From: Bifidobacteriaceae bacterium
Lineage (GTDB): Bacteria; Actinomycetota; Actinomycetes; Actinomycetales; Bifidobacteriaceae
NCBI GenBank assembly: GCA_022651005.1
Contig: JALCQD010000001.1
Span: 1 to 64,000 of the forward strand
Direction of reading: 5' to 3'
Length of the DNA stretch: 64,000 bases
Each line of letters starts with the position of its first letter. Position 1 is the first letter of the stretch. Below, piece after piece: positions 1-64,000 of the stretch. The notes under the pieces are model-generated. The model made no database searches. It worked only from the letters and a program-made list of their open reading frames with translations, and was not told where the DNA came from. The translations under genes were made by a program, and so were the position numbers.

Positions 1-27
1 GGTCGCGCCTGAGCATCAGGCGCGACC
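1..27 (-). terminator. Probable smc terminator hairpin at the window edge
   Basis: A 12-base inverted repeat, GGTCGCGCCTGA and its complement around a 3-base loop, lies just downstream of the smc stop codon. Any T-tract would fall outside the window, so the terminator role is inferred from position and stem strength. Confidence 0.6.
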
Positions 28-55
28 ACTTCATTATGAATGGGAACCCTTCGGG

Positions 56-3000
56 CTAGCGCTCCACCTTCTGCGATATCACGGCAGTGACACCATCGGA
101 TCGCATGGTGATGCCGTAGAGGGCATCGGCAATGGCCATGGTGCGTTGTTGATGCGTAATGATGATGAGCTGGGCGTGCTCGCGCAACTGCTTGAGCGCT
201 TCCAGCAGCCTCGTCAGGTTGAGGTCGTCTAGTGCCGCCTCCACCTCGTCCATCACATAGAACGGGCTGGGACGCGCGGTGAAAATGGCCAAGAGCAGCG
301 CCAAGGCCGTCAGCGATTTCTCTCCGCCCGACAACAGCGTGAGCTGCTTGACGCGCTTGCCTGCGGGACTCGCCTCCACGAGAACGCCCGTATTCAGCAG
401 ATCATTCTCGTTTTCCAATCGCAAACGTCCATGCCCACCCGGGAACAGCACCGCAAAGATCTTTTCAAAGGCCTCGGCCACGTCGTCAAACGCCTCCTTG
501 AACACGCGCTGCATGGTGGCATCCAGATCTTTGACGATTCCCAGCAGATCGTCGCGTGACGTCGCCACGTCGTTCCGCTGATCGTTGAGATAGGTGTGGC
601 GCTCCTGGAGCGCATCGAACTCCTCCGTGGCGAGCGGATTGACCTTACCGAGCTTGGCGAGATCTGCCTCGGCCTTCTTGAGCCGCTTCTCCTGCTCTGC
701 ACGCACATACGGCACCGTGCGGTAGGCAACTGCACCCGCAGCGTCCTCCTCCGTCACGGGAATTGGCTCTCCCTGCTCCGTAAGCTCAGGCACCGGCTGA
801 TCCGGCCCATATTCCTGCACAAGAACATCCGTCTGCATGCCTAGTTCGTCCGTCACCTTCTGCGACACCTGCCCAAACTGTGTGGCATACCGTTCGCGCG
901 CCACGTCCAGTTCGTGTTCCTCGGCGCTCAGCTTCCCCACCACGGGTTCCAGCTCATTGCGGACGCCACGCAACCGCGTGAGTTCTTCATCGTGGACCGA
1001 CGCTTGCTTCTGTGCCTCATCGCGACGGGCATTGACCTGCTTCAGGCAGGCCGCCACCATTGCACGCACCTTCGTGATCTGCTCTGCAATTGCGGCCGCC
1101 TGCGTGCGCTGCTGAGCCCTCTTACGGGCACGTTCCTGCGCGGCCGCACGTTGCGCGGTGGCATGCCGGGCATCGTCGTGCAGCATCTGTGCCTGCCTCC
1201 CCAAAGACTCCGCTTTACGTGCGGCATCTGTGGCGGCAAGCTTCGCAGTGAGCTCTGCCTCTCGAGCACTTGTCAGATCCTTCTCGAGTCCCTCTTCACG
1301 CTTTTCGAAATCTTCAAGGCTGAAGGAATCCTCGCCCTTCGTCTGTGCCTGCTCAAGCGCGGCCGCGAGTTCCCTCTTTTTGGCGCCCGCCTCCTGGCTC
1401 TCCTTGCGAATGGCGGCAACGGAGTCATCAATCGTTTTTAGCCGTCTGCGGTAGTCCTCCAGCTGCTTCGTTTTGAGGTCAATAGCCGTTGCAGCCTGTT
1501 TCGCTGCGATGCGCCGCTCAGCACGGGCGGCCGTGAGCTGGGTGAGCTTCTCAGTGAGTTTCTCGACCTGTTCTTGTCCCTGAGACACTTGGGCTTCGAG
1601 TGCCGCCAGCTTCTCCGCCAACGCGGACGACTCCTTCAGCGCCTTTTGCCTGCGCGCCAAAAGACTCAGGTCGCTCGGAGCAGAGCTGGCGGCAGTGACA
1701 ACGCCCACGGGCGTCAGGATCTCGCCATCACGGGTGACGATGCTGCGCCACCGCCCTTCTGCAGAACGCGCGGCCTCACCGTTGGCAAGCGCCGCCGTGC
1801 CGTGCTCCCACGTATCGCAGACTCCCACGCCGTCGAGCAGGGTGCGAACTGCGGAAAGAATGCCGGCCGCAGCGCTTGACCGCACACTGGAATCTCGAGT
1901 GTCGGCTGGAACGCTGATGAGAGAGCCTGCAGAATATATGCCGTGCTCATCGGGAACTGATTTTTCGTCCGCTTTGTTAGATGCCTCGCTGTGCGTGGCC
2001 GGTGCGATGAGTGCCGTTCGCTCGGTTTTTTCCTGAGCAGCGATGCTGAGTGCAGTGGCCAAAGACTCCTCGTCCCCTACCACGAGCGCGCTGGAGAATT
2101 GGCGCAGCGCTGTGGCGATGGCCTCTTCCCATCCTTCTGATACTTCTATGAAAGACGCCAGGCCACCCAGAGTTTTCAGTGCGGCGTTGGAGGCAAGGCT
2201 GGTGCGCGATTGCCGCTGCTCCACTGTGTCTTTGAGCGCGTCGGCACGCGCGTCGAGGCGGATCTTCTGGTTCTGCACATCACTTCGGGCATCGACGATT
2301 CCATGCAAGGTGTCTTTTGCCGAGTCAAGAGCACTTTTCGCTGTGTCGATGCTCTGCTCGAGGTCATTTGTATCGGCTGAGTCGGAGTCCTTTCGCAGCC
2401 CCTCGATTTCCGTTTCAGCCGTCCGCAGCTGTTCGGCTACGCTGCCGCGTTGCTCCTCATAATCTGCCACACGCGTCACAGAGGACTCGAGGAGGTTCTC
2501 CTGACGTGCAATGAGTTGCTGCAATCGCGCAACGTTGCCTTCACGTTCCTTGGTGGTGCGCCGCAGCTCTCCAATAGTCTGACGGACGGCAGCGAGCTGG
2601 GCCTCCTTGCCCGCTCGTTCCTCGGTGGTTTTTTCCTGCGTTACGGAGAGTTTTTGCGCGCTCTCCTGCTGCGTGCTTACTTGCGCATCAAGCTCTGCCG
2701 CGCGCTTTTCAAGAATTTCGGGATCTGCCGTCGGTCGCGTGTCATTGGTGGCGTCAAGAGCGCGCATACGTTCCTCCGCCAGTTGGCCCAGCGAGGCATA
2801 TCGCTCGTCAATCTGGGCAAAGCGATGCGCGGAGTTGGTCAGTGCCGTGATGGCGGGGCTGGTGGCGGAGGTCTCCTGCTCGAGGTGTTCGATATGCAGC
2901 TTTGCGCGCGCGAGATTCTTCTGTTGCGTTGAGAGCTGCGTCCGCACCTCACCGAGACGGCGACGGTTGGAGGCCCGCTGCTCGTTCAGCTGCGCCACGT

Positions 3001-3697
3001 CGTCGGCCAGAAGGCGCGCTTTTGCATCGCGCAGGCTCACTTGGATGCCGTCGGCTCGGCGGCTGATACGAGCTTGTCGGCGCAATGGCCCCAGTTGACG
3101 ATTAATTTCGGTGAGGAGATCGTCGATGCGAGCGAGATTGTCCTGCGTGGACTTGAGCTTGCGCAGCGAGCGTTCCTTGCGGCGACGATGCTTGAGGATT
3201 CCCGCGGCCTCTTCGATGATGGCGCGGTGGCCTGCGGGATCTGCGTGCAGGATGGTTGAGAGTCTTCCCTGGCCCACAATGACGTGCATCTGGGAGCCCA
3301 GTCCCGTATCGCTCAGGAGTTCTTGAACGTCGAGAAGACGCACCGGAGTGCCGTTGATGGCATATTCGGAGCCGCCCGAACGGAAAATAGTGCGGGAGAT
3401 GGTGACTTCCGAGTACTCGATGTCGAGCGTGTGATCGGTGTTGTCAATGGTGAGCGACACCTGCGCTCGCCCCAACGGAGGCCTCGAAGAGGTGCCCGCG
3501 AAGATCACGTCCTCCATCGAGGACCCACGCAGCGTCTTGGCGCCCTGCTCTCCCATCACCCACGCCAGCGCGTCCACGATATTCGACTTGCCGGACCCGT
3601 TGGGGCCGACGACAGCCGTAATACCAGGCTCGAAGCGCAGCGTGGTGGCGGAGGCGAAGGACTTGAATCCTCGCAGCGTGAGTTCCTTGAGGTACAT
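56..3697 (-). CDS. smc: Chromosome segregation protein SMC
   Basis: Encodes a 1213-residue SMC ATPase, the usual length for the bacterial family. SMC dimers with ScpA/ScpB organise and segregate the chromosome. The sequence shows the N-terminal Walker A GPNGSGKS at residues 31-38, a long first coiled coil, a globular hinge around residues 500-670, a second coiled coil, and the C-terminal head with the ABC signature LLSGGEKS and Walker B VMDEVEAALDD. It starts 7 bases after the folC stop, so the two genes are probably cotranscribed. The extreme N-terminus (MYLKELTLRGFKSF) is the classic SMC start, so the start codon is secure. The gene is intact. Confidence 0.98.
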   Translation of the reverse strand: MYLKELTLRGFKSFASATTLRFEPGITAVVGPNGSGKSNIVDALAWVMGEQGAKTLRGSSMEDVIFAGTSSRPPLGRAQVSLTIDNTDHTLDIEYSEVTISRTIFRSGGSEYAINGTPVRLLDVQELLSDTGLGSQMHVIVGQGRLSTILHADPAGHRAIIEEAAGILKHRRRKERSLRKLKSTQDNLARIDDLLTEINRQLGPLRRQARISRRADGIQVSLRDAKARLLADDVAQLNEQRASNRRRLGEVRTQLSTQQKNLARAKLHIEHLEQETSATSPAITALTNSAHRFAQIDERYASLGQLAEERMRALDATNDTRPTADPEILEKRAAELDAQVSTQQESAQKLSVTQEKTTEERAGKEAQLAAVRQTIGELRRTTKEREGNVARLQQLIARQENLLESSVTRVADYEEQRGSVAEQLRTAETEIEGLRKDSDSADTNDLEQSIDTAKSALDSAKDTLHGIVDARSDVQNQKIRLDARADALKDTVEQRQSRTSLASNAALKTLGGLASFIEVSEGWEEAIATALRQFSSALVVGDEESLATALSIAAQEKTERTALIAPATHSEASNKADEKSVPDEHGIYSAGSLISVPADTRDSSVRSSAAAGILSAVRTLLDGVGVCDTWEHGTAALANGEAARSAEGRWRSIVTRDGEILTPVGVVTAASSAPSDLSLLARRQKALKESSALAEKLAALEAQVSQGQEQVEKLTEKLTQLTAARAERRIAAKQAATAIDLKTKQLEDYRRRLKTIDDSVAAIRKESQEAGAKKRELAAALEQAQTKGEDSFSLEDFEKREEGLEKDLTSAREAELTAKLAATDAARKAESLGRQAQMLHDDARHATAQRAAAQERARKRAQQRTQAAAIAEQITKVRAMVAACLKQVNARRDEAQKQASVHDEELTRLRGVRNELEPVVGKLSAEEHELDVARERYATQFGQVSQKVTDELGMQTDVLVQEYGPDQPVPELTEQGEPIPVTEEDAAGAVAYRTVPYVRAEQEKRLKKAEADLAKLGKVNPLATEEFDALQERHTYLNDQRNDVATSRDDLLGIVKDLDATMQRVFKEAFDDVAEAFEKIFAVLFPGGHGRLRLENENDLLNTGVLVEASPAGKRVKQLTLLSGGEKSLTALALLLAIFTARPSPFYVMDEVEAALDDLNLTRLLEALKQLREHAQLIIITHQQRTMAIADALYGITMRSDGVTAVISQKVER

Positions 3698-3704
3698 GGG
3701 CGGC

Positions 3705-5129
3705 TTAGCGCTCCGACTTCTTCTTCAGGAGATCCTTGTTCGGTGTTTCCTTCAAGAGAATGCGCGCGTCGCCGGCAGTGACGAAGCTGCCAGTGATGAG
3801 AACGCCGTGACCGTATCCCACGCCGAGTTCATCGTCGGTGTCCACGAGATCCACCGCCTTCGCAATGGCATCTGGCATGGAGGGCTCGGCAAAGACGCGA
3901 TCTTCCCCGAAGACGGATTTTGCCACTTTCTCGAGCTCGTCCACCGGCATGACGCGGCCGGTGTCGGAGTTCTGCGTCACCACGATCTGTGACAGCAGAG
4001 GCTCGAGAATGCCGAGAACGGCCTCCACCTGCTTGTCTCCCATCATGGAGACGACGCCCACGAGCTGCTGGAAATCGAAACTCTCCTCGATGGCCTTGCG
4101 CAGTGCGGTGACCGCCTGCACGTTGTGCCCGCCGTCGATGATGGTGGTGGGAGACGTACGGATGACTTCGATGCGGCCGGGAACCTTGACTCCGCCGAGA
4201 GCCTCTCCCACGAGGTCACCGTCGAGCGTGCCGGTCACCGGGATAACGACCTCGGCGGCAGCGAGCGCCGCGAGCGCATTGTGCGCCTGGTGCTCGCCGA
4301 ACATGGAGATCGGAACGTCCTCATATCGGCCGTTTGGCGTCTGCAGAGTGGCCATCTGCCCGCCTACCGCGGGAACGCGTGAAAGAACTGTGAGCTCCTC
4401 TCCATCACGCAACAGTGTTGTCCCGGGTTCGCTGTGCGCCTTGTCCGCCAGTATTTTCTGCACAGACTCGTGGTCCTGAGGACCGACGATGACAGTGGAA
4501 CCGGCCTTGATGATGCCCGCCTTCTCTGTGGCAATCTCCTCAACAGTGTTGCCTAGCCACTGCATGTGGTCCATTCCCACGGGTCCGATGATGGCGGCAT
4601 CGGCGTCGATGACGTTGGTGGCGTCCCACAAGCCACCCATGCCGACTTCGACAATCGCAACGTCGACGGGCGCATCAGCGAAAGCCCAGATGGCCATAGT
4701 GGTAAGAACCTCGAAGAAGCTCATGCGCGGACCGCCGTTGTCCAACGAGTGCTTGTCTGCGAGATTGATGAAGTCGATGACTTGTTCGTACAGATCCACG
4801 AAGCGCTCATCCGAAATCTGCTGCCCGTCGATGGCGATGCGTTCATTCACCTTTTCGAGATGGGGCGACGTATAGAGACCAGTGCGCAACCCATAGGCGC
4901 GCACGAGCGCCTCTGACATGCGTGCCGTGGAGCCCTTGCCGTTGGTGCCGGTGATATGAATCGTTTTAAAGGATTTTTCGGGATGCCCCAAGAGGTCGAG
5001 AACGTAACGCATCCTATCAAGACTCGGATCGAAATCGTGTTCTGGCGCCCTCTTCATGATCTCGCGATACACCTGTTCAACACTGAGATTCGAATTTTCC
5101 GGCTGTTCGAGTGACACCATTACTTCCAT
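3705..5129 (-). CDS. folC: Bifunctional folylpolyglutamate / dihydrofolate synthase
   Basis: Mur-ligase-fold enzyme that adds glutamate to folates (and in many bacteria to dihydropteroate) with ATP. The P-loop ITGTNGKGST and the following TSPHLEKVNERI segment are diagnostic of FolC, and the FDGGHN-type element appears as IIDGGHNVQAV in the C-terminal domain. The start is uncertain. The frame is open up to a GTG at 5174, but in-frame ATGs at 5129 and 5120 and a GTG at 5117 are all possible. A GGAAG lies just ahead of the last two. I give 5129 (about 474 residues). It is first of a folC-smc pair and is divergent from pepP. Confidence 0.92.
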   Translation of the reverse strand: MEVMVSLEQPENSNLSVEQVYREIMKRAPEHDFDPSLDRMRYVLDLLGHPEKSFKTIHITGTNGKGSTARMSEALVRAYGLRTGLYTSPHLEKVNERIAIDGQQISDERFVDLYEQVIDFINLADKHSLDNGGPRMSFFEVLTTMAIWAFADAPVDVAIVEVGMGGLWDATNVIDADAAIIGPVGMDHMQWLGNTVEEIATEKAGIIKAGSTVIVGPQDHESVQKILADKAHSEPGTTLLRDGEELTVLSRVPAVGGQMATLQTPNGRYEDVPISMFGEHQAHNALAALAAAEVVIPVTGTLDGDLVGEALGGVKVPGRIEVIRTSPTTIIDGGHNVQAVTALRKAIEESFDFQQLVGVVSMMGDKQVEAVLGILEPLLSQIVVTQNSDTGRVMPVDELEKVAKSVFGEDRVFAEPSMPDAIAKAVDLVDTDDELGVGYGHGVLITGSFVTAGDARILLKETPNKDLLKKKSER

Positions 5130-5321
5130 TCTGTGCGAGTTCCGTTGGGCGAGGCTGCAGATGCCATACGCCACCGCTCCATATTACCGTTGCGCCCCCA
5201 CATTCGTGCGATTTCCGGGCTCAGTGAACGGTGATTCTCTCTGCGGTGAATTCGGCGGTGCAAAGCGACAGCTAGGATGGCGGGTAGTCAATGGTCGTCG
5301 CTGAAGAAAGGAACCAGAATC

Positions 5322-6914
5322 ATGGCAGATAATGCAGGAGCGTCACTTCACACTCCGTCACGTCACGCCGAGGTGAAGCAGCAGGATGAGAGAGGTATTG
5401 CGGGCGGTGATTCCGCCGCGATCTCTGAACGCGTCAACAATCGCTCGCTGCGCCCCGATTCACCCGCTTTCCGTGACTTCATGAAGCAGGGATGGGCCGA
5501 AGAGTCCAGCGACGCGACCGCTCTGGAATCCTCAAAGTTCACACCCGCACGCCTAAAAGCGTTGGGGGCACAATTCCCCGGCGAACGCATCGTTATCCCC
5601 GCGGGCGTTGCGAAGGTGCGCAACAATGACTGCGATTACCCCTACCGCCCCGACACCACCTTCGCGTACTACACCGGTTTGGGCCAGGATTTTGAGGCAG
5701 GGGCAGTTCTCGTTCTCGAACCGACCGCCGCCGACGGCGCGGATCACACTCCGGTTCTTTACCTGCACCCCCGTGCCGACCACAGCACGCGCGATTACTA
5801 CCGTTCCTCGGCATACGGAGAATACTGGGTGGGGCCGCGTCCCGGCCTCGACGAATTCACCACGATGACAGGCATCGAAACACGTGACATCTCCCAACTT
5901 TCCGACGCTCTCGCCAAGGACGTCGGCGCAGGTCAGGGAGGCATTCGCGTACGCGTCGTCAAGGAGGCAGACCCCTCCATCACGAGCATGGTGGAGACCG
6001 TGCGCGAGCAGAACGGCTTCGACGACCCTGCCAGCAACGACGCCGACGACGATCAACTGCACGAATTCGCCGCCACCGCGCGTATGCTCAAGGATTCCTA
6101 CGAGGTGTCCGAGCTGCGCAAGGCCATCGCCGCGACGCACGACGGCTTCAACGCGATTCTCGCCACGCTCCCCAAGGCTGTTGACAACGAACATGGCGAG
6201 CGCATCCTCGAGGGTGCCTTCAACGCCGTGGCGCGTGAAGAGGGCAACGACGTCGGATATGGCACCATCGTCGCCTCCGGCGCTCATGCCCCCACGCTGC
6301 ATTGGATGCGCAACACGGGTACCGTCGCCAAAAACGACATGCTGCTCATCGACGCCGGAGTCGAGGTGAACAGCCTGTACACGGCAGACATCACGCGCAC
6401 CTTCCCCGTCTCCGGTCATTTCTCGCCCCTGCAACGTCGCCTGTATGAAGCCGTATACAAGGCGCAGCAGGCCGGGTTCGCGGCGGCCCAACCAGGTCAC
6501 ACCTATTCAGACATCCATCACGCCTGCATGCGCTCTTTGGCGGAATCGCTCCACGAATGGGGAATTCTCCCCGTTCCGGTGGAAGAGTCCCTCAAGCCAG
6601 AGGGCCAGCAACATCGTCGCTGGCACGCATGTGGCGTGGCGCATCATCTCGGCCTTGACGTGCACGACTGCGCAGAGGCGCGCTATGAGTCCTATCAGGA
6701 TGCGAAAATCACGCCAGGAATGGTGTTCACCATTGAGCCCGGGCTCTACTTCCGTGACAATGACCTGCTCATTCCCCCGGAGTATCGCGGCATCGGTATC
6801 CGCATCGAGGACGACGTCCTGATGACGGAGAACGGTCCCGAATGGCTCAGCAAGCCGCTCATCCCCTCTGCACCCGACGAGGTCGAAGCGTGGATGGCAG
6901 GCCAGGCCGCCTGA
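5322..6914 (+). CDS. pepP: Xaa-Pro aminopeptidase (M24B)
   Basis: A 530-residue cytosolic metalloaminopeptidase that removes an N-terminal residue preceding proline. The N-terminal half is the aminopeptidase P N domain. The C-terminal pita-bread domain carries all five dinuclear metal ligands in order: Asp in LLIDAGVE, Asp in YTADITRTF, His in GVAHHLGLDVHD, Glu in TIEPG and Glu in IRIEDDVL. An AAAGGAACC ribosome site 9 bases upstream supports the ATG at 5322, although the frame is open from 5277. Its stop overlaps the start of the Nudix gene (TGATG), indicating translational coupling. Confidence 0.93.
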   Translation: MADNAGASLHTPSRHAEVKQQDERGIAGGDSAAISERVNNRSLRPDSPAFRDFMKQGWAEESSDATALESSKFTPARLKALGAQFPGERIVIPAGVAKVRNNDCDYPYRPDTTFAYYTGLGQDFEAGAVLVLEPTAADGADHTPVLYLHPRADHSTRDYYRSSAYGEYWVGPRPGLDEFTTMTGIETRDISQLSDALAKDVGAGQGGIRVRVVKEADPSITSMVETVREQNGFDDPASNDADDDQLHEFAATARMLKDSYEVSELRKAIAATHDGFNAILATLPKAVDNEHGERILEGAFNAVAREEGNDVGYGTIVASGAHAPTLHWMRNTGTVAKNDMLLIDAGVEVNSLYTADITRTFPVSGHFSPLQRRLYEAVYKAQQAGFAAAQPGHTYSDIHHACMRSLAESLHEWGILPVPVEESLKPEGQQHRRWHACGVAHHLGLDVHDCAEARYESYQDAKITPGMVFTIEPGLYFRDNDLLIPPEYRGIGIRIEDDVLMTENGPEWLSKPLIPSAPDEVEAWMAGQAA

Positions 6915-7423
6915 TGACGACTCCCACCTTCATTCTGAACCTGCGAAAAAAGATCGGCCACGATCCGCTGTGGCTCGTTGGCGTCACGGCCTTCGTGCGC
7001 GACGCCACAGGCCGCGTCCTCTTGGCGAAGCGTGCCGACACGGGCGAATGGGCGCTGATCTATGGCATCAACGAGCCAGCCGAAGAGCCCGCAGACACGG
7101 TTATTCGCGAGGCCAAGGAGGAGACGGGCGTCGACGTGACGCCGGATTTTTTGGCGTCGGTCACGTCGTCGGCGCGCATGCTCACCTACGACAACGACGA
7201 TCAGGCGCAGTACATGGATCACACGTTCATCTGCTCGCTCACGCCGGGGGGCAATGCTGTGCCAGGAACGGGCGACGGCGAGAATACAGAGGCGGGTTGG
7301 TTCGATCTTGACGATCTCCCACAACCACTTGCCGCCTCCACCGTCGAAAGAATGGAACGGGTGCAGGAGTTCCTGCACAATGATTCCCACGCCGCCATTT
7401 TCCGATCAGAAATTCAGGGATAA
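6914..7423 (+). CDS. Nudix hydrolase
   Basis: A 169-residue Nudix-fold pyrophosphohydrolase. The Nudix box is complete: G-x5-E-x7-REAKEETGV, read from GINEPAEEPADTV onward. Substrate cannot be read from sequence. The N-terminal DPLWLVGVTAFVRDATGRVLL stretch resembles MutT-like and NUDIX ADP-sugar or nucleotide hydrolases. The frame is open further upstream, but the ATG at 6914 overlaps the pepP stop codon in the TGATG arrangement, so it is the preferred start. It is the second gene of a pepP-Nudix pair and ends before a strong hairpin. Confidence 0.88.
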   Translation: MTTPTFILNLRKKIGHDPLWLVGVTAFVRDATGRVLLAKRADTGEWALIYGINEPAEEPADTVIREAKEETGVDVTPDFLASVTSSARMLTYDNDDQAQYMDHTFICSLTPGGNAVPGTGDGENTEAGWFDLDDLPQPLAASTVERMERVQEFLHNDSHAAIFRSEIQG

Positions 7424-7451
7424 TCAGAAAAGTTCCTGCTCGTACCAGTAA

Positions 7452-7496
7452 CGCGGGAGGGCCGCTCACATTCTTCGTGTGAACGACCCTCCTGCG
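7452..7496 (-). terminator. Hairpin between convergent Nudix and oxidoreductase genes
   Basis: A 15-base stem (GGAGGGCCGCTCACA paired with TGTGAACGACCCTCC) with a 7-base loop. On the minus-strand RNA the two non-Watson-Crick positions become G-U pairs, so it fits best as the terminator of the leftward Gfo/Idh/MocA gene but may serve both genes. Confidence 0.65.
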
Positions 7497-7539
7497 TTTA
7501 TCTATATTTGTGCACCGTCCTGTGCACTATCTTTTGCGG

Positions 7540-8721
7540 TTACATCCACGGCTCGTCAGCGAGTCGTATATCCTTACCCGTGCGAACCGACTCTTCCATG
7601 GCAAGGCTCAACGCATGGTCATGAATGCCATCGGCCAACGAGTAAATCTCCGGGCCTTCGCCACGCACGTACAACCCCATCGCCACAAGGTGATCGGCCA
7701 CTGCGAGATCGTCCTCACTCAAGCGGGAACCCACAAACGGGTTGCGATACACAATGCGACCGTCGAAGGAAGCCGTGAGCACGTCGTTGCCTTCGAGATT
7801 CATGTCGCGGCCTGAGCGACGATACTCGATTTGAGATGTGATCGGTGCCGCAGCATCCTGGTCTAAACTCCCCGCGCTCTGGCCCTCAGACCAGCGCACC
7901 ACCGTGTCATCCACAATTTCACCGAGCGTGCCACGCGCCACAATGCGCCTGCTCAGCAGCGGATTCCACCACTGGTTGTCCACAAAGTCGTAGAGGCCGT
8001 AACGGCCGTCGCCGAAGTCCAACGTGCCGATCATGGTGGGAAGCTTCTCGATCTGGGGATTCTTCACCCAGCCGTCGAATTGCATCGGGTTCATCATGTG
8101 CGTATCAAAGCTGCGTGCAGTAACGGTTGCAGGAGCGAGGCCCACTCCCATGTAATCGCGCATAAGCGCCACAGCATGGTAGAGGTGCGTCGACGCGACG
8201 TGGACCGACGTAACGTCTCCTAGGATGCCGGAACGCAGCACCGCGAGTCTGGCGGCGTGGCCGGGCATGCGATAGTACTGCTCCCCCACCTGGACGTCGG
8301 CCGCGCGGTCACCGACAGCATTCCACAGCTGGCGCAGACCATCCATGTCAGGAGCTGGAGGAGTCTCCGTGTACACCTTGTAGCCATCATCCAGCAGCTG
8401 CTCGATGAGTCCCGGGGTGGCGGGCCACGACACCACAGCGCACACGTAGTCGAGCTGCGCCTTGTACGCACTGAGCTCGCTGGCGTCCTTCGTGACGCGG
8501 ACACCGTATTCACGAGAGATGCGGTCGAGCTTGTCATCATGATGACCGATGACGAGATCGACGCTCAACTGATCCGGGATCGCGGCAGCAACGCGGCAGA
8601 AGAACCGCGTGCGCCAGCCGTCACCAAACACGGCAATGTGAACTGGACTCGACGCCCGGGCAGTAGGAGCCGCGTGGACAACAGATGCGGAGGTGGCAGC
8701 GACGCCATTGCGATTATTCAT
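7540..8721 (-). CDS. Gfo/Idh/MocA family oxidoreductase
   Basis: A 393-residue NAD(P)-dependent dehydrogenase of the Gfo/Idh/MocA type, which oxidises or isomerises sugars and inositols. The N-terminal Rossmann motif is HIAVFGDGWRTRFF. The second conserved block, KVYTETPPAPDMDGL, matches the family EKP motif but with T-E-T-P in place of E-K-P. That is a notable departure in the residue normally used as catalytic lysine and suggests an altered activity. A GAAGGAG ribosome site lies 7 bases before the ATG. It follows the ROK regulator gene on the same strand with a 108-base gap that holds a palindrome, and is probably under its control. Confidence 0.82.
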   Translation of the reverse strand: MNNRNGVAATSASVVHAAPTARASSPVHIAVFGDGWRTRFFCRVAAAIPDQLSVDLVIGHHDDKLDRISREYGVRVTKDASELSAYKAQLDYVCAVVSWPATPGLIEQLLDDGYKVYTETPPAPDMDGLRQLWNAVGDRAADVQVGEQYYRMPGHAARLAVLRSGILGDVTSVHVASTHLYHAVALMRDYMGVGLAPATVTARSFDTHMMNPMQFDGWVKNPQIEKLPTMIGTLDFGDGRYGLYDFVDNQWWNPLLSRRIVARGTLGEIVDDTVVRWSEGQSAGSLDQDAAAPITSQIEYRRSGRDMNLEGNDVLTASFDGRIVYRNPFVGSRLSEDDLAVADHLVAMGLYVRGEGPEIYSLADGIHDHALSLAMEESVRTGKDIRLADEPWM

Positions 8722-8763
8722 TATTCGTCTCCTTCGACGTATGACACTTCAACATAAGACAAT

Positions 8764-8777
8764 TCAACGTGCGTTGA
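8764..8777. promoter_or_regulatory. Palindrome upstream of the oxidoreductase gene
   Basis: TCAACG-TG-CGTTGA, a 14-base inverted repeat, lies 43 bases before the oxidoreductase start. The half site TTCAACAT also occurs just beside it at about 8748. Probable operator; the regulator is not known from sequence, but the adjacent ROK protein is the first candidate. Confidence 0.4.
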
Positions 8778-8829
8778 TAACACTGAAAGCAGCAGATCTC
8801 TTGCAGTTTCTCGTAGCGCTTTGTGCCTT

Positions 8830-10056
8830 TTACACTTCCAAGAACTGCATCGGATGGTCGATGAGCTGACGCAGACCCGTTGCCGCAGCTCCCGTGAGTG
8901 AAGGATGATCGGCGACAGGAGGCATGAGCACGCGGATGTTCACCGATTCTCTCCCCAACACCTGTGACTGGATGCGGCGTTCGAGCAGATGCGCGAGTTC
9001 CTCGTCGAAATTCGACCAGAAGCCTCCCAGCACGATGGTGTCAATATCGAGAATGTTGACGGTCGATGCCAGCACGCTCACCATGGCGGACAGTCCGCGA
9101 TCAATTGCCAGAACCGCCTTGGGCTCTCCGCCCTTCCACGCCTCGAGCAGCTGGTTGATGGAATCCGTTGTGGCGGACTCCTCCCGAGTTGCGATGCCTG
9201 CGGCCTCGACGAGCGCACGCCTGCCCGCATACATTTCGAGGCAGCCGTGACGGCCGCACGAGCACTTGGGACCCTTCCAGTCCACCGACACGTGGCCGAG
9301 CTCACCGCCAAAATCATGGTCGCCGAAAATCACCTGGCCGTCGCGCACAAAAGCGCCGCCAATGCCGACGTCAGTAGAGATGTAGATGAACGATGAGGAA
9401 GAGTCCAGCGGCATCTCTTCGGAGATCGAGTGGGCGGCATACCCGGAGATTTGCGCGAGTGCCGCGAGATTCGCCTCGTTGTCGGCCTTCGCATTGAGCC
9501 TGCGCACCACATCGAACTGTGTGAGATCCACGTTGGTCCACCCAAGATTCTTCGCGATGAGAAGACGCGTGTTGCCCTCCACGAGACCAGGAAGAGCGAG
9601 GCCGGCCCCACATACCGTGTAGCCCATTTGCTTCAGATCCTTTTCGACGGGGCGCACCATGCGGTCAAGCTTGTCGAAGATCTGTTCAGGAGCTACATCG
9701 ATCATGGGTTCGGCAATCCACTCGGTGCGCACCGCGCCGCCCGCCAGATCGAGAACCGTGTAGCCATAGCCGTCCGTGTTGATTTGCAAGCCGATACCCG
9801 CCCAGCTGCGGGGATTGAATTGCAGCGGAGTGCTGGGACGCCCGTACGTCGATTCGTTGGAGGGCTTGAGCTGGCGAATGACATCGTTTTTAAGAAGAAT
9901 TTCTGAGAGCAGCGACATTGCCGCTTTCGTCAAACCGCTTGATTTTGCGATGTCCGCACGGCTGAGCGGGACGTGGGAAGCCAACAGAGTGCTCATGACC
10001 ACGGAGAGATTATGCGCCCGCAGATTGTCTTGATTAATCTTGTGCAGCACTGCCAT
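8830..10056 (-). CDS. ROK family transcriptional regulator (NagC/XylR type)
   Basis: A 408-residue ROK protein with an N-terminal winged helix-turn-helix (about residues 15-65, including SRADIAKSSGLTKAAMS) and a C-terminal sugar-kinase-like domain. The cysteine cluster CSCGRHGCLEMYAG and the nearby GHVSVDWKG histidine form the family's zinc site. No separate kinase activity is expected. A GAGGAGCGTCGA ribosome site supports the start. It is divergent from xylulokinase over a 193-base intergenic region and upstream of the oxidoreductase on its own strand, so it is likely the repressor of xylB and of its own operon. Confidence 0.88.
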   Translation of the reverse strand: MAVLHKINQDNLRAHNLSVVMSTLLASHVPLSRADIAKSSGLTKAAMSLLSEILLKNDVIRQLKPSNESTYGRPSTPLQFNPRSWAGIGLQINTDGYGYTVLDLAGGAVRTEWIAEPMIDVAPEQIFDKLDRMVRPVEKDLKQMGYTVCGAGLALPGLVEGNTRLLIAKNLGWTNVDLTQFDVVRRLNAKADNEANLAALAQISGYAAHSISEEMPLDSSSSFIYISTDVGIGGAFVRDGQVIFGDHDFGGELGHVSVDWKGPKCSCGRHGCLEMYAGRRALVEAAGIATREESATTDSINQLLEAWKGGEPKAVLAIDRGLSAMVSVLASTVNILDIDTIVLGGFWSNFDEELAHLLERRIQSQVLGRESVNIRVLMPPVADHPSLTGAAATGLRQLIDHPMQFLEV

Positions 10057-10249
10057 TCGACGCTCCTCACGATTCGCGGGAAGAGGTCTCCGGCACCTTT
10101 AATCCCTTAACTAATTCAACAATAGTCCATGAAATTAAAGATCGTGACTTCTTCTTGGCACGTGTCCAGAGTAGAATTTGTTTTATCGTTTAACTACCAA
10201 TCACGATGAAGTGTCCTGACGCCGGTTGCGGCGTCGAAAGGGAGGAACT
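10057..10249. promoter_or_regulatory. Divergent ROK regulator / xylB control region
   Basis: This A+T-rich intergenic stretch carries TTAACTAATTCAACAATAG at 10107-10125 and TTTAACTACCAATC near 10190. The octamer TTAACTAA (10107-10114) is the reverse complement of the TTAGTTAA seen ahead of the second ROK gene at 24387-24394. Both are plausible ROK half sites. The xylB ribosome site AAAGGGAGG is at the right end. Confidence 0.4.
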
Positions 10250-11740
10250 ATGTCCGAGCAAATACTCGTGGCCGGCGTCGATACGTCAACCCAATCATGC
10301 AAGGTCCGCGTCACCGACGCTCTCACCGGCAAAACCGTTCGCTTCGGTTCCGCCAAGCACCCCGATGGAACCTCCATCGATCCCGAAAACTGGTGGAAAG
10401 CTTTCCAAGAGGCCGCGGAACAGGCCGGCGGACTTGACGATGTGGCAGCCTTGGCCGTTGGTGGCCAGCAGCACGGTATGGTGCTGCTCGACAAGCGCGG
10501 CAACGTGATTCGCAAGGCGCAGCTGTGGAACGACACCCGGTCGGCACCTCAGGCGGAAAGCCTGACGCTCGGATTGGGCACGTCTGCAAGCGATGACGCC
10601 GCCGAACTCAAGTCGACCGGAACCCAAGCATGGGTCAAGGCCATCGGCACCCCGCTCGTTGCGTCCATCACCATCACCAAGGTGGCATGGGTCGCCCAGA
10701 ATGAACCTGAGAACGCCGCTCGCGTCGCAGCCATCTGCTTGCCCCACGACTGGCTGAGCTGGCGCATCGCCGGCTACGGCCCTCAGGAAACAGACGAGGC
10801 GGGTGCCGACGCTCTTTCGCACCTGTTCACCGACCGTTCCGACGCCTCCGGCACCGGTTATTTTGACCCTGCAGGCAATGAATACCGCAAGGATCTGCTG
10901 GATCTGGCACTCGGCCGTCACGATGTGGTGCTCCCGAGGGTGCTCAAGCCCCGCGAAGCCGCAGGATTCACCGCCTCCCCCGAGATTGCCGGCAAGAACG
11001 TCGATGGTGGCTGCCTTCTCGCTCCCGGTGGCGGCGATAACGCCATGGCGAGTTTCGGACTGTCAATGGTTCCGGGCGACGTATCCATTTCACTGGGCAC
11101 CTCCGGCGTCGCAGCAGCCATTTCCGAGAACCCTGTTTACGATCTGTCGGGCGCGCTCAACGGCTTTGCCGACGTCACCGGTCACTTCGTGCCGCTCGCC
11201 TGCACCATCAACGCTTCCCGTATTCTCGACGCCGGTTGCCACGCCCTCGACGTGGACTACGACGAACTGGCATCCATCGCTTTCGGCGCCCCCGCAGGAG
11301 CAGAGGGCATCTCTCTCATCCCGTTCTTCGACGGAGAGCGCACGCCGAACCGCCCGACCGACACCGCGCGTCTCATGGGCATGACGCTGCACAACACGAC
11401 GCGCGCCAATATCGCTCGCGCCTTCGTTGAAGGTTTGCTCTGCTCTCAGCGCGACTGCCTCGAGGCGTTGCGCGATCAGGGCGTTCCCATCAATCGTTTG
11501 CTGCTCATTGGTGGCGGCGCGAAGTCCCCGGCAGTACGCAAGCTTGCACCGTCCATCTGGGGCATGGATATTCAGGTTCCCGCGACCGATGAATACGTTG
11601 CCATCGGTGCAGCTCGTCAGGCGGCATGGGTGCTGGGAGATTCGGAGGCAGCACCCGAGTGGCCGATCGAGATCACCGAGACATTCCACGATGAGCCCAC
11701 CGAGGCCGTCTATCAGCAGTACAAGAAGTGGAGGGCGTGA
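10250..11740 (+). CDS. xylB: Xylulokinase
   Basis: A 496-residue FGGY kinase that phosphorylates D-xylulose to D-xylulose 5-phosphate, the substrate of phosphoketolase in bifidobacteria. The N-terminal domain begins VAGVDTSTQSCKVRV, and GGQQHGMVLLD matches the xylulokinase sugar-binding segment. The catalytic Asp lies in ETDEAGADAL. The C-terminal ATP site reads IGGGAKSPAVRK. The start at 10250 has an AAAGGGAGGAACT ribosome site; the frame is open from 10226. Promoter-distal to nothing, it stands alone and divergent from the ROK gene, and ends before a perfect bidirectional hairpin. Confidence 0.93.
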   Translation: MSEQILVAGVDTSTQSCKVRVTDALTGKTVRFGSAKHPDGTSIDPENWWKAFQEAAEQAGGLDDVAALAVGGQQHGMVLLDKRGNVIRKAQLWNDTRSAPQAESLTLGLGTSASDDAAELKSTGTQAWVKAIGTPLVASITITKVAWVAQNEPENAARVAAICLPHDWLSWRIAGYGPQETDEAGADALSHLFTDRSDASGTGYFDPAGNEYRKDLLDLALGRHDVVLPRVLKPREAAGFTASPEIAGKNVDGGCLLAPGGGDNAMASFGLSMVPGDVSISLGTSGVAAAISENPVYDLSGALNGFADVTGHFVPLACTINASRILDAGCHALDVDYDELASIAFGAPAGAEGISLIPFFDGERTPNRPTDTARLMGMTLHNTTRANIARAFVEGLLCSQRDCLEALRDQGVPINRLLLIGGGAKSPAVRKLAPSIWGMDIQVPATDEYVAIGAARQAAWVLGDSEAAPEWPIEITETFHDEPTEAVYQQYKKWRA

Positions 11741-11769
11741 GAAGCTAGTTCTCTCCCGGCAGTTCACTC

Positions 11770-11825
11770 ATGATTTTGCCCGTGTCTAACAGTCGAAAAT
11801 CGACGTTAGACACGGGCAAAATCAT
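11770..11825. terminator. Bidirectional terminator between xylB and acetyltransferase
   Basis: A perfect 21-base inverted repeat (11770-11790 and 11805-11825; core TTTTGCCCGTGTCTAAC) with an inner GTCG/CGAC pairing. The stem edges end in A/T runs on both strands, as expected for a terminator shared by convergent genes. Confidence 0.85.
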
Positions 11826-11850
11826 TAAGTAGGGAAACAAAAACTACCGT

Positions 11851-12447
11851 TTACTCCTCCGGCACGTCCTTCACCACGCGGCATGGGTTTCCGACTGCGA
11901 TTTTATTCGCCGGGATTTCACCCGTTACCACAGACCCTGCGCCAATGATGCAGTTATCTCCGATGACCGCTCCAGGCAGAACAGTGACGTTGCCGCCAAG
12001 CCACACGTTGTTACCGATGGTGACAGGTGTGGTGTGCTCCCAGCCTTCGAGGCGAGGCTTAATGGCGAATGCGTGATTCGGAGTGTAGATCGAACAGCGC
12101 GGGCCGATGAGGCAGTTGGCACCAATGGTGATGTAGCCACCTCCCACGATGAGGAAATCCTTGTTGATGAAGGTATGGTCTCCAATCGTCAGGCCAAGGC
12201 CGTAGTCCAAGTTAATGGGTGGACGGAAATCAATCCCCTCGCCTGCTTCCGGGATCAGCTCATGGAACAGTTTCATGGCCTTCTCATTGTCATCGAAGAA
12301 AATACGATTAATCGTCGCGCACGTCGACTGCGCTTCCCACGTGAGTTCGGGAAGAATCTTTGACTTCCTGTACTGCATCGGCTCGCCCGCAAACAGACGG
12401 CGAACGTCTTCATCCTGAGCGATCAAAGCTTTCACGTCTCTGTGCAT
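11851..12447 (-). CDS. Maltose/galactoside O-acetyltransferase family (LacA/Maa-like)
   Basis: A 198-residue left-handed beta-helix acetyltransferase using acetyl-CoA. The N-terminal maltose-acetyltransferase domain includes MQYRKSKILPELTWEAQ. Hexapeptide repeats follow, with the catalytic-His segment PNHAFAIKPR and NNVWLGGNVTVLPGAVIGDN. An AAAGGAACCGTC ribosome site supports the ATG at 12447, not the upstream in-frame ATG. It is last of the minus-strand block after the esterase. Acetylating excess or non-metabolised sugar, or balancing the esterase, are both possible; the substrate is not visible. Confidence 0.85.
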   Translation of the reverse strand: MHRDVKALIAQDEDVRRLFAGEPMQYRKSKILPELTWEAQSTCATINRIFFDDNEKAMKLFHELIPEAGEGIDFRPPINLDYGLGLTIGDHTFINKDFLIVGGGYITIGANCLIGPRCSIYTPNHAFAIKPRLEGWEHTTPVTIGNNVWLGGNVTVLPGAVIGDNCIIGAGSVVTGEIPANKIAVGNPCRVVKDVPEE

Positions 12448-12494
12448 GACGGTTCCTTTCACGACAATTCTGACTCGAGCAAACGCATTCCAAT

Positions 12495-14225
12495 TTACTC
12501 TGTGCGGTGGTCTGAAGCACTCTCCGCGTCACTCTGTTTCCCCAGCATCACTGCCGCCACGTGTTCACCGAGGCCGCGCTTGTCTGCTGGGTGCAAATCA
12601 TTCCACTCCCCGCACCCCATCCCCACAACGAGCGAGACGTCTGGCACGTGACGCGCAACGGCGGCCTGAGCTTCCCTCACCGTTTCCCAACCGGTATCGC
12701 CCTCGGGCACATCGATGCTGAATTCAGGCAATTGCACCACGAAGAATGGCGAACGCCCCTTCTGAAGCTGTCCGCTCACCTTCTGACGCCACCCCTGACG
12801 CCACTGCGCAATCATGGCAGTCAAAAGTCTTTCGTACCGAGGCGCTTCCTGCTCCCCCGTATCCGACTCCCCCTGATACCACACGACAGACGAAATTGTC
12901 ATGGACTCGCACGGTGCCAGCATCGCATTGTAGAGAACCGTTGGCCGCCACCGCACAAAGTCCTCAACGGGGCACGGCGTATCAACCTGCACTGCCACTC
13001 GCGCCTCCCACGACACAGTCGGACTCGAAAGATCGTAAACATTCCCGCCCACCACCAACTGCAGCGGTTTTCCGGGAGTTACGCGTCCTGTTCCCCTCTC
13101 GCACACCACGCTGATGAGAATCTCGTTTTCACCTTCTCTGAGAACTCCGGCGGGAATATCGTAATCGCGGGGAAGGTATTGATAATCGCTGTGTCCCACT
13201 CGCACACCGTTGATGTACGTCGTGTCAGCGTCGACAATGGTGCCCAGGTGCAATGCAGCCGTGGCACAATTCTCAGAGGCCGGCACAGTCACGGACGTCT
13301 TCAAATAAAGCAATCCCGTGAAGTCACGCAAAGGCGAAATGTCACGGAACCAACATGGCACCTCCAGAGGGAACCATTCTGAGTTCGCGCCCGCGGCAAC
13401 TGTTTCGGAGGCCCTCTGCGCACTGGAGCCAGGAGGAAGTGGATCAGCATTCAGAACAGCACGATCATGTGCGTCCCAGCGGAGCTTCTCGTACCATCGG
13501 TCAATGGCGTCAATGCTCTTCTCGGACTTCTTGGTGGCAATATCATTGGACGGCAGACCCTCAGCATCGCGGTACGGGTCGAGCTGCGCCACGATCTCCG
13601 GATAGTCTGCCACAGTCTTTCCACTCATCCACGATGCTATGGGAGAGCCTCCCACACTCGCGTTGATGAGACCCACGGGAACGTCTAAAGACTTGCGCAA
13701 ACGCCGCCCTATGAAGTACGCCAGCGCGGAAAAGTCGCCTATGGTTGACGGGCTGCAGCCACTCCACGAGGCCGACACATGGTCGCAGAGTGTTCTTTCG
13801 AAGTCATGCGCCTCATCAATTTTGTAGTGACGCAACAATGGATCGGCGGGACGTTCAAACTCATCTGCGTAACGGGCATGCAGCCAATTCATGGTCAGTT
13901 CCATGTTTGACTGCCCCGCGCACAGAAGCACTTCCCCAACGTAACAATGGCGGTGCGCAGTTTCGGAAGGCTTTGTCTCTCCCCCGCGTGTGCCGCTCAT
14001 CGTCACCGTAAGTTCGTACGGACCTCCTGCGACGAGCGGACCAACTATTGCATCCCACGCGCCGTCTGCGGAAACCACGCACTCAGCGACTGCGGTTGCC
14101 AACGCAACTCTAATATGGCACCCCGGTTCTCCCCATCCCCACACGTGCGCGCCCTCACCTTGTTGGAGCACGCATCCATCCGAAAGCAATTTTGGAAGAC
14201 GAAGCATTCCTGATTCAGAATCCAT
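12495..14225 (-). CDS. SGNH-type carbohydrate esterase (sialate/xylan O-acetylesterase family)
   Basis: A 576-residue protein of the sialic acid-specific 9-O-acetylesterase (SASA, DUF303) type. The catalytic serine is in LCAGQSNMEL near residue 100, with VVWYQGESDT and a C-terminal NDLHPADK Asp-His pair completing the SGNH set. There is no signal peptide, so it is cytosolic and acts on imported oligosaccharides. Beside a GH43 enzyme and an oligosaccharide transporter it is more likely a xylan or arabinoxylan deacetylase than a sialidase partner, but that is inference. An AGGAAG ribosome site 7 bases before the ATG supports the start. Confidence 0.82.
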   Translation of the reverse strand: MDSESGMLRLPKLLSDGCVLQQGEGAHVWGWGEPGCHIRVALATAVAECVVSADGAWDAIVGPLVAGGPYELTVTMSGTRGGETKPSETAHRHCYVGEVLLCAGQSNMELTMNWLHARYADEFERPADPLLRHYKIDEAHDFERTLCDHVSASWSGCSPSTIGDFSALAYFIGRRLRKSLDVPVGLINASVGGSPIASWMSGKTVADYPEIVAQLDPYRDAEGLPSNDIATKKSEKSIDAIDRWYEKLRWDAHDRAVLNADPLPPGSSAQRASETVAAGANSEWFPLEVPCWFRDISPLRDFTGLLYLKTSVTVPASENCATAALHLGTIVDADTTYINGVRVGHSDYQYLPRDYDIPAGVLREGENEILISVVCERGTGRVTPGKPLQLVVGGNVYDLSSPTVSWEARVAVQVDTPCPVEDFVRWRPTVLYNAMLAPCESMTISSVVWYQGESDTGEQEAPRYERLLTAMIAQWRQGWRQKVSGQLQKGRSPFFVVQLPEFSIDVPEGDTGWETVREAQAAVARHVPDVSLVVGMGCGEWNDLHPADKRGLGEHVAAVMLGKQSDAESASDHRTE

Positions 14226-14288
14226 GTGATGACTTCCTCTGTGAAACTGTCACTACGAAGAACCTACAAAGCAACCTATAAAGCAAAA

Positions 14289-14407
14289 GGATGCGACCTT
14301 CTGTGTAGATATCGCCGCGTCAGATCACGCAGTAGGGGAAGGCCGAGCCGGGTGGCTCAGCCCACTGCATGTCTCAGACAGCGATGTCTACGCAGAAGGC
14401 CACATCC
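14289..14407. repeat. Long intergenic hairpin of 119 bases
   Basis: The arms 14289-14315 and 14381-14407 are a 27-base inverted repeat with 23 Watson-Crick pairs, plus two G-U pairs on either strand. The interior pairs further: GCAGT (14329-14333) with ACTGC (14364-14368), and GGCCGAGCC (14341-14349) with GGCTCAGCC (14354-14362) around a 4-base loop. The whole element can fold into one rod. It lies between the GH43 stop and the esterase start. Function unknown: RNA processing or stability element, or a palindromic repeat element. Confidence 0.7.
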
Positions 14408-14440
14408 CTCTACAACTACTCATATGCGTGAAGAGGCCGT

Positions 14441-14469
14441 GGACGGGAGGGAAAGGAATACTCCCGTCC
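14441..14469 (-). terminator. Hairpin just after the GH43 gene
   Basis: GGACGGGAG (14441-14449) pairs with CTCCCGTCC (14461-14469), 27 bases after the GH43 stop. There is no T-run, so it may be a partial terminator or a barrier to 3' exonucleases within the operon. Confidence 0.5.
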
Positions 14470-14495
14470 AGGCACGCCTTTATTGGGAATCTGAC

Positions 14496-16181
14496 CTACT
14501 CGTTATCTGGCAACTCCGCATAGTCGAAGCTGCGGAATGTTGCCTCTTGGCCGTACCCGGCATAGTCAACGGCCGCAAGTCCTACGAAGGCGCCGGTGAA
14601 GAAGCCGCCGTATTCCTGCAGAATGTAGTCATCCGAGAGAATCTTCGCATCCAGCGTCACTGGTACTTCGGTCCAGGTGGCACCGTCGTCGAAGGAATAC
14701 TCGTACGTGTACGTCTGCGTGCGCACCTTCACACGGAATCGCACGGACGTGACATCGTTGGGAATCTGCACTGCCGCATCCTTGAGATACGACGTGTAGT
14801 GGTTGCGGTTGTTTTGAGCCACCTCAATGACACGACCGCGCTTTTCATCACGCGTCACGTAGATCCACGACCAATTCTGATCGTTGTAGATGTTCACGAG
14901 GCCAGCCATAACGCGGTAATCGCGAGGATCTACCGACACCGATACCGAGGCATCGAAGTTGACCGCTTGCCAGCGACGTGCCACCAACGAAAGATCGAAG
15001 GTATTGCTCAACGATCCTTGGCCGCGCAGCACGAGCGCATGCTTGTCTGTATCGACGTAGCCCATATCGGAGTCGAACGGCACACGCAAGGTGTTCCACC
15101 GTGCATCGAGTGTGCCCGAAGGGTCATCGAATTCATCATGCTGAGAATTGTCACCGTAGCCCTCATTGTCACCACGAGCACCGGCAGTCCCCGCAGCGGG
15201 TTCTTCGGTGAGAATGGCGTCCGACGGAGCCTCAACATAGCGCTCACCACCGTGACCCCCCACAACGTAGGGCCAGCCGTCCTCGTCCCATTCAACTTTC
15301 TGGATCGAGGTCTCGCGGCCCAGTGTGCACCAACCGCGCGGATCCACTTCGGATTCGTTGGCCTGATGCCACGGGCGACCGCACAGAGAGGCGTAATACC
15401 ACTCGCCAGAAGGCGTATCAACGAGCGCGCCATGTCCCTGCTTCTGCAGGTAAGTGCGCGGCGTGTCAAAGTTGGTGAGGAACGGATTCGTGGGAGACCC
15501 CCCAAAGGACTCCGTCTCCAGCGACGCGGACCGCGCCACCACCTCGTGGTGAGAATACGTGGTGCCACCCTCAGCCGCAAAGAGGTAGTAGAAGCCGTCC
15601 TTGTGATACAGGTGCGGGCCTTCGGGAAGCTTCACGTAGTCGCCGCGCCACAGAACGCGTTCAGTCTCCGGCTTGAGCGTCATGGTGGAGAGATCAAACT
15701 CCGTGCATGAAATGCCATTGAAAGCGTGATGGTATTCGCGATGATCCCACGTTTGCTGCACGAGGTACTTACGACCATCGGCGTCATGGAACAGCGAGGC
15801 GTCAAAGCCGATGCCGTTGAGACGGATGGGGGCAGACCACGGACCGTGAATGTCTTCTGTGGTTGTCAGATAGTTGGTGCAGTCCTTGAAAGCTCCGTTG
15901 ACAATCTTGACGTCCGTATAGACGAGCCAGAACTTGCCGTCCGCGTAAGACAAATCGGGAGCCCAGATGCCACCCGATGCGGGGTTCCCTCGCATATTAA
16001 CCAGTTCAGTGGTGCTCAATGCTGCGGGAAGTGCATTCCAGTGCACCATGTCCTTGGACTCGTGCAGCTGCACACCTGGGAACCATTCGAAAGTGGAATT
16101 CGCAATGTAGTAGGTGTCGTCCACACGAATCATGGACGGATCAGCATAGAAACCCTTTAGAACAGGGTTAGAAATCTGCAT
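14496..16181 (-). CDS. GH43 beta-xylosidase / alpha-arabinofuranosidase
   Basis: A 561-residue GH43 five-bladed propeller enzyme with a C-terminal beta-sandwich (about residues 350-560), the architecture of intracellular beta-xylosidases. The catalytic base is Asp14 in FYADPSMI, the pKa-modulating Asp lies in GFDASLFHD, and the general acid Glu is in LPEGPHLY. No signal peptide is present, so it acts on imported oligosaccharides. AAGGAGAGAAC just before the ATG at 16181 fixes the start; the frame is open to 16304. It follows the transporter genes on the same strand. Specificity between xylose and arabinose is not readable here. Confidence 0.9.
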   Translation of the reverse strand: MQISNPVLKGFYADPSMIRVDDTYYIANSTFEWFPGVQLHESKDMVHWNALPAALSTTELVNMRGNPASGGIWAPDLSYADGKFWLVYTDVKIVNGAFKDCTNYLTTTEDIHGPWSAPIRLNGIGFDASLFHDADGRKYLVQQTWDHREYHHAFNGISCTEFDLSTMTLKPETERVLWRGDYVKLPEGPHLYHKDGFYYLFAAEGGTTYSHHEVVARSASLETESFGGSPTNPFLTNFDTPRTYLQKQGHGALVDTPSGEWYYASLCGRPWHQANESEVDPRGWCTLGRETSIQKVEWDEDGWPYVVGGHGGERYVEAPSDAILTEEPAAGTAGARGDNEGYGDNSQHDEFDDPSGTLDARWNTLRVPFDSDMGYVDTDKHALVLRGQGSLSNTFDLSLVARRWQAVNFDASVSVSVDPRDYRVMAGLVNIYNDQNWSWIYVTRDEKRGRVIEVAQNNRNHYTSYLKDAAVQIPNDVTSVRFRVKVRTQTYTYEYSFDDGATWTEVPVTLDAKILSDDYILQEYGGFFTGAFVGLAAVDYAGYGQEATFRSFDYAELPDNE

Positions 16182-16335
16182 GTTCTCTCCTTGGGAGAAT
16201 CGGCGGGCAGGCGGGCGCGAAGCCCAGGGGAACCTACCCACCGGTTCACATCTTTTGACGGGAGTCTTTTCGACCCTCTGAATTACCGGATTACGAGATG
16301 ACACTCATCCGGTGTGTCACTGTACCTTGTAAGGC

Positions 16336-17229
16336 TCAGCCCTTGACTGCTCCGGTGAGGCCGCCCACGATCTGCTTCTGGAAAATGGAGAAGCACAGAA
16401 TGGCGGGAATCATCGACATGGACGTAAAGGCAAGAACCTTTGCGGTATCCACGGCGTACTGCGAGCTGAACATCTGAACGCCCAACGGCAGCGTGAACTT
16501 GCTGTCATCATTGAGCATGAAGAGTGGCAGCATGTAGTTGTTCCAGCTGTTGACGAAGGCCAGAATGCCCGTAGTCGCCACGCCCGGCATTGCGAGCGGG
16601 ATGACCATGCGCCAGAAGAATCCCAGGCGGGAGCAGCCATCGAGTGCGGCTGCCTCTTCGAGCTCATTAGGAATGGCCTTCAAGAACGGCACCAGAATGA
16701 TGATTGTCTGTGGCAACGCGAAGGCTATTTCAGGCAAGATCAGTCCGGGAAGCGAATTGATGAGTCCGAGATTGCGAAGCAGCAGGTACAACGGGGTGAT
16801 AGCGACGGTGATGGGGAACATCAGGCCGGCGGAGAACAACGTGTACATTGCACCATTGAGCTTGAACGGATAGCGGGCAATGACGAAGCTCACCATGAGG
16901 CCAAGGGCCACCGTGCCCAGCATCACGAAGATGGAGACGATCAGCGAGTTGCCCATCTCCACCCAGAAGGTAGGCGCCTGGAGAACGGAAATGTAGTTCG
17001 TGATCTCCCACGGATTCGGCATTCCCGAAGGACTCGTGGTGATCTGTGAATTGGAACGGAAGCCACCGATGATGATATAGAGCACCGGCAGGATACACAC
17101 AGCAACCAGAATCAAGGCAAAGAAGTAGACCAGCGGGCTCCCCCACGGATTCTTTTCGGAATAACGGTATCCCTTTTGCTTGGCTTCCTTGCGCGTCATC
17201 TTGTGCGGAGAAACTGTTGCGGATGTCAT
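16336..17229 (-). CDS. Carbohydrate ABC transporter permease (MalG-type)
   Basis: A 297-residue CUT1-family inner-membrane permease with about six membrane helices and the EAA loop EEAAALDGCSRLGFFWRMVIPLAMPG that contacts the ATPase. It ends in VGGLTGAVKG, typical of MalG-like proteins. Its ATG overlaps the stop of the other permease by ATGA, with AGGAG as ribosome site. No ATPase gene is near, as is usual for oligosaccharide systems that share one MsmK-like ATPase. Likely substrate is xylo- or arabinoxylo-oligosaccharide, from context. Confidence 0.93.
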   Translation of the reverse strand: MTSATVSPHKMTRKEAKQKGYRYSEKNPWGSPLVYFFALILVAVCILPVLYIIIGGFRSNSQITTSPSGMPNPWEITNYISVLQAPTFWVEMGNSLIVSIFVMLGTVALGLMVSFVIARYPFKLNGAMYTLFSAGLMFPITVAITPLYLLLRNLGLINSLPGLILPEIAFALPQTIIILVPFLKAIPNELEEAAALDGCSRLGFFWRMVIPLAMPGVATTGILAFVNSWNNYMLPLFMLNDDSKFTLPLGVQMFSSQYAVDTAKVLAFTSMSMIPAILCFSIFQKQIVGGLTGAVKG

Positions 17230-18305
17230 TGTGCACTCCTTGCTGCCACTGCGCTGCCCTCTGCTTGCTCGGCCTTAGCAGCCTTTGCGGCCGCCTTGGC
17301 TTCCTTGCGAGCGCGCTTCTTCTCGGACTTCTCGTCGGTGATAGCGCCTTCGAGATCGCGGTTCAGAACGAACTTCTGATAGACCATTGCGATGACCAGA
17401 GAGATGATGAAGAGGATCACAGCTACTGCGGAGCCATAGCCGTAGTTACCCGCGCCTCTGCCTTCGAGCACCATGTACGTTGCCATGGTCGAAGTGCCTG
17501 CCGTTGCGGAAACGTACTGACCCCAAATGATGTAGACCAGATCGAACAGCTGGAGAGAACCGATGATGGACAAGAACGCCCAAAGTCGAATGGTGGGTCC
17601 AAGCAGAGGAAGTGTGATCTTCCATTGCTGCTGCCAGAAGCTGGCGCCATCCACACGAGCCGCCTCATACAGCTCTTCCGGAATGGACTGCATGCCGGCG
17701 AGCATAAGGATGACTGCAAAGCCAAGGTATTTCCACGAAATAACGAACAGCAATGTCCAGATAGCGATCTTTGGATCGGCAATCCAGTCGGCGCCTTTCA
17801 GTCCTATCTTGCTCAACAGGTCGTTGACTGCGCCCTTGCTCTGCAGCAGAAGCGACCAGCCGGTGCCCACGATAACTTCGGACACGACGTACGGCACGAA
17901 GATAAGCGTACGGATCAGCGCGCGGCCCTTCATCTTCACGTTGATAAGGAGGGCGAAGATGATGGCAAGAGGTCCCTGCACAACCAGAGACATGACGACA
18001 ACGAAACCGTTGTGCCACACAGCCTGCTGGAACTGTGGGTCCTGAAGAATGGTGATGTAGTTTTGGAATCCTGCGAACTTGCCGTTCACGGAGGGGCTTC
18101 CATAACCCTTCCACTGGAAGAAGCCGTAGTAGGCGGCCATGACCACTGGCAGAATAACAAATGCCAGGAAGATGATGATTGCCGGAGCGGAAAGAACAGT
18201 TATTTCAAAGCCTTTGCGCCACTTGTCCGGCACGAGTTTTTTCTTTTGGCGGCGCCCGCTCGTCGCCTTGCCGGCATCCTTGCCAGCCACAGACATCTCC
18301 ATCTC
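17226..18305 (-). CDS. Carbohydrate ABC transporter permease (MalF-type)
   Basis: A 359-residue CUT1 permease with six or so helices and the EAA loop YEAARVDGASFWQQQWKITLP. The C-terminus carries an unusual Lys/Ala-rich cytosolic tail of about 40 residues (EKKRARKEAKAAAKAAKAEQ), likely flexible. The start at ATG 18305 is preceded by GAAGGGAA; an ATG six bases further on is an alternative. It follows the binding-protein gene and overlaps the next permease by four bases. Confidence 0.93.
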   Translation of the reverse strand, partial: EMEMSVAGKDAGKATSGRRQKKKLVPDKWRKGFEITVLSAPAIIIFLAFVILPVVMAAYYGFFQWKGYGSPSVNGKFAGFQNYITILQDPQFQQAVWHNGFVVVMSLVVQGPLAIIFALLINVKMKGRALIRTLIFVPYVVSEVIVGTGWSLLLQSKGAVNDLLSKIGLKGADWIADPKIAIWTLLFVISWKYLGFAVILMLAGMQSIPEELYEAARVDGASFWQQQWKITLPLLGPTIRLWAFLSIIGSLQLFDLVYIIWGQYVSATAGTSTMATYMVLEGRGAGNYGYGSAVAVILFIISLVIAMVYQKFVLNRDLEGAITDEKSEKKRARKEAKAAAKAAKAEQAEGSAVAARSAQ

Positions 18306-18396
18306 AGGATTCCCTTCGCGAAGGTGGGGCCCCGAATTACTCGGAAGCCCCACCAGTTTTACTCAGTTACTTCCGTTGCATAAAAGCTGATGTGAC

Positions 18397-19692
18397 TCAG
18401 CCCTTTGCAGCGGCGTCCGTTGCGGCCTTCGTGATGTCGGCAGGAGTGCCCTTGCCGGCGAGCATGTTGACGACACTGGCGTTCAGAGCGTTACCAACGT
18501 TGGTTCCGAACAGCGTGTCCAGCCACATGGAGTAGGAGGAAGAGGTGTTGTAAGCATTGAGAGCTTCCTTGAGTGCCTCACCGGTAACAGTGGACTGTGC
18601 GTCCTTGTTCGCCGGAGGAGCAGAGAAGGCCTTGACCCAAGCTTCCTGATTCTCCTTGGTCATAAGGAAGTTGAGGAATTCTCCGGCTTCCTTCTTAGGA
18701 GCGGTCTTGTACACGGAGAAGGAGTCAGCACCACCCATGAGGGCCTTTGCATCGCCTTCGCCACCGTCAACAGCCGGGAACTGGAAGTAACCCAGATCAG
18801 ACATATCCTTCTTGTCTGCGGTCAGATCCTTGACAACACCGGGCTCCCAAGCGCCCATGAGCTCCATGGCAGCCTTGTGATTAGCAAGCAGACCTGCGGA
18901 GGAGTTTGCACCCTGCTGAGCAGAGGTGGTGAGGTAGCCATCGTTGAAGGCACCGAGCTTCTGGATGGACTGAACGTCCTTACCTGCCCTGTTCCAGCAT
19001 GCGTCATCGAACTTCTTCGACTTCATAGCTGCATTGAAGGTGTCGGTGGAGCATTCACGCAGTGCGGACCAGTACCACCAGTGCGCTGCGGGCCATGCGT
19101 CCTTGGCGCCGAGGGCCACAGGTGCGATACCTGCATCCTTGAGCTTGGTGATGTCAGTCTTGAGCTCTGCCATCGTGGTCGGAGTCTTGTCGATTCCAGC
19201 CTTCTTGAACAGGTCCTTGGAGTACCACATACCGCCAGGCGTCACGGTGAACGGAATAGCGTACACCTTGTCTCCGATGGTGCCAGCGTCAATGGCGCTT
19301 CCCACCGAGGTCTTGACGTCGGAGCTGATGACGTCGGTCAGATCCATGAGCTGGTCGGCATCGACCATATTCTGCATTTCCTGACCGCCGCGCTGGAAGA
19401 AGATGTCCGGAGCGCTGTTAGGATCCTGAAGAGCAGTCTGAATCTTGCCCTTGAAGTCCTCATCCTGAATGGCCTGAATCTTAATGGTGACGTTGGGGTA
19501 CTTCTTTTCGAAGGCCTTTGCAACGCCCTCGTAATAGGCCTTTCCATCACCCGTGGTCGAATTATGCCACATGGTCAAAGTAACTTTACCGTTGCTGTCC
19601 GAGCTGGATGATGAGCTCGAATTGCCGCACGCACCCATGCTCAGCAACGTCGCGGTTGCCGCTGCAACAGCGATCAATGGCTTCAGTCTCAT
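18397..19692 (-). CDS. Carbohydrate ABC transporter substrate-binding lipoprotein
   Basis: A 431-residue extracellular solute-binding protein (family 1). The signal peptide MRLKPLIAVAAATATLLSMGACG ends at a lipobox with the lipidated cysteine about residue 22, followed by a Ser-rich linker and VTLTMWHNSTT, the family's first strand. It would tether to the membrane and deliver sugar to the two permeases. AAAAGGAGAAGAC supports the ATG at 19692 over the one at 19713. It is the first gene of the minus-strand sugar operon, behind a clear promoter and operator. Confidence 0.94.
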   Translation of the reverse strand: MRLKPLIAVAAATATLLSMGACGNSSSSSSSDSNGKVTLTMWHNSTTGDGKAYYEGVAKAFEKKYPNVTIKIQAIQDEDFKGKIQTALQDPNSAPDIFFQRGGQEMQNMVDADQLMDLTDVISSDVKTSVGSAIDAGTIGDKVYAIPFTVTPGGMWYSKDLFKKAGIDKTPTTMAELKTDITKLKDAGIAPVALGAKDAWPAAHWWYWSALRECSTDTFNAAMKSKKFDDACWNRAGKDVQSIQKLGAFNDGYLTTSAQQGANSSAGLLANHKAAMELMGAWEPGVVKDLTADKKDMSDLGYFQFPAVDGGEGDAKALMGGADSFSVYKTAPKKEAGEFLNFLMTKENQEAWVKAFSAPPANKDAQSTVTGEALKEALNAYNTSSSYSMWLDTLFGTNVGNALNASVVNMLAGKGTPADITKAATDAAAKG

Positions 19693-19845
19693 GTCTTCTC
19701 CTTTTGTCTTCATCGACAGAACCCGTGAGGGTTCGAGACCTTTTGATTTATCCCCGCCGCACCTCTCCGGTAGGGTTGTCAGAAACCTGACGTTCGGAAG
19801 TGAAAGAAGTCTTCGCCGAACCTCACATCAACGGGAGTTTGATAG

Positions 19846-19863
19846 CTACGAAAACTTTCGTAG
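19846..19863. promoter_or_regulatory. LacI-family operator O1 (sugar operon)
   Basis: CTACGAAAACTTTCGTAG, a near-perfect 18-base palindrome, sits about 30 bases downstream of the sugar operon -10 box. A bound repressor would block elongation. Confidence 0.75.
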
Positions 19864-19891
19864 ACGACTCCATCACTTTCGATTGATTCTT

Positions 19892-19920
19892 ACTATATCA
19901 CCCGTTTGTTCGTCGGTCAA
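19892..19920 (-). promoter_or_regulatory. Sugar operon promoter
   Basis: On the minus strand TTGACC, a 17-base spacer and TATAGT form a close match to the vegetative consensus, about 200 bases ahead of the binding-protein gene. Confidence 0.75.
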
Positions 19921-20056
19921 ACAAAGTTGAGTTTCGTGGCCTCAGAGCGAATCCGCAATGGAGCATCCTTGATATATTGCGCAACTTACTCCATAAGTGC
20001 CGCTATAATCAAAATCATCATATTCCGAAACTTATCGATGATGATACGTACAGGAT

Positions 20057-20073
20057 AACGAAATCTTTCGTAG
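20057..20073. promoter_or_regulatory. LacI-family operator O2 (autoregulatory)
   Basis: AACGAAATCTTTCGTAG repeats the O1 core ACGAAANCTTTCGTAG. It abuts TATACT at 20074-20079, the likely -10 of the regulator gene, so binding here would repress the regulator itself. Confidence 0.7.
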
Positions 20074-20103
20074 TATACTGAGGGAAGAACGAAAGCAGGC
20101 ATC

Positions 20104-21132
20104 ATGGGCGCATCCACCACACAAACCCACAAGGTTAGTCTCTCTGATATTGCAACGATGGCGGGCGTCTCCCTCGCAACCGTTTCCAAAGTTCTGAACG
20201 GCCGAGCCGACATCTCCGACGCCACCCGCGAAAAGGTTCAGAAAATTCTGGCGACAAGCGGCTATGTGCGCAAGGCGAACGCCACGAACAACTCGGATAT
20301 GATCGAGGTCGTTTTCGAGAAATTCGACAATATGTGGGCTCTCGAACTGCTCACTGGAGTCATCCAAGTCGCTAGCAAGCAAGGGCTTAACGTCGCCATC
20401 GTTGAGAACGGAGATCGAGCTCACCCCGACTCCACGTGGGTCAACAAGGTCATCAATCATCGTCCTTACGGCATCATTCTTGTGTTTTCAGACCTCACGA
20501 AAACAGAGAAGAACAAGCTGTCCCGTTGCGATATCCCCTACGTCACCGTGGACCCCTCAGGAGATCCCTACCCCGACAACATGTCTGTGCAGGCCGACAA
20601 CTGGACCGGTGGACTCATCGCCACCCGCCATCTTCTCGCACTGGGACACACGCGCATCGGTATCATCACAGGCCCACAAGAGATGATGTGTTCGAAGGCC
20701 CGTCTCGATGGATACTCCGCCGCGCTCGAGGAACGCGGCCTCACCGTGGAGCCGTCGCTCATTCGCATAGGAAACTTCACCACGCAGGGCGGTTTCCGTG
20801 AAGGACTCAAGCTCCTCAGCGATTCCAAAAATCGTCCGTCTGCCATCTTCGCCGGATCAGATCTCCAGGCAATGGGCGTGTATGAGGCAGCGAGGCGTCT
20901 CAATATTCGCATTCCCCAGGATCTCTCAGTTGTCGGTTTCGACGACCTGCAGCTATCTGGATACATGGGGCCTGCGCTCACCACCATTCGTCAGCCCCTG
21001 CGAGACATGGCCGCCTCCGCATCGCAGATGCTCATCGCCACGCGCACAGGTCAGGATTGCGCCAAGCGGACCATTCTGCCCACGACGCTCATCCAGCGAG
21101 ACTCGACGCGACACCCCGAAGATAACGACTAA
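20104..21132 (+). CDS. LacI-family transcriptional repressor
   Basis: A 342-residue LacI/GalR regulator: helix-turn-helix VSLSDIATMAGVSLATVSKVLNG at residues 11-33, the hinge helix, and a periplasmic-binding-protein-like sugar domain ending near DLQLSGYMGPALTTIRQP. It is divergent from the ABC/GH43 operon, and the same palindrome is present at both promoters, so it very likely controls that operon and itself in response to a xylan-derived sugar. The ATG at 20104 has only a modest ribosome site (AGCAGG). Confidence 0.92.
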   Translation: MGASTTQTHKVSLSDIATMAGVSLATVSKVLNGRADISDATREKVQKILATSGYVRKANATNNSDMIEVVFEKFDNMWALELLTGVIQVASKQGLNVAIVENGDRAHPDSTWVNKVINHRPYGIILVFSDLTKTEKNKLSRCDIPYVTVDPSGDPYPDNMSVQADNWTGGLIATRHLLALGHTRIGIITGPQEMMCSKARLDGYSAALEERGLTVEPSLIRIGNFTTQGGFREGLKLLSDSKNRPSAIFAGSDLQAMGVYEAARRLNIRIPQDLSVVGFDDLQLSGYMGPALTTIRQPLRDMAASASQMLIATRTGQDCAKRTILPTTLIQRDSTRHPEDND

Positions 21133-21146
21133 AACGGACGAAACCG

Positions 21147-22400
21147 CTACACGTTGCGCCGTGTCACCGAGAAAATGCAGATTGCAGAAATCACTAGAAA
21201 CACAGTCTCTCCCACAAATACCGTCGCATAACCCCACATGCCGATGAGCACAGCACCCACCGCCGAGGCCGTAACACCACCGAGGGTATTGGCAAGATTG
21301 AGGATTCCGAGATCTTTGGCGGCTGCGGCAGGATTTGGCAATACCTCGAGACTCAATGCCTGAGATAGTGTCGAATTTGCGCCTCCTGCAACGCCAGCCA
21401 CCACAGAGAATGCAATGAGACCTACCGGCGTTGGCATCACCGCAGGAATGATTGCCCCAACGGCAATCATCAACGTGGCGGAACCTGCCATGACACGAAT
21501 CTTTCGGATTCTGTCGGCAATGGGACCAATGACGGCGGACAGTACGAGTCCGGCAACAAGCATGATGATCGCGTTGGCTGAAAGCAACCATTGTGCGGAG
21601 TCGGTCCCCATGTGCAAATAATCCTGAATAATGTACAGCATGTAGCTGCTCGACAAGCTCGTCGCAGTGATCTGCAAAAAACGTGCCGCAAGCACGCGAT
21701 AAAAATCAGCTGCACCGTGTGTGGGAAATTTCAACGACGCCGCAAAAGCACGAACCGGAGATTGCGAACTGCGGGGTTCATCGATATTGGAGCCCTCCCC
21801 CGCCAAGGCTGCAGATACAAGACCACCCGTCAACGCAATCAGAGCAAAGACAACGATACCCAACCGAACATTGCTCAGAAACTGCGCTGCAATGAGAACA
21901 CCAAGTTGAACACCTGCAGTTTGGCCCATGCTATAGGCAGAGGACACCGTTCCTCGCCATCTCATGGGAACCCGATCAGACATCTGTGCCACCATCGCCG
22001 ACGCCACGCCGTTGACGACAATCTCGTATACGCACCACCATGCGAACAGAGCGCCGACGCTGCCCGCATAGGCGAAGGCAACCAGAACAACGCACGAGAG
22101 GAGCGAGCAGCCTACAATCCAGGGTTTGCGCTTTCCGAAGCAAGACCGGGTGGCGTCCGACAGCGCACCTAGAACAATATTCGAAATAAGCGCTATAACC
22201 ATGGCGACAGTTGAAAAGGCAACGAGCAAGCTCACTTTATTTTGCGGAGCAAGATCGTTGAGCCGCTGAGGCAGCAACGTCGCCATCACACCCTGATGCG
22301 GCATCAGCCAGCACGCCGGACCAATAATCAACGAAATCGTCAGGCGCGCGGACGGCTTTTTCACAGCCTTTTCCGTGGTCGCTACCTGTCCATCGGGCAT
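21147..22400 (-). CDS. MFS transporter, sugar-type
   Basis: A 417-residue major facilitator with 12 predicted helices. The loop 2-3 motif reads GALSDATRSCFGKRKPW, and the second half has GPIADRIRKIRVM. It is a paralogue of the MFS protein at 31.6 kb: both share the pattern LPxPxxAAKDLGIxNxANT and the GKRKPW/GQRVPW motif. TGGAGTTCTCT before the ATG at 22400 fixes the start. It lies between the LacI gene and xylA, after the xylA terminator, so it may have its own promoter or be read through. A xylose or oligosaccharide importer is likely but unproven. Confidence 0.85.
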   Translation of the reverse strand: MPDGQVATTEKAVKKPSARLTISLIIGPACWLMPHQGVMATLLPQRLNDLAPQNKVSLLVAFSTVAMVIALISNIVLGALSDATRSCFGKRKPWIVGCSLLSCVVLVAFAYAGSVGALFAWWCVYEIVVNGVASAMVAQMSDRVPMRWRGTVSSAYSMGQTAGVQLGVLIAAQFLSNVRLGIVVFALIALTGGLVSAALAGEGSNIDEPRSSQSPVRAFAASLKFPTHGAADFYRVLAARFLQITATSLSSSYMLYIIQDYLHMGTDSAQWLLSANAIIMLVAGLVLSAVIGPIADRIRKIRVMAGSATLMIAVGAIIPAVMPTPVGLIAFSVVAGVAGGANSTLSQALSLEVLPNPAAAAKDLGILNLANTLGGVTASAVGAVLIGMWGYATVFVGETVFLVISAICIFSVTRRNV

Positions 22401-22457
22401 AGAGAACTCCAGACACAGCATTGTGTACTAAAAGTTTTGCATTAAAAATCATACAAA

Positions 22458-22487
22458 AGTGGGCCCGCCGGAAGGGACGGGCCCACT
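22458..22487 (-). terminator. Terminator after xylA
   Basis: AGTGGGCCCG (22458-22467) pairs perfectly with CGGGCCCACT (22478-22487), followed on the minus strand by TTTT. It ends the xylA transcript before the MFS gene. Confidence 0.85.
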
Positions 22488-22502
22488 AGTAACCAACCGT
22501 GG

Positions 22503-22530
22503 ATTGATTCCCTCTTACCAGAGAATCAAT
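22503..22530. repeat. Small inverted repeat in xylA 3' region
   Basis: ATTGATTC (22503-22510) and GAATCAAT (22523-22530) form an 8-base stem with a 12-base loop, ahead of the terminator. Confidence 0.45.
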
Positions 22531-22543
22531 GAGTGGGAAATCG

Positions 22544-22664
22544 CTCAGGCCTCGGCCAAGCTACCGCAATTGCGGACTGCTACGCAGCTAGTGCTACCTC
22601 GCAGCCGTCAGTGGCAGCTCGGCATTGGCCGCTGAGAACACGTGTGTTCTCAGGCCTCGGCCAA
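22544..22664. repeat. Direct repeat of the xylA 3' end
   Basis: CTCAGGCCTCGGCCAA occurs at 22649-22664, where it encodes the last four residues LAEA and the stop of xylA, and again at 22544-22559. The offset is 105 bases, a multiple of three, so the copy repeats the LAEA-stop in the same frame. The spacer contains GAGAACAC-AC-GTGTTCTC and CCGCAATTGCGG palindromes and an in-frame stop, so it is not read as protein. Confidence 0.75.
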
Positions 22665-23996
22665 TGCATCAACAATGTAGTTGTTGATGGTCGCCTTGAC
22701 TGCCTCGAGGTGATCAGAGTGCGTTGCAGCGCGCAGATCAGCCTGAGTCTTGTCGAGCGAGTACTCCTCGAGGGATGCCAGGCTCGCGGTGCCGTTCTCG
22801 ACGCTTGCGCCGATGCCGGAATCGTAGGAGCTGTAGCGATCAGCCTGCAGGTTCTCGATGTACTTGTCTTCGTGCATCTTGGCAGCAACCAAGAGGCCAG
22901 CAGCGAAGGAGTCCATGCCCACGACGTGAGCGCGGAACAGATCGTTGGCTTCGAAGGAAGAACGACGAGGCTTGGCGTCGAAGTTCAGACCACCGTGAGG
23001 GCCAATCGAACCCTGCTCGAGAACTTCCCACATAACGGAAGTGGTCTCGTAGAGATCCGACGGGAACTCGTCCATGTCCCAGCCGATGAGCTTGTCGCCC
23101 TGGTTGGCATCGAGAGAGCCGAGGAAGCCGGCCTCGCGAGCAACGCGAATCTCGTGCTGGTAGCTGTGGCCAGCGAGGTTGGCGTGGTTGCCCTCAAGGT
23201 TGAGCTTGAAGATGCCGTCAAGATCATAGGTCTTGAGGAAGGCGATTGCAGTGGCTGCATCGTAATCGTACTGATGGCTCGTCGGCTCCTTCGGCTTCGG
23301 CTCGATGAGGAACTGAGCGTCGAATCCGATTTCCTTGGCGTAGTCATGCGCCATGTGGAAGAGCTTTGCGATGTGGCTCTGCTCACGCTTCATCTGGGTG
23401 TTCCAGAGGTTTTCGTAACCCTCACGGCCTCCCCAGAACACGTAGTTCTCAGCACCGAGGCGCTTGCCGATTTCGAGGCTGTGCTTGAGCTGTGCGCCCG
23501 AGTAAGCGAAGATATCAGCGAACGGCGAGGAGCCTGCGCCGGAAACGAAGCGCGGGTTGGTGAACAGGTTGGAAGTGTTCCACAGGAGCTTGACGCCCGT
23601 GGACTTCATGTTTGCTTCGATCTTGTCGACAACCTTGTCCAGGTTGGCGTTGGTCTCGCGAAGGGTGTCGCCTTCAGGAGCAATGTCGCGATCGTGGAAG
23701 CAGAAGTACGGAGCACCGATCTTGGTGTAGAACTCGAAGGCGTAGTCAACCTTGGCGAGTGCCAAATCCATCGGATCCGTGTACTTGTCGTAAGGACGCT
23801 CTGCGGTGCCGTCACCGAAGGGGTCCACAAGGCGCTGATCGAAGGTGTGCCAATAAGCAACTGCGAAACGCAGCCAATCCTTCATCTTCTTGCCGGCAAC
23901 AACGCGGTCGGCATCGTAGTAACGGAAGGCGAGGCCTTCCTTTTCGTCGGCAGACTTGCCAGCGAAGGGGATCTTGTCGATATCCCAAAGAGCCAT
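22650..23996 (-). CDS. xylA: Xylose isomerase
   Basis: A 448-residue TIM-barrel enzyme converting D-xylose to D-xylulose in the cytosol. Family features are visible: [13 protein letters not shown] (catalytic His and Asp), [28 protein letters not shown] with the metal-binding Glu and the Lys, [17 protein letters not shown] and GSLDANQGD. Length matches class II xylose isomerases. GAGGAG five bases before the ATG fixes the start. The product feeds XylB, encoded at 10.2 kb. Its promoter region has a palindrome overlapping the -35 box. Confidence 0.97.
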
Positions 23997-24033
23997 AATT
24001 ACTCCTCACATCTTCGTGTTTATATTTCTCAAA

Positions 24034-24054
24034 CATGGAGCATTACGCTCCATG
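24034..24054 (-). other. xylA 5' leader hairpin
   Basis: CATGGAGC and GCTCCATG form a perfect 8-base stem with a 5-base loop, 28 bases upstream of the xylA ribosome site. It may stabilise the abundant xylA mRNA. Confidence 0.5.
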
Positions 24055-24091
24055 CCAACAACTCCTATCTTCCACCATTAGGCCGATATTG

Positions 24092-24103
24092 TCAATCGAT
24101 TGA
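24092..24103. promoter_or_regulatory. Operator-like palindrome at the xylA promoter
   Basis: TCAATCGATTGA, a perfect 12-base palindrome, overlaps the TTGACA box reading towards xylA. A related TTAATCGATACG is at about 24178. This is the form of a LacI-type operator; the protein is not assigned. Confidence 0.5.
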
Positions 24104-24367
24104 ATTTAGCGTGGTGCAGCGCGATAGATCACTTTAAAACGTTGCAATAACAACGAAAAGCGCATTCCTTAAAAATTTAATCGATACGTTTCTCCCCAAA
24201 AATTCTTCTTAATAATTAACTGCACGACCCATTCAGCGAGCTCCATATCTGAAGCAACTCACCTGTTATAAGCGCCTCACTCTCAAAAGGAGCAGCCCTA
24301 TCACGGTCGAGAAGCGTTTGGATGCACGTTCCCTACAAACCCGCAGACACCGCAGGATTCTCCAGTC

Positions 24368-24407
24368 CCCGTGATTTAATATTAAATTAGTTAATATCAA
24401 TCACGGG
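24368..24407. promoter_or_regulatory. Large palindrome upstream of the second ROK gene
   Basis: CCCGTGATT and AATCACGGG flank a nearly symmetric A/T-rich core containing ATATTAA and TTAATAT, with TTAGTTAA at 24387-24394. It lies 44 bases before the start codon. It is best read as the operator of the ROK repressor. Confidence 0.55.
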
Positions 24408-24450
24408 CCATACAGCAAACTCGTATTGCCAAAGGAGCGTCGCCACCCTC

Positions 24451-25674
24451 ATGGATCACACCGGTCACTCGCGCACCATTGCATCTGCACATCGCTCCAC
24501 GTCGTCAGGCACCAACCCCTCACGCCTTGTCCGCTTCTTCTACGACCATCCTGCGAGCTCACGCGCCCAAGCCGCGCGCGCACTGGGACTGACGCCCGCT
24601 GCCGTCACCATCATCACCAGTAAGCTCCTCGACGCCGGAATACTTGTGAGCGCCGCGGCGGCCACGGCCTCTCGCAACGGCCGTGCGGTCGGCCTCAAAG
24701 TGAATGCCTCTCGTTACAAGGTAGTGGGAGTCAAATTCGCTCGCACCCTCATCGAGCTCGGCGTCTTTGACATCAGCGGCACGCTCATCTCACATCACAC
24801 TTTTCCGCCCGCCTCCGACAGCACGGCCCGCGATTCCATCGAGGCAGTACGTACCAGGGTCACCGATCTCGTAGCCACCGACCCCGCAATTCTCGCCGTC
24901 GGCATCGCCGTCCCAGGCCCTTACCTCCCCGACACCGGTCACGTCGGCGTCATCACCACCATGCCCACCTGGAGCTCCATTAACTTCCGTGCAGAATTCG
25001 AGGACGCGTTCTCCGTCCCCACCTTCATCGAGCAGGACGCGCGCGCGGGCGTCCTTGCACAGAGTCTCTTCGACACAGACAGCAACACCTCTTCTCTCGC
25101 CTACTACCTTCTGGGAGAAGGCATCGGCCTCGGCGTCATCGAAAACGGACAACTCGTCTCCGGCTCACGCGGCGGCGCATGCGAAATCGGGCACATCAGC
25201 GTCGATATCGATGGGCTTCCATGCGAATGCGGCAATCGCGGGTGCCTGGAACGCTATTGTTCCGCCACAGCATTACGAGAGCACCTCATCAACAGCGCCC
25301 CACGCCTCGTGCCAGACGCCGCACATCTCTCCCCCACGCAGGCAGTCGAATCACTGTGCGCTCTGGCTCGGGAGGGAAACGAAGCCGCTGCTTCCCTTCT
25401 CCATACGGCCGGAACCTACATCGGCTATGGCTGCGTCACCATCATGAACGCCTACAATCCAAGGCGCATTGTGCTCGGCGACATCCTGGCAGCTGCGGGT
25501 GACGAGCTTCTCGCTACCGTCAAGGCCGTGGCGCGCGAACGAGTGCTGCCACAAATCTGGGAATCAACCACCATCGAGCTCACGCATCTGCCGCATGACC
25601 CCATCCTGCTGGGTGCCGCTGCCACGGCTACAGAGCAATTTCTCACCGATCCCGCTCGATTCCTCAGTAAATAA
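24451..25674 (+). CDS. ROK family transcriptional regulator (XylR-like)
   Basis: A 407-residue ROK protein with an N-terminal winged helix (about residues 30-80, ASSRAQAARALGLTPAAVTI) and the kinase-like domain containing GHISVDIDG and the zinc cluster CECGNRGCLERYCS. It is divergent from xylA, and a palindrome with ROK-type TTAGTTAA precedes it, so control of xylA, itself and the downstream kinase is likely. The AAAGGAG ribosome site is 13 bases from the ATG, longer than usual, so the start is slightly uncertain. Confidence 0.87.
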   Translation: MDHTGHSRTIASAHRSTSSGTNPSRLVRFFYDHPASSRAQAARALGLTPAAVTIITSKLLDAGILVSAAAATASRNGRAVGLKVNASRYKVVGVKFARTLIELGVFDISGTLISHHTFPPASDSTARDSIEAVRTRVTDLVATDPAILAVGIAVPGPYLPDTGHVGVITTMPTWSSINFRAEFEDAFSVPTFIEQDARAGVLAQSLFDTDSNTSSLAYYLLGEGIGLGVIENGQLVSGSRGGACEIGHISVDIDGLPCECGNRGCLERYCSATALREHLINSAPRLVPDAAHLSPTQAVESLCALAREGNEAAASLLHTAGTYIGYGCVTIMNAYNPRRIVLGDILAAAGDELLATVKAVARERVLPQIWESTTIELTHLPHDPILLGAAATATEQFLTDPARFLSK

Positions 25675-25732
25675 ATCATCTGATACTTCATCCACCTCAT
25701 AGCAGCAGTAAGCAAACGCATAAAGGAGCACA

Positions 25733-26635
25733 ATGACAGTTGCAACGACGCACACACCCCTCGTCCTCAGCATCGGCGAAATTCTGTGGGACATGCTTCC
25801 CAGCGGCAAAAGGGCGGGCGGAGCTCCCACGAACTTCGTCTATCATGCCACTATGAACGGCACCAACGGTTCTGCCATCAGCGCCGTGGGCAATGACGCT
25901 CTGGGAGACGAATTAGTGCAGCAGTGCGAGGCACACCACATTGGAGCCGTGCTGGAACGCAACGACTACCCCACAGGAACCGTCAAAGTGAGTTTGCAGA
26001 ACGGGATTCCGCAGTACACCATCATCCAAGACGTGGCGTGGGATCACATTGCTCCCAACGCTCAGGCCAGTGCACTGGTACGCCGCGCGGACGCCATTTG
26101 TTTCGGGACGCTTGGATTGCGGAGCAAGGAATCACGGGCCACGATTCTCGGTCTGCTTGACGAGGCACCCGCGAACGCCCTGAAATACTTCGACATCAAT
26201 ATCCGCGAAAAGTTCTATTCGAAGGACCTTATTGAGGACCTGTTACAGCGCGCCACCGTTTTCAAGCTCAACGACGAGGAACTGGTGCTGCTGCGCACCA
26301 TGTTCAAGCTTCCCTCCGACGACACCGAGGCCTGCGCTTGGTTCAGGGGCGCCTACGACCTCGATTATGTGATTCTCACTGCGGGCGGTGACTTCAGCAC
26401 GATTGTGGGCCGCTCCGCCACGTCAACACTGCCCACGCCTCACGTCGAGGTTGTGGACACTGTGAGCGCGGGCGACTCCTTCTCGGGCGCTTTCACCGCG
26501 GAGATCCTCAAGGGAGCCTCGCTTGCCCAGGCGCATCGCGCAGCCGTCAACACAGCGGCGTTCGTCTGCACCCAGGCCGGAGCCTGGCCCGAGTACCCAA
26601 GCCACATTCCCGATTATGTGGGTGCGGAAGAGTAA
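25733..26635 (+). CDS. PfkB-family carbohydrate kinase, fructokinase-like
   Basis: A 300-residue ribokinase-fold sugar kinase. The N-terminal SIGEILWDMLPSGKRAGGAPTNF segment with the GGAPTN sugar-binding motif is characteristic of fructokinases. The catalytic motif is DTVSAGDSFSG near residue 243, with Asp as base, preceded by the ATP-site region VILTAGGDFS. AAAGGAGCACA precedes the ATG. It follows the ROK gene by 58 bases on the same strand and is probably cotranscribed. Fructokinase is the likely function; another hexose or 2-keto sugar substrate is possible. Confidence 0.85.
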   Translation: MTVATTHTPLVLSIGEILWDMLPSGKRAGGAPTNFVYHATMNGTNGSAISAVGNDALGDELVQQCEAHHIGAVLERNDYPTGTVKVSLQNGIPQYTIIQDVAWDHIAPNAQASALVRRADAICFGTLGLRSKESRATILGLLDEAPANALKYFDINIREKFYSKDLIEDLLQRATVFKLNDEELVLLRTMFKLPSDDTEACAWFRGAYDLDYVILTAGGDFSTIVGRSATSTLPTPHVEVVDTVSAGDSFSGAFTAEILKGASLAQAHRAAVNTAAFVCTQAGAWPEYPSHIPDYVGAEE

Positions 26636-26685
26636 ACGGGACCAGACTGCACACCTGATGACGTCTTGCAGTGCTTTACAACCCC

Positions 26686-27909
26686 TCAGAGCGACGGGCG
26701 CGCTGCGTTGAACTCCGCGTATCCGGGACGAGCGGCCTGCGCATCAAGGAGACGTGCCCGCTCGGCGTCGTCGGCGGCAACATCCACAACGCTGCCGGCC
26801 AGAGCATAGGCAGCGTCGAGAATTGACTGATCGGCTTCGGGAGTCATGGCATCTTCGGCGAACTTGGCCGTATGCGTCTGTCCCTCATGCCCGAGAACCG
26901 CGATGGTGGGATGAATGGCCGGCAGATAGTGGCACACGTTGCCCATATCGGTGGAGCCGAGCGGGCGATAAGCGTCGGCACGCACCTCGCGGCCCGTTGC
27001 ACGCAGATTCTCGTCCCACGCGTCGGCGAGGGCCGGGTACTGGACCGTGTCCTCATACAGAGGCTCGGCCTCCTCGCGGCTCCACGTGCACCCCGTGGCA
27101 ATAGCCGCTCCCTCGAAGCAGTTGTACATCTTCTGGCGCATCTCACGCATGAGGTCGAGGTCGAAGGTGCGCACCTCGGTCTTCACGAGTGTGGACTCCG
27201 GAATGATGTTGGTTTCGTCCCCACCGTGGGCAATGAAGGCATTCATGCGAACGCCGTCCAGCGTCTGCTGGCGCAGCAGGCCGATGGCCACCAGTGACAG
27301 CGTCGCAGCATCGCCGGCGTTGATGCCGAATTCAGGACGCGCAGCAGCATGCGAACCACGGCCCGTGAAAGTGACGTTGAAGCGTGACACGGCGTTCATG
27401 CGCACGGCCGAGCATGAGGTGTCCATGAGAGCGGGAGTTCCGTGGACCATGACGGAGATAGTGGCGTCATCCCACGCGCCGTTGTCCAGCATGATGGCCT
27501 TGCCGCCACCGTGTTCCTCTGCGGGAGTCCCAAGGAGAACGACGGTGAGGCCGAGCGTATCGGCCACTTCCTTGAGGGCAAAGGCTGCACCCATGGCAGC
27601 CGTGCAGATGATGTTGTGTCCACAGGCGTGCCCGATGTTGGGGAGGGAATCATATTCCGCACACACCACCACGCGGAAGGCACCGGTGCCATAGACCGCC
27701 TCAAAGGACGTATCGATGCCGTACTTGCCATACGACACCGCGAAACCGTGATCCGCGGCAATCTGACCCAAGACTTTGGCAGAACGCTTCTCTTGGAAGG
27801 AGAGTTCCGGATGCTCGTGAATGTCGTGACTCGTGGAAATCAGTAGATCGGCATTCCCTGCCACGCTTGTCTTGATAGTTTTCTTGAGTTCCTCGACGGA
27901 CACACTCAC
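26686..27909 (-). CDS. M20 family amidohydrolase (AbgB / IAA-amino-acid hydrolase-like)
   Basis: A 407-residue M20D-type metallohydrolase that cleaves amide bonds of N-acyl amino acids or dipeptides. The metal site is visible in HEHPELSFQE (region preceding), CAEYDSLPNIGHACGHN with the catalytic Asp and metal His/Cys, TPAEEHGGGK with catalytic Glu pair, and VMVHGTP. A dimerisation insert lies in the middle. It is downstream of the DUF3100 membrane protein gene on the same strand, separated by a 142-base gap with hairpins. Paired transport and cleavage of an amino-acid conjugate is inferred; p-aminobenzoyl-glutamate is only one candidate. Confidence 0.85.
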   Translation of the reverse strand: MSVSVEELKKTIKTSVAGNADLLISTSHDIHEHPELSFQEKRSAKVLGQIAADHGFAVSYGKYGIDTSFEAVYGTGAFRVVVCAEYDSLPNIGHACGHNIICTAAMGAAFALKEVADTLGLTVVLLGTPAEEHGGGKAIMLDNGAWDDATISVMVHGTPALMDTSCSAVRMNAVSRFNVTFTGRGSHAAARPEFGINAGDAATLSLVAIGLLRQQTLDGVRMNAFIAHGGDETNIIPESTLVKTEVRTFDLDLMREMRQKMYNCFEGAAIATGCTWSREEAEPLYEDTVQYPALADAWDENLRATGREVRADAYRPLGSTDMGNVCHYLPAIHPTIAVLGHEGQTHTAKFAEDAMTPEADQSILDAAYALAGSVVDVAADDAERARLLDAQAARPGYAEFNAARPSL

Positions 27910-27949
27910 GAATTTCTCCTTTATTTACTTTGTACTGCTTAATTGCAAA

Positions 27950-27975
27950 TGCCGTCCCTGCGGGCAGAGACGGCA
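27950..27975 (-). terminator. Hairpin between DUF3100 and M20 genes
   Basis: TGCCGTC (27950-27956) pairs with GACGGCA (27969-27975), followed on the minus strand by ATTTGC, not a clear T-run. Possible attenuator or leader hairpin of the M20 gene. A second inverted repeat CCGGATCC/GGATACCGG lies close by near 28011-28031. Confidence 0.4.
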
Positions 27976-28051
27976 GACACCACAAATATAGCGCCGAAAG
28001 ACGGCGAACACCGGATCCCATCGGATACCGGCCGCCGCCTCTCTCTTCTCT

Positions 28052-29602
28052 TTACCAGTATCCGAGTATGAACTCCGCCACCATCACTGCAAAGATGTAC
28101 GACGACAGAATCGCGACGAGGCCAACGGGAATAATCTTCCAGCTGATCTGGCGCAACTGGCCGATATCCTTGCCCATGCTCAGGCCAGCGAGCGAAAGCA
28201 TGATAGTGCAGATGGAGACGAAGACGACGTGAGCCGATACCGTTGCGATGAATCCGGAAATGGGGCTCCACGGAGAAGAGATGAGCACGCCAATCGTCAC
28301 GACGGTGAGTAGTGCGGGAATGTGAGCAAACTTGCTCAGGAAGAGACCGAGATAAATAAGCGCCGCGAACACCCCATAGCAAGCAACGGCCTCCCACGAG
28401 ACCTTGCCGTCGGCGATCCAGGCAACGGGGATGCCCAGCAGCATAACGACCGCGACGGAGCCCCATTGACCAATGAAGGATCTCTGCGATGCCGGGACTA
28501 CCTTCGTCACGGCTTTCTTTGCGCCCTTGAGCGATGATTTCTTGTCTTTCGGTTCGGCGAGGGAGCTGGTAAAGGATCCCGATGCTGTGTCGAGAGCGGG
28601 GCTAGAGGTCTTTGGAACCGCAGGTATGGCAGAGTCGGAAGGAGCGGCCGTGCTCACCGTGTCGACAGCGACGGCATCCGCAACATCCGCATCGACGACC
28701 GATTCTTCGGCGGCGGTTTCGACAGCGGCTGTGGCGGCATCGCTGCGAAGGTTACGACGACCGATCCACGAGTTTTTGTTCTTCGTGGCGAAGTGGTAGA
28801 TGCGATGCGCCAGCGGGAGTGCCACGAAGAAGCCGACATACACGCCGAGCAACGTGGTGATGACATTCGAGGTGGCGGCGAGCGCCTGCACCTGGCTTGC
28901 GAGCGCCGGATACTCCTCAGAGATGACGGCGGTAGCGGCTCCCATCATGGAACCGGAGCCCACGCCTGCGCCCATGGCGAGCGCCTTTGGATTGAACCAG
29001 TGCAGTGACGTCACCACGGAGACGAGGAGCGAAATGACGACCGCACCAAACACAGTACCGAAGATGTACATGGAGAGGACGCCCCTGTACTCGTCGGAGT
29101 CGGCGCCGTACTTTTCGGAGACCATAGCGAAGGAGCCCTCGCGGTCAATCGAGAACGTGGCGCCAATCGTCGACGGTCCCATACCAAGAAGTAGAGCAAG
29201 CGGCAGTGCGAGCACTAGCGTACCGATGAGGTGCCCGACCTCCTGCAAGAGCAACGCGGGGCCAGCAGATACGACGATTCCCAAATTCGGGCCGATGCTG
29301 AAGGACAGACTCGCCATCACGAGCAGCACGGACACGGACACGAGACTGTTCGCGGAATTCTGAAGCGGAATGGAAAAAGGCTTGATTTTCTGTGCCGAAA
29401 TAATGGCGCCAATGATAATCGCATACACCATCGGGAGAATGGTGATTGACACGCTGCCAATCGGAATCTCATGAGTTCCTATCAACTGGGATCCGCATGC
29501 CACCACGAATGCTGTCAGTGCGAGAATCAGAATGCCTTTGATCCTCGTTGACATCGTGGCTGGCTTGTCCTCTTCCAGTGTTGCGCTCACTGCGTCAGTC
29601 AT
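28052..29602 (-). CDS. DUF3100-family multi-pass membrane protein
   Basis: A 516-residue integral membrane protein. The N-terminal part has about eight hydrophobic helices including GPALLLQEVGHLIGT and MGAGVGSGSMMGAATAVISE, a Gly-rich conserved stretch. A cytosolic linker of about 85 residues, rich in Ala, Ser, Val and Asp then Lys, follows around residues 285-370. A further block of four or five helices ends with AGLSMGKDIGQL. I recognise it as DUF3100, whose function is not established to my knowledge. Its neighbour is the M20 amidohydrolase, which suggests a transporter for the hydrolase substrate. No signal for a soluble enzyme was seen. Confidence 0.78.
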   Translation of the reverse strand: MTDAVSATLEEDKPATMSTRIKGILILALTAFVVACGSQLIGTHEIPIGSVSITILPMVYAIIIGAIISAQKIKPFSIPLQNSANSLVSVSVLLVMASLSFSIGPNLGIVVSAGPALLLQEVGHLIGTLVLALPLALLLGMGPSTIGATFSIDREGSFAMVSEKYGADSDEYRGVLSMYIFGTVFGAVVISLLVSVVTSLHWFNPKALAMGAGVGSGSMMGAATAVISEEYPALASQVQALAATSNVITTLLGVYVGFFVALPLAHRIYHFATKNKNSWIGRRNLRSDAATAAVETAAEESVVDADVADAVAVDTVSTAAPSDSAIPAVPKTSSPALDTASGSFTSSLAEPKDKKSSLKGAKKAVTKVVPASQRSFIGQWGSVAVVMLLGIPVAWIADGKVSWEAVACYGVFAALIYLGLFLSKFAHIPALLTVVTIGVLISSPWSPISGFIATVSAHVVFVSICTIMLSLAGLSMGKDIGQLRQISWKIIPVGLVAILSSYIFAVMVAEFILGYW

Positions 29603-29667
29603 CGAAGGCCTTTCTCACTTGGTACTTAGCTTAGGAACGTAGGCCGCCCGTATTGCGTCCATATTTC

Positions 29668-29724
29668 AAAAGACGGACGAAGGGATTACGATTACTGCTT
29701 TTCGGCAATCCCTCGTCCGTCTTT
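29668..29724 (-). terminator. Terminator after glycerol dehydrogenase gene
   Basis: Arms AAAGACGGACGAAGGGATT (29668-29686) and AATCCCTCGTCCGTCTTT (29707-29724) form an 18-base stem with one bulge, followed on the minus strand by TTT. It is placed to end the gldA transcript. Confidence 0.8.
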
Positions 29725-29833
29725 GAAGTGTCCCATAGGAGTGCGAAGTGAGAACGGTTATCCCGTGGCACGTCTCAGAATGTGACCCGCACCACAGAAA
29801 ATCTCACTACGAGAGACGATGAGGACGATATCC

Positions 29834-30919
29834 TCAAATCTCTTGTGCTATCTCATCGGCGGCACGCAGCGCCGAAGCAACGTCGAGAGGCGTGACGTCG
29901 AAGGGCATGTTATCCATGGTCTCCTCTGGCTTGCAGGCGAGTTCACCTACCTTGAGCAGTTCCTCATCCGTGGCATTTTCGATGCCGATATCGGCGAGAC
30001 GCGTCGGCAGTCCCACTGCGCGGAAGAAGCCGTAAACCTCACGCATCTCATCGAGGCTGCGGTCCTCCAGCACCAGCTGTGCCAGCGTTCCGTAAGCTAC
30101 CTTCTCTCCGTGAAGATACTTGTGTGTTCCCGGCAGAGCGGTGAGACCATCGTGGATTGAGTGCGCGGCTGCCAACCCACACGACTCGAATCCCAGGCCG
30201 GAAAGCAGCGTATTGGTTTCGATGATGTTCTCGACGGCAGAGGTGCGCAATCCCTTGCGAGAAGCGGCGACCGCTTTGACGCCGTCGGCGAGCAGAGAAT
30301 CGTGGCACAAGGTGGCGAGCGCGAAAGCCGCGTTGGTGGCGTGGCCTCCCGTCATGGTGATGGCATTGGATTTCACGCAGGCAGCAGCCTCGTAATATGT
30401 GGCGAAGGCGTCGCCCAATCCGGAGATAAGAAAGCGGATGGGCGCCTTGGCGATGAGCGTGGTATCCATGATGACGGCTTCGGGATTGTGTGGCAGCGGC
30501 AGGTAGTGATCGAATTGGCCGTCGTCGGTATAGACCACCGAAAGACGCGAGCAGGGAGCATCAGAGCTCGCGGCCGTGGGAACGATGATGACTGGAGTAT
30601 GCGTGTAGTAGCCGACCGCCTTGGCCGTGTCCAGCGTCTTGCCGCCGCCAATGCCAATGATGGCGTCCGCGTCACCGACGTGATCACGATGCGTGTTGAT
30701 TTCCGTCATGGAACACTCGCCGCCGAACACTGCGAGCGTGTAGTCCACGTTGTCGTCGTCGAAGCTGCTCACAATGTCGGCATGATATTCCTTGTCGATA
30801 AAACCATCGACGATGATATACGCACCCTTTTCGCCTAACGCAAGATATTCCTCGGCCAATGAGGCGATGGCGCCTTCCTGCTGAATGTAGCTTCCGGGAG
30901 AGCACAAGACTTTACGCAT
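29834..30919 (-). CDS. gldA: Glycerol dehydrogenase family (iron-containing alcohol dehydrogenase)
   Basis: A 361-residue NAD-dependent dehydrogenase of the GldA type. The NAD-binding GGGKTLDTAKAVG, the TAASSDAPCS segment, and the metal ligands Asp in ISGLGDAFATYYEA and His in AAHSIHDGL and HGEKVAYG are all in place. It would oxidise glycerol to dihydroxyacetone or work in reverse on a small 2-keto alcohol. The ATG at 30919 matches the MRKVLCSPGSYIQQEGA family start, preceded by AGTAGG. The frame is open to 30970. It stands alone with its own terminator. Confidence 0.9.
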   Translation of the reverse strand: MRKVLCSPGSYIQQEGAIASLAEEYLALGEKGAYIIVDGFIDKEYHADIVSSFDDDNVDYTLAVFGGECSMTEINTHRDHVGDADAIIGIGGGKTLDTAKAVGYYTHTPVIIVPTAASSDAPCSRLSVVYTDDGQFDHYLPLPHNPEAVIMDTTLIAKAPIRFLISGLGDAFATYYEAAACVKSNAITMTGGHATNAAFALATLCHDSLLADGVKAVAASRKGLRTSAVENIIETNTLLSGLGFESCGLAAAHSIHDGLTALPGTHKYLHGEKVAYGTLAQLVLEDRSLDEMREVYGFFRAVGLPTRLADIGIENATDEELLKVGELACKPEETMDNMPFDVTPLDVASALRAADEIAQEI

Positions 30920-31075
30920 GATATGACCTACTTTCTGGGGCGTCGCTGCCCCCTCATAGCATCGCCACAACTTTGTGGCAATACGCTAATCGTAACCGAA
31001 AAATAAGAGCCTTCCCTTGCTATTCTTAGGCGGTGAAAAAGAGGTTCGCTGTGTTCGTGATAGAGGGAGAAAATA

Positions 31076-31489
31076 ATGAGTCTTGACGTGTATTTCTACT
31101 TTGACGGCGATTGCAAGGACGCGCTGAAGTTCTATGCCAGCGCCTTTGGACTGCCTGAAACGACGCAAATTATGACCTACGGCCAAATGCCCGGATACGA
31201 CGGTCCGGAAGCAGACAAGGACCGCGTTCTGCACGCCTACTTGCCCATCGGCGGCGGCATGACCATGTTCTCTGATGTTCCTACGGGCCGCGCGTATGTC
31301 AAGGGCACCAACATCTCCCCCACCGTGAGCTTCGATTCGGAGGACGAGGTACGCACGGTGTTTGACGCTTTGAGCGTGGGCGGCACCGTCAGCATGCCGC
31401 TCGGCAAGACCTTCTTCAGCCCTCTCTATGGCATGGTGACCGATAAGTTCGGCGTCACTTGGCAGGTGGGTGTCATCTCGCATTCGTAA
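31076..31489 (+). CDS. VOC-superfamily protein (PhnB-like)
   Basis: A 137-residue glyoxalase/VOC fold of the PhnB or 3-demethylubiquinone methyltransferase-like type, named only by homology. It starts with VYFYFDGDCKDALKFYASAFG and ends KFGVTWQVGV, the typical pattern of these small dimeric proteins. Function unknown. GAGGGAG precedes the ATG by 7 bases. It is flanked by unrelated genes and ends just before a perfect hairpin. Confidence 0.85.
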   Translation: MSLDVYFYFDGDCKDALKFYASAFGLPETTQIMTYGQMPGYDGPEADKDRVLHAYLPIGGGMTMFSDVPTGRAYVKGTNISPTVSFDSEDEVRTVFDALSVGGTVSMPLGKTFFSPLYGMVTDKFGVTWQVGVISHS

Positions 31490-31492
31490 CAT

Positions 31493-31540
31493 AAGTGGAA
31501 TGGGTGCACATCGATTTCTCGGTGCGCACCCATTCCACTT
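31493..31540. terminator. Bidirectional terminator
   Basis: AAGTGGAATGGGTGC (31493-31507) pairs perfectly with GCACCCATTCCACTT (31526-31540), between the convergent VOC and MFS genes. Confidence 0.8.
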
Positions 31541-31555
31541 CAAGGCTGTCCGCTG

Positions 31556-32812
31556 CTACTTAGATTTCTTAACAAACTTAATAAGTATTCCAGATGCAAG
31601 CATGGAAACAATTGAGACTACGAAGATTGCTCCAAACCCACCTGTCAGCATGACAATCGCCGAACCTGCCAACGGACCCAATACCTGGCCTCCCGTGTTT
31701 GCCATGTTAATAATTCCGAGATCTTTAGCCGCAGTGCTGGGATCGGGCAAAACATCGTAATTTATCGCTTGATCAACAGAATTGAAGAGACCGCCACCGA
31801 TTGAATTAGCAATATAGAACACATATATCGTCCAAATTTGCGGAACCGCGAGAGGAAGAACAGTACCAACCGCCATGAGCGCCGCCGCGGCGACGATAAA
31901 GATTTTTCTCTTACCAACCCTATCCGAGATTGGCCCTGCCACCGCAGCCACAATTAATCCGAGTACAAGACCGATCGATGACACAATCGCGATGACATCT
32001 CCTGCTTCTTTCTGTGAGGCGTGCATGTAATCGGTGAGAATATACAACTGATAGCTTGAAATCATGAAACTGCCGACCACGTAAAAGAGCTTGCTCATTA
32101 GAGCAATATAAAAATCTCTCGCATTCTTGGTCGGGAATGAGAAGTTGTGAAGCAAACTTTTCGCGGTAAATGGCAGTCGAGGAACATCCTTGTTTGACGC
32201 ATCAGGGGCAAGCAGCGCAAATAAGGGGCCGCATGCCAAAATCATGATGCTGAAAACAAGTATTCCCTGATCAGGATTCGTGATAAAACGTGAGGCCAAA
32301 ATTGATCCTATGGCTCCTCCAACCATCATTGATGAACCATATACCGAGGAGAAAACGCCACGACGGCTCTCCGGAACACGATCAGGAATGACAGCGACAA
32401 TAGGAGCGACAATTGCTGCAAGAAAGATCTGGAATAATGCCCATTCAATAATGATCAACGCGGGATTATCTGCAATCATTATCAGAAGCATCATTCCGGA
32501 ACAACCGATGGAGCCAAAAATCATCCACGGAACACGCTGGCCAAAACGACTTCTCGTTAAATCAGAAATAGCACCGAATACAATCGTCGCAATAAGACTC
32601 ACTATCGCGCCAACCGCAGAAAGCGAGGCAACCAACCCCACTTTTCCACCCGGTGAGAGAACACCAAATTTTGCCGGAATCAGAACAGATGTCATTGCAA
32701 TCTGGGCCCCGAGCCAGAAGACACTCGAAATGAACAGAGCCGCTCCTAACATCCAAGGTGGTCTTTGATACGTCCACGTCTTCGCCGCATCGTTTTCAGT
32801 TTTCGTCACCAT
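31556..32812 (-). CDS. MFS transporter, sugar-type (GH2-linked)
   Basis: A 418-residue 12-helix major facilitator, paralogous to the MFS protein at 21.1 kb (same GQRVPWMIFGS and AAKDLGIINMANT motifs). It overlaps the end of the GH2 gene by 17 bases, and its own ATG at 32812 has AAGGGAG upstream inside the GH2 coding region. Operon membership with the GH2 enzyme and a LacI repressor implies uptake of the glycoside that GH2 cleaves. Codon third positions and overall composition are more A/T-rich than in the dcw genes. Confidence 0.87.
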   Translation of the reverse strand: MVTKTENDAAKTWTYQRPPWMLGAALFISSVFWLGAQIAMTSVLIPAKFGVLSPGGKVGLVASLSAVGAIVSLIATIVFGAISDLTRSRFGQRVPWMIFGSIGCSGMMLLIMIADNPALIIIEWALFQIFLAAIVAPIVAVIPDRVPESRRGVFSSVYGSSMMVGGAIGSILASRFITNPDQGILVFSIMILACGPLFALLAPDASNKDVPRLPFTAKSLLHNFSFPTKNARDFYIALMSKLFYVVGSFMISSYQLYILTDYMHASQKEAGDVIAIVSSIGLVLGLIVAAVAGPISDRVGKRKIFIVAAAALMAVGTVLPLAVPQIWTIYVFYIANSIGGGLFNSVDQAINYDVLPDPSTAAKDLGIINMANTGGQVLGPLAGSAIVMLTGGFGAIFVVSIVSMLASGILIKFVKKSK

Positions 32813-35264
32813 CAGAATCTCCCTTGTTCGTTTCGTCGCCATTGACGCAGACCGAACCTGAAATAACTCCGTTCGATCTCACTTCTACATTGATGCTTCC
32901 TGGACTTGTTGATCGCACTATTGCAAGAGCTTTCCCCTGGAAAAGGGTGGTTTCCTCTGCAGAGGCACTCTCCTCTGAGTTGGGACATCCGCTTCCTAGT
33001 GCGACAAGCTCTCCTGATCCACTGATTTTTATCGTGATTGCTTCATCAACGGTGGTGTCTATAACACCTTGGGCATCCTGAACTTCAATGTCGATGAAGC
33101 ATAGGTCACCGTCAGCTGAAGAACCCTTGCAGGGTTCCTTGGTTACAACAAGTCGACGAGCTCCGTCAGCTGTCGCTAACACAGAATCGGAAACCTCCAC
33201 CCCTGACGTATAAGCAACAGCTTTTATCGTGCCGGGAACATATTTCACATCGAATTTCGTAATATAGTCTGTTGCTTTTCCGGAAGGCTTACGTCCCACG
33301 GTTTTCCCATTAACGAACAATTCAATCTCGTCAGCATCCGAATACACTTCGACGGACGTCTCGCTCCCAGACGCCACGTTCCACGTCCAGGTAGAGAGAG
33401 TGTCTGACCACGACCATTGCCCCTCGAGCATCTCGCGATGGTAATTTGCGGGATTAGCGACTGAGATATAAGGCTTATCGAGCAGACCAAAAACTGCACG
33501 ACGATAAAAAGATATAGGTCGCGGATTCCCCGTGATATCAAAGTCACCTACCCATGCAGTCTTCCATGGGAACGGTGCCTCAAACACGGGAGGTTCATCC
33601 TTCCACTGAATTCGACCAATACCTGCCTCTCCCAGATAATCCCAACCCGTCCACGTAAAATCGCCAATGACGTTGGAATATTTCTCAACAAGGCTCCAAT
33701 TATGCGCGATGTGCGGAGGGAATGTCTCAGTGCCCAGAATGACTCGATGAGGAAATAACTTCTGATCGATGCTGTATCGCGCATCGCCGTAATTCATCCC
33801 CGCTACGTCGAGAACAGAATAAGATTCTTCGGTAGCTTTGGTAACTACTTCACTTGCTGAAATCTTGTTCATGAAATCCGACGCTGAATTCATCATGGAA
33901 TTGACGCCACCTTGCGGCTCCTCCGATGCAGAGCGGTCTCCCATCATTTTTGCTAATTGGTCAATGACTGCTACAAAGCCATTAATGCCGTTGGTAATGG
34001 GTCGAGATGAATCAAGTTCTCTAATAGTTGAAGCGAGCCTTCGACTCCACACGCCGCCCTGAGGAGTACCTACTTCGAAAATCTCATTTCCTATGGAATA
34101 CATCACGACACTGGGATGGTTGAAATCCTTGCGAACCATCGCCGTGACATCGCGTTTCCACCATTCGGGAAAATCGAGAGAATAATCGAAATCATTCTTT
34201 CCCTGAGTCCACATGTCGAACGTCTCATCAAGCACCAACATGCCAATCTCATCACACGCTCGAAGCGCTGCCTCGCTGATGGGATTGTGAGCAGACCGAA
34301 TGGCATTAAAACCAGCCGCCTTCAGCTTTGTCATCTTACGCAGCTCAACGCAATAGTTTGACACAGCCCCTAGCAGCCCATTGTCCGGATGCACGCACGC
34401 ACCACGCAATTTCAAAGATTCACCATTGATCGCAAACCCATTCTTTGCGTCAACCGAAACGACTCTAAGACCAACTGAGCAACGTGCATCATCGACAACA
34501 GATCCATCCGAAATGATTTCTGTCTTAACCACGTAAAGGTAGGGAGCGTCTGGACTCCATTTATGAGGTTGCTCAATATTCACCTTCTGAGTGTCAAGCA
34601 TTTTCTCACCCGGAAAGGCCGTGACCGGATTGTCCAAAGACTCTACGACAGTTCCGTCCCGATCGATGATATCTGTATGTAATCTCACCTCTCGCGTATG
34701 CGTCGACTCATTGATAATCTCATTTTTTACTTCGACTACAGCTTTTAGGTCGTTGAGTTCACGAACAACAACCTGCGGTGATGAGAGGACGAGGTGCGTC
34801 GAATTGAGCACATGCAAGTACACATCGCGATAGATCCCCGCTCCCGTGTACCATCGAGAGTCCTTTAAAGCTCGCGCTTCGACGGTAATTTTGTTCTTCT
34901 GTCCACAGCGCACAAACGGAGTGATGTTAACAGTAAATGGCGCGTAGCCGTTTTGCTGCTGCCCTGCGTAAGCACCGTTAACGTACACCATTGCGCTGCG
35001 ATATACGCCCTGGAACTCAAGTATCAAAGTTTTATCTTCATACTCCTGCGCAAGAGTGAATTCTTTTGAATAAACGTAGGTTCCACTTGGGAAATAACCA
35101 ACTTGGCCCCTATCCAAAGCATCGGCCGACCGCTGCCGTTCAACAGTGGCATCGTATGGGAGCCGAACACGTTTTTCCTGTGTCTGAGCACCCGATAACT
35201 GTGCATAGGGACTCACTTTGGGACCCACGATCCAATCATCGTTAAATAATGTCTTCAATGACAT
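32796..35264 (-). CDS. Glycoside hydrolase family 2 (beta-galactosidase / beta-glucuronidase type)
   Basis: An 822-residue GH2 enzyme: jelly-roll domain (about 1-180), immunoglobulin-like domain, the TIM barrel from about 280, and C-terminal sandwich domains with a DUF4982-like module. The acid/base Glu lies in MYSIGNEIFE and the nucleophile Glu in ILGTETFPPH. GACVHPDNGLLG and SAHNPISEAAL match the family. There is no signal peptide, so it is cytosolic. Substrate is not readable beyond a beta-glycoside. Its ATG at 35264 has AAAGAGG just upstream. First gene of a GH2-MFS operon, with a 5' leader hairpin and tandem operators upstream. Confidence 0.9.
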   Translation of the reverse strand: MSLKTLFNDDWIVGPKVSPYAQLSGAQTQEKRVRLPYDATVERQRSADALDRGQVGYFPSGTYVYSKEFTLAQEYEDKTLILEFQGVYRSAMVYVNGAYAGQQQNGYAPFTVNITPFVRCGQKNKITVEARALKDSRWYTGAGIYRDVYLHVLNSTHLVLSSPQVVVRELNDLKAVVEVKNEIINESTHTREVRLHTDIIDRDGTVVESLDNPVTAFPGEKMLDTQKVNIEQPHKWSPDAPYLYVVKTEIISDGSVVDDARCSVGLRVVSVDAKNGFAINGESLKLRGACVHPDNGLLGAVSNYCVELRKMTKLKAAGFNAIRSAHNPISEAALRACDEIGMLVLDETFDMWTQGKNDFDYSLDFPEWWKRDVTAMVRKDFNHPSVVMYSIGNEIFEVGTPQGGVWSRRLASTIRELDSSRPITNGINGFVAVIDQLAKMMGDRSASEEPQGGVNSMMNSASDFMNKISASEVVTKATEESYSVLDVAGMNYGDARYSIDQKLFPHRVILGTETFPPHIAHNWSLVEKYSNVIGDFTWTGWDYLGEAGIGRIQWKDEPPVFEAPFPWKTAWVGDFDITGNPRPISFYRRAVFGLLDKPYISVANPANYHREMLEGQWSWSDTLSTWTWNVASGSETSVEVYSDADEIELFVNGKTVGRKPSGKATDYITKFDVKYVPGTIKAVAYTSGVEVSDSVLATADGARRLVVTKEPCKGSSADGDLCFIDIEVQDAQGVIDTTVDEAITIKISGSGELVALGSGCPNSEESASAEETTLFQGKALAIVRSTSPGSINVEVRSNGVISGSVCVNGDETNKGDSDGDEN

Positions 35265-35288
35265 CGCCTCTTTGCCAATAAACATCCG

Positions 35289-35319
35289 CCTCAACTTTTA
35301 TGTGATTTTCAAGTTGAGG
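35289..35319 (-). other. 5' leader hairpin of the GH2 operon
   Basis: CCTCAACTT (35289-35297) and AAGTTGAGG (35311-35319) form a perfect 9-base stem with a 13-base loop just upstream of the GH2 ribosome site region. Confidence 0.45.
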
Positions 35320-35335
35320 AGAGTGAACAATATTC

Positions 35336-35351
35336 AGTAACACGTGTTACT
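35336..35351. promoter_or_regulatory. LacI-family operator A (GH2 operon)
   Basis: AGTAACACGTGTTACT, a perfect 16-base palindrome in the region between the GH2 and LacI genes. Confidence 0.75.
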
Positions 35352-35360
35352 AAAAGTAAA

Positions 35361-35374
35361 GTATCACGTGTTAC
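35361..35374. promoter_or_regulatory. LacI-family operator B (GH2 operon)
   Basis: GTATCACGTGTTAC repeats operator A with one change. Centres of A and B are 24 bases apart. Tandem operators in a divergent promoter region are typical of autoregulated LacI systems. Confidence 0.72.
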
Positions 35375-35419
35375 CAGTTCTTGCAACTCTCTTCACAGCC
35401 GCCCTGTACAGTGAGCTCT

Positions 35420-36427
35420 ATGCGGGAAATCTCTCAGGCAACAAGGCTGGCCACAAGTACAGACGTGGCAAAGCGAGCAAAAGTCTCACGCTCAACGGTG
35501 AGCGCAATACTGAACGGTCACGGCCAACGATTCCCCGAAGACACTCAATCCCGCGTAAAAGCTGCGGCGGAAGAACTGAATTATCACCCCTCAGCTGCAG
35601 GGCGGAGCCTCGTCAAAGGTCGCAGTGACACGCTGGTCCTCCTCATTCCAAATTCAACTTTCGGTCCAAACCTGCAGGACAGCGTGGACAAGATTGTAGA
35701 TGAAGTCGAAGGCTACATTGGAAACGTAGTCGTCCGTTTCTCGGGGAAAGACCAACGACGGTCCCTAGCAAATATTGAAACTATGCGGCCACTGGCAGTT
35801 ATCAGTTTCGGCGTTACCCTCTCAGAAGAAGACTATGACCGTCTAGAACGGAACGGAATCTCCGTCCTCCCGCCAAGACAATTCGCGCATGAGAACGGAA
35901 GCATGGACGGCGGCGTCGCCGCTCTCCAGCTCGATGCCATAGCAGCCACGATAGAACGCGATATTTGGTACGCCTCCATTTCAGACTCCCGCACTGACAC
36001 TTTTAGTCCGGCACGCCTCCGCAGCCTCAAGGAGCTTTGCCGACGAAACAACTACAAGGCACCTCATGAGATTGCAATCCACACGAATGGAGCCCCCGCA
36101 GAAAAAGAGTTAAAAAGAATTCTTCGAGTAAGTTCCACTGCCAATATCTTGTGTTACAACGACGACGTTGCAATATCACTCTTGGCAGCGGCACGAGATA
36201 CAGGCGTGAGCGTTCCTGGAACAATAACGGTGGTTGGAGTTGATAATACGTTCAGCGGACAACTTTGGAGCCCTCGTCTTACGACGATCAATCCAAGGAC
36301 ATCAACTTTTGCGAATTACATTTCTTCGCAACTGAAAGAGCTTCTTGAAGGAAAAAGCCTTGAGCAATTGCCAACTTCCACATGGATGAGCATTGTTCAA
36401 GGTGAAACAACCCTTCAGGTCTCATGA
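35420..36427 (+). CDS. LacI-family transcriptional repressor (GH2 operon)
   Basis: A 335-residue LacI-type regulator with helix-turn-helix STDVAKRAKVSRSTVSAIL followed by a sugar-binding domain. The effector domain is somewhat short and divergent, with NILCYNDDVAISLLAAARDTG the usual conserved strand. The start at 35420 lacks a good ribosome site; an in-frame ATG at 35381 is possible but lies close to operator B. It is divergent from GH2-MFS and very probably represses them. Confidence 0.87.
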   Translation: MREISQATRLATSTDVAKRAKVSRSTVSAILNGHGQRFPEDTQSRVKAAAEELNYHPSAAGRSLVKGRSDTLVLLIPNSTFGPNLQDSVDKIVDEVEGYIGNVVVRFSGKDQRRSLANIETMRPLAVISFGVTLSEEDYDRLERNGISVLPPRQFAHENGSMDGGVAALQLDAIAATIERDIWYASISDSRTDTFSPARLRSLKELCRRNNYKAPHEIAIHTNGAPAEKELKRILRVSSTANILCYNDDVAISLLAAARDTGVSVPGTITVVGVDNTFSGQLWSPRLTTINPRTSTFANYISSQLKELLEGKSLEQLPTSTWMSIVQGETTLQVS

Positions 36428-36521
36428 CATATTGTGCATCCATGTAGGACTGCAATATATCTACTGCACGCCCTAAGCTATAGTTGTTCATTTTTATTCC
36501 GCGACGACAACGAGGCCCGTC

Positions 36522-37283
36522 ATGGCACGAGAAGATGCAGCGTCCAATATTTCACACGGTGACAGTGCTGCTACCAATAATATCGAGCTGGTGATTTCGC
36601 ATCTGAGCAAGAAGTTTGAGGCGAAAACCGTTCTCAAGGACATTGACTTCACGTTTGAGTCCGGAAAGATCTACGGTCTTCTCGGCCGCAACGGCGCGGG
36701 AAAAACAACGCTCTTCAACTGTCTCAATTCGGATTTGCGCACGGATTCCGGCGAATTCTATTTGCGGGAGGCTGGCATACAGCGCGCAATTCGCCCCGAG
36801 GACATCGGGTATGTGCTTTCCACTCCCGAAGTTCCCGAATTTCTCACGGCACGAGAGTTCTTGCGTTTCTTCCTCGACATCAATCAGAAAGATGGAGCCG
36901 TCCCCCGTTCCATTGACTCCTACTTCGACGAAGTGAGCATTAAGCCCGAAGACAGAGATCGTCTCTTGAAGGACTTCTCCCAAGGCATGAAGAACAAGAT
37001 GCAGATGCTGGCAAACATCATCGCGCAGCCACGCGTAACGCTTTTGGACGAACCGCTCACCTCCCTGGATGTGGTGGTGGCGGAAGAAATGAAGGATCTG
37101 CTGCGCACACTGAAACCTGGCCGCGTGACGATCCTCTCCACTCATATCCTTGATCTCGCTGTGGATCTCTGTGACGACATCGTCTTGCTCAGCGGCGGAC
37201 GTCTCGAGCGCATTGACCATGCGAATCTCAGCGATGACGGTTTCAAGGAACGCATCATCGCAACGCTGAGAGGCCAAGAATGA
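36522..37283 (+). CDS. ABC transporter ATP-binding protein
   Basis: A 253-residue ABC ATPase with Walker A GRNGAGKTT, a degenerate signature FSQGMKNKM (normally LSGGQ-like), Walker B VTLLDEP, and the switch His in ILSTHILDLA. It has a short acidic N-terminal extension. It shares a 4-base overlap (ATGA) with the permease gene downstream. Most similar in form to ABC-2 type exporters with bacteriocin-like or drug-efflux roles, but the substrate is unknown. Confidence 0.87.
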   Translation: MAREDAASNISHGDSAATNNIELVISHLSKKFEAKTVLKDIDFTFESGKIYGLLGRNGAGKTTLFNCLNSDLRTDSGEFYLREAGIQRAIRPEDIGYVLSTPEVPEFLTAREFLRFFLDINQKDGAVPRSIDSYFDEVSIKPEDRDRLLKDFSQGMKNKMQMLANIIAQPRVTLLDEPLTSLDVVVAEEMKDLLRTLKPGRVTILSTHILDLAVDLCDDIVLLSGGRLERIDHANLSDDGFKERIIATLRGQE

Positions 37284-39013
37284 GCGGGGTCGCGCGGCAT
37301 ACTCAGTCACCCATGGCACCGGCCAGTGCACCGCCACAACGCGCTGCCTCGCTCTTTGACACAGCGAAAACATTCTTCGCACTCAGTTCGGCCATCCGGG
37401 TCAACACGATCATTTACGCCATCAAGCAGATACCCCTCATTAAGCGACTGCTGCCAAGCACGCTGTACGCCTCGCACGGAGTGAAAACTCTGGCCCGCAT
37501 ACTCGCCGTCATCTCCGAGCCAATTCGGATTTTCGGAACGAAACTGTTGTACTACGGGTTTCTCGCGTTTGCTGCCCTCGTTCACGGGATTGTTTTCGAC
37601 AGCAGATTCGACGAAGTCTCAGCGCCCTCGGCTCTCCTCTGCTTTCTGCTGCTGAGCCTCTCGGGAGCACTTTTTGACTCGTATCTTTTCACCGATGCCG
37701 CTGCCCTGCTTCCCGCCATAACACTCATGCGCATGGACGCCAAGGCCACCATGATCGGCCAATATCTTTATAAAGTCACAACCACAATCGTCGGCGCGCT
37801 GCCGTGGGCGCTGCTCTTAGGAATTTTGGGAGGACTTCCGTGGTGGCTGTGTCTGCTCATTCCATTGGTTCCCGTTGGAGTCAAATCGATTGTGACGGCC
37901 ATTACCGTCATCCATTTCACGCGTTCCGGAGACTTCGTTCAACAGATAAAACTTCTGGGCAAGGCAACAATCCCAGTGGCCGTGATATTGCTCATTGCCA
38001 GCTATGTATTGCCTCTCTTCACCTGGGTTCCACCGGAGAGCATCACCCTGGGAATTCTTGGCGCGCTTGTCGTTTTTGGCGCTGTCACCTTTACCGTCCC
38101 CTTGCGGCTCGATTCGCAGACCTTCCAGCAGATGGCGAAAGCTTTCATGACGGAAATTCGCACGGGCATTGCGCAGACACAGAAGGGAGCGGCACAGGTC
38201 GCTGTGTCACGTAAGGCGATCGCGCTGGAATCGCAAGAGGGCGCAAAGGCTCAGACAATCGGAAGAAACGGTACGCCCCGCCAGCACGGACTCGCCTATC
38301 TCAATGCGCTGTTTGTGCGGCGACATCGCAAGATTCTCTGGCGTTCAGAAGTGCGATTCACCGCGATTTGTGGCGTGATAGTGTTGGCGCTGATTATCTT
38401 TGCCGTGCTGCTGCGCGGAGGCTTCCTCGGTGCAGCAGCTGCAAGCAGCACCTCAGTTCTACGTGGTATTGGTGGCGCCTTCTCGAGCGTGTTCATCATC
38501 ATGTACTTCGTCAATCGTGGCACGAACTTCACGCAGGCGCTGTTTATGAACTGCGACCACAGTCTTCTGACGTATTCCTTCTTCAAACAGCCTTCCATGA
38601 TTCTGAAACTCTTTTTCTTACGACTGCGGACAATCATCGTGGTCAATCTTCCCGTGGCAATAGTTGTGGGCATCGGTTTTTCAGTACTGCTGTATGTAGA
38701 AAATCCATCGCGCTCCCCGCTCGACTATGCTCTGGCCATCGGAGTCACAGTGTTGCTGAGTATGTTTTTCTCAGTGCACTACATGGCCATGTACTATCTC
38801 ATCCAGCCATATAACTCTGCTTCGCAGATGAAGAGCGGGCTGTACGGCGTGGTCTCAGTTGTCACGTACTTTGCATGCTATGAAATGATTCAGGTGCAAT
38901 TGCCCCTCTACGTTCTGGGACCGCTCAGTCTCGCTTTCTGCGTGGTGTATTGCGCCATTGCGGGCGTACTCGTGTACAAATTCGCACCGAGGACATTCAG
39001 GGTGCGGGCATAG
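37280..39013 (+). CDS. ABC transporter permease-like membrane protein
   Basis: A 577-residue hydrophobic protein with roughly ten to twelve membrane segments in two bundles, joined by a long soluble loop of about 70 residues near 285-355. It is the partner of the upstream ATPase by overlap. I do not recognise a named family; it resembles large ABC-2 type permeases of Gram-positive exporters. There is no signal peptide. Its 5' end overlaps the ATPase stop by ATGA. Confidence 0.75.
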   Translation: MSGVARHTQSPMAPASAPPQRAASLFDTAKTFFALSSAIRVNTIIYAIKQIPLIKRLLPSTLYASHGVKTLARILAVISEPIRIFGTKLLYYGFLAFAALVHGIVFDSRFDEVSAPSALLCFLLLSLSGALFDSYLFTDAAALLPAITLMRMDAKATMIGQYLYKVTTTIVGALPWALLLGILGGLPWWLCLLIPLVPVGVKSIVTAITVIHFTRSGDFVQQIKLLGKATIPVAVILLIASYVLPLFTWVPPESITLGILGALVVFGAVTFTVPLRLDSQTFQQMAKAFMTEIRTGIAQTQKGAAQVAVSRKAIALESQEGAKAQTIGRNGTPRQHGLAYLNALFVRRHRKILWRSEVRFTAICGVIVLALIIFAVLLRGGFLGAAAASSTSVLRGIGGAFSSVFIIMYFVNRGTNFTQALFMNCDHSLLTYSFFKQPSMILKLFFLRLRTIIVVNLPVAIVVGIGFSVLLYVENPSRSPLDYALAIGVTVLLSMFFSVHYMAMYYLIQPYNSASQMKSGLYGVVSVVTYFACYEMIQVQLPLYVLGPLSLAFCVVYCAIAGVLVYKFAPRTFRVRA

Positions 39014-39079
39014 CAAGCAACCGAATGTGAAAATGAACTCTGTGTGATTCTGACGTCGCTCAGAACATGTTCCTGCAAC

Positions 39080-39111
39080 AAAAAAATCCCTCTCCGGATA
39101 CCCGGAGAGGG
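39080..39111 (-). terminator. ssrA terminator
   Basis: On the minus strand CCCTCTCCGG, a 4-base GTAT loop and CCGGAGAGGG, followed by A and seven T. It is a classic intrinsic terminator 10 bases after the tmRNA end. Confidence 0.92.
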
Positions 39112-39121
39112 ACTCACAAAG

Positions 39122-39515
39122 TGGAGCTGCGGGGAATTGAACCCCGGTCCGATAACCGAGCCCTCAGTCTTCTACGTACGTAGTCTGCTGGCCTTGTGGC
39201 AATTTATCTGCCCCCGCATATGTCGCAGACAACGTGCGGCGGGCATATTCACAGTAAAAGTCCCCGACTCACCCTGTGACGCGATGAATCAGGCAAGTCT
39301 CCAAAATGACGCTCAGCTATCCTGCGAAGACTGCAGAACGTGAACGGAGCAGCTGCTCACTGGTTAATCCTGAATTAAATCAGGCAGCGAGAGCGAACTC
39401 AGTGCGGTTAGATTTAGCACTTGTTGTTTTACAGGAGGACATTAACGAGTGGACCCCTGCGTTCTCGGTACGCTTCCCTGCGGCGAACAGATCACCGTCG
39501 AAACCGATCAGCCCC
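39122..39515 (-). ncRNA. ssrA: tmRNA (ssrA)
   Basis: The 5' end GGGGCTGATCGGTTTCGACG pairs with the 3' CAGCTCC of the acceptor stem, and the T-arm GGTTCAATTCC lies near 39134-39150. The tag reading frame at 39380-39418 encodes AKSNRTEFALAA and a stop, the tag known from bifidobacteria. The 3' end is discriminator A followed by CTT, so CCA is not encoded and must be added. Length is about 394 bases. It rescues stalled ribosomes with SmpB, which is not in this window. Confidence 0.95.
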
Positions 39516-39643
39516 TTTGTAATTATCAAGCTCTCGTTGTGAACTCTATAACGATACTCGCAACTTAAGCAGTGCAATTGCTTGCCTTCATAGGATACAA
39601 CATGGGGGTGCCTGTCACGACGCCTCTCCCCTAAAGGAAGAAT
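39516..39643. other. Intergenic region between ssrA and dtd
   Basis: 128 bases. TTGATAAT on the minus strand near 39526-39533 is a plausible -10 for ssrA, but I see no convincing -35 and no gene here. Confidence 0.35.
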
Positions 39644-40123
39644 TCAGTGCTTCATATCCTCGTCCGTATCAATGACGATAGTCACCGGACCATCGTTGAC
39701 GAGCTCCACCTTCATGTGCGTCCCGAAGATTCCCGATTCAACTGGAAGCCCATGCTTCTCGGTGAGCACACCATTGAGCCTCTCCCATACGCGCTTGGCA
39801 TGGCCCGGCTCCCCTGCACCCACAAAACTCGGCCTATTGCCCTTATGAATGTCGGCAAACAGCGTGAACTGCGAAATGGAAAGCACACTGCCGCCAACGT
39901 CTGAAATTCCGAGATTCATTTTGTCGTTTTCATCCGCAAAGACCCGAAGGTGGGCTATCTTGTGCGCCACCCACTCGACCTCTGCATCACCATCAGCATC
40001 CGAAACTCCCACGAGTACCACGAAGCCAATGCCGATGGACCGCACGTACTCGGTATCGAGCCCACTCTCTGCCGCGTCAACACGTACGCTTGCAGAAGCC
40101 ACTTTTTGTAGAACAACTCGCAT
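39644..40123 (-). CDS. dtd: D-aminoacyl-tRNA deacylase
   Basis: A 159-residue DTD homodimer that removes D-amino acids from tRNA. The family motifs SQFTLFAD and VELVNDGPVT with the Gly-cisPro pair are present, and it begins MRVVLQKVASASV as usual. It lies 64 bases downstream of ftsQ on the same strand, so it may be read from the dcw transcript or its own promoter. A distinctive insertion of a few residues is seen after VRVDAAESG. Confidence 0.94.
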   Translation of the reverse strand: MRVVLQKVASASVRVDAAESGLDTEYVRSIGIGFVVLVGVSDADGDAEVEWVAHKIAHLRVFADENDKMNLGISDVGGSVLSISQFTLFADIHKGNRPSFVGAGEPGHAKRVWERLNGVLTEKHGLPVESGIFGTHMKVELVNDGPVTIVIDTDEDMKH

Positions 40124-40187
40124 TGGTGCTCCTCACCTATGGTACAAAATGACGGAACGAAAAGGTCTGATGGGCATCATCAGCATG

Positions 40188-41381
40188 TCACTTTAGAATC
40201 GGCCGTTTCGGAGCCGACACGTCAATGGATTTCTTGCTTCCCAGCACCTTCTTGTTGCTGAGCAAATCCTCCACCACCACGGCCTTCAGTTTCATCTGAG
40301 AGGCATTGCCCCAGATGATAGTGTGCCCATCCTTTGTTTGCGTTGTCACCGAATCCTGCGTCATGGCTGTCACCTGCGTGAGCTCGCTCAGCAACGAGGT
40401 AGGCACGGAAGCGAGAACAGACAGCGCCTGCTTCACCGCCCGCGTGGCAAGCTCCTTGTCGGTATCGTCCACCTGAATCAGGGGAACTCCCGAAAGTTGT
40501 TTTTTAACCGTGGCGATAACGACACCGTCCTTGTCCACCACGCTCATTGTCGAGGACTTGTCCTTGACAATGGCCTTGGGAACGCGCGGCGTCACCTGAA
40601 TGGTCAGCGAATTGGGGAAGCTCTTGGAAATCGATACGTCGCTCACACCCGGCAATTGAGAGATGGAGGTCGTAAGATCTCCCGAAGACACCAACAGCAG
40701 AGACTTGTTGATCTGGTATGACGCGAGATCCTTGACTTTCTGCTCACTCACCCATTGGTTGGTTCCTGTCACCGTGACATTCTTGGCGTTCACACGGCAC
40801 AGGGGCGAGAAGAAAAGAATCCAGACCACCACAACGACGGCCGCAATAATGCCCACCGCCGCCATGACCTTCCGCATGAGCCGACTGCGATTCGCATGAG
40901 CCTTTTCAGCGAGACGGTCCTGAACATCGAGAACCTTCGAATCCTCCGCGAAGACGCCCGTGCCCGTGCGTTCTTCGTGTGCCAACGACTCTTGAACGGA
41001 ACCCGACGCCGCAAGATCGCGGGGATCCACAAAGGTGACGGCACGCTCACTGCTCGTTTTGTGACCAGCAGAGGCCGGTGCGGCGGCACGCGCAGCTGCC
41101 GCTCGAGACGCTGCCGTGGTACGGGCCGACCTGCTGGCGGCAGTACGTGGAAGCGCCTTTTGACCTGCGGATTTATGAAGCTTAAATTTACGTCCCGCTG
41201 AGGCGCGCTTGCCCGAACTCGCGGCAACTGCCTTCGAAGAGGCCGTTTTTTTAGCAGGAGATCCCGGAGTCTTCTTCGCCGACTCTTTTTTGGCCGACGT
41301 CTTTTCCCGCGGCTTCTTCCCAGACGAAGAGTCTTTCGCGGACGTCGCCTTTCGAGGCCCCGACGAGACCGAGCGTGCCAC
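40188..41381 (-). CDS. ftsQ: Cell division protein FtsQ with a long basic N-terminus
   Basis: A 397-residue protein. The first ~110 residues are low-complexity Lys/Ala/Ser-rich, followed by an acidic linker, a single membrane helix at about 171-191 (VMAAVGIIAAVVVVVWILFF), a POTRA domain (VNAKNVTVTGTNQWVSEQKV onward) and the beta domain. It is a bitopic divisome scaffold joining FtsB/L with FtsI/W. The GTG start at 41381 has GGGAGG upstream inside murC. The basic tail is much longer than in most homologues. Confidence 0.9.
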   Translation of the reverse strand: MARSVSSGPRKATSAKDSSSGKKPREKTSAKKESAKKTPGSPAKKTASSKAVAASSGKRASAGRKFKLHKSAGQKALPRTAASRSARTTAASRAAAARAAAPASAGHKTSSERAVTFVDPRDLAASGSVQESLAHEERTGTGVFAEDSKVLDVQDRLAEKAHANRSRLMRKVMAAVGIIAAVVVVVWILFFSPLCRVNAKNVTVTGTNQWVSEQKVKDLASYQINKSLLLVSSGDLTTSISQLPGVSDVSISKSFPNSLTIQVTPRVPKAIVKDKSSTMSVVDKDGVVIATVKKQLSGVPLIQVDDTDKELATRAVKQALSVLASVPTSLLSELTQVTAMTQDSVTTQTKDGHTIIWGNASQMKLKAVVVEDLLSNKKVLGSKKSIDVSAPKRPILK

Positions 41382-41384
41382 GAC

Positions 41385-43022
41385 TTACGCCTCCCGGCCC
41401 TTTGGCGCGGACGATTCCAACGCCTCCAAGATAACGGGATCGGCGCGGTTAATGTCTCCGCCTCCCACCGTCACGATGACGTCGCCATGCGAAGAACGCT
41501 CGGCCAAGGTTCGCCCAGCCTCACGCATATCGTCAATAAGGCTAAAGCGCTCTCCCACACCTTCCGAATTTGCCATGTCGATTAGCGTCTGCGAGGAGAT
41601 CCCCGGGAAATCACTTGATTCCTCACGAGCCGCGAAAAGATGCGACAGCACAATGTCATCCGCCTTTTTGAGCGCATCCACGAGCTCACGCGTATAAATC
41701 TTGGTGCGCGAATACGTATGCGGCTGGAAGAGCACACGAAGAGTGCGGTGCGGGAAGCGACGACGCATGGCCTCCAACAGGACCGAGACCTCGGTGGGAT
41801 GGTGCGCGTAGTCGTTGTACAGGCGCACCCCATTCACTTCTCCCTGGAAGTCGAAACGCCGAGCGGCACCGAGGAAAGCCCCCACGCCCTGCACAGCAGC
41901 GCTGGCATCGACGCCCGCAAGAACGCAGGCAGTAATGGCGGCGCTGGCATTGCGAGCGTTGTGAATTCCGGGAATATGCAGGTCTACGGTGCGAACCGAA
42001 TCAGTCGCGTCGAGGTCATGCGGCAGCTGAATGTCGAAACTCTCCGCCACCTCGTTTGCCTCCGCCGCAACACCCTGCGCGGCGGTTTCGCTCACGCCAG
42101 CAGCGTCAGAATCCTCCTCGGCCTGTGCCGCAATCTCGTGCGCCTGCGATATCTGAACAAAGCGGGCGCCGCGCAATCCTCCGGGGAGTACACGTGCGAT
42201 CTCGCTGCTCGTCTGCGTCGAATACAGCACCGTGCGAGTGGCGACGGCGTCCGAGCTCGCTGCGAAAACCTCTCGTGCGCCCTCGTCGTCCGCGCACAGA
42301 ACAACACCCTGTGTGGCATGAGCCGCAAACTCTACGAAAGCCTTGCGATAGGTGGGAACGTCACCGTAATGATCGAGATGGTCCCCCTCGGCATTGGTGA
42401 TGACGGCAATTGCGGGACGATACTTCTCAAAGCTGCCGTCGGACTCGTCCGCCTCGGCCACCATCCACTCGCCTTTGCCGACGTATCCGCCAGGAATAGT
42501 GCCATGTGACGTTTTCAGCGAGCCGCCAATCGCGAAACTCGGATCCGCGAACTGCTCCCCCGCTGTGCTCAGAATCGTGGCGATCATCGAGGAGGTAGTG
42601 GTTTTGCCATGCGTCCCCGCCACGGCAATAGAGCGATGTGATTTCAGCAGCACCGCAAGAATATCCGACCTGTGGGCCAACCGCAGCCCCTGTGCCAATG
42701 CAGCAGTCATCTCCGGGGCGTCGGCGGGAATGGCGCTCGACCACACCACAGTGTCCACGTCGTGAATATTCTCCGCGCTTTGGCCGATGATGACAGGTAT
42801 GCCGTCCTCGCGCAGATGCTGCGTATAGGCGCTGTCGACGCGGTCGGAACCGGTGACCTCCACTCCATCCTGATGCAGCATTTGCGCCAGAACGCTCATG
42901 CCGGAGCCGCCGATACCGCAGAAGTACACGCGTCCGAGGTCGTGAATGGTGGAGATATCCGCCAAGGCGTCATCCGCCGGAAGTGGCCTCACGTGTTGTG
43001 TTGTCTCAGTCATTTTGCTCAC
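41385..43022 (-). CDS. murC: UDP-N-acetylmuramate--L-alanine ligase
   Basis: A 545-residue Mur ligase that adds L-Ala to UDP-MurNAc. The N-terminal [14 protein letters not shown] and the P-loop [13 protein letters not shown] are MurC hallmarks, and DYAHHPTE is in the C-terminal domain. A spacer of about 90 residues rich in acidic and Ala residues interrupts the central domain ([19 protein letters not shown] region), longer than in the usual enzyme. The start is uncertain between GTG at 43022 (GAGG upstream) and ATG at 43013. It overlaps the murG end. Confidence 0.95.
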
Positions 43023-44265
43023 GATGCCCCTCACTTGCACTTGCTGCTGCTTTTTTCGTCGCCAGGTCGATGATCACATGGGCCATGGTGTCTGCCGCGT
43101 CACGCACACCGTACGTCCACGCCCGCTGGCGCATGGTCGTCAAGGCCTCTGTGTCGGCCAAAAGATCCGGTACGTGCGTCTTTACCCACTCGGCGGTGAA
43201 ATCAGCGTCGTCGATCAGCTGGCCGCCACCCGCCGCCACTACCGGAGCAGCGTTAAAGCGCTGTTCGCCATTGCCGATGGGGAACGGAACGTAGATGGCC
43301 GGAAGGCCTAGCGCCGCAATCTCGCTTACGGTTCCCGCCCCGGAGCGGCACACTACAAGGTCAGCACACGCAAAAGCCAGTTCGATGTGTTCCAGATATT
43401 CCGCCACGTGGTAATCGCCTTTACCGAGGCTGTCGGCGCCGAGCCCATTGAGATTCTGACGTCCTGCCACTTGTGTGACGGTTTTTCGCACGTCATCGAT
43501 TTTGTTCTTGCCTGTCAGGTGCACAACCTGAGCGTGGGCAAGAAGTGCGGCCGCGGAGGCGGAAACAGCACGGTTGATGCTCAAGGCTCCAAGCGAGCCA
43601 CCGGTAACGACAATGACGGGGCGACGCGGATCGAGCCCAAGCTGTGCAGCGGCCTCAGTGCGCGCGGCAGAAGGATCGGTCTCAAGACGGACGGCGAGAG
43701 TCGCAATGGCCTCTCGCAACGGCAGGCCCACGCGGCGCAATTGTGCACCCTCACGCACGCTCAATCCCGTATTGTCATACGCAGTTCCCACAAAATCGGC
43801 CCATCGCGCGCCGAGCTTATTCGCAAGTCCCGCTTTGGCGTTCTGTTCGTGAATGACCACCGGCAGGCCCGCCTTGTGACCCGCGCGGTACGCCGGAGCA
43901 GCCGCATAACCTCCGACTCCCACAACGACGTCGGCATGTTCTTCTTCGAGGATGTGGCGAACGCTCCTGGTCTCGTGGATCCAGCGAGCGGGAAACTTGA
44001 GGGCATCGAGATTGGGACGGCGCGGGAAGGGAACCTTATTGATGGTTTTCAAGTCAAAGCCAGCTGCCGGCACGAGACGCGCCTCGAGGCCCTTCTGAGT
44101 GCCAATAACTGTGATATGCGCGTCGGGGCGCAGCATGCGAATCGCAGAGGCGATGGAGAGCAACGGATTGACATGACCAGCAGTGCCTCCGCCTGCAAGG
44201 ACGACGGAAAGATCGCCGCCAGTAGTTTTTTTCGTGGTGTTCGTCTCGCTCGTGGTCTCACTCAC
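43006..44265 (-). CDS. murG: UDP-N-acetylglucosamine--MurNAc-pentapeptide transferase
   Basis: A 419-residue GT28 glycosyltransferase making lipid II at the inner membrane face. It shows [18 protein letters not shown] and the second-domain [12 protein letters not shown] and [17 protein letters not shown] motifs. It has a GTG start at 44265 with GGGAGG 9 bases upstream. It overlaps murC and follows ftsW by 66 bases. Confidence 0.96.
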
Positions 44266-44331
44266 CGACGTGTTCCTCCCAATTCAGTGCATGCGCACAG
44301 TGACACATGCCTACCGTTGGAATACTACCCG

Positions 44332-45564
44332 TTACTTAGAAAAAATTGCCGCGATGTCGTCCTGTTCACGCGCCATCCTCACAGCTACTCCGCTTGCCAC
44401 CAAACACATAACGAGCGCGGAGCCGCCGGCGGAGATGAAAGGCAATGGCAATCCAATGACTGGCAGCAGCTTGAGAACCACCATGATGTTGATGAGCGCT
44501 TGCCCCACAATCCACGAAGTGATGCACACAAGCACAAGCCGCGCATAAGGATGGTTGCGCATCTTGAGGGCAATGACGATGAGGCACCACGCAAGAATCG
44601 CGAATCCGAGAATGACGACACCGGCACCGATGAAGCCGAGCTCCTCGCCGATGATGGCGAAAATGAAATCGTTATGCGCTTCAGGCAAATAGTTCCACTT
44701 CTCGCGGGAGGCACCGAGACCCACCCCAGTGAATCCTCCGGAGGCAATGGCATAGAGACCGTGGATGGACTGATAGCACACGCCCTGCGCATCGGCCGCA
44801 TCTGTGCACCCGCTGAAGAGCGCCGAAATGCGGTTCATACGGTTCGAGCTGCCGAGCACAAAGACGCCCACAATGCCCACGGCTGCGACGGCTCCGGTGA
44901 GAAGGTACGCCTTCAGACTGAAGCCCCCCGCGAAAATGGCGACGGCACCAATGAGCAGGAGGATGAGACCCGTTCCCAGATCCTTGCCCGCCAGCACGAG
45001 GAGAAAACCTAGTCCGAAGAACGCAAGCGGGACCACAAAACCTTTGACGGATCCCAGATGACGAGTTTTTGACACATTGATGACCTGCGGCATCCACAGG
45101 CAAAGGGCCAACTTCATGATCTCTGCTGGCTGGAAGGTGATGGGTCCAAGGCTTATCCAACCGGTGTTGCCGCCGGAGCTGACGCCCAGTCCCACGAGCG
45201 TCAGCATCTGCAGCCCCATGGCAAACAGCAACGCAAGAAAAGAGAAGCGCTGGTAGAACTTGACCGGGACGAACGCCGCCACCGTTCCCACGATGAGACC
45301 AATGACGGCAAAAGTGCCTTGACTGATGAGCTGCGAGAAAGGAGACTTCCCCGCCGCCACGAGATCAACAGTTGACGAGGAAAAGACCATGAGCAGACCA
45401 AAGGCCATGAGGAACACGACTGTCACAATGAAGCCGTAATAACACACGATGGGCTCGGTAATAATCTGCCACCACTTGGCGCGACGAGACGTCGAGGAGG
45501 CTGTTGCCTCTGCGGACTGCGAGGCTTTTGTCTTTGTCGGCACGGACGACCTAGGCCTAGGCAT
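44332..45564 (-). CDS. ftsW: Lipid II flippase/polymerase FtsW (SEDS)
   Basis: A 410-residue SEDS protein with ten membrane helices and the family segments GKDLGTGLILL and PLPFISAGGSALV. It has a Ser/Thr/Lys-rich cytosolic N-terminus of about 30 residues. The C-terminal MAREQDD end is short. It overlaps the murD stop by 8 bases (ATGCCTAG). Works with FtsI as septal transglycosylase. Confidence 0.96.
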   Translation of the reverse strand: MPRPRSSVPTKTKASQSAEATASSTSRRAKWWQIITEPIVCYYGFIVTVVFLMAFGLLMVFSSSTVDLVAAGKSPFSQLISQGTFAVIGLIVGTVAAFVPVKFYQRFSFLALLFAMGLQMLTLVGLGVSSGGNTGWISLGPITFQPAEIMKLALCLWMPQVINVSKTRHLGSVKGFVVPLAFFGLGFLLVLAGKDLGTGLILLLIGAVAIFAGGFSLKAYLLTGAVAAVGIVGVFVLGSSNRMNRISALFSGCTDAADAQGVCYQSIHGLYAIASGGFTGVGLGASREKWNYLPEAHNDFIFAIIGEELGFIGAGVVILGFAILAWCLIVIALKMRNHPYARLVLVCITSWIVGQALINIMVVLKLLPVIGLPLPFISAGGSALVMCLVASGVAVRMAREQDDIAAIFSK

Positions 45565-47089
45565 GCTGACTCACCCATGCATGTGCCTGATCGGCAAACT
45601 GGTTTCCACGATCCACATACGACGTGAACTGATCCATGGAAGCGGTAGCCGGCGCCATGAGCACAACGGTGCCAGGGGTCGCATACTTCATTGCGGCGTC
45701 AATGGCATCGCGCATGACGTCCGCCTTGCTGTCGCTGGGAGAGATGCGGGTCACGGGCAAATCCGGAGCCGAGGCGGAGAACGCCTGAAGGAAGGGATCC
45801 TGATCGACGCCTATGAGCACGGCCGCCTTCATGACGTGGCGCTGAGACGCAATGAGATCCTCGAAACGCGCACCCTTGGCGAGCCCGCCGGCGATCCAGA
45901 CGACCGAATCATCCGCGAAGCTGGACAACGAGGCAGCGGCGGCGTGGGCATTGGTGGCCTTTGAATCGTCGATAAAGCGGATGGGAGCGGCCGCAGAATT
46001 ATCTGTGGGCACGTAGCTCTCCACGAGCTGGATGCGGTGGGCGTCGAGAGTAAAGGAGCTCAACGTGGCACGAATATCGGCGAGCGGCACCTTCATGGCG
46101 AGCGCTGCTGCTGTGGCGGCCATGCAATCGGCAAGCAGATGCGGGTAGACCGCCCCGTTCGGCTCGCTCAGATTGCTCAAAGACTTCAGGGATACCAACA
46201 GTCCTCCGTCAACGTCCGGGAGGTGCACACTCAATTCTGAGCGATCCACCATCCACCCATCAACCACGCCGATTTGGCCTACCTCCGGCTCTCCGAGCGT
46301 AAAGCCCACTTTGAGGCATCCAGGGGCTACCGGAGCCGTAGCGGCGTAGCGAGCGACGGTGTCGTCATCGGCGTTGTAGATGATGGCACGCGAAGCGTGT
46401 GTAAAGACCTTCGACTTATCGGCGGCGTACTTGGCGAACCCGCCATGCCAGTCGAGATGATCGGCCGCCACATTGGTCCATATGGCCACATCGAGGGCGA
46501 GCGACTGTGTGAAATGCAGGGCGAAGGAGCTGAGCTCAACGGTGAGGCCATCGTTGGTGGGATCCAATACCGACCGAGACACGGGTTCTCCGATGTTGCC
46601 CACTGCGGGAACCTTCAACCCCGCTGCATTGAGGATTGCGCTGGTCATTTCTGTTGTGGTGGTTTTGCCATTGGTCCCGGTAATGCCGATCCACGGAGCA
46701 GGAGCGCCGGTTTTCGTGGAAGACACGCGGGTGCGCCACGCAAATTCGACTTCGCTCCACACGGGGATGGCGCGAGATGCCGCTTCCTGGAGAAACGCGG
46801 TTGCAGGGGGGAAACCGGGCGACGTCACCACAAGCGTGATGTCTTCCCACGGCAGATCATCGAAGGAGTTGCGATCCGCATCGCCATTGCGTTCGTCCAC
46901 GCTGATAGTGCGCACACCATGGTCCGAAAGAATGCTCTCCACGCTGCGTCCGGAAATGCCCAGACCCGCGACGAGCACCACGTCATGGGAGAAATCGTGA
47001 CCTCCGATAACGGCGTCCTCGCTCCCCTGAACAGCGTTCGTTTTCTGCACAGTGTCCTGCGAGTCGTGTTCCTCGTTCGACGATGTCAT
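45557..47089 (-). CDS. murD: UDP-N-acetylmuramoyl-L-alanine--D-glutamate ligase
   Basis: A 510-residue Mur ligase with the N-terminal VLVAGLGISGRSVES, P-loop GITGTNGKTTTTEM, and the substrate segments NVAADHLDWHG and VWIAGGLAKG. GAAGGAAG 4 bases before the ATG. An acidic N-terminal extension of about 30 residues precedes the core. It adds D-Glu in the cytosol. Confidence 0.96.
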   Translation of the reverse strand: MTSSNEEHDSQDTVQKTNAVQGSEDAVIGGHDFSHDVVLVAGLGISGRSVESILSDHGVRTISVDERNGDADRNSFDDLPWEDITLVVTSPGFPPATAFLQEAASRAIPVWSEVEFAWRTRVSSTKTGAPAPWIGITGTNGKTTTTEMTSAILNAAGLKVPAVGNIGEPVSRSVLDPTNDGLTVELSSFALHFTQSLALDVAIWTNVAADHLDWHGGFAKYAADKSKVFTHASRAIIYNADDDTVARYAATAPVAPGCLKVGFTLGEPEVGQIGVVDGWMVDRSELSVHLPDVDGGLLVSLKSLSNLSEPNGAVYPHLLADCMAATAAALAMKVPLADIRATLSSFTLDAHRIQLVESYVPTDNSAAAPIRFIDDSKATNAHAAAASLSSFADDSVVWIAGGLAKGARFEDLIASQRHVMKAAVLIGVDQDPFLQAFSASAPDLPVTRISPSDSKADVMRDAIDAAMKYATPGTVVLMAPATASMDQFTSYVDRGNQFADQAHAWVSQHA

Positions 47090-47155
47090 GAGCTTCCTTC
47101 GATGGTCAATATCTGTACGTATTCGACTATATGCGTCTCACGTGAATCCGCGTGC

Positions 47156-48259
47156 TTATCCCAGCTGTCCGGAGCGGATAAGCCAGTCGGCGTAGAAGAT
47201 GATGACGGAGATGATCATGAACCCGATCTCCAGCATCCAGAAACGCACCACGACGGTGTTCTCGTGCCAGCCCTTGAGCTCGTAGTGATGATGCAGCGGC
47301 GCCATCTTGAAGATGCGCTTGCCGGTGAGGTGGAACGACGCGATCTGGAGCACGTCGGACACGGTCTCGATGACGAACAGGCCGCCCAGAATGATGGCCA
47401 GCAGTTCCACGTGCAGACTGACCGACATGGCCGCAAACAGACCACCCAATGCCAACGAACCGGTGTCGCCCATGAAGATCTTGGCGGGATTCGTGTTGTA
47501 CCACAGGAACCCGAAGCACGCGCATACGGCGCACACGGCGATGATGGCGATGTCCTGCGGATCCGAGACCGCATACAGAAAGCCGCTTGCCTTGGATCCC
47601 TGAACATGAGTCGACTGCCAGAAGGCGATAAGGCCGAAGCCTACAAAAGCCACCATGGAGCTTCCCGCCGCCAGCCCGTCGAGGCCGTCGGTGAGGTTGA
47701 TGGCGTTGGTCCATGCGGTCATGAGGAAGTTAACCCAGATGACGAAGAGAATCACACCCACCACACGACCGGCGAATTCAAGCGAAATAACAGGAGTCTC
47801 AATGAAGGCGATGCTCATGCGCGCCGCCGGGAATCCGGACTTTGTGGGCAGCAGCACCGCGAGAATGGCATACACGGTGGCGATGAGGAATTGCCCGATG
47901 AACTTCGCGTGGATTGACAGGCCGAGGTTTTGCTTCTTGGCCACCTTGAGGAAGTCATCGACGAAGCCAAGCGCCCCGAACGCCACCATGCAGAAGAGAA
48001 CGAGTAGCGCCGATACGGAGGGCACGGAGCCGTAGCTCACGTAGCGGTACAGCAGCGAGGCCCCCCAGCCGAGAATGGTGGAAAGGATGATGGCGATACC
48101 ACCCATCGTGGGCGTTCCACGTTTCAGCAAGTGCGACTTGGGCCCATCCTGGCGAATGTATTGCCCGTAGTTGAGATGGTGCACTATGCGAATGGTGAGC
48201 GGGGTAAGGAGGAAGGAAGAAACCATCGAAACACACAAGCCAATGATGAGCGCAATCAT
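47156..48259 (-). CDS. mraY: Phospho-MurNAc-pentapeptide translocase
   Basis: A 367-residue ten-helix membrane enzyme that makes lipid I. It has the conserved KRGTPTMGG near the N-terminus, DDFLKVAKKQNLGL, NLTDGLDGLAAGSS with catalytic aspartates, MGDTGSLALGG and the HHHYELKGW terminal segment. It starts 4 bases downstream of the murF stop, with GGAGAG as ribosome site. Confidence 0.97.
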   Translation of the reverse strand: MIALIIGLCVSMVSSFLLTPLTIRIVHHLNYGQYIRQDGPKSHLLKRGTPTMGGIAIILSTILGWGASLLYRYVSYGSVPSVSALLVLFCMVAFGALGFVDDFLKVAKKQNLGLSIHAKFIGQFLIATVYAILAVLLPTKSGFPAARMSIAFIETPVISLEFAGRVVGVILFVIWVNFLMTAWTNAINLTDGLDGLAAGSSMVAFVGFGLIAFWQSTHVQGSKASGFLYAVSDPQDIAIIAVCAVCACFGFLWYNTNPAKIFMGDTGSLALGGLFAAMSVSLHVELLAIILGGLFVIETVSDVLQIASFHLTGKRIFKMAPLHHHYELKGWHENTVVVRFWMLEIGFMIISVIIFYADWLIRSGQLG

Positions 48260-48263
48260 GTCA

Positions 48264-49814
48264 CTACTCTCCGTCTGTCGCTGTCATTGCCGTAGCCGAC
48301 GACGGCTGCGGAGGGTCTTGCGTCCATTGCTGCGCGAGATTCCCCAGACCCGACGCATGGGAACCCTTGAGCAAAACAACCGTATCAGGGTGACTGGAAG
48401 CAATGGCGGCAACCGCGTCAGCCGCCGTATCGAGGTCCGACACCGTGGTGATGCTCACCGTGTCCGTGGCGCCTTTTCTGAGTGCTTCTTCGCGCGCCCC
48501 ATCCGTGAGAGCCTGCGCCAGCACGGGAAGGCTGTCGTTGCCCTCCGATGCCTCGAGACCGACGACGATGATAGTGCGCACACCTGCCGCTACTGCATAA
48601 GCGCCCACCTGCGAGTGCAGAGACACGGAATCGGATCCGAGCTCGAGCATGGGACCAAGGACTGCCATGTGGTAAGAATCTGGATGAGTATGCATGAATC
48701 CATCAAGCGCCGCCTTCATGGAGTCGGGATTGGCGTTGAAGGAATCATCCACCAACGTGAAACTCCCGCCATTCGGCACCTGTACCGTGCTCAATGCCAT
48801 GCGATGTGGGCTGAGGCTGACGCCCTCGTTGAGGACCTTCACCACGTCGGGCAGCTTCAGCCCGAGTGTTGTTGCAATGCTGATGGCAGCGAGCGCGTTC
48901 ATCACATTGTGCTGTCCGGAGAGGCTCAAGTGGATCTCGCCTGCGGGCTCCCCACCCTCGAGAAGAGTGAAGCTCGGCCGATCGCGATCGTCGACGCTGA
49001 TATCTGTAGCACTGAAGGCGAGACTGCGCCCGGCCTCGTGCGCGCCGCCGGCATCGAGGCCGAACCAACGGACCTGCGCCTTCGTGCGTTCCGCCATGCG
49101 TGCCACGTTGGCATCGTCGGAGTTGAGGATGGCAATGCCGTTTTCAGAGAGTGCCTCAACGATTTCGGACTTTGCGATGAAGATGTTCTCAACGGATCCG
49201 AACTCCCCCAGATGCGCCGTACCCACCTTGAGTACGAGCGACACGTCGGGAGGCGCGATGGCGGTGAGATCGCGAATCTCGCCAAGGTGGTTCGCCCCCA
49301 TCTCTGCCACGAAATATCGCGTTTTCTCGTCCACCTTGAGCGCGGTGAGGGGCAGTCCGAGATTGTTGTTAAAGGAGCCTATGGGTGCCACGGTGGGCGC
49401 AATGGAACTCAGCAACGCTTTTGTGATGTCTTTGGTGGTCGTCTTGCCCACGGACCCCGTGATGCCCACAAGCGTGAAGTCTCCATTCAGACTGCGACGA
49501 CGATCGATGTTGTGACGAGCGAGTTTGCCCAGCGCCGCCAAAGTGTCGTCCACTTCGATCTGAAGCAACGGCGCATCGGCAACCTCATGGTCTACGAGCG
49601 CCACCTTGAAGCCGTTGGAGGCCGCCGAAGAGAGAAAATCGTGTCCATCTGCACGCTCGCCACGAATTGCCACAAACAGGCCGTCGGTCACCACGTCTCG
49701 CGAATCGCTGCTTACCGTAGTGATTCCCAAATCGGAGATGTCAACAGGCTCTTTGCCGGTAACAATCGTTCCGTCAACCGCCTCGGCGATGTCGTCAACG
49801 CCCATACGAATCAT
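48264..49814 (-). CDS. murF: UDP-MurNAc-tripeptide--D-Ala-D-Ala ligase
   Basis: A 516-residue Mur ligase with P-loop GITGSVGKTTTKD, the Mur core ADVNxxHLGEFGS element and the C-terminal VDDSFNANPDSMKAAL typical of MurF. AAGGCGG precedes the ATG at 49814. An in-frame ATG three codons later is an alternative. It completes the pentapeptide in the cytosol. It follows the MurE-like gene by 86 bases. Confidence 0.96.
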   Translation of the reverse strand: MIRMGVDDIAEAVDGTIVTGKEPVDISDLGITTVSSDSRDVVTDGLFVAIRGERADGHDFLSSAASNGFKVALVDHEVADAPLLQIEVDDTLAALGKLARHNIDRRRSLNGDFTLVGITGSVGKTTTKDITKALLSSIAPTVAPIGSFNNNLGLPLTALKVDEKTRYFVAEMGANHLGEIRDLTAIAPPDVSLVLKVGTAHLGEFGSVENIFIAKSEIVEALSENGIAILNSDDANVARMAERTKAQVRWFGLDAGGAHEAGRSLAFSATDISVDDRDRPSFTLLEGGEPAGEIHLSLSGQHNVMNALAAISIATTLGLKLPDVVKVLNEGVSLSPHRMALSTVQVPNGGSFTLVDDSFNANPDSMKAALDGFMHTHPDSYHMAVLGPMLELGSDSVSLHSQVGAYAVAAGVRTIIVVGLEASEGNDSLPVLAQALTDGAREEALRKGATDTVSITTVSDLDTAADAVAAIASSHPDTVVLLKGSHASGLGNLAQQWTQDPPQPSSATAMTATDGE

Positions 49815-49900
49815 GAATTTCCGCCTTCTCGTTTCTGCTTACCGCTCGCTCAATGTCACCGCTGTGTAATTGCGCAATTACAGCGTCTTCCTCACCTGTC

Positions 49901-50794
49901 TCAGAAAAACTCCTCCGAGACCTTCACCGCCTGCTGAATGCTTTCGATGGTGATGCCCGCGGCCAACGCCATGGAGATGCTCAGTGCGGAGCTACGGTCC
50001 GTCATTGGCATGAGAGTCCCCAGCCGCGCGAGCTCGCCGTCAAACATCCCGGCCACAACGCGATGCGTCTGCTTGTCAAAGGCAGCTCCATATTCGGGAG
50101 TGGTTTCTCCTGCGGCAATGGCAGACGCCACAGTGGCCGGCATGGCATTCTCCCCCACGCGCGAATACACGTCGATCTGCGTCCCCACGAGCGCCGTGGA
50201 ATCTAGAGTTCCCTCATCGGCGGCAATGACGAGAGCCGCGGCTCCGTCCTCGAGCACCAAAGACTCGAGTCGTTGCAGCTGCACCGAGTTCAGGGGGAAG
50301 TTCAGATTGAGACCGCGATTGAGCGAATATGACTTCTCCTGCGATACCAGACCAACGGGGTTGCCGAGCATATGCAGCAGAGTGGCGAGTTTCGCCGCCA
50401 CCTTCTCCGCGCCGCTTGCAGCACCGAACACCACGAACACCGCCAAGGACTCAGAGGGGGTTCCCTCCATGTAAGACGCCAGGGTTCCCAATTTCTGCGG
50501 GATGTCTCTTGCCGAAAGAACAGGAATGCCAATGTCGGATGTCTTGGGCCTCTCCCCGCCCTCGGGTACAAGCACTGCGTAGGCGCCAGAATTCACCGCA
50601 GCATGCAGACTGGCATGATCGCGTTCCTCCGGACCGGGAATGAAAAGCGATCCCGGACTCACGGAGTCAAGGTCAGTGGCCAAGCTCGTCAGCGTTACCA
50701 GATTGACAAAGGGTTCGTCGAGGCGGGCAGAGAAATTCTTCTTGAGATATTCGAGACTCACCCGCCGAAACGGGACGTCGCCCAATCCGCTCAT
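49901..50794 (-). CDS. MurE-like protein lacking catalytic motifs
   Basis: A 297-residue protein whose N-terminal domain matches the MurE start (DSVSPGSLFIPG, then NSGAYAVLV) and whose middle follows the Mur ligase core. The P-loop position reads GAASGAEKVAA (124-134) instead of GTNGKTT, and the Mur ligase MEVSSH motif and the HLDYHG box are absent. The C-terminal ligase domain is much reduced; a full MurE is near 490 residues. It sits between ftsI and murF, where murE is found in other dcw clusters, with AAGGTGA as ribosome site. Likely a non-catalytic paralogue; a regulatory or scaffold role is inference. The true MurE is elsewhere. Confidence 0.8.
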   Translation of the reverse strand: MSGLGDVPFRRVSLEYLKKNFSARLDEPFVNLVTLTSLATDLDSVSPGSLFIPGPEERDHASLHAAVNSGAYAVLVPEGGERPKTSDIGIPVLSARDIPQKLGTLASYMEGTPSESLAVFVVFGAASGAEKVAAKLATLLHMLGNPVGLVSQEKSYSLNRGLNLNFPLNSVQLQRLESLVLEDGAAALVIAADEGTLDSTALVGTQIDVYSRVGENAMPATVASAIAAGETTPEYGAAFDKQTHRVVAGMFDGELARLGTLMPMTDRSSALSISMALAAGITIESIQQAVKVSEEFF

Positions 50795-50828
50795 TACTCA
50801 CCTTCGCCTTCGCTTGCGCGCCCACTTA

Positions 50829-52670
50829 TTACCACTTTGTAGGAATAGCATTATTGCGGGCGGTGGAGGTGGGGACCTCGTATTTCTGCATAAGGAATCC
50901 ACCAATGCTGGCCATGACAGGGCCAGCCGTGAGACCGCCGTAGATGGGGCTGGAATTCATGTACGCCACCATGATGACGTATTGGGGGTTGTCTGCGGGA
51001 ATTGCACCGATCCAGTCGCCGATGGTGTTGGTCAGTTGGCCGTTTGCCCCCGCCACCTGTGCTGTGCCCGATTTGCCTGCGATTCTGTAGCCCTTTACGT
51101 TCACGCCTGCCTTCGAATACGTTTGGGTGACCGACTCCATCATGTCCATCAGGTCAGAGGCCACGGATGCGTCGATGACGCGCGTGCCTTTGGTGCCTGA
51201 GTTGGTGGTGGTCTTGCCGTCAGCGTCTTTGGACGACTTGATCAGCGACTGCTGCAATTTGACGCCCTTGTTGGCAACCGTGGCCACGACGTTCGTCATT
51301 TGCAGAGCCGTGGCTGCGTAGCCCTGGCCGAACAGCACCGTATTTGCCGTGCGAGTATCCCACTTGTCAGCTGCTGCGAGGATGCCTTTCGATTCTCCGG
51401 GAAACCCGATGCCGGATGTGGAACCAATGCCAAATTTGGTGATGAAGTCATGCCGTTGAGTGCGAGAAAGCCCCTCCGAACTCATCACCATGCCAACGTT
51501 AGAGGATTCCTTGATGATGCCTGCCAGCGTCAACTTCTCTATACCGTGCGAGTGAGAGTCGTGATACGTCTGGTTGTTCAGCGTGTAGGAATAGGGCACC
51601 TGAAAATGATCCGTGGCCTTGTGCAGCTTCGTCTGCATCAACGCTGCCGCGGTAATGAGCTTGCCCGTGGAACCCGGCTCGAACGACGTCGTCATGGCAC
51701 GAGAGCCCTTGAGAGAGGCGTCTGAGCTGCCAGCCTTGTATCCATCGGTGTCGGCCACTGCGGTGAGCTCTCCGGTGGACACCTTTTGGACTATGGCGAT
51801 GCCCCAGTCGGCACCATATTTCTTTTTGCCTTCGTTGAGGACTTTCTCCACATACCATTGCACGTCAGAGTCCACGGTCAGCTTCACCGTGCCACCGTTC
51901 TTGGCGGAGGTGGCTGTGGTTCGGGTTCCCGGTATCTCCTGGCCACCCGATCCCTGCTGATAGGTCACGGACCCGTTCTTACCTTTGAGCGCGGAGTTCT
52001 CCATTTTCTCCACACCTGCCACGCCCTGGCCATCCGAATTCGTGGCGCCTATCACCGATCCCAGCAGTGCCCCGTTGGGATAGTCACGGTCTGTTGTCAG
52101 CTCGGTGCCGATGACGCCGGACAGATTCAGTGTGTCGAGATTGCGCTTCACGCTCGGTACCACGTTCTTCTTGAGAATCACGTAGCCCGAGGTGCCGTTC
52201 AGCTTCGCCCCCAGCTCCAGAGAATCCATGCCCAGCACGGGAGCCAACAGCTGAGCCACAGCAGCCGCGCCCTTCGTGGTCAGAGCCTTGCCATTCTGCT
52301 GCTGACAGACAGAGGAATTGGACCCCGTGCACGCGGTGGGCACGAACAGTTTCACCGCGTTCTGGTCGGCGTAGACCGTATAGCGTTCCACGGATTGCGC
52401 GAAAATTTTGCCATTGACATCGGTAATGGTTCCCCGGCTTGCTCGGATTGTCTCAGTCACCGTGCGTTGGTCCGTCGCCGCCTGCGCCACGGAGGACCCC
52501 TCAAAAATCTGAACCTGGAGAAGACGACCGAAACACACCAGAATCACCACTGCCAAAATCCCCGCCAATACCTGTGTACGACGAGAAAAAACAGCAGAAT
52601 CTGACCGCGAGCTCATCCAGCGGGCAAAAAAGTTCTTCTGTTTTTTGGGTGGTGTTGTACGCCGTGGCAT
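50829..52670 (-). CDS. ftsI: Peptidoglycan D,D-transpeptidase FtsI / PBP3-type
   Basis: A 613-residue class B penicillin-binding protein: short basic cytosolic tail, one membrane helix (VLAGILAVVILVCFGRLL), pedestal domain, and transpeptidase domain with SxxK in PGSTGKL, SxN in KESSNVG and KSGTAQ. Cysteines in CTGSNSSVC may form an extracytosolic disulfide. The start is uncertain: the ATG at 52679 has AGGA directly adjacent, whereas the ATG at 52670 has good spacing, so I choose that one. It ends 34 bases before the MurE-like gene. Confidence 0.96.
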   Translation of the reverse strand: MPRRTTPPKKQKNFFARWMSSRSDSAVFSRRTQVLAGILAVVILVCFGRLLQVQIFEGSSVAQAATDQRTVTETIRASRGTITDVNGKIFAQSVERYTVYADQNAVKLFVPTACTGSNSSVCQQQNGKALTTKGAAAVAQLLAPVLGMDSLELGAKLNGTSGYVILKKNVVPSVKRNLDTLNLSGVIGTELTTDRDYPNGALLGSVIGATNSDGQGVAGVEKMENSALKGKNGSVTYQQGSGGQEIPGTRTTATSAKNGGTVKLTVDSDVQWYVEKVLNEGKKKYGADWGIAIVQKVSTGELTAVADTDGYKAGSSDASLKGSRAMTTSFEPGSTGKLITAAALMQTKLHKATDHFQVPYSYTLNNQTYHDSHSHGIEKLTLAGIIKESSNVGMVMSSEGLSRTQRHDFITKFGIGSTSGIGFPGESKGILAAADKWDTRTANTVLFGQGYAATALQMTNVVATVANKGVKLQQSLIKSSKDADGKTTTNSGTKGTRVIDASVASDLMDMMESVTQTYSKAGVNVKGYRIAGKSGTAQVAGANGQLTNTIGDWIGAIPADNPQYVIMVAYMNSSPIYGGLTAGPVMASIGGFLMQKYEVPTSTARNNAIPTKW

Positions 52671-52684
52671 GCGCGCCATTCCTC

Positions 52685-53125
52685 TCAGCGGGTCTGCGGA
52701 TGCGACTTAATATACTCCGACAGGTCGAGGCTCACGGAACTGGACTGTGACGTCATTCCGAGCTTCTCCGCTTTGTCCGGCAGGGAGGAATCGAGGGCAT
52801 CGAGCTTCGCCTGATCATCCTGAACGTCCTGAGTGAGAACGCCGATAGAAGTCTGCAGTCGTGAGACCTCGAACGAATCCTGCACCATCTGAGTACGCAG
52901 CATGAGCGAGCCCATAAGACTCACGGCGAGGAAGCTGATGGCAACCGCCACGCGAACGAAGGGATGCATCACGCGGCGAGAGGTGCTCCTCGTTGCCTCC
53001 GTCTCAACCGTGTGGAGCCGACGCGAGCTCTCCACCACATGGAGATTGGGGCGAGCCTGGGACGCGCGAATCGAACGAGACGCCACACTTCTGCGAACTT
53101 CTGCAGGCCTTGTTGATGCGCTCAT
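52685..53125 (-). CDS. ftsL: FtsL-like divisome protein
   Basis: A 146-residue bitopic protein: basic Arg/Ser-rich cytosolic N-terminus (about 1-55), one membrane helix (FVRVAVAISFLAVSLMGSLML) and an extracytosolic coiled-coil-like region (VSRLQTSIGVLTQDVQDDQAK) followed by KLGM. Sequence similarity to FtsL is low, but size, topology and position between rsmH and ftsI are diagnostic. It overlaps the rsmH stop by ATGA with AGAGGAGAG upstream. Confidence 0.82.
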   Translation of the reverse strand: MSASTRPAEVRRSVASRSIRASQARPNLHVVESSRRLHTVETEATRSTSRRVMHPFVRVAVAISFLAVSLMGSLMLRTQMVQDSFEVSRLQTSIGVLTQDVQDDQAKLDALDSSLPDKAEKLGMTSQSSSVSLDLSEYIKSHPQTR

Positions 53126-54264
53126 CGTGCTCTCCTCTTATATGTCTTCTGGTTCTTCTTCGTACCTGTTTGATCTCTGCGCGACGTCTCTCTTCGCGAC
53201 GCATGATGTCCTCCGCCACCGCCAGCGAGGTGACCGTCCACCCAAGCGGAGAAGTCGGAGTGTGCGTGATCCGGCAACGGTGCCATAAGCTCCACAGCCC
53301 TCAAACGCACTGATGCCGACCTCGGATTGCGCGCTATTTCGTCCTCGTCCGCCTTGATGGCACCGTGTGACACATCTCGGAAATAAGGCTTGAGCTCATC
53401 AGGAATCACCGGAAGGCCTTGCGGTACGTGACTCCTCGTCCCCAGCGTGAAGAAACCCTTGACTGTGCGATCTTCCAAAGAGTGATAGGACTCCACCACG
53501 ATGCGTCCGCCCACGGTAAGGCGCTCCGCAATCTGAGGAAGTACGGAGCGCAGCTTGTCGAGCTCGCCGTTGACTTCGATGCGCAGCGCTTGGAAAACTC
53601 GCTTGGCTGGGTTGCCAGCGGGACGCTTGTATCTGGGAACGGTGGCATCCACCAGTTCCACGATCTGCGAGGAATGGGTAAAGACCGTATCGTCGCGGAG
53701 ATCAACAATCCGCTGTGCGATCTTGTAGGAGTATTTTTCCTCCCCATATTCCTTGAAGATGCGAGTGAGGTCTTCGAGGTCGTATGTGTTGACGATATCC
53801 GCGGCCGTCAGTGACTGTGTGGGATCCATCCGCATATCAAGTGGCGCGTCGGTGGAATAGGAGAAACCGCGATCCGTCTCATCGATTTGCAGACTGGAAA
53901 GACCTAGATCGAGGAACGCAGCGTCGACGGTGTCGATTCCCTCGTGATCCAGGACTTCAGCAAAGCGGTCAAAGCTCGAATGGACGGGTGTGAAACGATC
54001 ACCGAAGCGTTCAAGACGCGTGCTCGCCAAACCCAGCGCCTCTTCGTCGCGATCAATGCCGATGAGGTGGACACCGGGAGCTGCAGCGAGGAATGCCTGT
54101 GAGTGCCCGGCAAGTCCCAGTGTTCCGTCGACCGCCACGGCCCCATCGTGATCGATGGACGGCAGCATGAGCTTCACGCAGGTGTCAAGCAAAACGGGCT
54201 GATGAATGGCACTGAGATCGGTAGATGAAAGAGCGTCCGCTGCAGAGGAAGAAGAAGTCGTCAT
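53122..54264 (-). CDS. rsmH: 16S rRNA (cytosine1402-N4)-methyltransferase
   Basis: A 380-residue SAM-dependent methyltransferase. DGTLGLAGHSQAFL is the MraW motif I, and GIDRDEEALGLA follows. LDLGLSSLQID and FSYSTDAPLDMRM are family signatures. An extended C-terminal tail with His/Arg-rich residues follows the core. AGAGG 5 bases before the ATG at 54264 supports the start. It overlaps FtsL by 4 bases and follows mraZ by 8 bases. Confidence 0.96.
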   Translation of the reverse strand: MTTSSSSAADALSSTDLSAIHQPVLLDTCVKLMLPSIDHDGAVAVDGTLGLAGHSQAFLAAAPGVHLIGIDRDEEALGLASTRLERFGDRFTPVHSSFDRFAEVLDHEGIDTVDAAFLDLGLSSLQIDETDRGFSYSTDAPLDMRMDPTQSLTAADIVNTYDLEDLTRIFKEYGEEKYSYKIAQRIVDLRDDTVFTHSSQIVELVDATVPRYKRPAGNPAKRVFQALRIEVNGELDKLRSVLPQIAERLTVGGRIVVESYHSLEDRTVKGFFTLGTRSHVPQGLPVIPDELKPYFRDVSHGAIKADEDEIARNPRSASVRLRAVELMAPLPDHAHSDFSAWVDGHLAGGGGGHHASRRETSRRDQTGTKKNQKTYKRRAR

Positions 54265-54272
54265 TATCACCT

Positions 54273-54815
54273 CTAGAAATCCATGGGAGGAAGCACATCG
54301 TCCGCAATCTGCGAATAGCCTTCCTCCTGCTCGGCCAGGTAACGCTCCCAGGAGGGCGCATCCCAGATTTCGGCGCGCGTTCCCACGCCAATCACAACGA
54401 CGTCCTTGCCCAGTCGCGCATAGTCACGCAACATGGGCGGGATCACCACCCGTCCCTGCTTATCCGGCTCCTGATCCACCGCTCCGGAGAGAAATACGCG
54501 AAGGTAATCCCTCGTGGCCTTGTTGCCCAGCGACGCGCGCTGAATCTGGCCGGCCATCCTGCGAAACTCCACGGCCGGCAGGAGGTACACGCACCGTTCC
54601 TGACCGCGGGCAAGCACAAAGCCAGCACCAAGCTGATTACGGAACTTTGCCGGAAGAGCAAGGCGACCTTTTACATCGATCTTTGGCGTGTAAGTACCCA
54701 GCAAAAGAGGAGGAAGCGCGGGGACTGAAGCATCTATACTTCCCGAGATTTCAACGCTTTGAGGAATCGAGGTACTCGAGGCGACAGAACTAGCGAGTTC
54801 ATCTTCGTCGGCCAC
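54273..54815 (-). CDS. mraZ: Transcriptional regulator MraZ
   Basis: A 180-residue MraZ: two AbrB-like swapped-hairpin domains. The DNA-binding core begins at LLLGTYTPKIDVKGRLALPAKFR and a second copy at QEPDKQGRVVIPPMLRDYA. An unusual N-terminal extension of about 37 residues precedes it. Its GTG start at 54815 has a perfect AAGGAGGTG ribosome site, so the extension is real. First gene of the dcw operon, with four TGGKG repeats upstream. Confidence 0.94.
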   Translation of the reverse strand: MADEDELASSVASSTSIPQSVEISGSIDASVPALPPLLLGTYTPKIDVKGRLALPAKFRNQLGAGFVLARGQERCVYLLPAVEFRRMAGQIQRASLGNKATRDYLRVFLSGAVDQEPDKQGRVVIPPMLRDYARLGKDVVVIGVGTRAEIWDAPSWERYLAEQEEGYSQIADDVLPPMDF

Positions 54816-54841
54816 TGAGCACCTCCTTCATTCGTCGTATT

Positions 54842-54876
54842 CACCACTTTACCCCACCAATCACCATAATTCCCCA
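54842..54876 (-). promoter_or_regulatory. MraZ box repeats
   Basis: On the minus strand TGGGG, TGGTG, TGGGG and TGGTG start exactly ten bases apart (seen on the plus strand as CACCA or CCCCA at 54842, 54852, 54862 and 54872), ending 27 bases before the mraZ start. MraZ is known to bind such direct repeats in its own promoter. Confidence 0.8.
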
Positions 54877-55058
54877 TCCACACGCTTATCTGAGGTGTTT
54901 TTTAGAAGTTTTTAAGATCATTCGTTGATTGCTCATTCGCACGCCCCTCCGGGCCGCTTTACGCCGTCGCCGAAGTCCTTCCGGTTTGTCGAATACCGCG
55001 CAGTACAATGAGATGCTCATTTTTTGACCCCTTTTCAGGGGTAGGTCGAAGGGAAAGA

Positions 55059-57338
55059 ATGACTGATTACACCACGCAGCTGAAGGACGAGCAGGTCATG
55101 GTGGACGCCATCTATGCACGTCTCGACGCCATGGCGGCTCAGACCCGCGAGCGCCTCACCGCAGTCCGCGCGGCAGGAGGCCACGGCTCCCCCACTCAGC
55201 GCACCGAGCGTGATTCCTTCGCCACCATGTACGAGGAGCGACTCACCCAGTTGCGCGCGGTCCAGGATCGCCTCGTCTTCGGCCGCCTCGACACCGACGC
55301 CGGCGAAAAACGGTACATCGGCCGCATCGGCCTGTCAGACCTCCATCACGACCCCATGCTCACCGACTGGCGCGCCGAGGCCGCACGACCCTTCTACGAG
55401 GCCACCGCGAAAAACCGTTTCGACATCGTGATGCGCCGTCATATCTCTTTAAAGTTCCGCGAGGTTGTTGGTATCGAGGACGAAGTTCTCGACGTGTCAT
55501 CGGCACACGTGGCAGAGGCTTCGGAATCAGGAACACTCACCGGCGAGGGCGCCCTTCTCACCTCACTCAGCAGTCGACGAACCGGCAAGATGACAGACAT
55601 CGTGGCCACCATTCAGGCCGAGCAGGACCGCATCATTCGCGCTCCCCTCAATCAGGTGACCGTTGTGCAGGGAGGCCCAGGGACCGGGAAGACGGCAGTG
55701 GCCCTTCACCGCGCCGCCTACCTTCTTTATACGCATCGCCGTCGCCTCGAACGCTCGGGAGTACTCGTGGTGGGCCCCTCTCAGGCTTTCCTCCATTACA
55801 TTGACCAAGTGTTGCCTTCGCTGGGAGAAACGGGCGTACTGTCGCGCACCATAGCGACCCTCTTGCCCGGCATCAGCGTCAGCGCGGTTGAGGATCCCTT
55901 CGCCGCGCAAATCAAAGGCGACATCCGTATGGTCAAGACCGTGGCAAACGCCGTCGCCTCTCGCGTACGCGTCCCCTCGGAACTTCCCACCGTTCACGTC
56001 AACAGCGTGCATCTGCGCATTTCGGCTGCAGACATCGAAGAGGCCCAGCAAGCGGCTAGACGCACCCACTTGCCGCACAATCGCGCTCGCGTAACGTTCG
56101 TGGAGCACATGCTCGAGCTGCTCGTGCAGCGCTACTCAGAGCAGCTCGATTACACCCCCGAGGCGGCCGAGCTCGGTCGCGTACGCGATGACCTGAGATA
56201 CAACGACGTCGTGAAGAAGACTCTGAATCTGGCATGGCTACCGCTGAATGCGGAATGGCTCGTGGCCGACATGTGGGCCAAACCCGCGCACCTGCGCCGT
56301 TACGCTCCATGGCTCGACGACGATCAAATTGAGACGCTGTACCGCCCCAAGGGCTCGAGCTGGACTGCGTCAGACGTTCCCCTCCTCGACGAGGCGATGG
56401 AACTCATCGGCGACGATCCACGAAAAATCGCCGCAGCCTCCGCCGCTCCAAAGATGACGGACGAGGAGCGCTATGCCAAGGACACCCTGGAATCTATGGG
56501 AATCAGCCCCTCCCTCGTAAGCGCGCATCAGCTGGCCAGCGGGATGGAGGCGAGCGAGGATGGCGACTTGCTGTCCGCCCGTGCCGCCAAAGACCGCACC
56601 TGGACGTTTGGGCACATTGTGATTGACGAGGCTCAGGAACTCACCCGCATGGAGTGGCGCATGCTCATTCGCCGCTGCCCCTCACGTTCCTTCACCATTG
56701 TGGGCGACGTGGCGCAAACCTCAGCCTTGGGCGGGGCACGCTCCTGGAACACGATGCTCGACCCCGTTTTCGGTCACGACCGGTGGCACCTCGGAGAACT
56801 CACCATCGATTACCGCAATCCCCAAGAAGTGGCCGACCTTGCTTCCGACTTCGCTCGCAACGAGGGCCTCTACATTTCCACGGTCAAGGCCGTACGTGAA
56901 GTGGAGGGCTCTGTGTCGCGCCACATCGTGGACCACCTCGAGGAACTCGTCAGCACTACAATTACCGAAATCCTGGATCTTGTACGCCGTTATCTTGCGG
57001 ATGACGGAACAGGCCGCATCGCCGTCATCGCCGACGACGAACTGCTCTCCACTCTGCGCGCCCCCCTATGGGATGCTGTCCGCAAAGAACTGGGTGACGA
57101 CGAACTGCACAGGCTCCAGTCCCAGGCCGACGGCGATGATCAGATCGATCTCACCAACCCCGAGGGCATCAAAGGCCTCGAATACGATGCCGTTCTGCTG
57201 GTGCAGCCCGGTCTTATCGAAGAGAACAGCCCGAACCGGCTCACCGCCGCATCGGATCTGTTCGTGTCCTTGACCAGACCCACTCAGCAACTCGTCATCG
57301 TGCGGACCCGCGATGACGCGAAGGAACTGCCTCTGTGA
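55059..57338 (+). CDS. HelD-like superfamily 1 helicase / RNA polymerase recycling factor
   Basis: A 759-residue SF1 helicase of the HelD/UvrD-like type. The N-terminal ~70 residues are a coiled-coil-like arm, the Walker A is QGGPGTGKTAV near 205-212, and VIDEAQELTRMEW is motif II, with GDVAQTS as motif III and VSLTRPTQQL near the end. HelD proteins dislodge stalled RNA polymerase, and some actinobacterial ones protect against rifampicin. The frame is open from 55008, but GAAGGGAAAGA precedes the ATG at 55059. Divergent from mraZ. Function here is inferred from family. Confidence 0.85.
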   Translation: MTDYTTQLKDEQVMVDAIYARLDAMAAQTRERLTAVRAAGGHGSPTQRTERDSFATMYEERLTQLRAVQDRLVFGRLDTDAGEKRYIGRIGLSDLHHDPMLTDWRAEAARPFYEATAKNRFDIVMRRHISLKFREVVGIEDEVLDVSSAHVAEASESGTLTGEGALLTSLSSRRTGKMTDIVATIQAEQDRIIRAPLNQVTVVQGGPGTGKTAVALHRAAYLLYTHRRRLERSGVLVVGPSQAFLHYIDQVLPSLGETGVLSRTIATLLPGISVSAVEDPFAAQIKGDIRMVKTVANAVASRVRVPSELPTVHVNSVHLRISAADIEEAQQAARRTHLPHNRARVTFVEHMLELLVQRYSEQLDYTPEAAELGRVRDDLRYNDVVKKTLNLAWLPLNAEWLVADMWAKPAHLRRYAPWLDDDQIETLYRPKGSSWTASDVPLLDEAMELIGDDPRKIAAASAAPKMTDEERYAKDTLESMGISPSLVSAHQLASGMEASEDGDLLSARAAKDRTWTFGHIVIDEAQELTRMEWRMLIRRCPSRSFTIVGDVAQTSALGGARSWNTMLDPVFGHDRWHLGELTIDYRNPQEVADLASDFARNEGLYISTVKAVREVEGSVSRHIVDHLEELVSTTITEILDLVRRYLADDGTGRIAVIADDELLSTLRAPLWDAVRKELGDDELHRLQSQADGDDQIDLTNPEGIKGLEYDAVLLVQPGLIEENSPNRLTAASDLFVSLTRPTQQLVIVRTRDDAKELPL

Positions 57339-57342
57339 ACAG

Positions 57343-57389
57343 CATCTTGGGGCGAACGATCATCAAATGAAATCGTTCGCCCCAAGATG
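57343..57389 (+). terminator. Hairpin between helD and serA
   Basis: CATCTTGGGGCGAACGAT and its exact reverse complement (57343-57360 and 57372-57389) form an 18-base stem with an 11-base loop. There is no T-tract, so it is either a T-less terminator or another stem-loop element. Confidence 0.6.
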
Positions 57390-57415
57390 ACACACGGCCG
57401 GTATAAGGTAGTGCC

Positions 57416-58618
57416 ATGCCTAAAGCACTATTACTGGAGAACATCCATCCATTAGCCGCGGACGCATTGAAGCGTGCCGGCTTTGAAGTCGAAACTCAAA
57501 AGGGAGCTCTCGACGAGAACGCACTCATTGAGGCGCTCGACGGCGTTGACCTCCTCGGCATTCGATCGAAGACGAATGTCACTCAGCGCGTCGTGGAGGC
57601 ACGTCCGGAGCTCACAGCAGTGGGCTGCTTCTGCATCGGCACAAATCAGGTTGATCTCAAGGCCGCCAGCAACAAGGGCATCGGCGTCTTCAATGCCCCC
57701 TATTCCAACACTCGCTCTGTGGTGGAACTCGTGGTCTCCGACATCATCTCCCTTATGCGACGCCTGCCCGACCACATGCGTCACATGCGCGACGGCGTGT
57801 GGGACAAAACAGCGACCGGCTCCCACGAGGTTCGCGGCAAGACTCTCGGCATCATCGGCTATGGCAACATCGGCTCGCAGCTATCCGTTCTTGCCGAGGC
57901 CCTGGGCATGTCCGTCATCTTCTACGACATCGATGAAAAGCTCGCCATGGGCAATGCGCGTCGCGCCAACTCCCTGGAAGAGCTTCTCGAAGAGTCGGAC
58001 GCCGTGACCATCCACGTGGACGGCCGCAAGGAAAACACCAACTTCTTCGGCGAGGAACAGCTTGCGCGCATGAAGACAGGCGCCATCCTCATCAATCTTT
58101 CCCGCGGATTCGTGGTGGATCTCGATGCGCTGAAGTCACATCTGAATTCCGGACATCTCTCCGGCGCCGCTGTGGATGTGTACCCCGTGGAGCCCAAGAA
58201 ATCCGGAGACGAGTTCCTCTCCAGCCTGCGTGAGGAGCACAATGTGATTCTCACTCCGCACATCGGCGGCTCGACGCTGGAGGCGCAGGAGTCCATCGGC
58301 CAGTTCGTGTCTCATAAGCTCATCGACTACTGGCGCTCAGGCACCACAGCCCTGTCCGTGAATCTGCCGCCCATCAATCTCGATTCTCCCGCTGGCGGAG
58401 TGCGTCGCGTGGCACACCTGCATATCAACATGCCTGGCGTGCTGGCACAGGTCAACCACACTCTCGGGGACGAGGACATCAACATCACCGCGCAAGCCCT
58501 GGGAACAGTTGACAATCTCGGCTACGTGGTGACCGATGTTTCTCCCGACCCCAGTGCCGATATCATCGCGAAGCTTTCCGATCTGCCCGGAACCATACGA
58601 GTGCGGTTGCTTGGCTGA
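57416..58618 (+). CDS. serA: D-3-phosphoglycerate dehydrogenase
   Basis: A 400-residue NAD-dependent dehydrogenase, first step of serine synthesis. The Rossmann motif is GIIGYGNIGSQLSVL, catalytic residues lie in NLSRGFVVD and TPHIGGSTLEAQE, and a C-terminal ACT domain begins near HLHINMPGVLAQV. Length suits the ACT-only form. It stands alone between two hairpins; no riboswitch or leader peptide is seen upstream. Confidence 0.95.
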   Translation: MPKALLLENIHPLAADALKRAGFEVETQKGALDENALIEALDGVDLLGIRSKTNVTQRVVEARPELTAVGCFCIGTNQVDLKAASNKGIGVFNAPYSNTRSVVELVVSDIISLMRRLPDHMRHMRDGVWDKTATGSHEVRGKTLGIIGYGNIGSQLSVLAEALGMSVIFYDIDEKLAMGNARRANSLEELLEESDAVTIHVDGRKENTNFFGEEQLARMKTGAILINLSRGFVVDLDALKSHLNSGHLSGAAVDVYPVEPKKSGDEFLSSLREEHNVILTPHIGGSTLEAQESIGQFVSHKLIDYWRSGTTALSVNLPPINLDSPAGGVRRVAHLHINMPGVLAQVNHTLGDEDINITAQALGTVDNLGYVVTDVSPDPSADIIAKLSDLPGTIRVRLLG

Positions 58619-58627
58619 ATAGTTCAC

Positions 58628-58684
58628 AATAATAAAAGGCCGGTGTGGGAGCTTCCGCGAGCCCCACACCGGCCTTTTATTATT
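58628..58684. terminator. Bidirectional terminator between serA and nrdR
   Basis: AATAATAAAAGGCCGGTGTG plus two Gs (58628-58649) and its complement (58663-58684) form a perfect stem ending in A/T runs on both sides. Confidence 0.9.
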
Positions 58685-58756
58685 GACGCGTCTTCCGTCC
58701 CATTGCTACTACAGTTGGTCACCCCTGACTCAGTGGCATTGGGGTACCTTGCTTTA

Positions 58757-59263
58757 TTACTTTGCCGACTTCACGGATTGTGCATCGTGTGATTCCGCGG
58801 AACTCTTTGCTTCAGAATCACAATGCTCGCGAAGATCCTTGATGGCGTTCTCGAAATCATTGAGGTTTTCGAAGTTTTGGTACACGCTCGCAAAACGCAT
58901 GTAGGCCACCTTGTCGAGGTCTCGCAGCGGGGCAAGGATGGCACGACCCACTTCGTCGGAATCCACTTGTGCAAGACCGCGCGAACGAAGATCTTCTTCC
59001 ACCTTGCGGCCAAGCTGTTTCAGGGCGTCCTCGTCAATGGGTCGACCCTGGCACGCCTTGCGCACTCCGGAAATCACCTTGTCGCGGCTGAAGGGCTCTG
59101 AGTTACCCGAGCGCTTGATGACGAGCAACTGCGCTGTCTCCACTGTGGTAAAACGCTTACCACATTTAGGACATTCACGACGACGACGGATGGCGTAGCC
59201 ATCATCGCCCACACGCGTATCGACGACTTTGGTATCTGGATTCTGGCAAAAAGGACAATGCAT
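58757..59263 (-). CDS. nrdR: Transcriptional repressor NrdR
   Basis: A 168-residue protein with an N-terminal zinc ribbon [15 protein letters not shown] ... [10 protein letters not shown] and an ATP-cone domain ([16 protein letters not shown] onward). It senses dATP/ATP and represses ribonucleotide reductase operons. The start at 59263 (MHCPFC) fits the family; an ATG two codons earlier is also in frame. The ribosome site is weak. It is convergent with serA and next to the LysM gene. Confidence 0.94.
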
Positions 59264-59466
59264 GAACATAAGGGTACCCCGTCTGCGCTACAGTTTCTTT
59301 TTCATCATGCCAATCGAGGCGCCTTCGCACACGTGATACAACCGTCGGTACGAATCTCACGCACCTTCGGGACTCCACGCACGACAGTGAATGATACATA
59401 AAACACCCCGTCCCAGAGAGCCAAACGCGCACCCCACCACTCTGTGACTATTGATTCGTTCTACGA

Positions 59467-59841
59467 CTATTGTTCTGTGACCGGAACAACGATGCGCTGA
59501 CCCACACTTACCGCCGCCGACTCCATATTGTTAAGATCCATGAGTTCCTGAACGGTTTCACGAACATCGTCACCCGGTTTCGTGGTGGACGCCGCGTATG
59601 ACCACAAGGTGTCCCCGGGACGTACAACATAGCTGGTGACCTCTTGAGTCGCGGGAGCGGAATTGGCGACAGTGCCGTTCCACACGCCCATCGACACTGC
59701 CAGAAGAACAGCCGCACCAAGACCGGTGAACACAGCCTTCCCTCGAGCAGTAAGCTTCATCGTTGTCTTCGTAGCATGCTCGTTTTTCGTGCGTGCACGC
59801 GTTGCGCCAGTAACCCTAACCTGCCCCATGACTGCACTCAT
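59467..59841 (-). CDS. LysM-domain protein, SOS-linked division-inhibitor candidate
   Basis: A 124-residue protein with a membrane-anchor helix (GKAVFTGLGAAVLLAVSMGVW, about residues 37-57) and one C-terminal LysM domain beginning SYVVRPGDTLWSY. AAAAGGAG supports the ATG at 59841. It is divergent from lexA, with LexA boxes in between. This matches the arrangement and form of YneA of Bacillus and ChiZ or DivS of actinobacteria, which block division during DNA damage. That role is inferred from synteny and domain form; sequence identity to those proteins is not claimed. Confidence 0.8.
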   Translation of the reverse strand: MSAVMGQVRVTGATRARTKNEHATKTTMKLTARGKAVFTGLGAAVLLAVSMGVWNGTVANSAPATQEVTSYVVRPGDTLWSYAASTTKPGDDVRETVQELMDLNNMESAAVSVGQRIVVPVTEQ

Positions 59842-59854
59842 AATGAACTCCTTT

Positions 59855-59870
59855 TCGAACATGTGTTCTA
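59855..59870. promoter_or_regulatory. LexA box 1
   Basis: TCGAACATGTGTTCTA. It matches TCGAAC-N4-GTTCGA except for the last two bases. It covers the leader close to the LysM gene start. Confidence 0.75.
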
Positions 59871-59886
59871 TCGAACGTACGTTCTA
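59871..59886. promoter_or_regulatory. LexA box 2
   Basis: TCGAACGTACGTTCTA, immediately next to box 1 and with the same last-base departure. Confidence 0.8.
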
Positions 59887-59922
59887 TTCTGCACATTCCC
59901 GAGGACATATCAAGAGCTTTTT

Positions 59923-59938
59923 TCGAACGGATGTTTGA
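59923..59938. promoter_or_regulatory. LexA box 3
   Basis: TCGAACGGATGTTTGA, with one departure from the symmetric form, 48 bases before the lexA start. It probably mediates autorepression. Confidence 0.75.
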
Positions 59939-59985
59939 TTTCACACCTTATTCACGTTATGATCGAAAAAACCGAAGGGAGCACC

Positions 59986-60765
59986 ATGAGCACCAACAAC
60001 ACCATCGTGCCGCTTACCAGAGAACCGGCCGATGCGTCGCATTCTGCATCACGCCCACCACTCACCACGCGTCAGACGAAGGTGCTCGACTCCATACGTG
60101 GCTATCTCGAGAAAAATGGTTACGTTCCCTCTTTCCGGGAGATAGGTAAAGGAGCTGGCCTGAGAAGTCCCTCCAGCGTGAAACATCAGCTCGAGGTCTT
60201 GGCAGAGAAGGGCTATATCCGCATCAATGCCCACCGCGGCCGCGCCATCGAACTCATTGATGATTCACCCGAGATCACGGCAGATGCAGAAACTGCAACG
60301 GAGGCCACTTCGCAGCAAACTGCCGATATCATCGCTTTCCCTTCCAGCACGTTTGGAGCACATGCTTCCGAAGAGGACGACGCAACCACCGACTCCTGGA
60401 ACGTTCCTCTCGTGGGCCGTATTGCGGCAGGAACACCCATCACTGCCGAGCAGCATGTGGACGATGTGATGCGTTTGCCAAAGCGTCTCACTGGCGACGG
60501 AGAGCTCTTCATGCTCGAGGTTCACGGTGACTCCATGATCGACGCCGCCATTTGCGACGGCGACTTCGTAGTGGTGCGCGAACAGAACAATGCCAGCAAC
60601 GGCGACATCGTGGCGGCGCTCCTCGACGGTGAGGCTACGGTCAAGACTTTCCAGAAAAAGGACGGTCATCTCTGGCTCATGCCGCACAATCCCGCTTACT
60701 CCCCTATTGACGGCACCTATGCCACCGTTATGGGAAAGGTTGTGTCAGTGCTCAGAAAGTTGTGA
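59986..60765 (+). CDS. lexA: SOS repressor LexA
   Basis: A 259-residue LexA. The winged helix lies at about residues 30-85 (VPSFREIGKGAGLRSPSS). The cleavage site is Ala148-Gly149 in GRIAAGTPI, with catalytic Ser183 in GDSMIDA and Lys220 in EATVKTF, a 37-residue spacing as in the family. A flexible acidic linker of about 50 residues separates the domains. GAAGGGAG precedes the ATG at 59986. An upstream open frame exists but lacks LexA features. Confidence 0.96.
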   Translation: MSTNNTIVPLTREPADASHSASRPPLTTRQTKVLDSIRGYLEKNGYVPSFREIGKGAGLRSPSSVKHQLEVLAEKGYIRINAHRGRAIELIDDSPEITADAETATEATSQQTADIIAFPSSTFGAHASEEDDATTDSWNVPLVGRIAAGTPITAEQHVDDVMRLPKRLTGDGELFMLEVHGDSMIDAAICDGDFVVVREQNNASNGDIVAALLDGEATVKTFQKKDGHLWLMPHNPAYSPIDGTYATVMGKVVSVLRKL

Positions 60766-60823
60766 TGCCACACGAGCAGGCACCATAAAGCACAACAGAG
60801 CACACAATCCAAACGACACATAC

Positions 60824-60854
60824 AAAAAGACCTCAGCAAACGCTGAGGTCTTTT
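60824..60854. terminator. lexA terminator, bidirectional
   Basis: AAAAAGACCTCAGC and GCTGAGGTCTTTT form a stem with a short loop and T/A runs on both strands, between lexA and ldh. Confidence 0.85.
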
Positions 60855-60865
60855 ACGTTGTTACA

Positions 60866-60889
60866 GGGTTCCCGGCATGCCGGGAACCC
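60866..60889 (-). terminator. ldh terminator palindrome
   Basis: GGGTTCCCGGCA and its complement TGCCGGGAACCC make a perfect 24-base palindrome just after the ldh stop. With the neighbouring lexA hairpin it forms a double barrier between the convergent genes. Confidence 0.75.
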
Positions 60890-60898
60890 AAGCGCTTA

Positions 60899-61915
<1,017 letters not shown>

Positions 61916-61995
61916 CTATTTAGTACATCATTACTGTATCTTCACCAACAGACGTACGCGCTCCGCGAAGAGTGAGCGTCATTGGTAGAGAAAAG

Positions 61996-62018
61996 GCGAA
62001 AATCAGTGAGATTTTCGC
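61996..62018 (-). terminator. hflX terminator overlapping its stop
   Basis: GCGAAAATC (61996-62004) and GATTTTCGC (62010-62018) pair perfectly around a 5-base loop that contains the last bases before the hflX stop. A TTTT run follows on the minus strand. Confidence 0.7.
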
Positions 62019-63529
62019 AATATTCGGGCAGCGAGCGCATCGTCAACGCGAGCGCTCAATGAAATGCCAGATTCAGTATAGTCCAAACTCTCGATGACAC
62101 CATGCTCGCGAATCTGTTCCACAATGGCACCATCTTCGAAGCCGATGACGGCATCCACCTGGACTTGTGGAACCGGCAGTTCCCGTTCCACCAAGGACTT
62201 CAGGACGTCGATGCCCTCGCCGGTCGCAGCACTAACAAAGACAGCATCCGGGAAGAGATTCCGCAAACGGGTTGCGCTCACATCATCGAGTCGATCCACC
62301 TTGTTGAACACCAGTTGGGTGCGAATGTTCTCGACCCCAGGGATATCTTCCGTAACGGAATTAACGGCGTCAATCTGATCTTGCGGATTGGCATAGGAGG
62401 CATCCACGACGTGCAATATGAGGTCCGAGTCCGCTATCTCTTCCAGCGTCGATTTGAACGCTTCGACCAACTGTGTGGGCAGGTCTCGCACAAATCCCAC
62501 CGTGTCGGCGTAGGCGTAAAGCCTCCCGCTGCGGGTCTTCGTGCGCCTCACCGCGGTATCCAGCGTTGCGAACAGTGCATTCTCAACGAGCTCGCCCGAG
62601 TTGGTGAGCCTGTTTGTGAGACTTGACTTGCCAGCATTCGTGTAGCCGATGACAGCGACGAGTGGCATGCCCTGACGATGTCGCGAGCCGCGCTTGACCT
62701 CACGTGCGGGCGTCATCTTTGCGATGTCTGCCTTCAACTTGGAGATGCGGCGACGAATGCGGCGACGATCCATTTCGATCTTCGTTTCGCCCGGACCGCG
62801 CGAACCTATGCCGCCAGCCTGCCCGGCGGCCTGACCGCCTGCCTGACGACTCAATGTGGTACCCCAGCCTCTCAGCCTGGGCAGCATGTACTCCAGTTGC
62901 GCCAACTCAACCTGCGCCTTGCCCTCGCGACTCGTGGCGTGCTGAGCAAAGATGTCAAGAATGACGGCCGTGCGGTCCACTACCTTGACGCCTACGATGT
63001 CTTCCAGCGCACGGCGTTGGGAAGGCGGCAAATCCGCGTTCACGATGACGGTGTCCGCTTCCTCGGACGCTACGATGCGCGCGACTTCCTTAGCCTTGCC
63101 TGAGCCAATGTAGCTCGCAGGGTCCGGCTTGAAACGATGCTGCAACAAATCGTCGAGAACCTCAGCCCCGGTTGTATCGGCAAGCGCCGCGAGTTCCCTC
63201 ATGGACTCCTCGGCGTCGGCCTGCGTTGTCTCTTGAGCCGACCAGATGCCAACGAGCACCACGCGCTCGAGACGCACCTTGCGGTACTCGACTTGGTTAA
63301 CGTCCTGAAGTTCAGTGCTTAAACCTGCGATGTGACGCAATGCGTTGCGGGATTCTCGTTCCTCCCACGCTTCCTGCGAGGCTTCACGCTCCCTCTGCTG
63401 TTCTGACGTATCGTTGAGAACCGCAGACTGCTTTTCCAGCAGTTGATCGTCCTGAACGGCCTCATTCTCTTCCACACCGTTCACCTGCGGTAAATTTTGC
63501 TGCGCCAAATTTCGCTTCACGCACACCAT
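62003..63529 (-). CDS. hflX: GTPase HflX (ribosome rescue)
   Basis: A 508-residue HflX: N-terminal nucleotide-binding HflX domain including the GKGKxxE-like GSGKAKEVAR and GGIGSRGPGETKIE, then the GTPase with G1 GYTNAGKSS, DTVGFVRDLP (G3 region) and NKVDRL (G4). HflX splits stalled or heat-damaged 70S ribosomes. The start may be the ATG at 63529 or a GTG at 63520, the latter better spaced from the AGG upstream. An acidic Glu/Gln-rich extension of about 60 residues precedes the core. Confidence 0.94.
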   Translation of the reverse strand: MVCVKRNLAQQNLPQVNGVEENEAVQDDQLLEKQSAVLNDTSEQQREREASQEAWEERESRNALRHIAGLSTELQDVNQVEYRKVRLERVVLVGIWSAQETTQADAEESMRELAALADTTGAEVLDDLLQHRFKPDPASYIGSGKAKEVARIVASEEADTVIVNADLPPSQRRALEDIVGVKVVDRTAVILDIFAQHATSREGKAQVELAQLEYMLPRLRGWGTTLSRQAGGQAAGQAGGIGSRGPGETKIEMDRRRIRRRISKLKADIAKMTPAREVKRGSRHRQGMPLVAVIGYTNAGKSSLTNRLTNSGELVENALFATLDTAVRRTKTRSGRLYAYADTVGFVRDLPTQLVEAFKSTLEEIADSDLILHVVDASYANPQDQIDAVNSVTEDIPGVENIRTQLVFNKVDRLDDVSATRLRNLFPDAVFVSAATGEGIDVLKSLVERELPVPQVQVDAVIGFEDGAIVEQIREHGVIESLDYTESGISLSARVDDALAARILRKSH

Positions 63530-63672
63530 CCTCAGTATTTCCGCTGTTTATCAGCCCTACAACTATCATCGAGTATAGGCGTGCGCCACCGCGCACAAAA
63601 CGATTCTTCGCATGGCGTCGAGTTCGGCGTCAGGTGGCGTTGCACCGACGTTCCAGACAGACAGGGGTTCCC

Positions 63673-64000
63673 ATGACATCACCGCAGGATAACCGCGCGC
63701 AAAAAGGCGTTAATCCGCGCTATTCCACAGGCGCTCCACATGGAAACGCCAACACTACGCCCACTACACAGCAACAGTATTTCTCAGCGTCACCCGCGTC
63801 AGCGGATACCCGTCACACCACAATGCTCACCCTCCGCGGGCACAAGGTCCCCGTGCAGTTGTCCAATGGCGTCTTTTCCGCAAAAGGTCTCGATAAGGGA
63901 ACCACCGTTCTTCTCAAGCTGGCCCCCACTCCGCCAGCCGAGGGACACTTTCTCGATCTGGGATGCGGCTGGGGGCCAATCGCGCTCAGCCTCGCGCTCG
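63673..64000 (+). CDS. RsmC-like class I methyltransferase, cut by the window end
   Basis: The first 109 codons run to the window end without a stop: a Gln/Ala/Ser-rich start (MTSPQDNRAQKGVNPRYSTG) then QYFSASPASADTR, a core FSAKGLDKGT and the SAM motif HFLDLGCGWGPIA. This is the small RNA methyltransferase fold related to RsmC/RlmG. Only motif I is visible, so substrate and length are unknown. The ATG at 63673 follows GGGGTTCCC, a weak ribosome site. Confidence 0.8.
   Translation, partial: MTSPQDNRAQKGVNPRYSTGAPHGNANTTPTTQQQYFSASPASADTRHTTMLTLRGHKVPVQLSNGVFSAKGLDKGTTVLLKLAPTPPAEGHFLDLGCGWGPIALSLAL

Follow-up and report, generated by a model that had tools for sequence, protein, structure and literature searches.

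A constrained, family-wide MurE pseudoenzyme occupies the murE position of the dcw cluster in Bifidobacteriaceae

The gene found at the murE position of the dcw cluster in the family Bifidobacteriaceae codes for an ancient, constrained and family-wide pseudoenzyme, a catalytically dead remnant of MurE that we refer to as pMurE. The copy described here lies on the reverse strand (49901..50794) of the window, the whole stretch of 64,000 nucleotides that was analyzed, and was characterized through its open reading frame, profiles, an AF2 model and its relatives. By fold, profile and position in the cluster, pMurE is a homolog of MurE. In our preferred reading, which we consider fairly probable, it is the native dcw MurE, which lost its chemistry after a Firmicutes-type MurE was imported and was kept for a non-catalytic job in lipid II assembly. 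A literature search found no description of a pseudo-MurE, and the passages found in the main text of the Bifidobacterium breve TraDIS paper (PMC5514069) do not name the gene.

The reading frame is intact, as the first-pass annotation had proposed, and runs from an ATG start codon through 297 amino acids; 34 nt separate it from ftsI upstream and 86 nt from murF downstream. The gene order in the window is ftsI-pMurE-murF-mraY-murD-ftsW, with ftsI (septal PBP, 50829..52679), an intact murF (48264..49814), mraY (placed by synteny, 47156..48259) and murD (45557..47089) all on the reverse strand. We compared 80 loci from named records of Bifidobacterium, Aeriscardovia, Bombiscardovia and unclassified Bifidobacteriaceae; ftsI is the upstream neighbor of pMurE, in the order ftsI-pMurE-murF, in 73 of them, and murF follows directly 3' in all 80. 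Families of the order outside Bifidobacteriaceae have retained ftsI-murE-murF with a full MurE, in the position that pMurE fills here. A large helicase-like open reading frame on the forward strand (55008-57338), divergent from the dcw operon, adjoins it in 78 of the 80 relatives.

A Pfam search of pMurE found no domain. The NCBIfam models for MurE and MurE-MurF gave a weak but true match to residues 34 to 209 (E 1e-9), and the MurE-MurF profile was matched by 57 of 63 relatives, with a best E of 5.6e-15. The family profile, searched against the PDB, matched MurE structures at E 2e-14 and weaker. The AF2 model (pLDDT 90.5, pTM 0.89) aligns over residues 7 to 293 with residues 29 to 371 of Mycobacterium tuberculosis MurE (Z 24.2 to 2XJA, rmsd 2.7, 262 residues). 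According to this model, pMurE consists of domains 1 and 2 (the N-terminal and the central Mur-ligase domains), has a trimmed middle lobe and lacks domain 3. The earlier suggestion that the N-terminal domain and the rough course of the Mur ligase core had been kept, for which a structure prediction was proposed as a check, is thus borne out by the superposition.

The identity of the catalytic residues is well established for the Mur ligase family, and 93 relatives of pMurE were compared with outgroup MurE column by column. The former P-loop, GTNGKTT in active MurE, reads GAASGAEK at residues 124 to 131 (50402..50425, reverse strand; FGAASGAEK with the preceding residue); its Lys is retained in none of the 93 relatives, and no P-loop pattern is present at this site in any of them. 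The Mg-binding Glu of MEVSSH is retained in a single relative, the HLDFHG core is gapped in 90 of 93 with the carbamylated Lys kept in one, and each Thr of the substrate-loop TT is kept in two. DFAH, in the C-terminal domain, is gapped in 93/93, and the specificity motif of that domain is essentially gone from the same relatives. There is no alignment of pMurE past residue 371-372 of M. tuberculosis MurE, so that the Mur_ligase_C domain is absent. The altered P-loop and the missing MEVSSH and HLDYHG boxes noticed in the first-pass annotation therefore hold in essentially all of the 93 relatives; the annotation was also right about a loss at the C terminus, but the domain described there as short is wholly absent, the model covering only residues 29 to 371 of the M. 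tuberculosis enzyme. Judged from sequence and model, pMurE would not be a MurE enzyme, as the P-loop, the Mg-binding Glu of MEVSSH, the HLDxHG lobe with its carbamylated Lys and the C-terminal domain are all missing.

Despite these losses, the constraint on pMurE is as strong as on its working neighbors. Median Nei-Gojobori dN/dS over close pairs, which are not independent of each other, was 0.083 for pMurE (26 pairs), compared with 0.084 for MurD, 0.101 for FtsI, 0.125 for MurF and 0.038 for MraY. Neither a frameshift, an internal stop nor a P-loop was found in any of the 93 orthologs. The gene had been described as maintained and not decaying, and both checks proposed for this, the alignment of orthologs and dN/dS, agree with that description. 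Recent decay is ruled out by the purifying selection, the 93 open frames and the retention across the family. With the catalytic residues lost and both frame and protein constrained, the pseudoenzyme claim is well supported.

Of the 189 genomes of the family, 177 carry pMurE, among them every one of the 161 with a completeness of 90% or more, and each of these 161 also codes for a full-length MurE of the Lys type. pMurE was missing from 12 genomes. One is an incomplete congener; the other 11, from five genera whose assemblies are small and incomplete, are probably the termite symbionts of PMC11707648. Since pMurE is absent from these small, incompletely assembled genera, its role appears to be dispensable somewhere. 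In four of the genomes that lack it (G011, G020, G021 and G032), ftsI directly adjoins murF. Three loci of the small genera without pMurE (L151, L152 and L148) carry a full MurE on the opposite strand near the dcw cluster, beyond mraY, and these MurEs group as a clade of their own in the MurE tree.

The first-pass annotation had proposed a search for a second, full-length MurE in the same genome, and there is one. The genome codes for six Mur_ligase_M proteins, among which only one is a full MurE, located away from the dcw cluster; the other five are MurF, MurD and MurC (in the window) and a MurT-like and a FolC-like protein, the last two identities being assigned from reading the sequences and not from a profile search of each. 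The full MurE (519 amino acids, contig C2) has intact motifs and scores 663 bits with NF001129, 415 with PRK14022 (the L-Lys model) and at most 269 with the PRK00139.1 models, which fit dcw MurE; an outgroup dcw MurE gives the opposite pattern on the same profiles. In a sample of 297 genomes from the class, this type was found in the window's own genome alone (E <1e-90); among the control genomes, Lactococcus lactis was positive. This suggests an import from Firmicutes as the putative donor, where the choice of donor and the timing of the replacement are based on distribution and on profile scores, the tree having no Firmicutes rows.

The surroundings of the Lys-type gene also deserve mention. 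In the same genome, a gene for a bridge enzyme of the FemAB family begins 36 nt 3' of it; this order, Lys-type MurE followed by a FemAB-family gene (L153:6542-9151), is shared with a near relative, and a few other genomes have FemAB-like open reading frames beside their Lys-type MurE, a possible murE-femX cassette. About 20 Bifidobacterium genomes code for two Lys-type MurEs, often in tandem (e.g., G090:C1:1698980-1702161, G113:C1:232676-235856 and G068:C1:716187-719346), and these pairs may differ in amino acid specificity (Lys versus Orn).

In the MurE tree, which is unrooted and holds long branches, all pMurE sequences cluster in one clade (100/100) at the end of a long stem (3.04 changes per site), and a second clade (100/100), which excludes them, unites the Lys-type MurEs with those of the termite symbionts. 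As far as these sequences can tell, pMurE groups with the native dcw MurE and not with the Lys type, and its origin as a paralog of the latter is ruled out by tree and synteny. The simplest history would be that an ancestor of the core family acquired a Firmicutes-type L-Lys/Orn MurE, displacing the native actinobacterial enzyme of the dcw cluster, which would have lost its chemistry fast and then come under constraint in the core family while being deleted in the symbionts. The native body would have been kept because of a non-catalytic job that it already had or gained.

That job would probably be structural or regulatory, and we propose that pMurE may serve the cytoplasmic assembly of lipid II, either as an adaptor between proteins or as a regulator. 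Its most likely contacts would be MurF and/or MraY and MurG, with a possible tie to FtsZ or DivIVA; MurF is suggested as a partner by its constant place downstream of pMurE, with an overlap of the two genes in some lineages. Contacts of this kind are known elsewhere. Mur ligases interact in M. tuberculosis with FtsZ, FtsW, FtsQ, Wag31 and SepF (PMC3605390); in Bordetella, MurE-MurF binds MurG, for which a scaffolding role in a Mur complex has been proposed (PMC6420597). By analogy, a MurE body with such contacts may merit keeping after its chemistry has moved. Against an adaptor counts that the Mur synthetases of M. tuberculosis did not bind each other (PMC3605390). More tentatively, a structural role of MurE in precursor assembly might be separable from catalysis and outlive it, the native body still being needed in a lipid II assembly complex, of which it would be a dedicated and possibly essential subunit.

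The presence of both proteins in all 161 high-quality genomes could also mean that pMurE serves the imported Lys-type MurE as a non-catalytic subunit or allosteric partner, in a heteromer that tunes or localizes the enzyme, and in the genera without pMurE the MurE does lie in a different place and makes up a clade of its own. We consider this unlikely, as phylogenetically the co-occurrence amounts to one event, the two genes are unlinked and there is at least one case, G034 (87% complete), in which pMurE coexists with a MurE from outside the core clade. Mur ligases are not known to need such subunits. The locus in G034 (L058) could represent a separate replacement or an assembly problem.

An equally doubtful option is that pMurE is an adaptor of the divisome, tying the supply of wall precursors to septal synthesis through FtsI, FtsW and FtsL or through FtsZ and DivIVA. 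It would fit the position after ftsI in 73 of 80 loci, the interactions of the M. tuberculosis ligases with division proteins (PMC3605390) and the mirror-tree covariation of pMurE, which is best with FtsI (partial r 0.43; 0.13 with MurF). We gave little weight to this last signal because linked neighbors share their history and because it clashes with what is seen in g13, an Aeriscardovia-like genus with genomes of 0.6-0.9 Mb. The dcw cluster of g13 lacks ftsL, ftsI and ftsW, a search for FtsI in its genomes gave no match, and its single FtsW/RodA protein is coded outside the cluster, beside a PBP. Yet g13 retains pMurE, directly after mraW and overlapping murF by 20 nt, as well as FtsZ and DivIVA. 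FtsI, FtsL and the dcw FtsW thus cannot be its sole partners, an option that we regard as ruled out; g13 favors a link of pMurE with MurF, MraY and MurG or with FtsZ and DivIVA. With this single RodA/FtsW-type protein, its adjoining PBP and only one further PBP, g13 has an unusually reduced division machinery (loci L073, L074, L075, L077, L078, L079 and L144, around 5000-7000; genomes G014, G026, G206, G208, G209 and G210).

Some of the residues that became fixed in pMurE could point to an acquired function. Those it has in common with MurE (G48, L50, G70, P91, L140, E182, G184, D208 and G280) are presumably structural, while Y72, H141, N145, P146 and R160 were newly fixed in the family. Three of these belong to an invariant family motif, LHxLGNP (LHMLGNP in the window, residues 140 to 146, 50357..50377, reverse strand), in which H141, N145 and P146 are invariant in 93/93 relatives and differ in outgroup MurE. 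The segment from H141 to P146 follows the helix behind the old P-loop and precedes the next strand; in P-loop folds this is the edge opposite the nucleotide site, which makes a new contact surface plausible. From the topology of the fold, the edge of the central domain with LHxLGNP and the E-D-G residues, opposite the old ATP site, would be the likely contact surface. We regard it as quite improbable that pMurE has acquired ligand binding or catalysis of a new kind based on the invariant H141, N145, R160, E182 and D208; nearly all relatives share the newly fixed polar residues H141, N145 and R160, and the fast stem followed by strong constraint would suit it, but E182 and D208 are common to MurE and may be structural, and pMurE has no new domain or fold. 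Finally, that the gene is decaying, or persists only as a spacer for translation coupling, is hardly credible: all catalytic motifs are lost and long-range divergence exceeds that of FtsI, MurF, MraY and MurD, but against this stand the 93 orthologs free of stops, a dN/dS of ~0.08 and retention in genomes of 0.6-0.9 Mb.

Whether Mur ligases form a physical complex and have roles beyond catalysis is a long-standing question, and here evolution has split the MurE body from its chemistry throughout a family, even in genomes of 0.6-0.9 Mb. The partners of pMurE and the phenotype of a knockout would bear directly on the structural role of Mur ligases. Bifidobacteria matter for infant gut health, and the gene at the murE position in them should not be taken for the enzyme that builds the stem peptide.

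Among known systems, the native actinobacterial dcw MurE (M. tuberculosis, 2WTZ/2XJA) is like pMurE in its N-terminal and central fold and in its position between ftsI and murF, while pMurE lacks the P-loop, the Mg- and substrate-binding residues, the carbamyl-Lys and the C-terminal domain. The Lys-type MurE of the Bifidobacteriaceae (NF001129/PRK14022 type), in contrast, is full length, has intact motifs and belongs to a separate clade and an unlinked locus; within the same genomes, it supplies the reaction that pMurE cannot carry out. The best profile match of the pMurE family is the Bordetella MurE-MurF fusion (8F5D), in which a MurE body is physically coupled to MurF, although both halves of the fusion are active and pMurE is separate, truncated and, by its sequence, inactive. 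The second-best match in the PDB is PAP11, the MurE-like protein of plastids (Z 22.9 to the pMurE model), which is part of the plastid-encoded RNA polymerase complex. PAP11 is likewise a descendant of MurE and makes up one subunit of a multiprotein complex, but it is full length and works in plastids in a transcription complex; the likeness seen to pMurE is one of fold and profile only.
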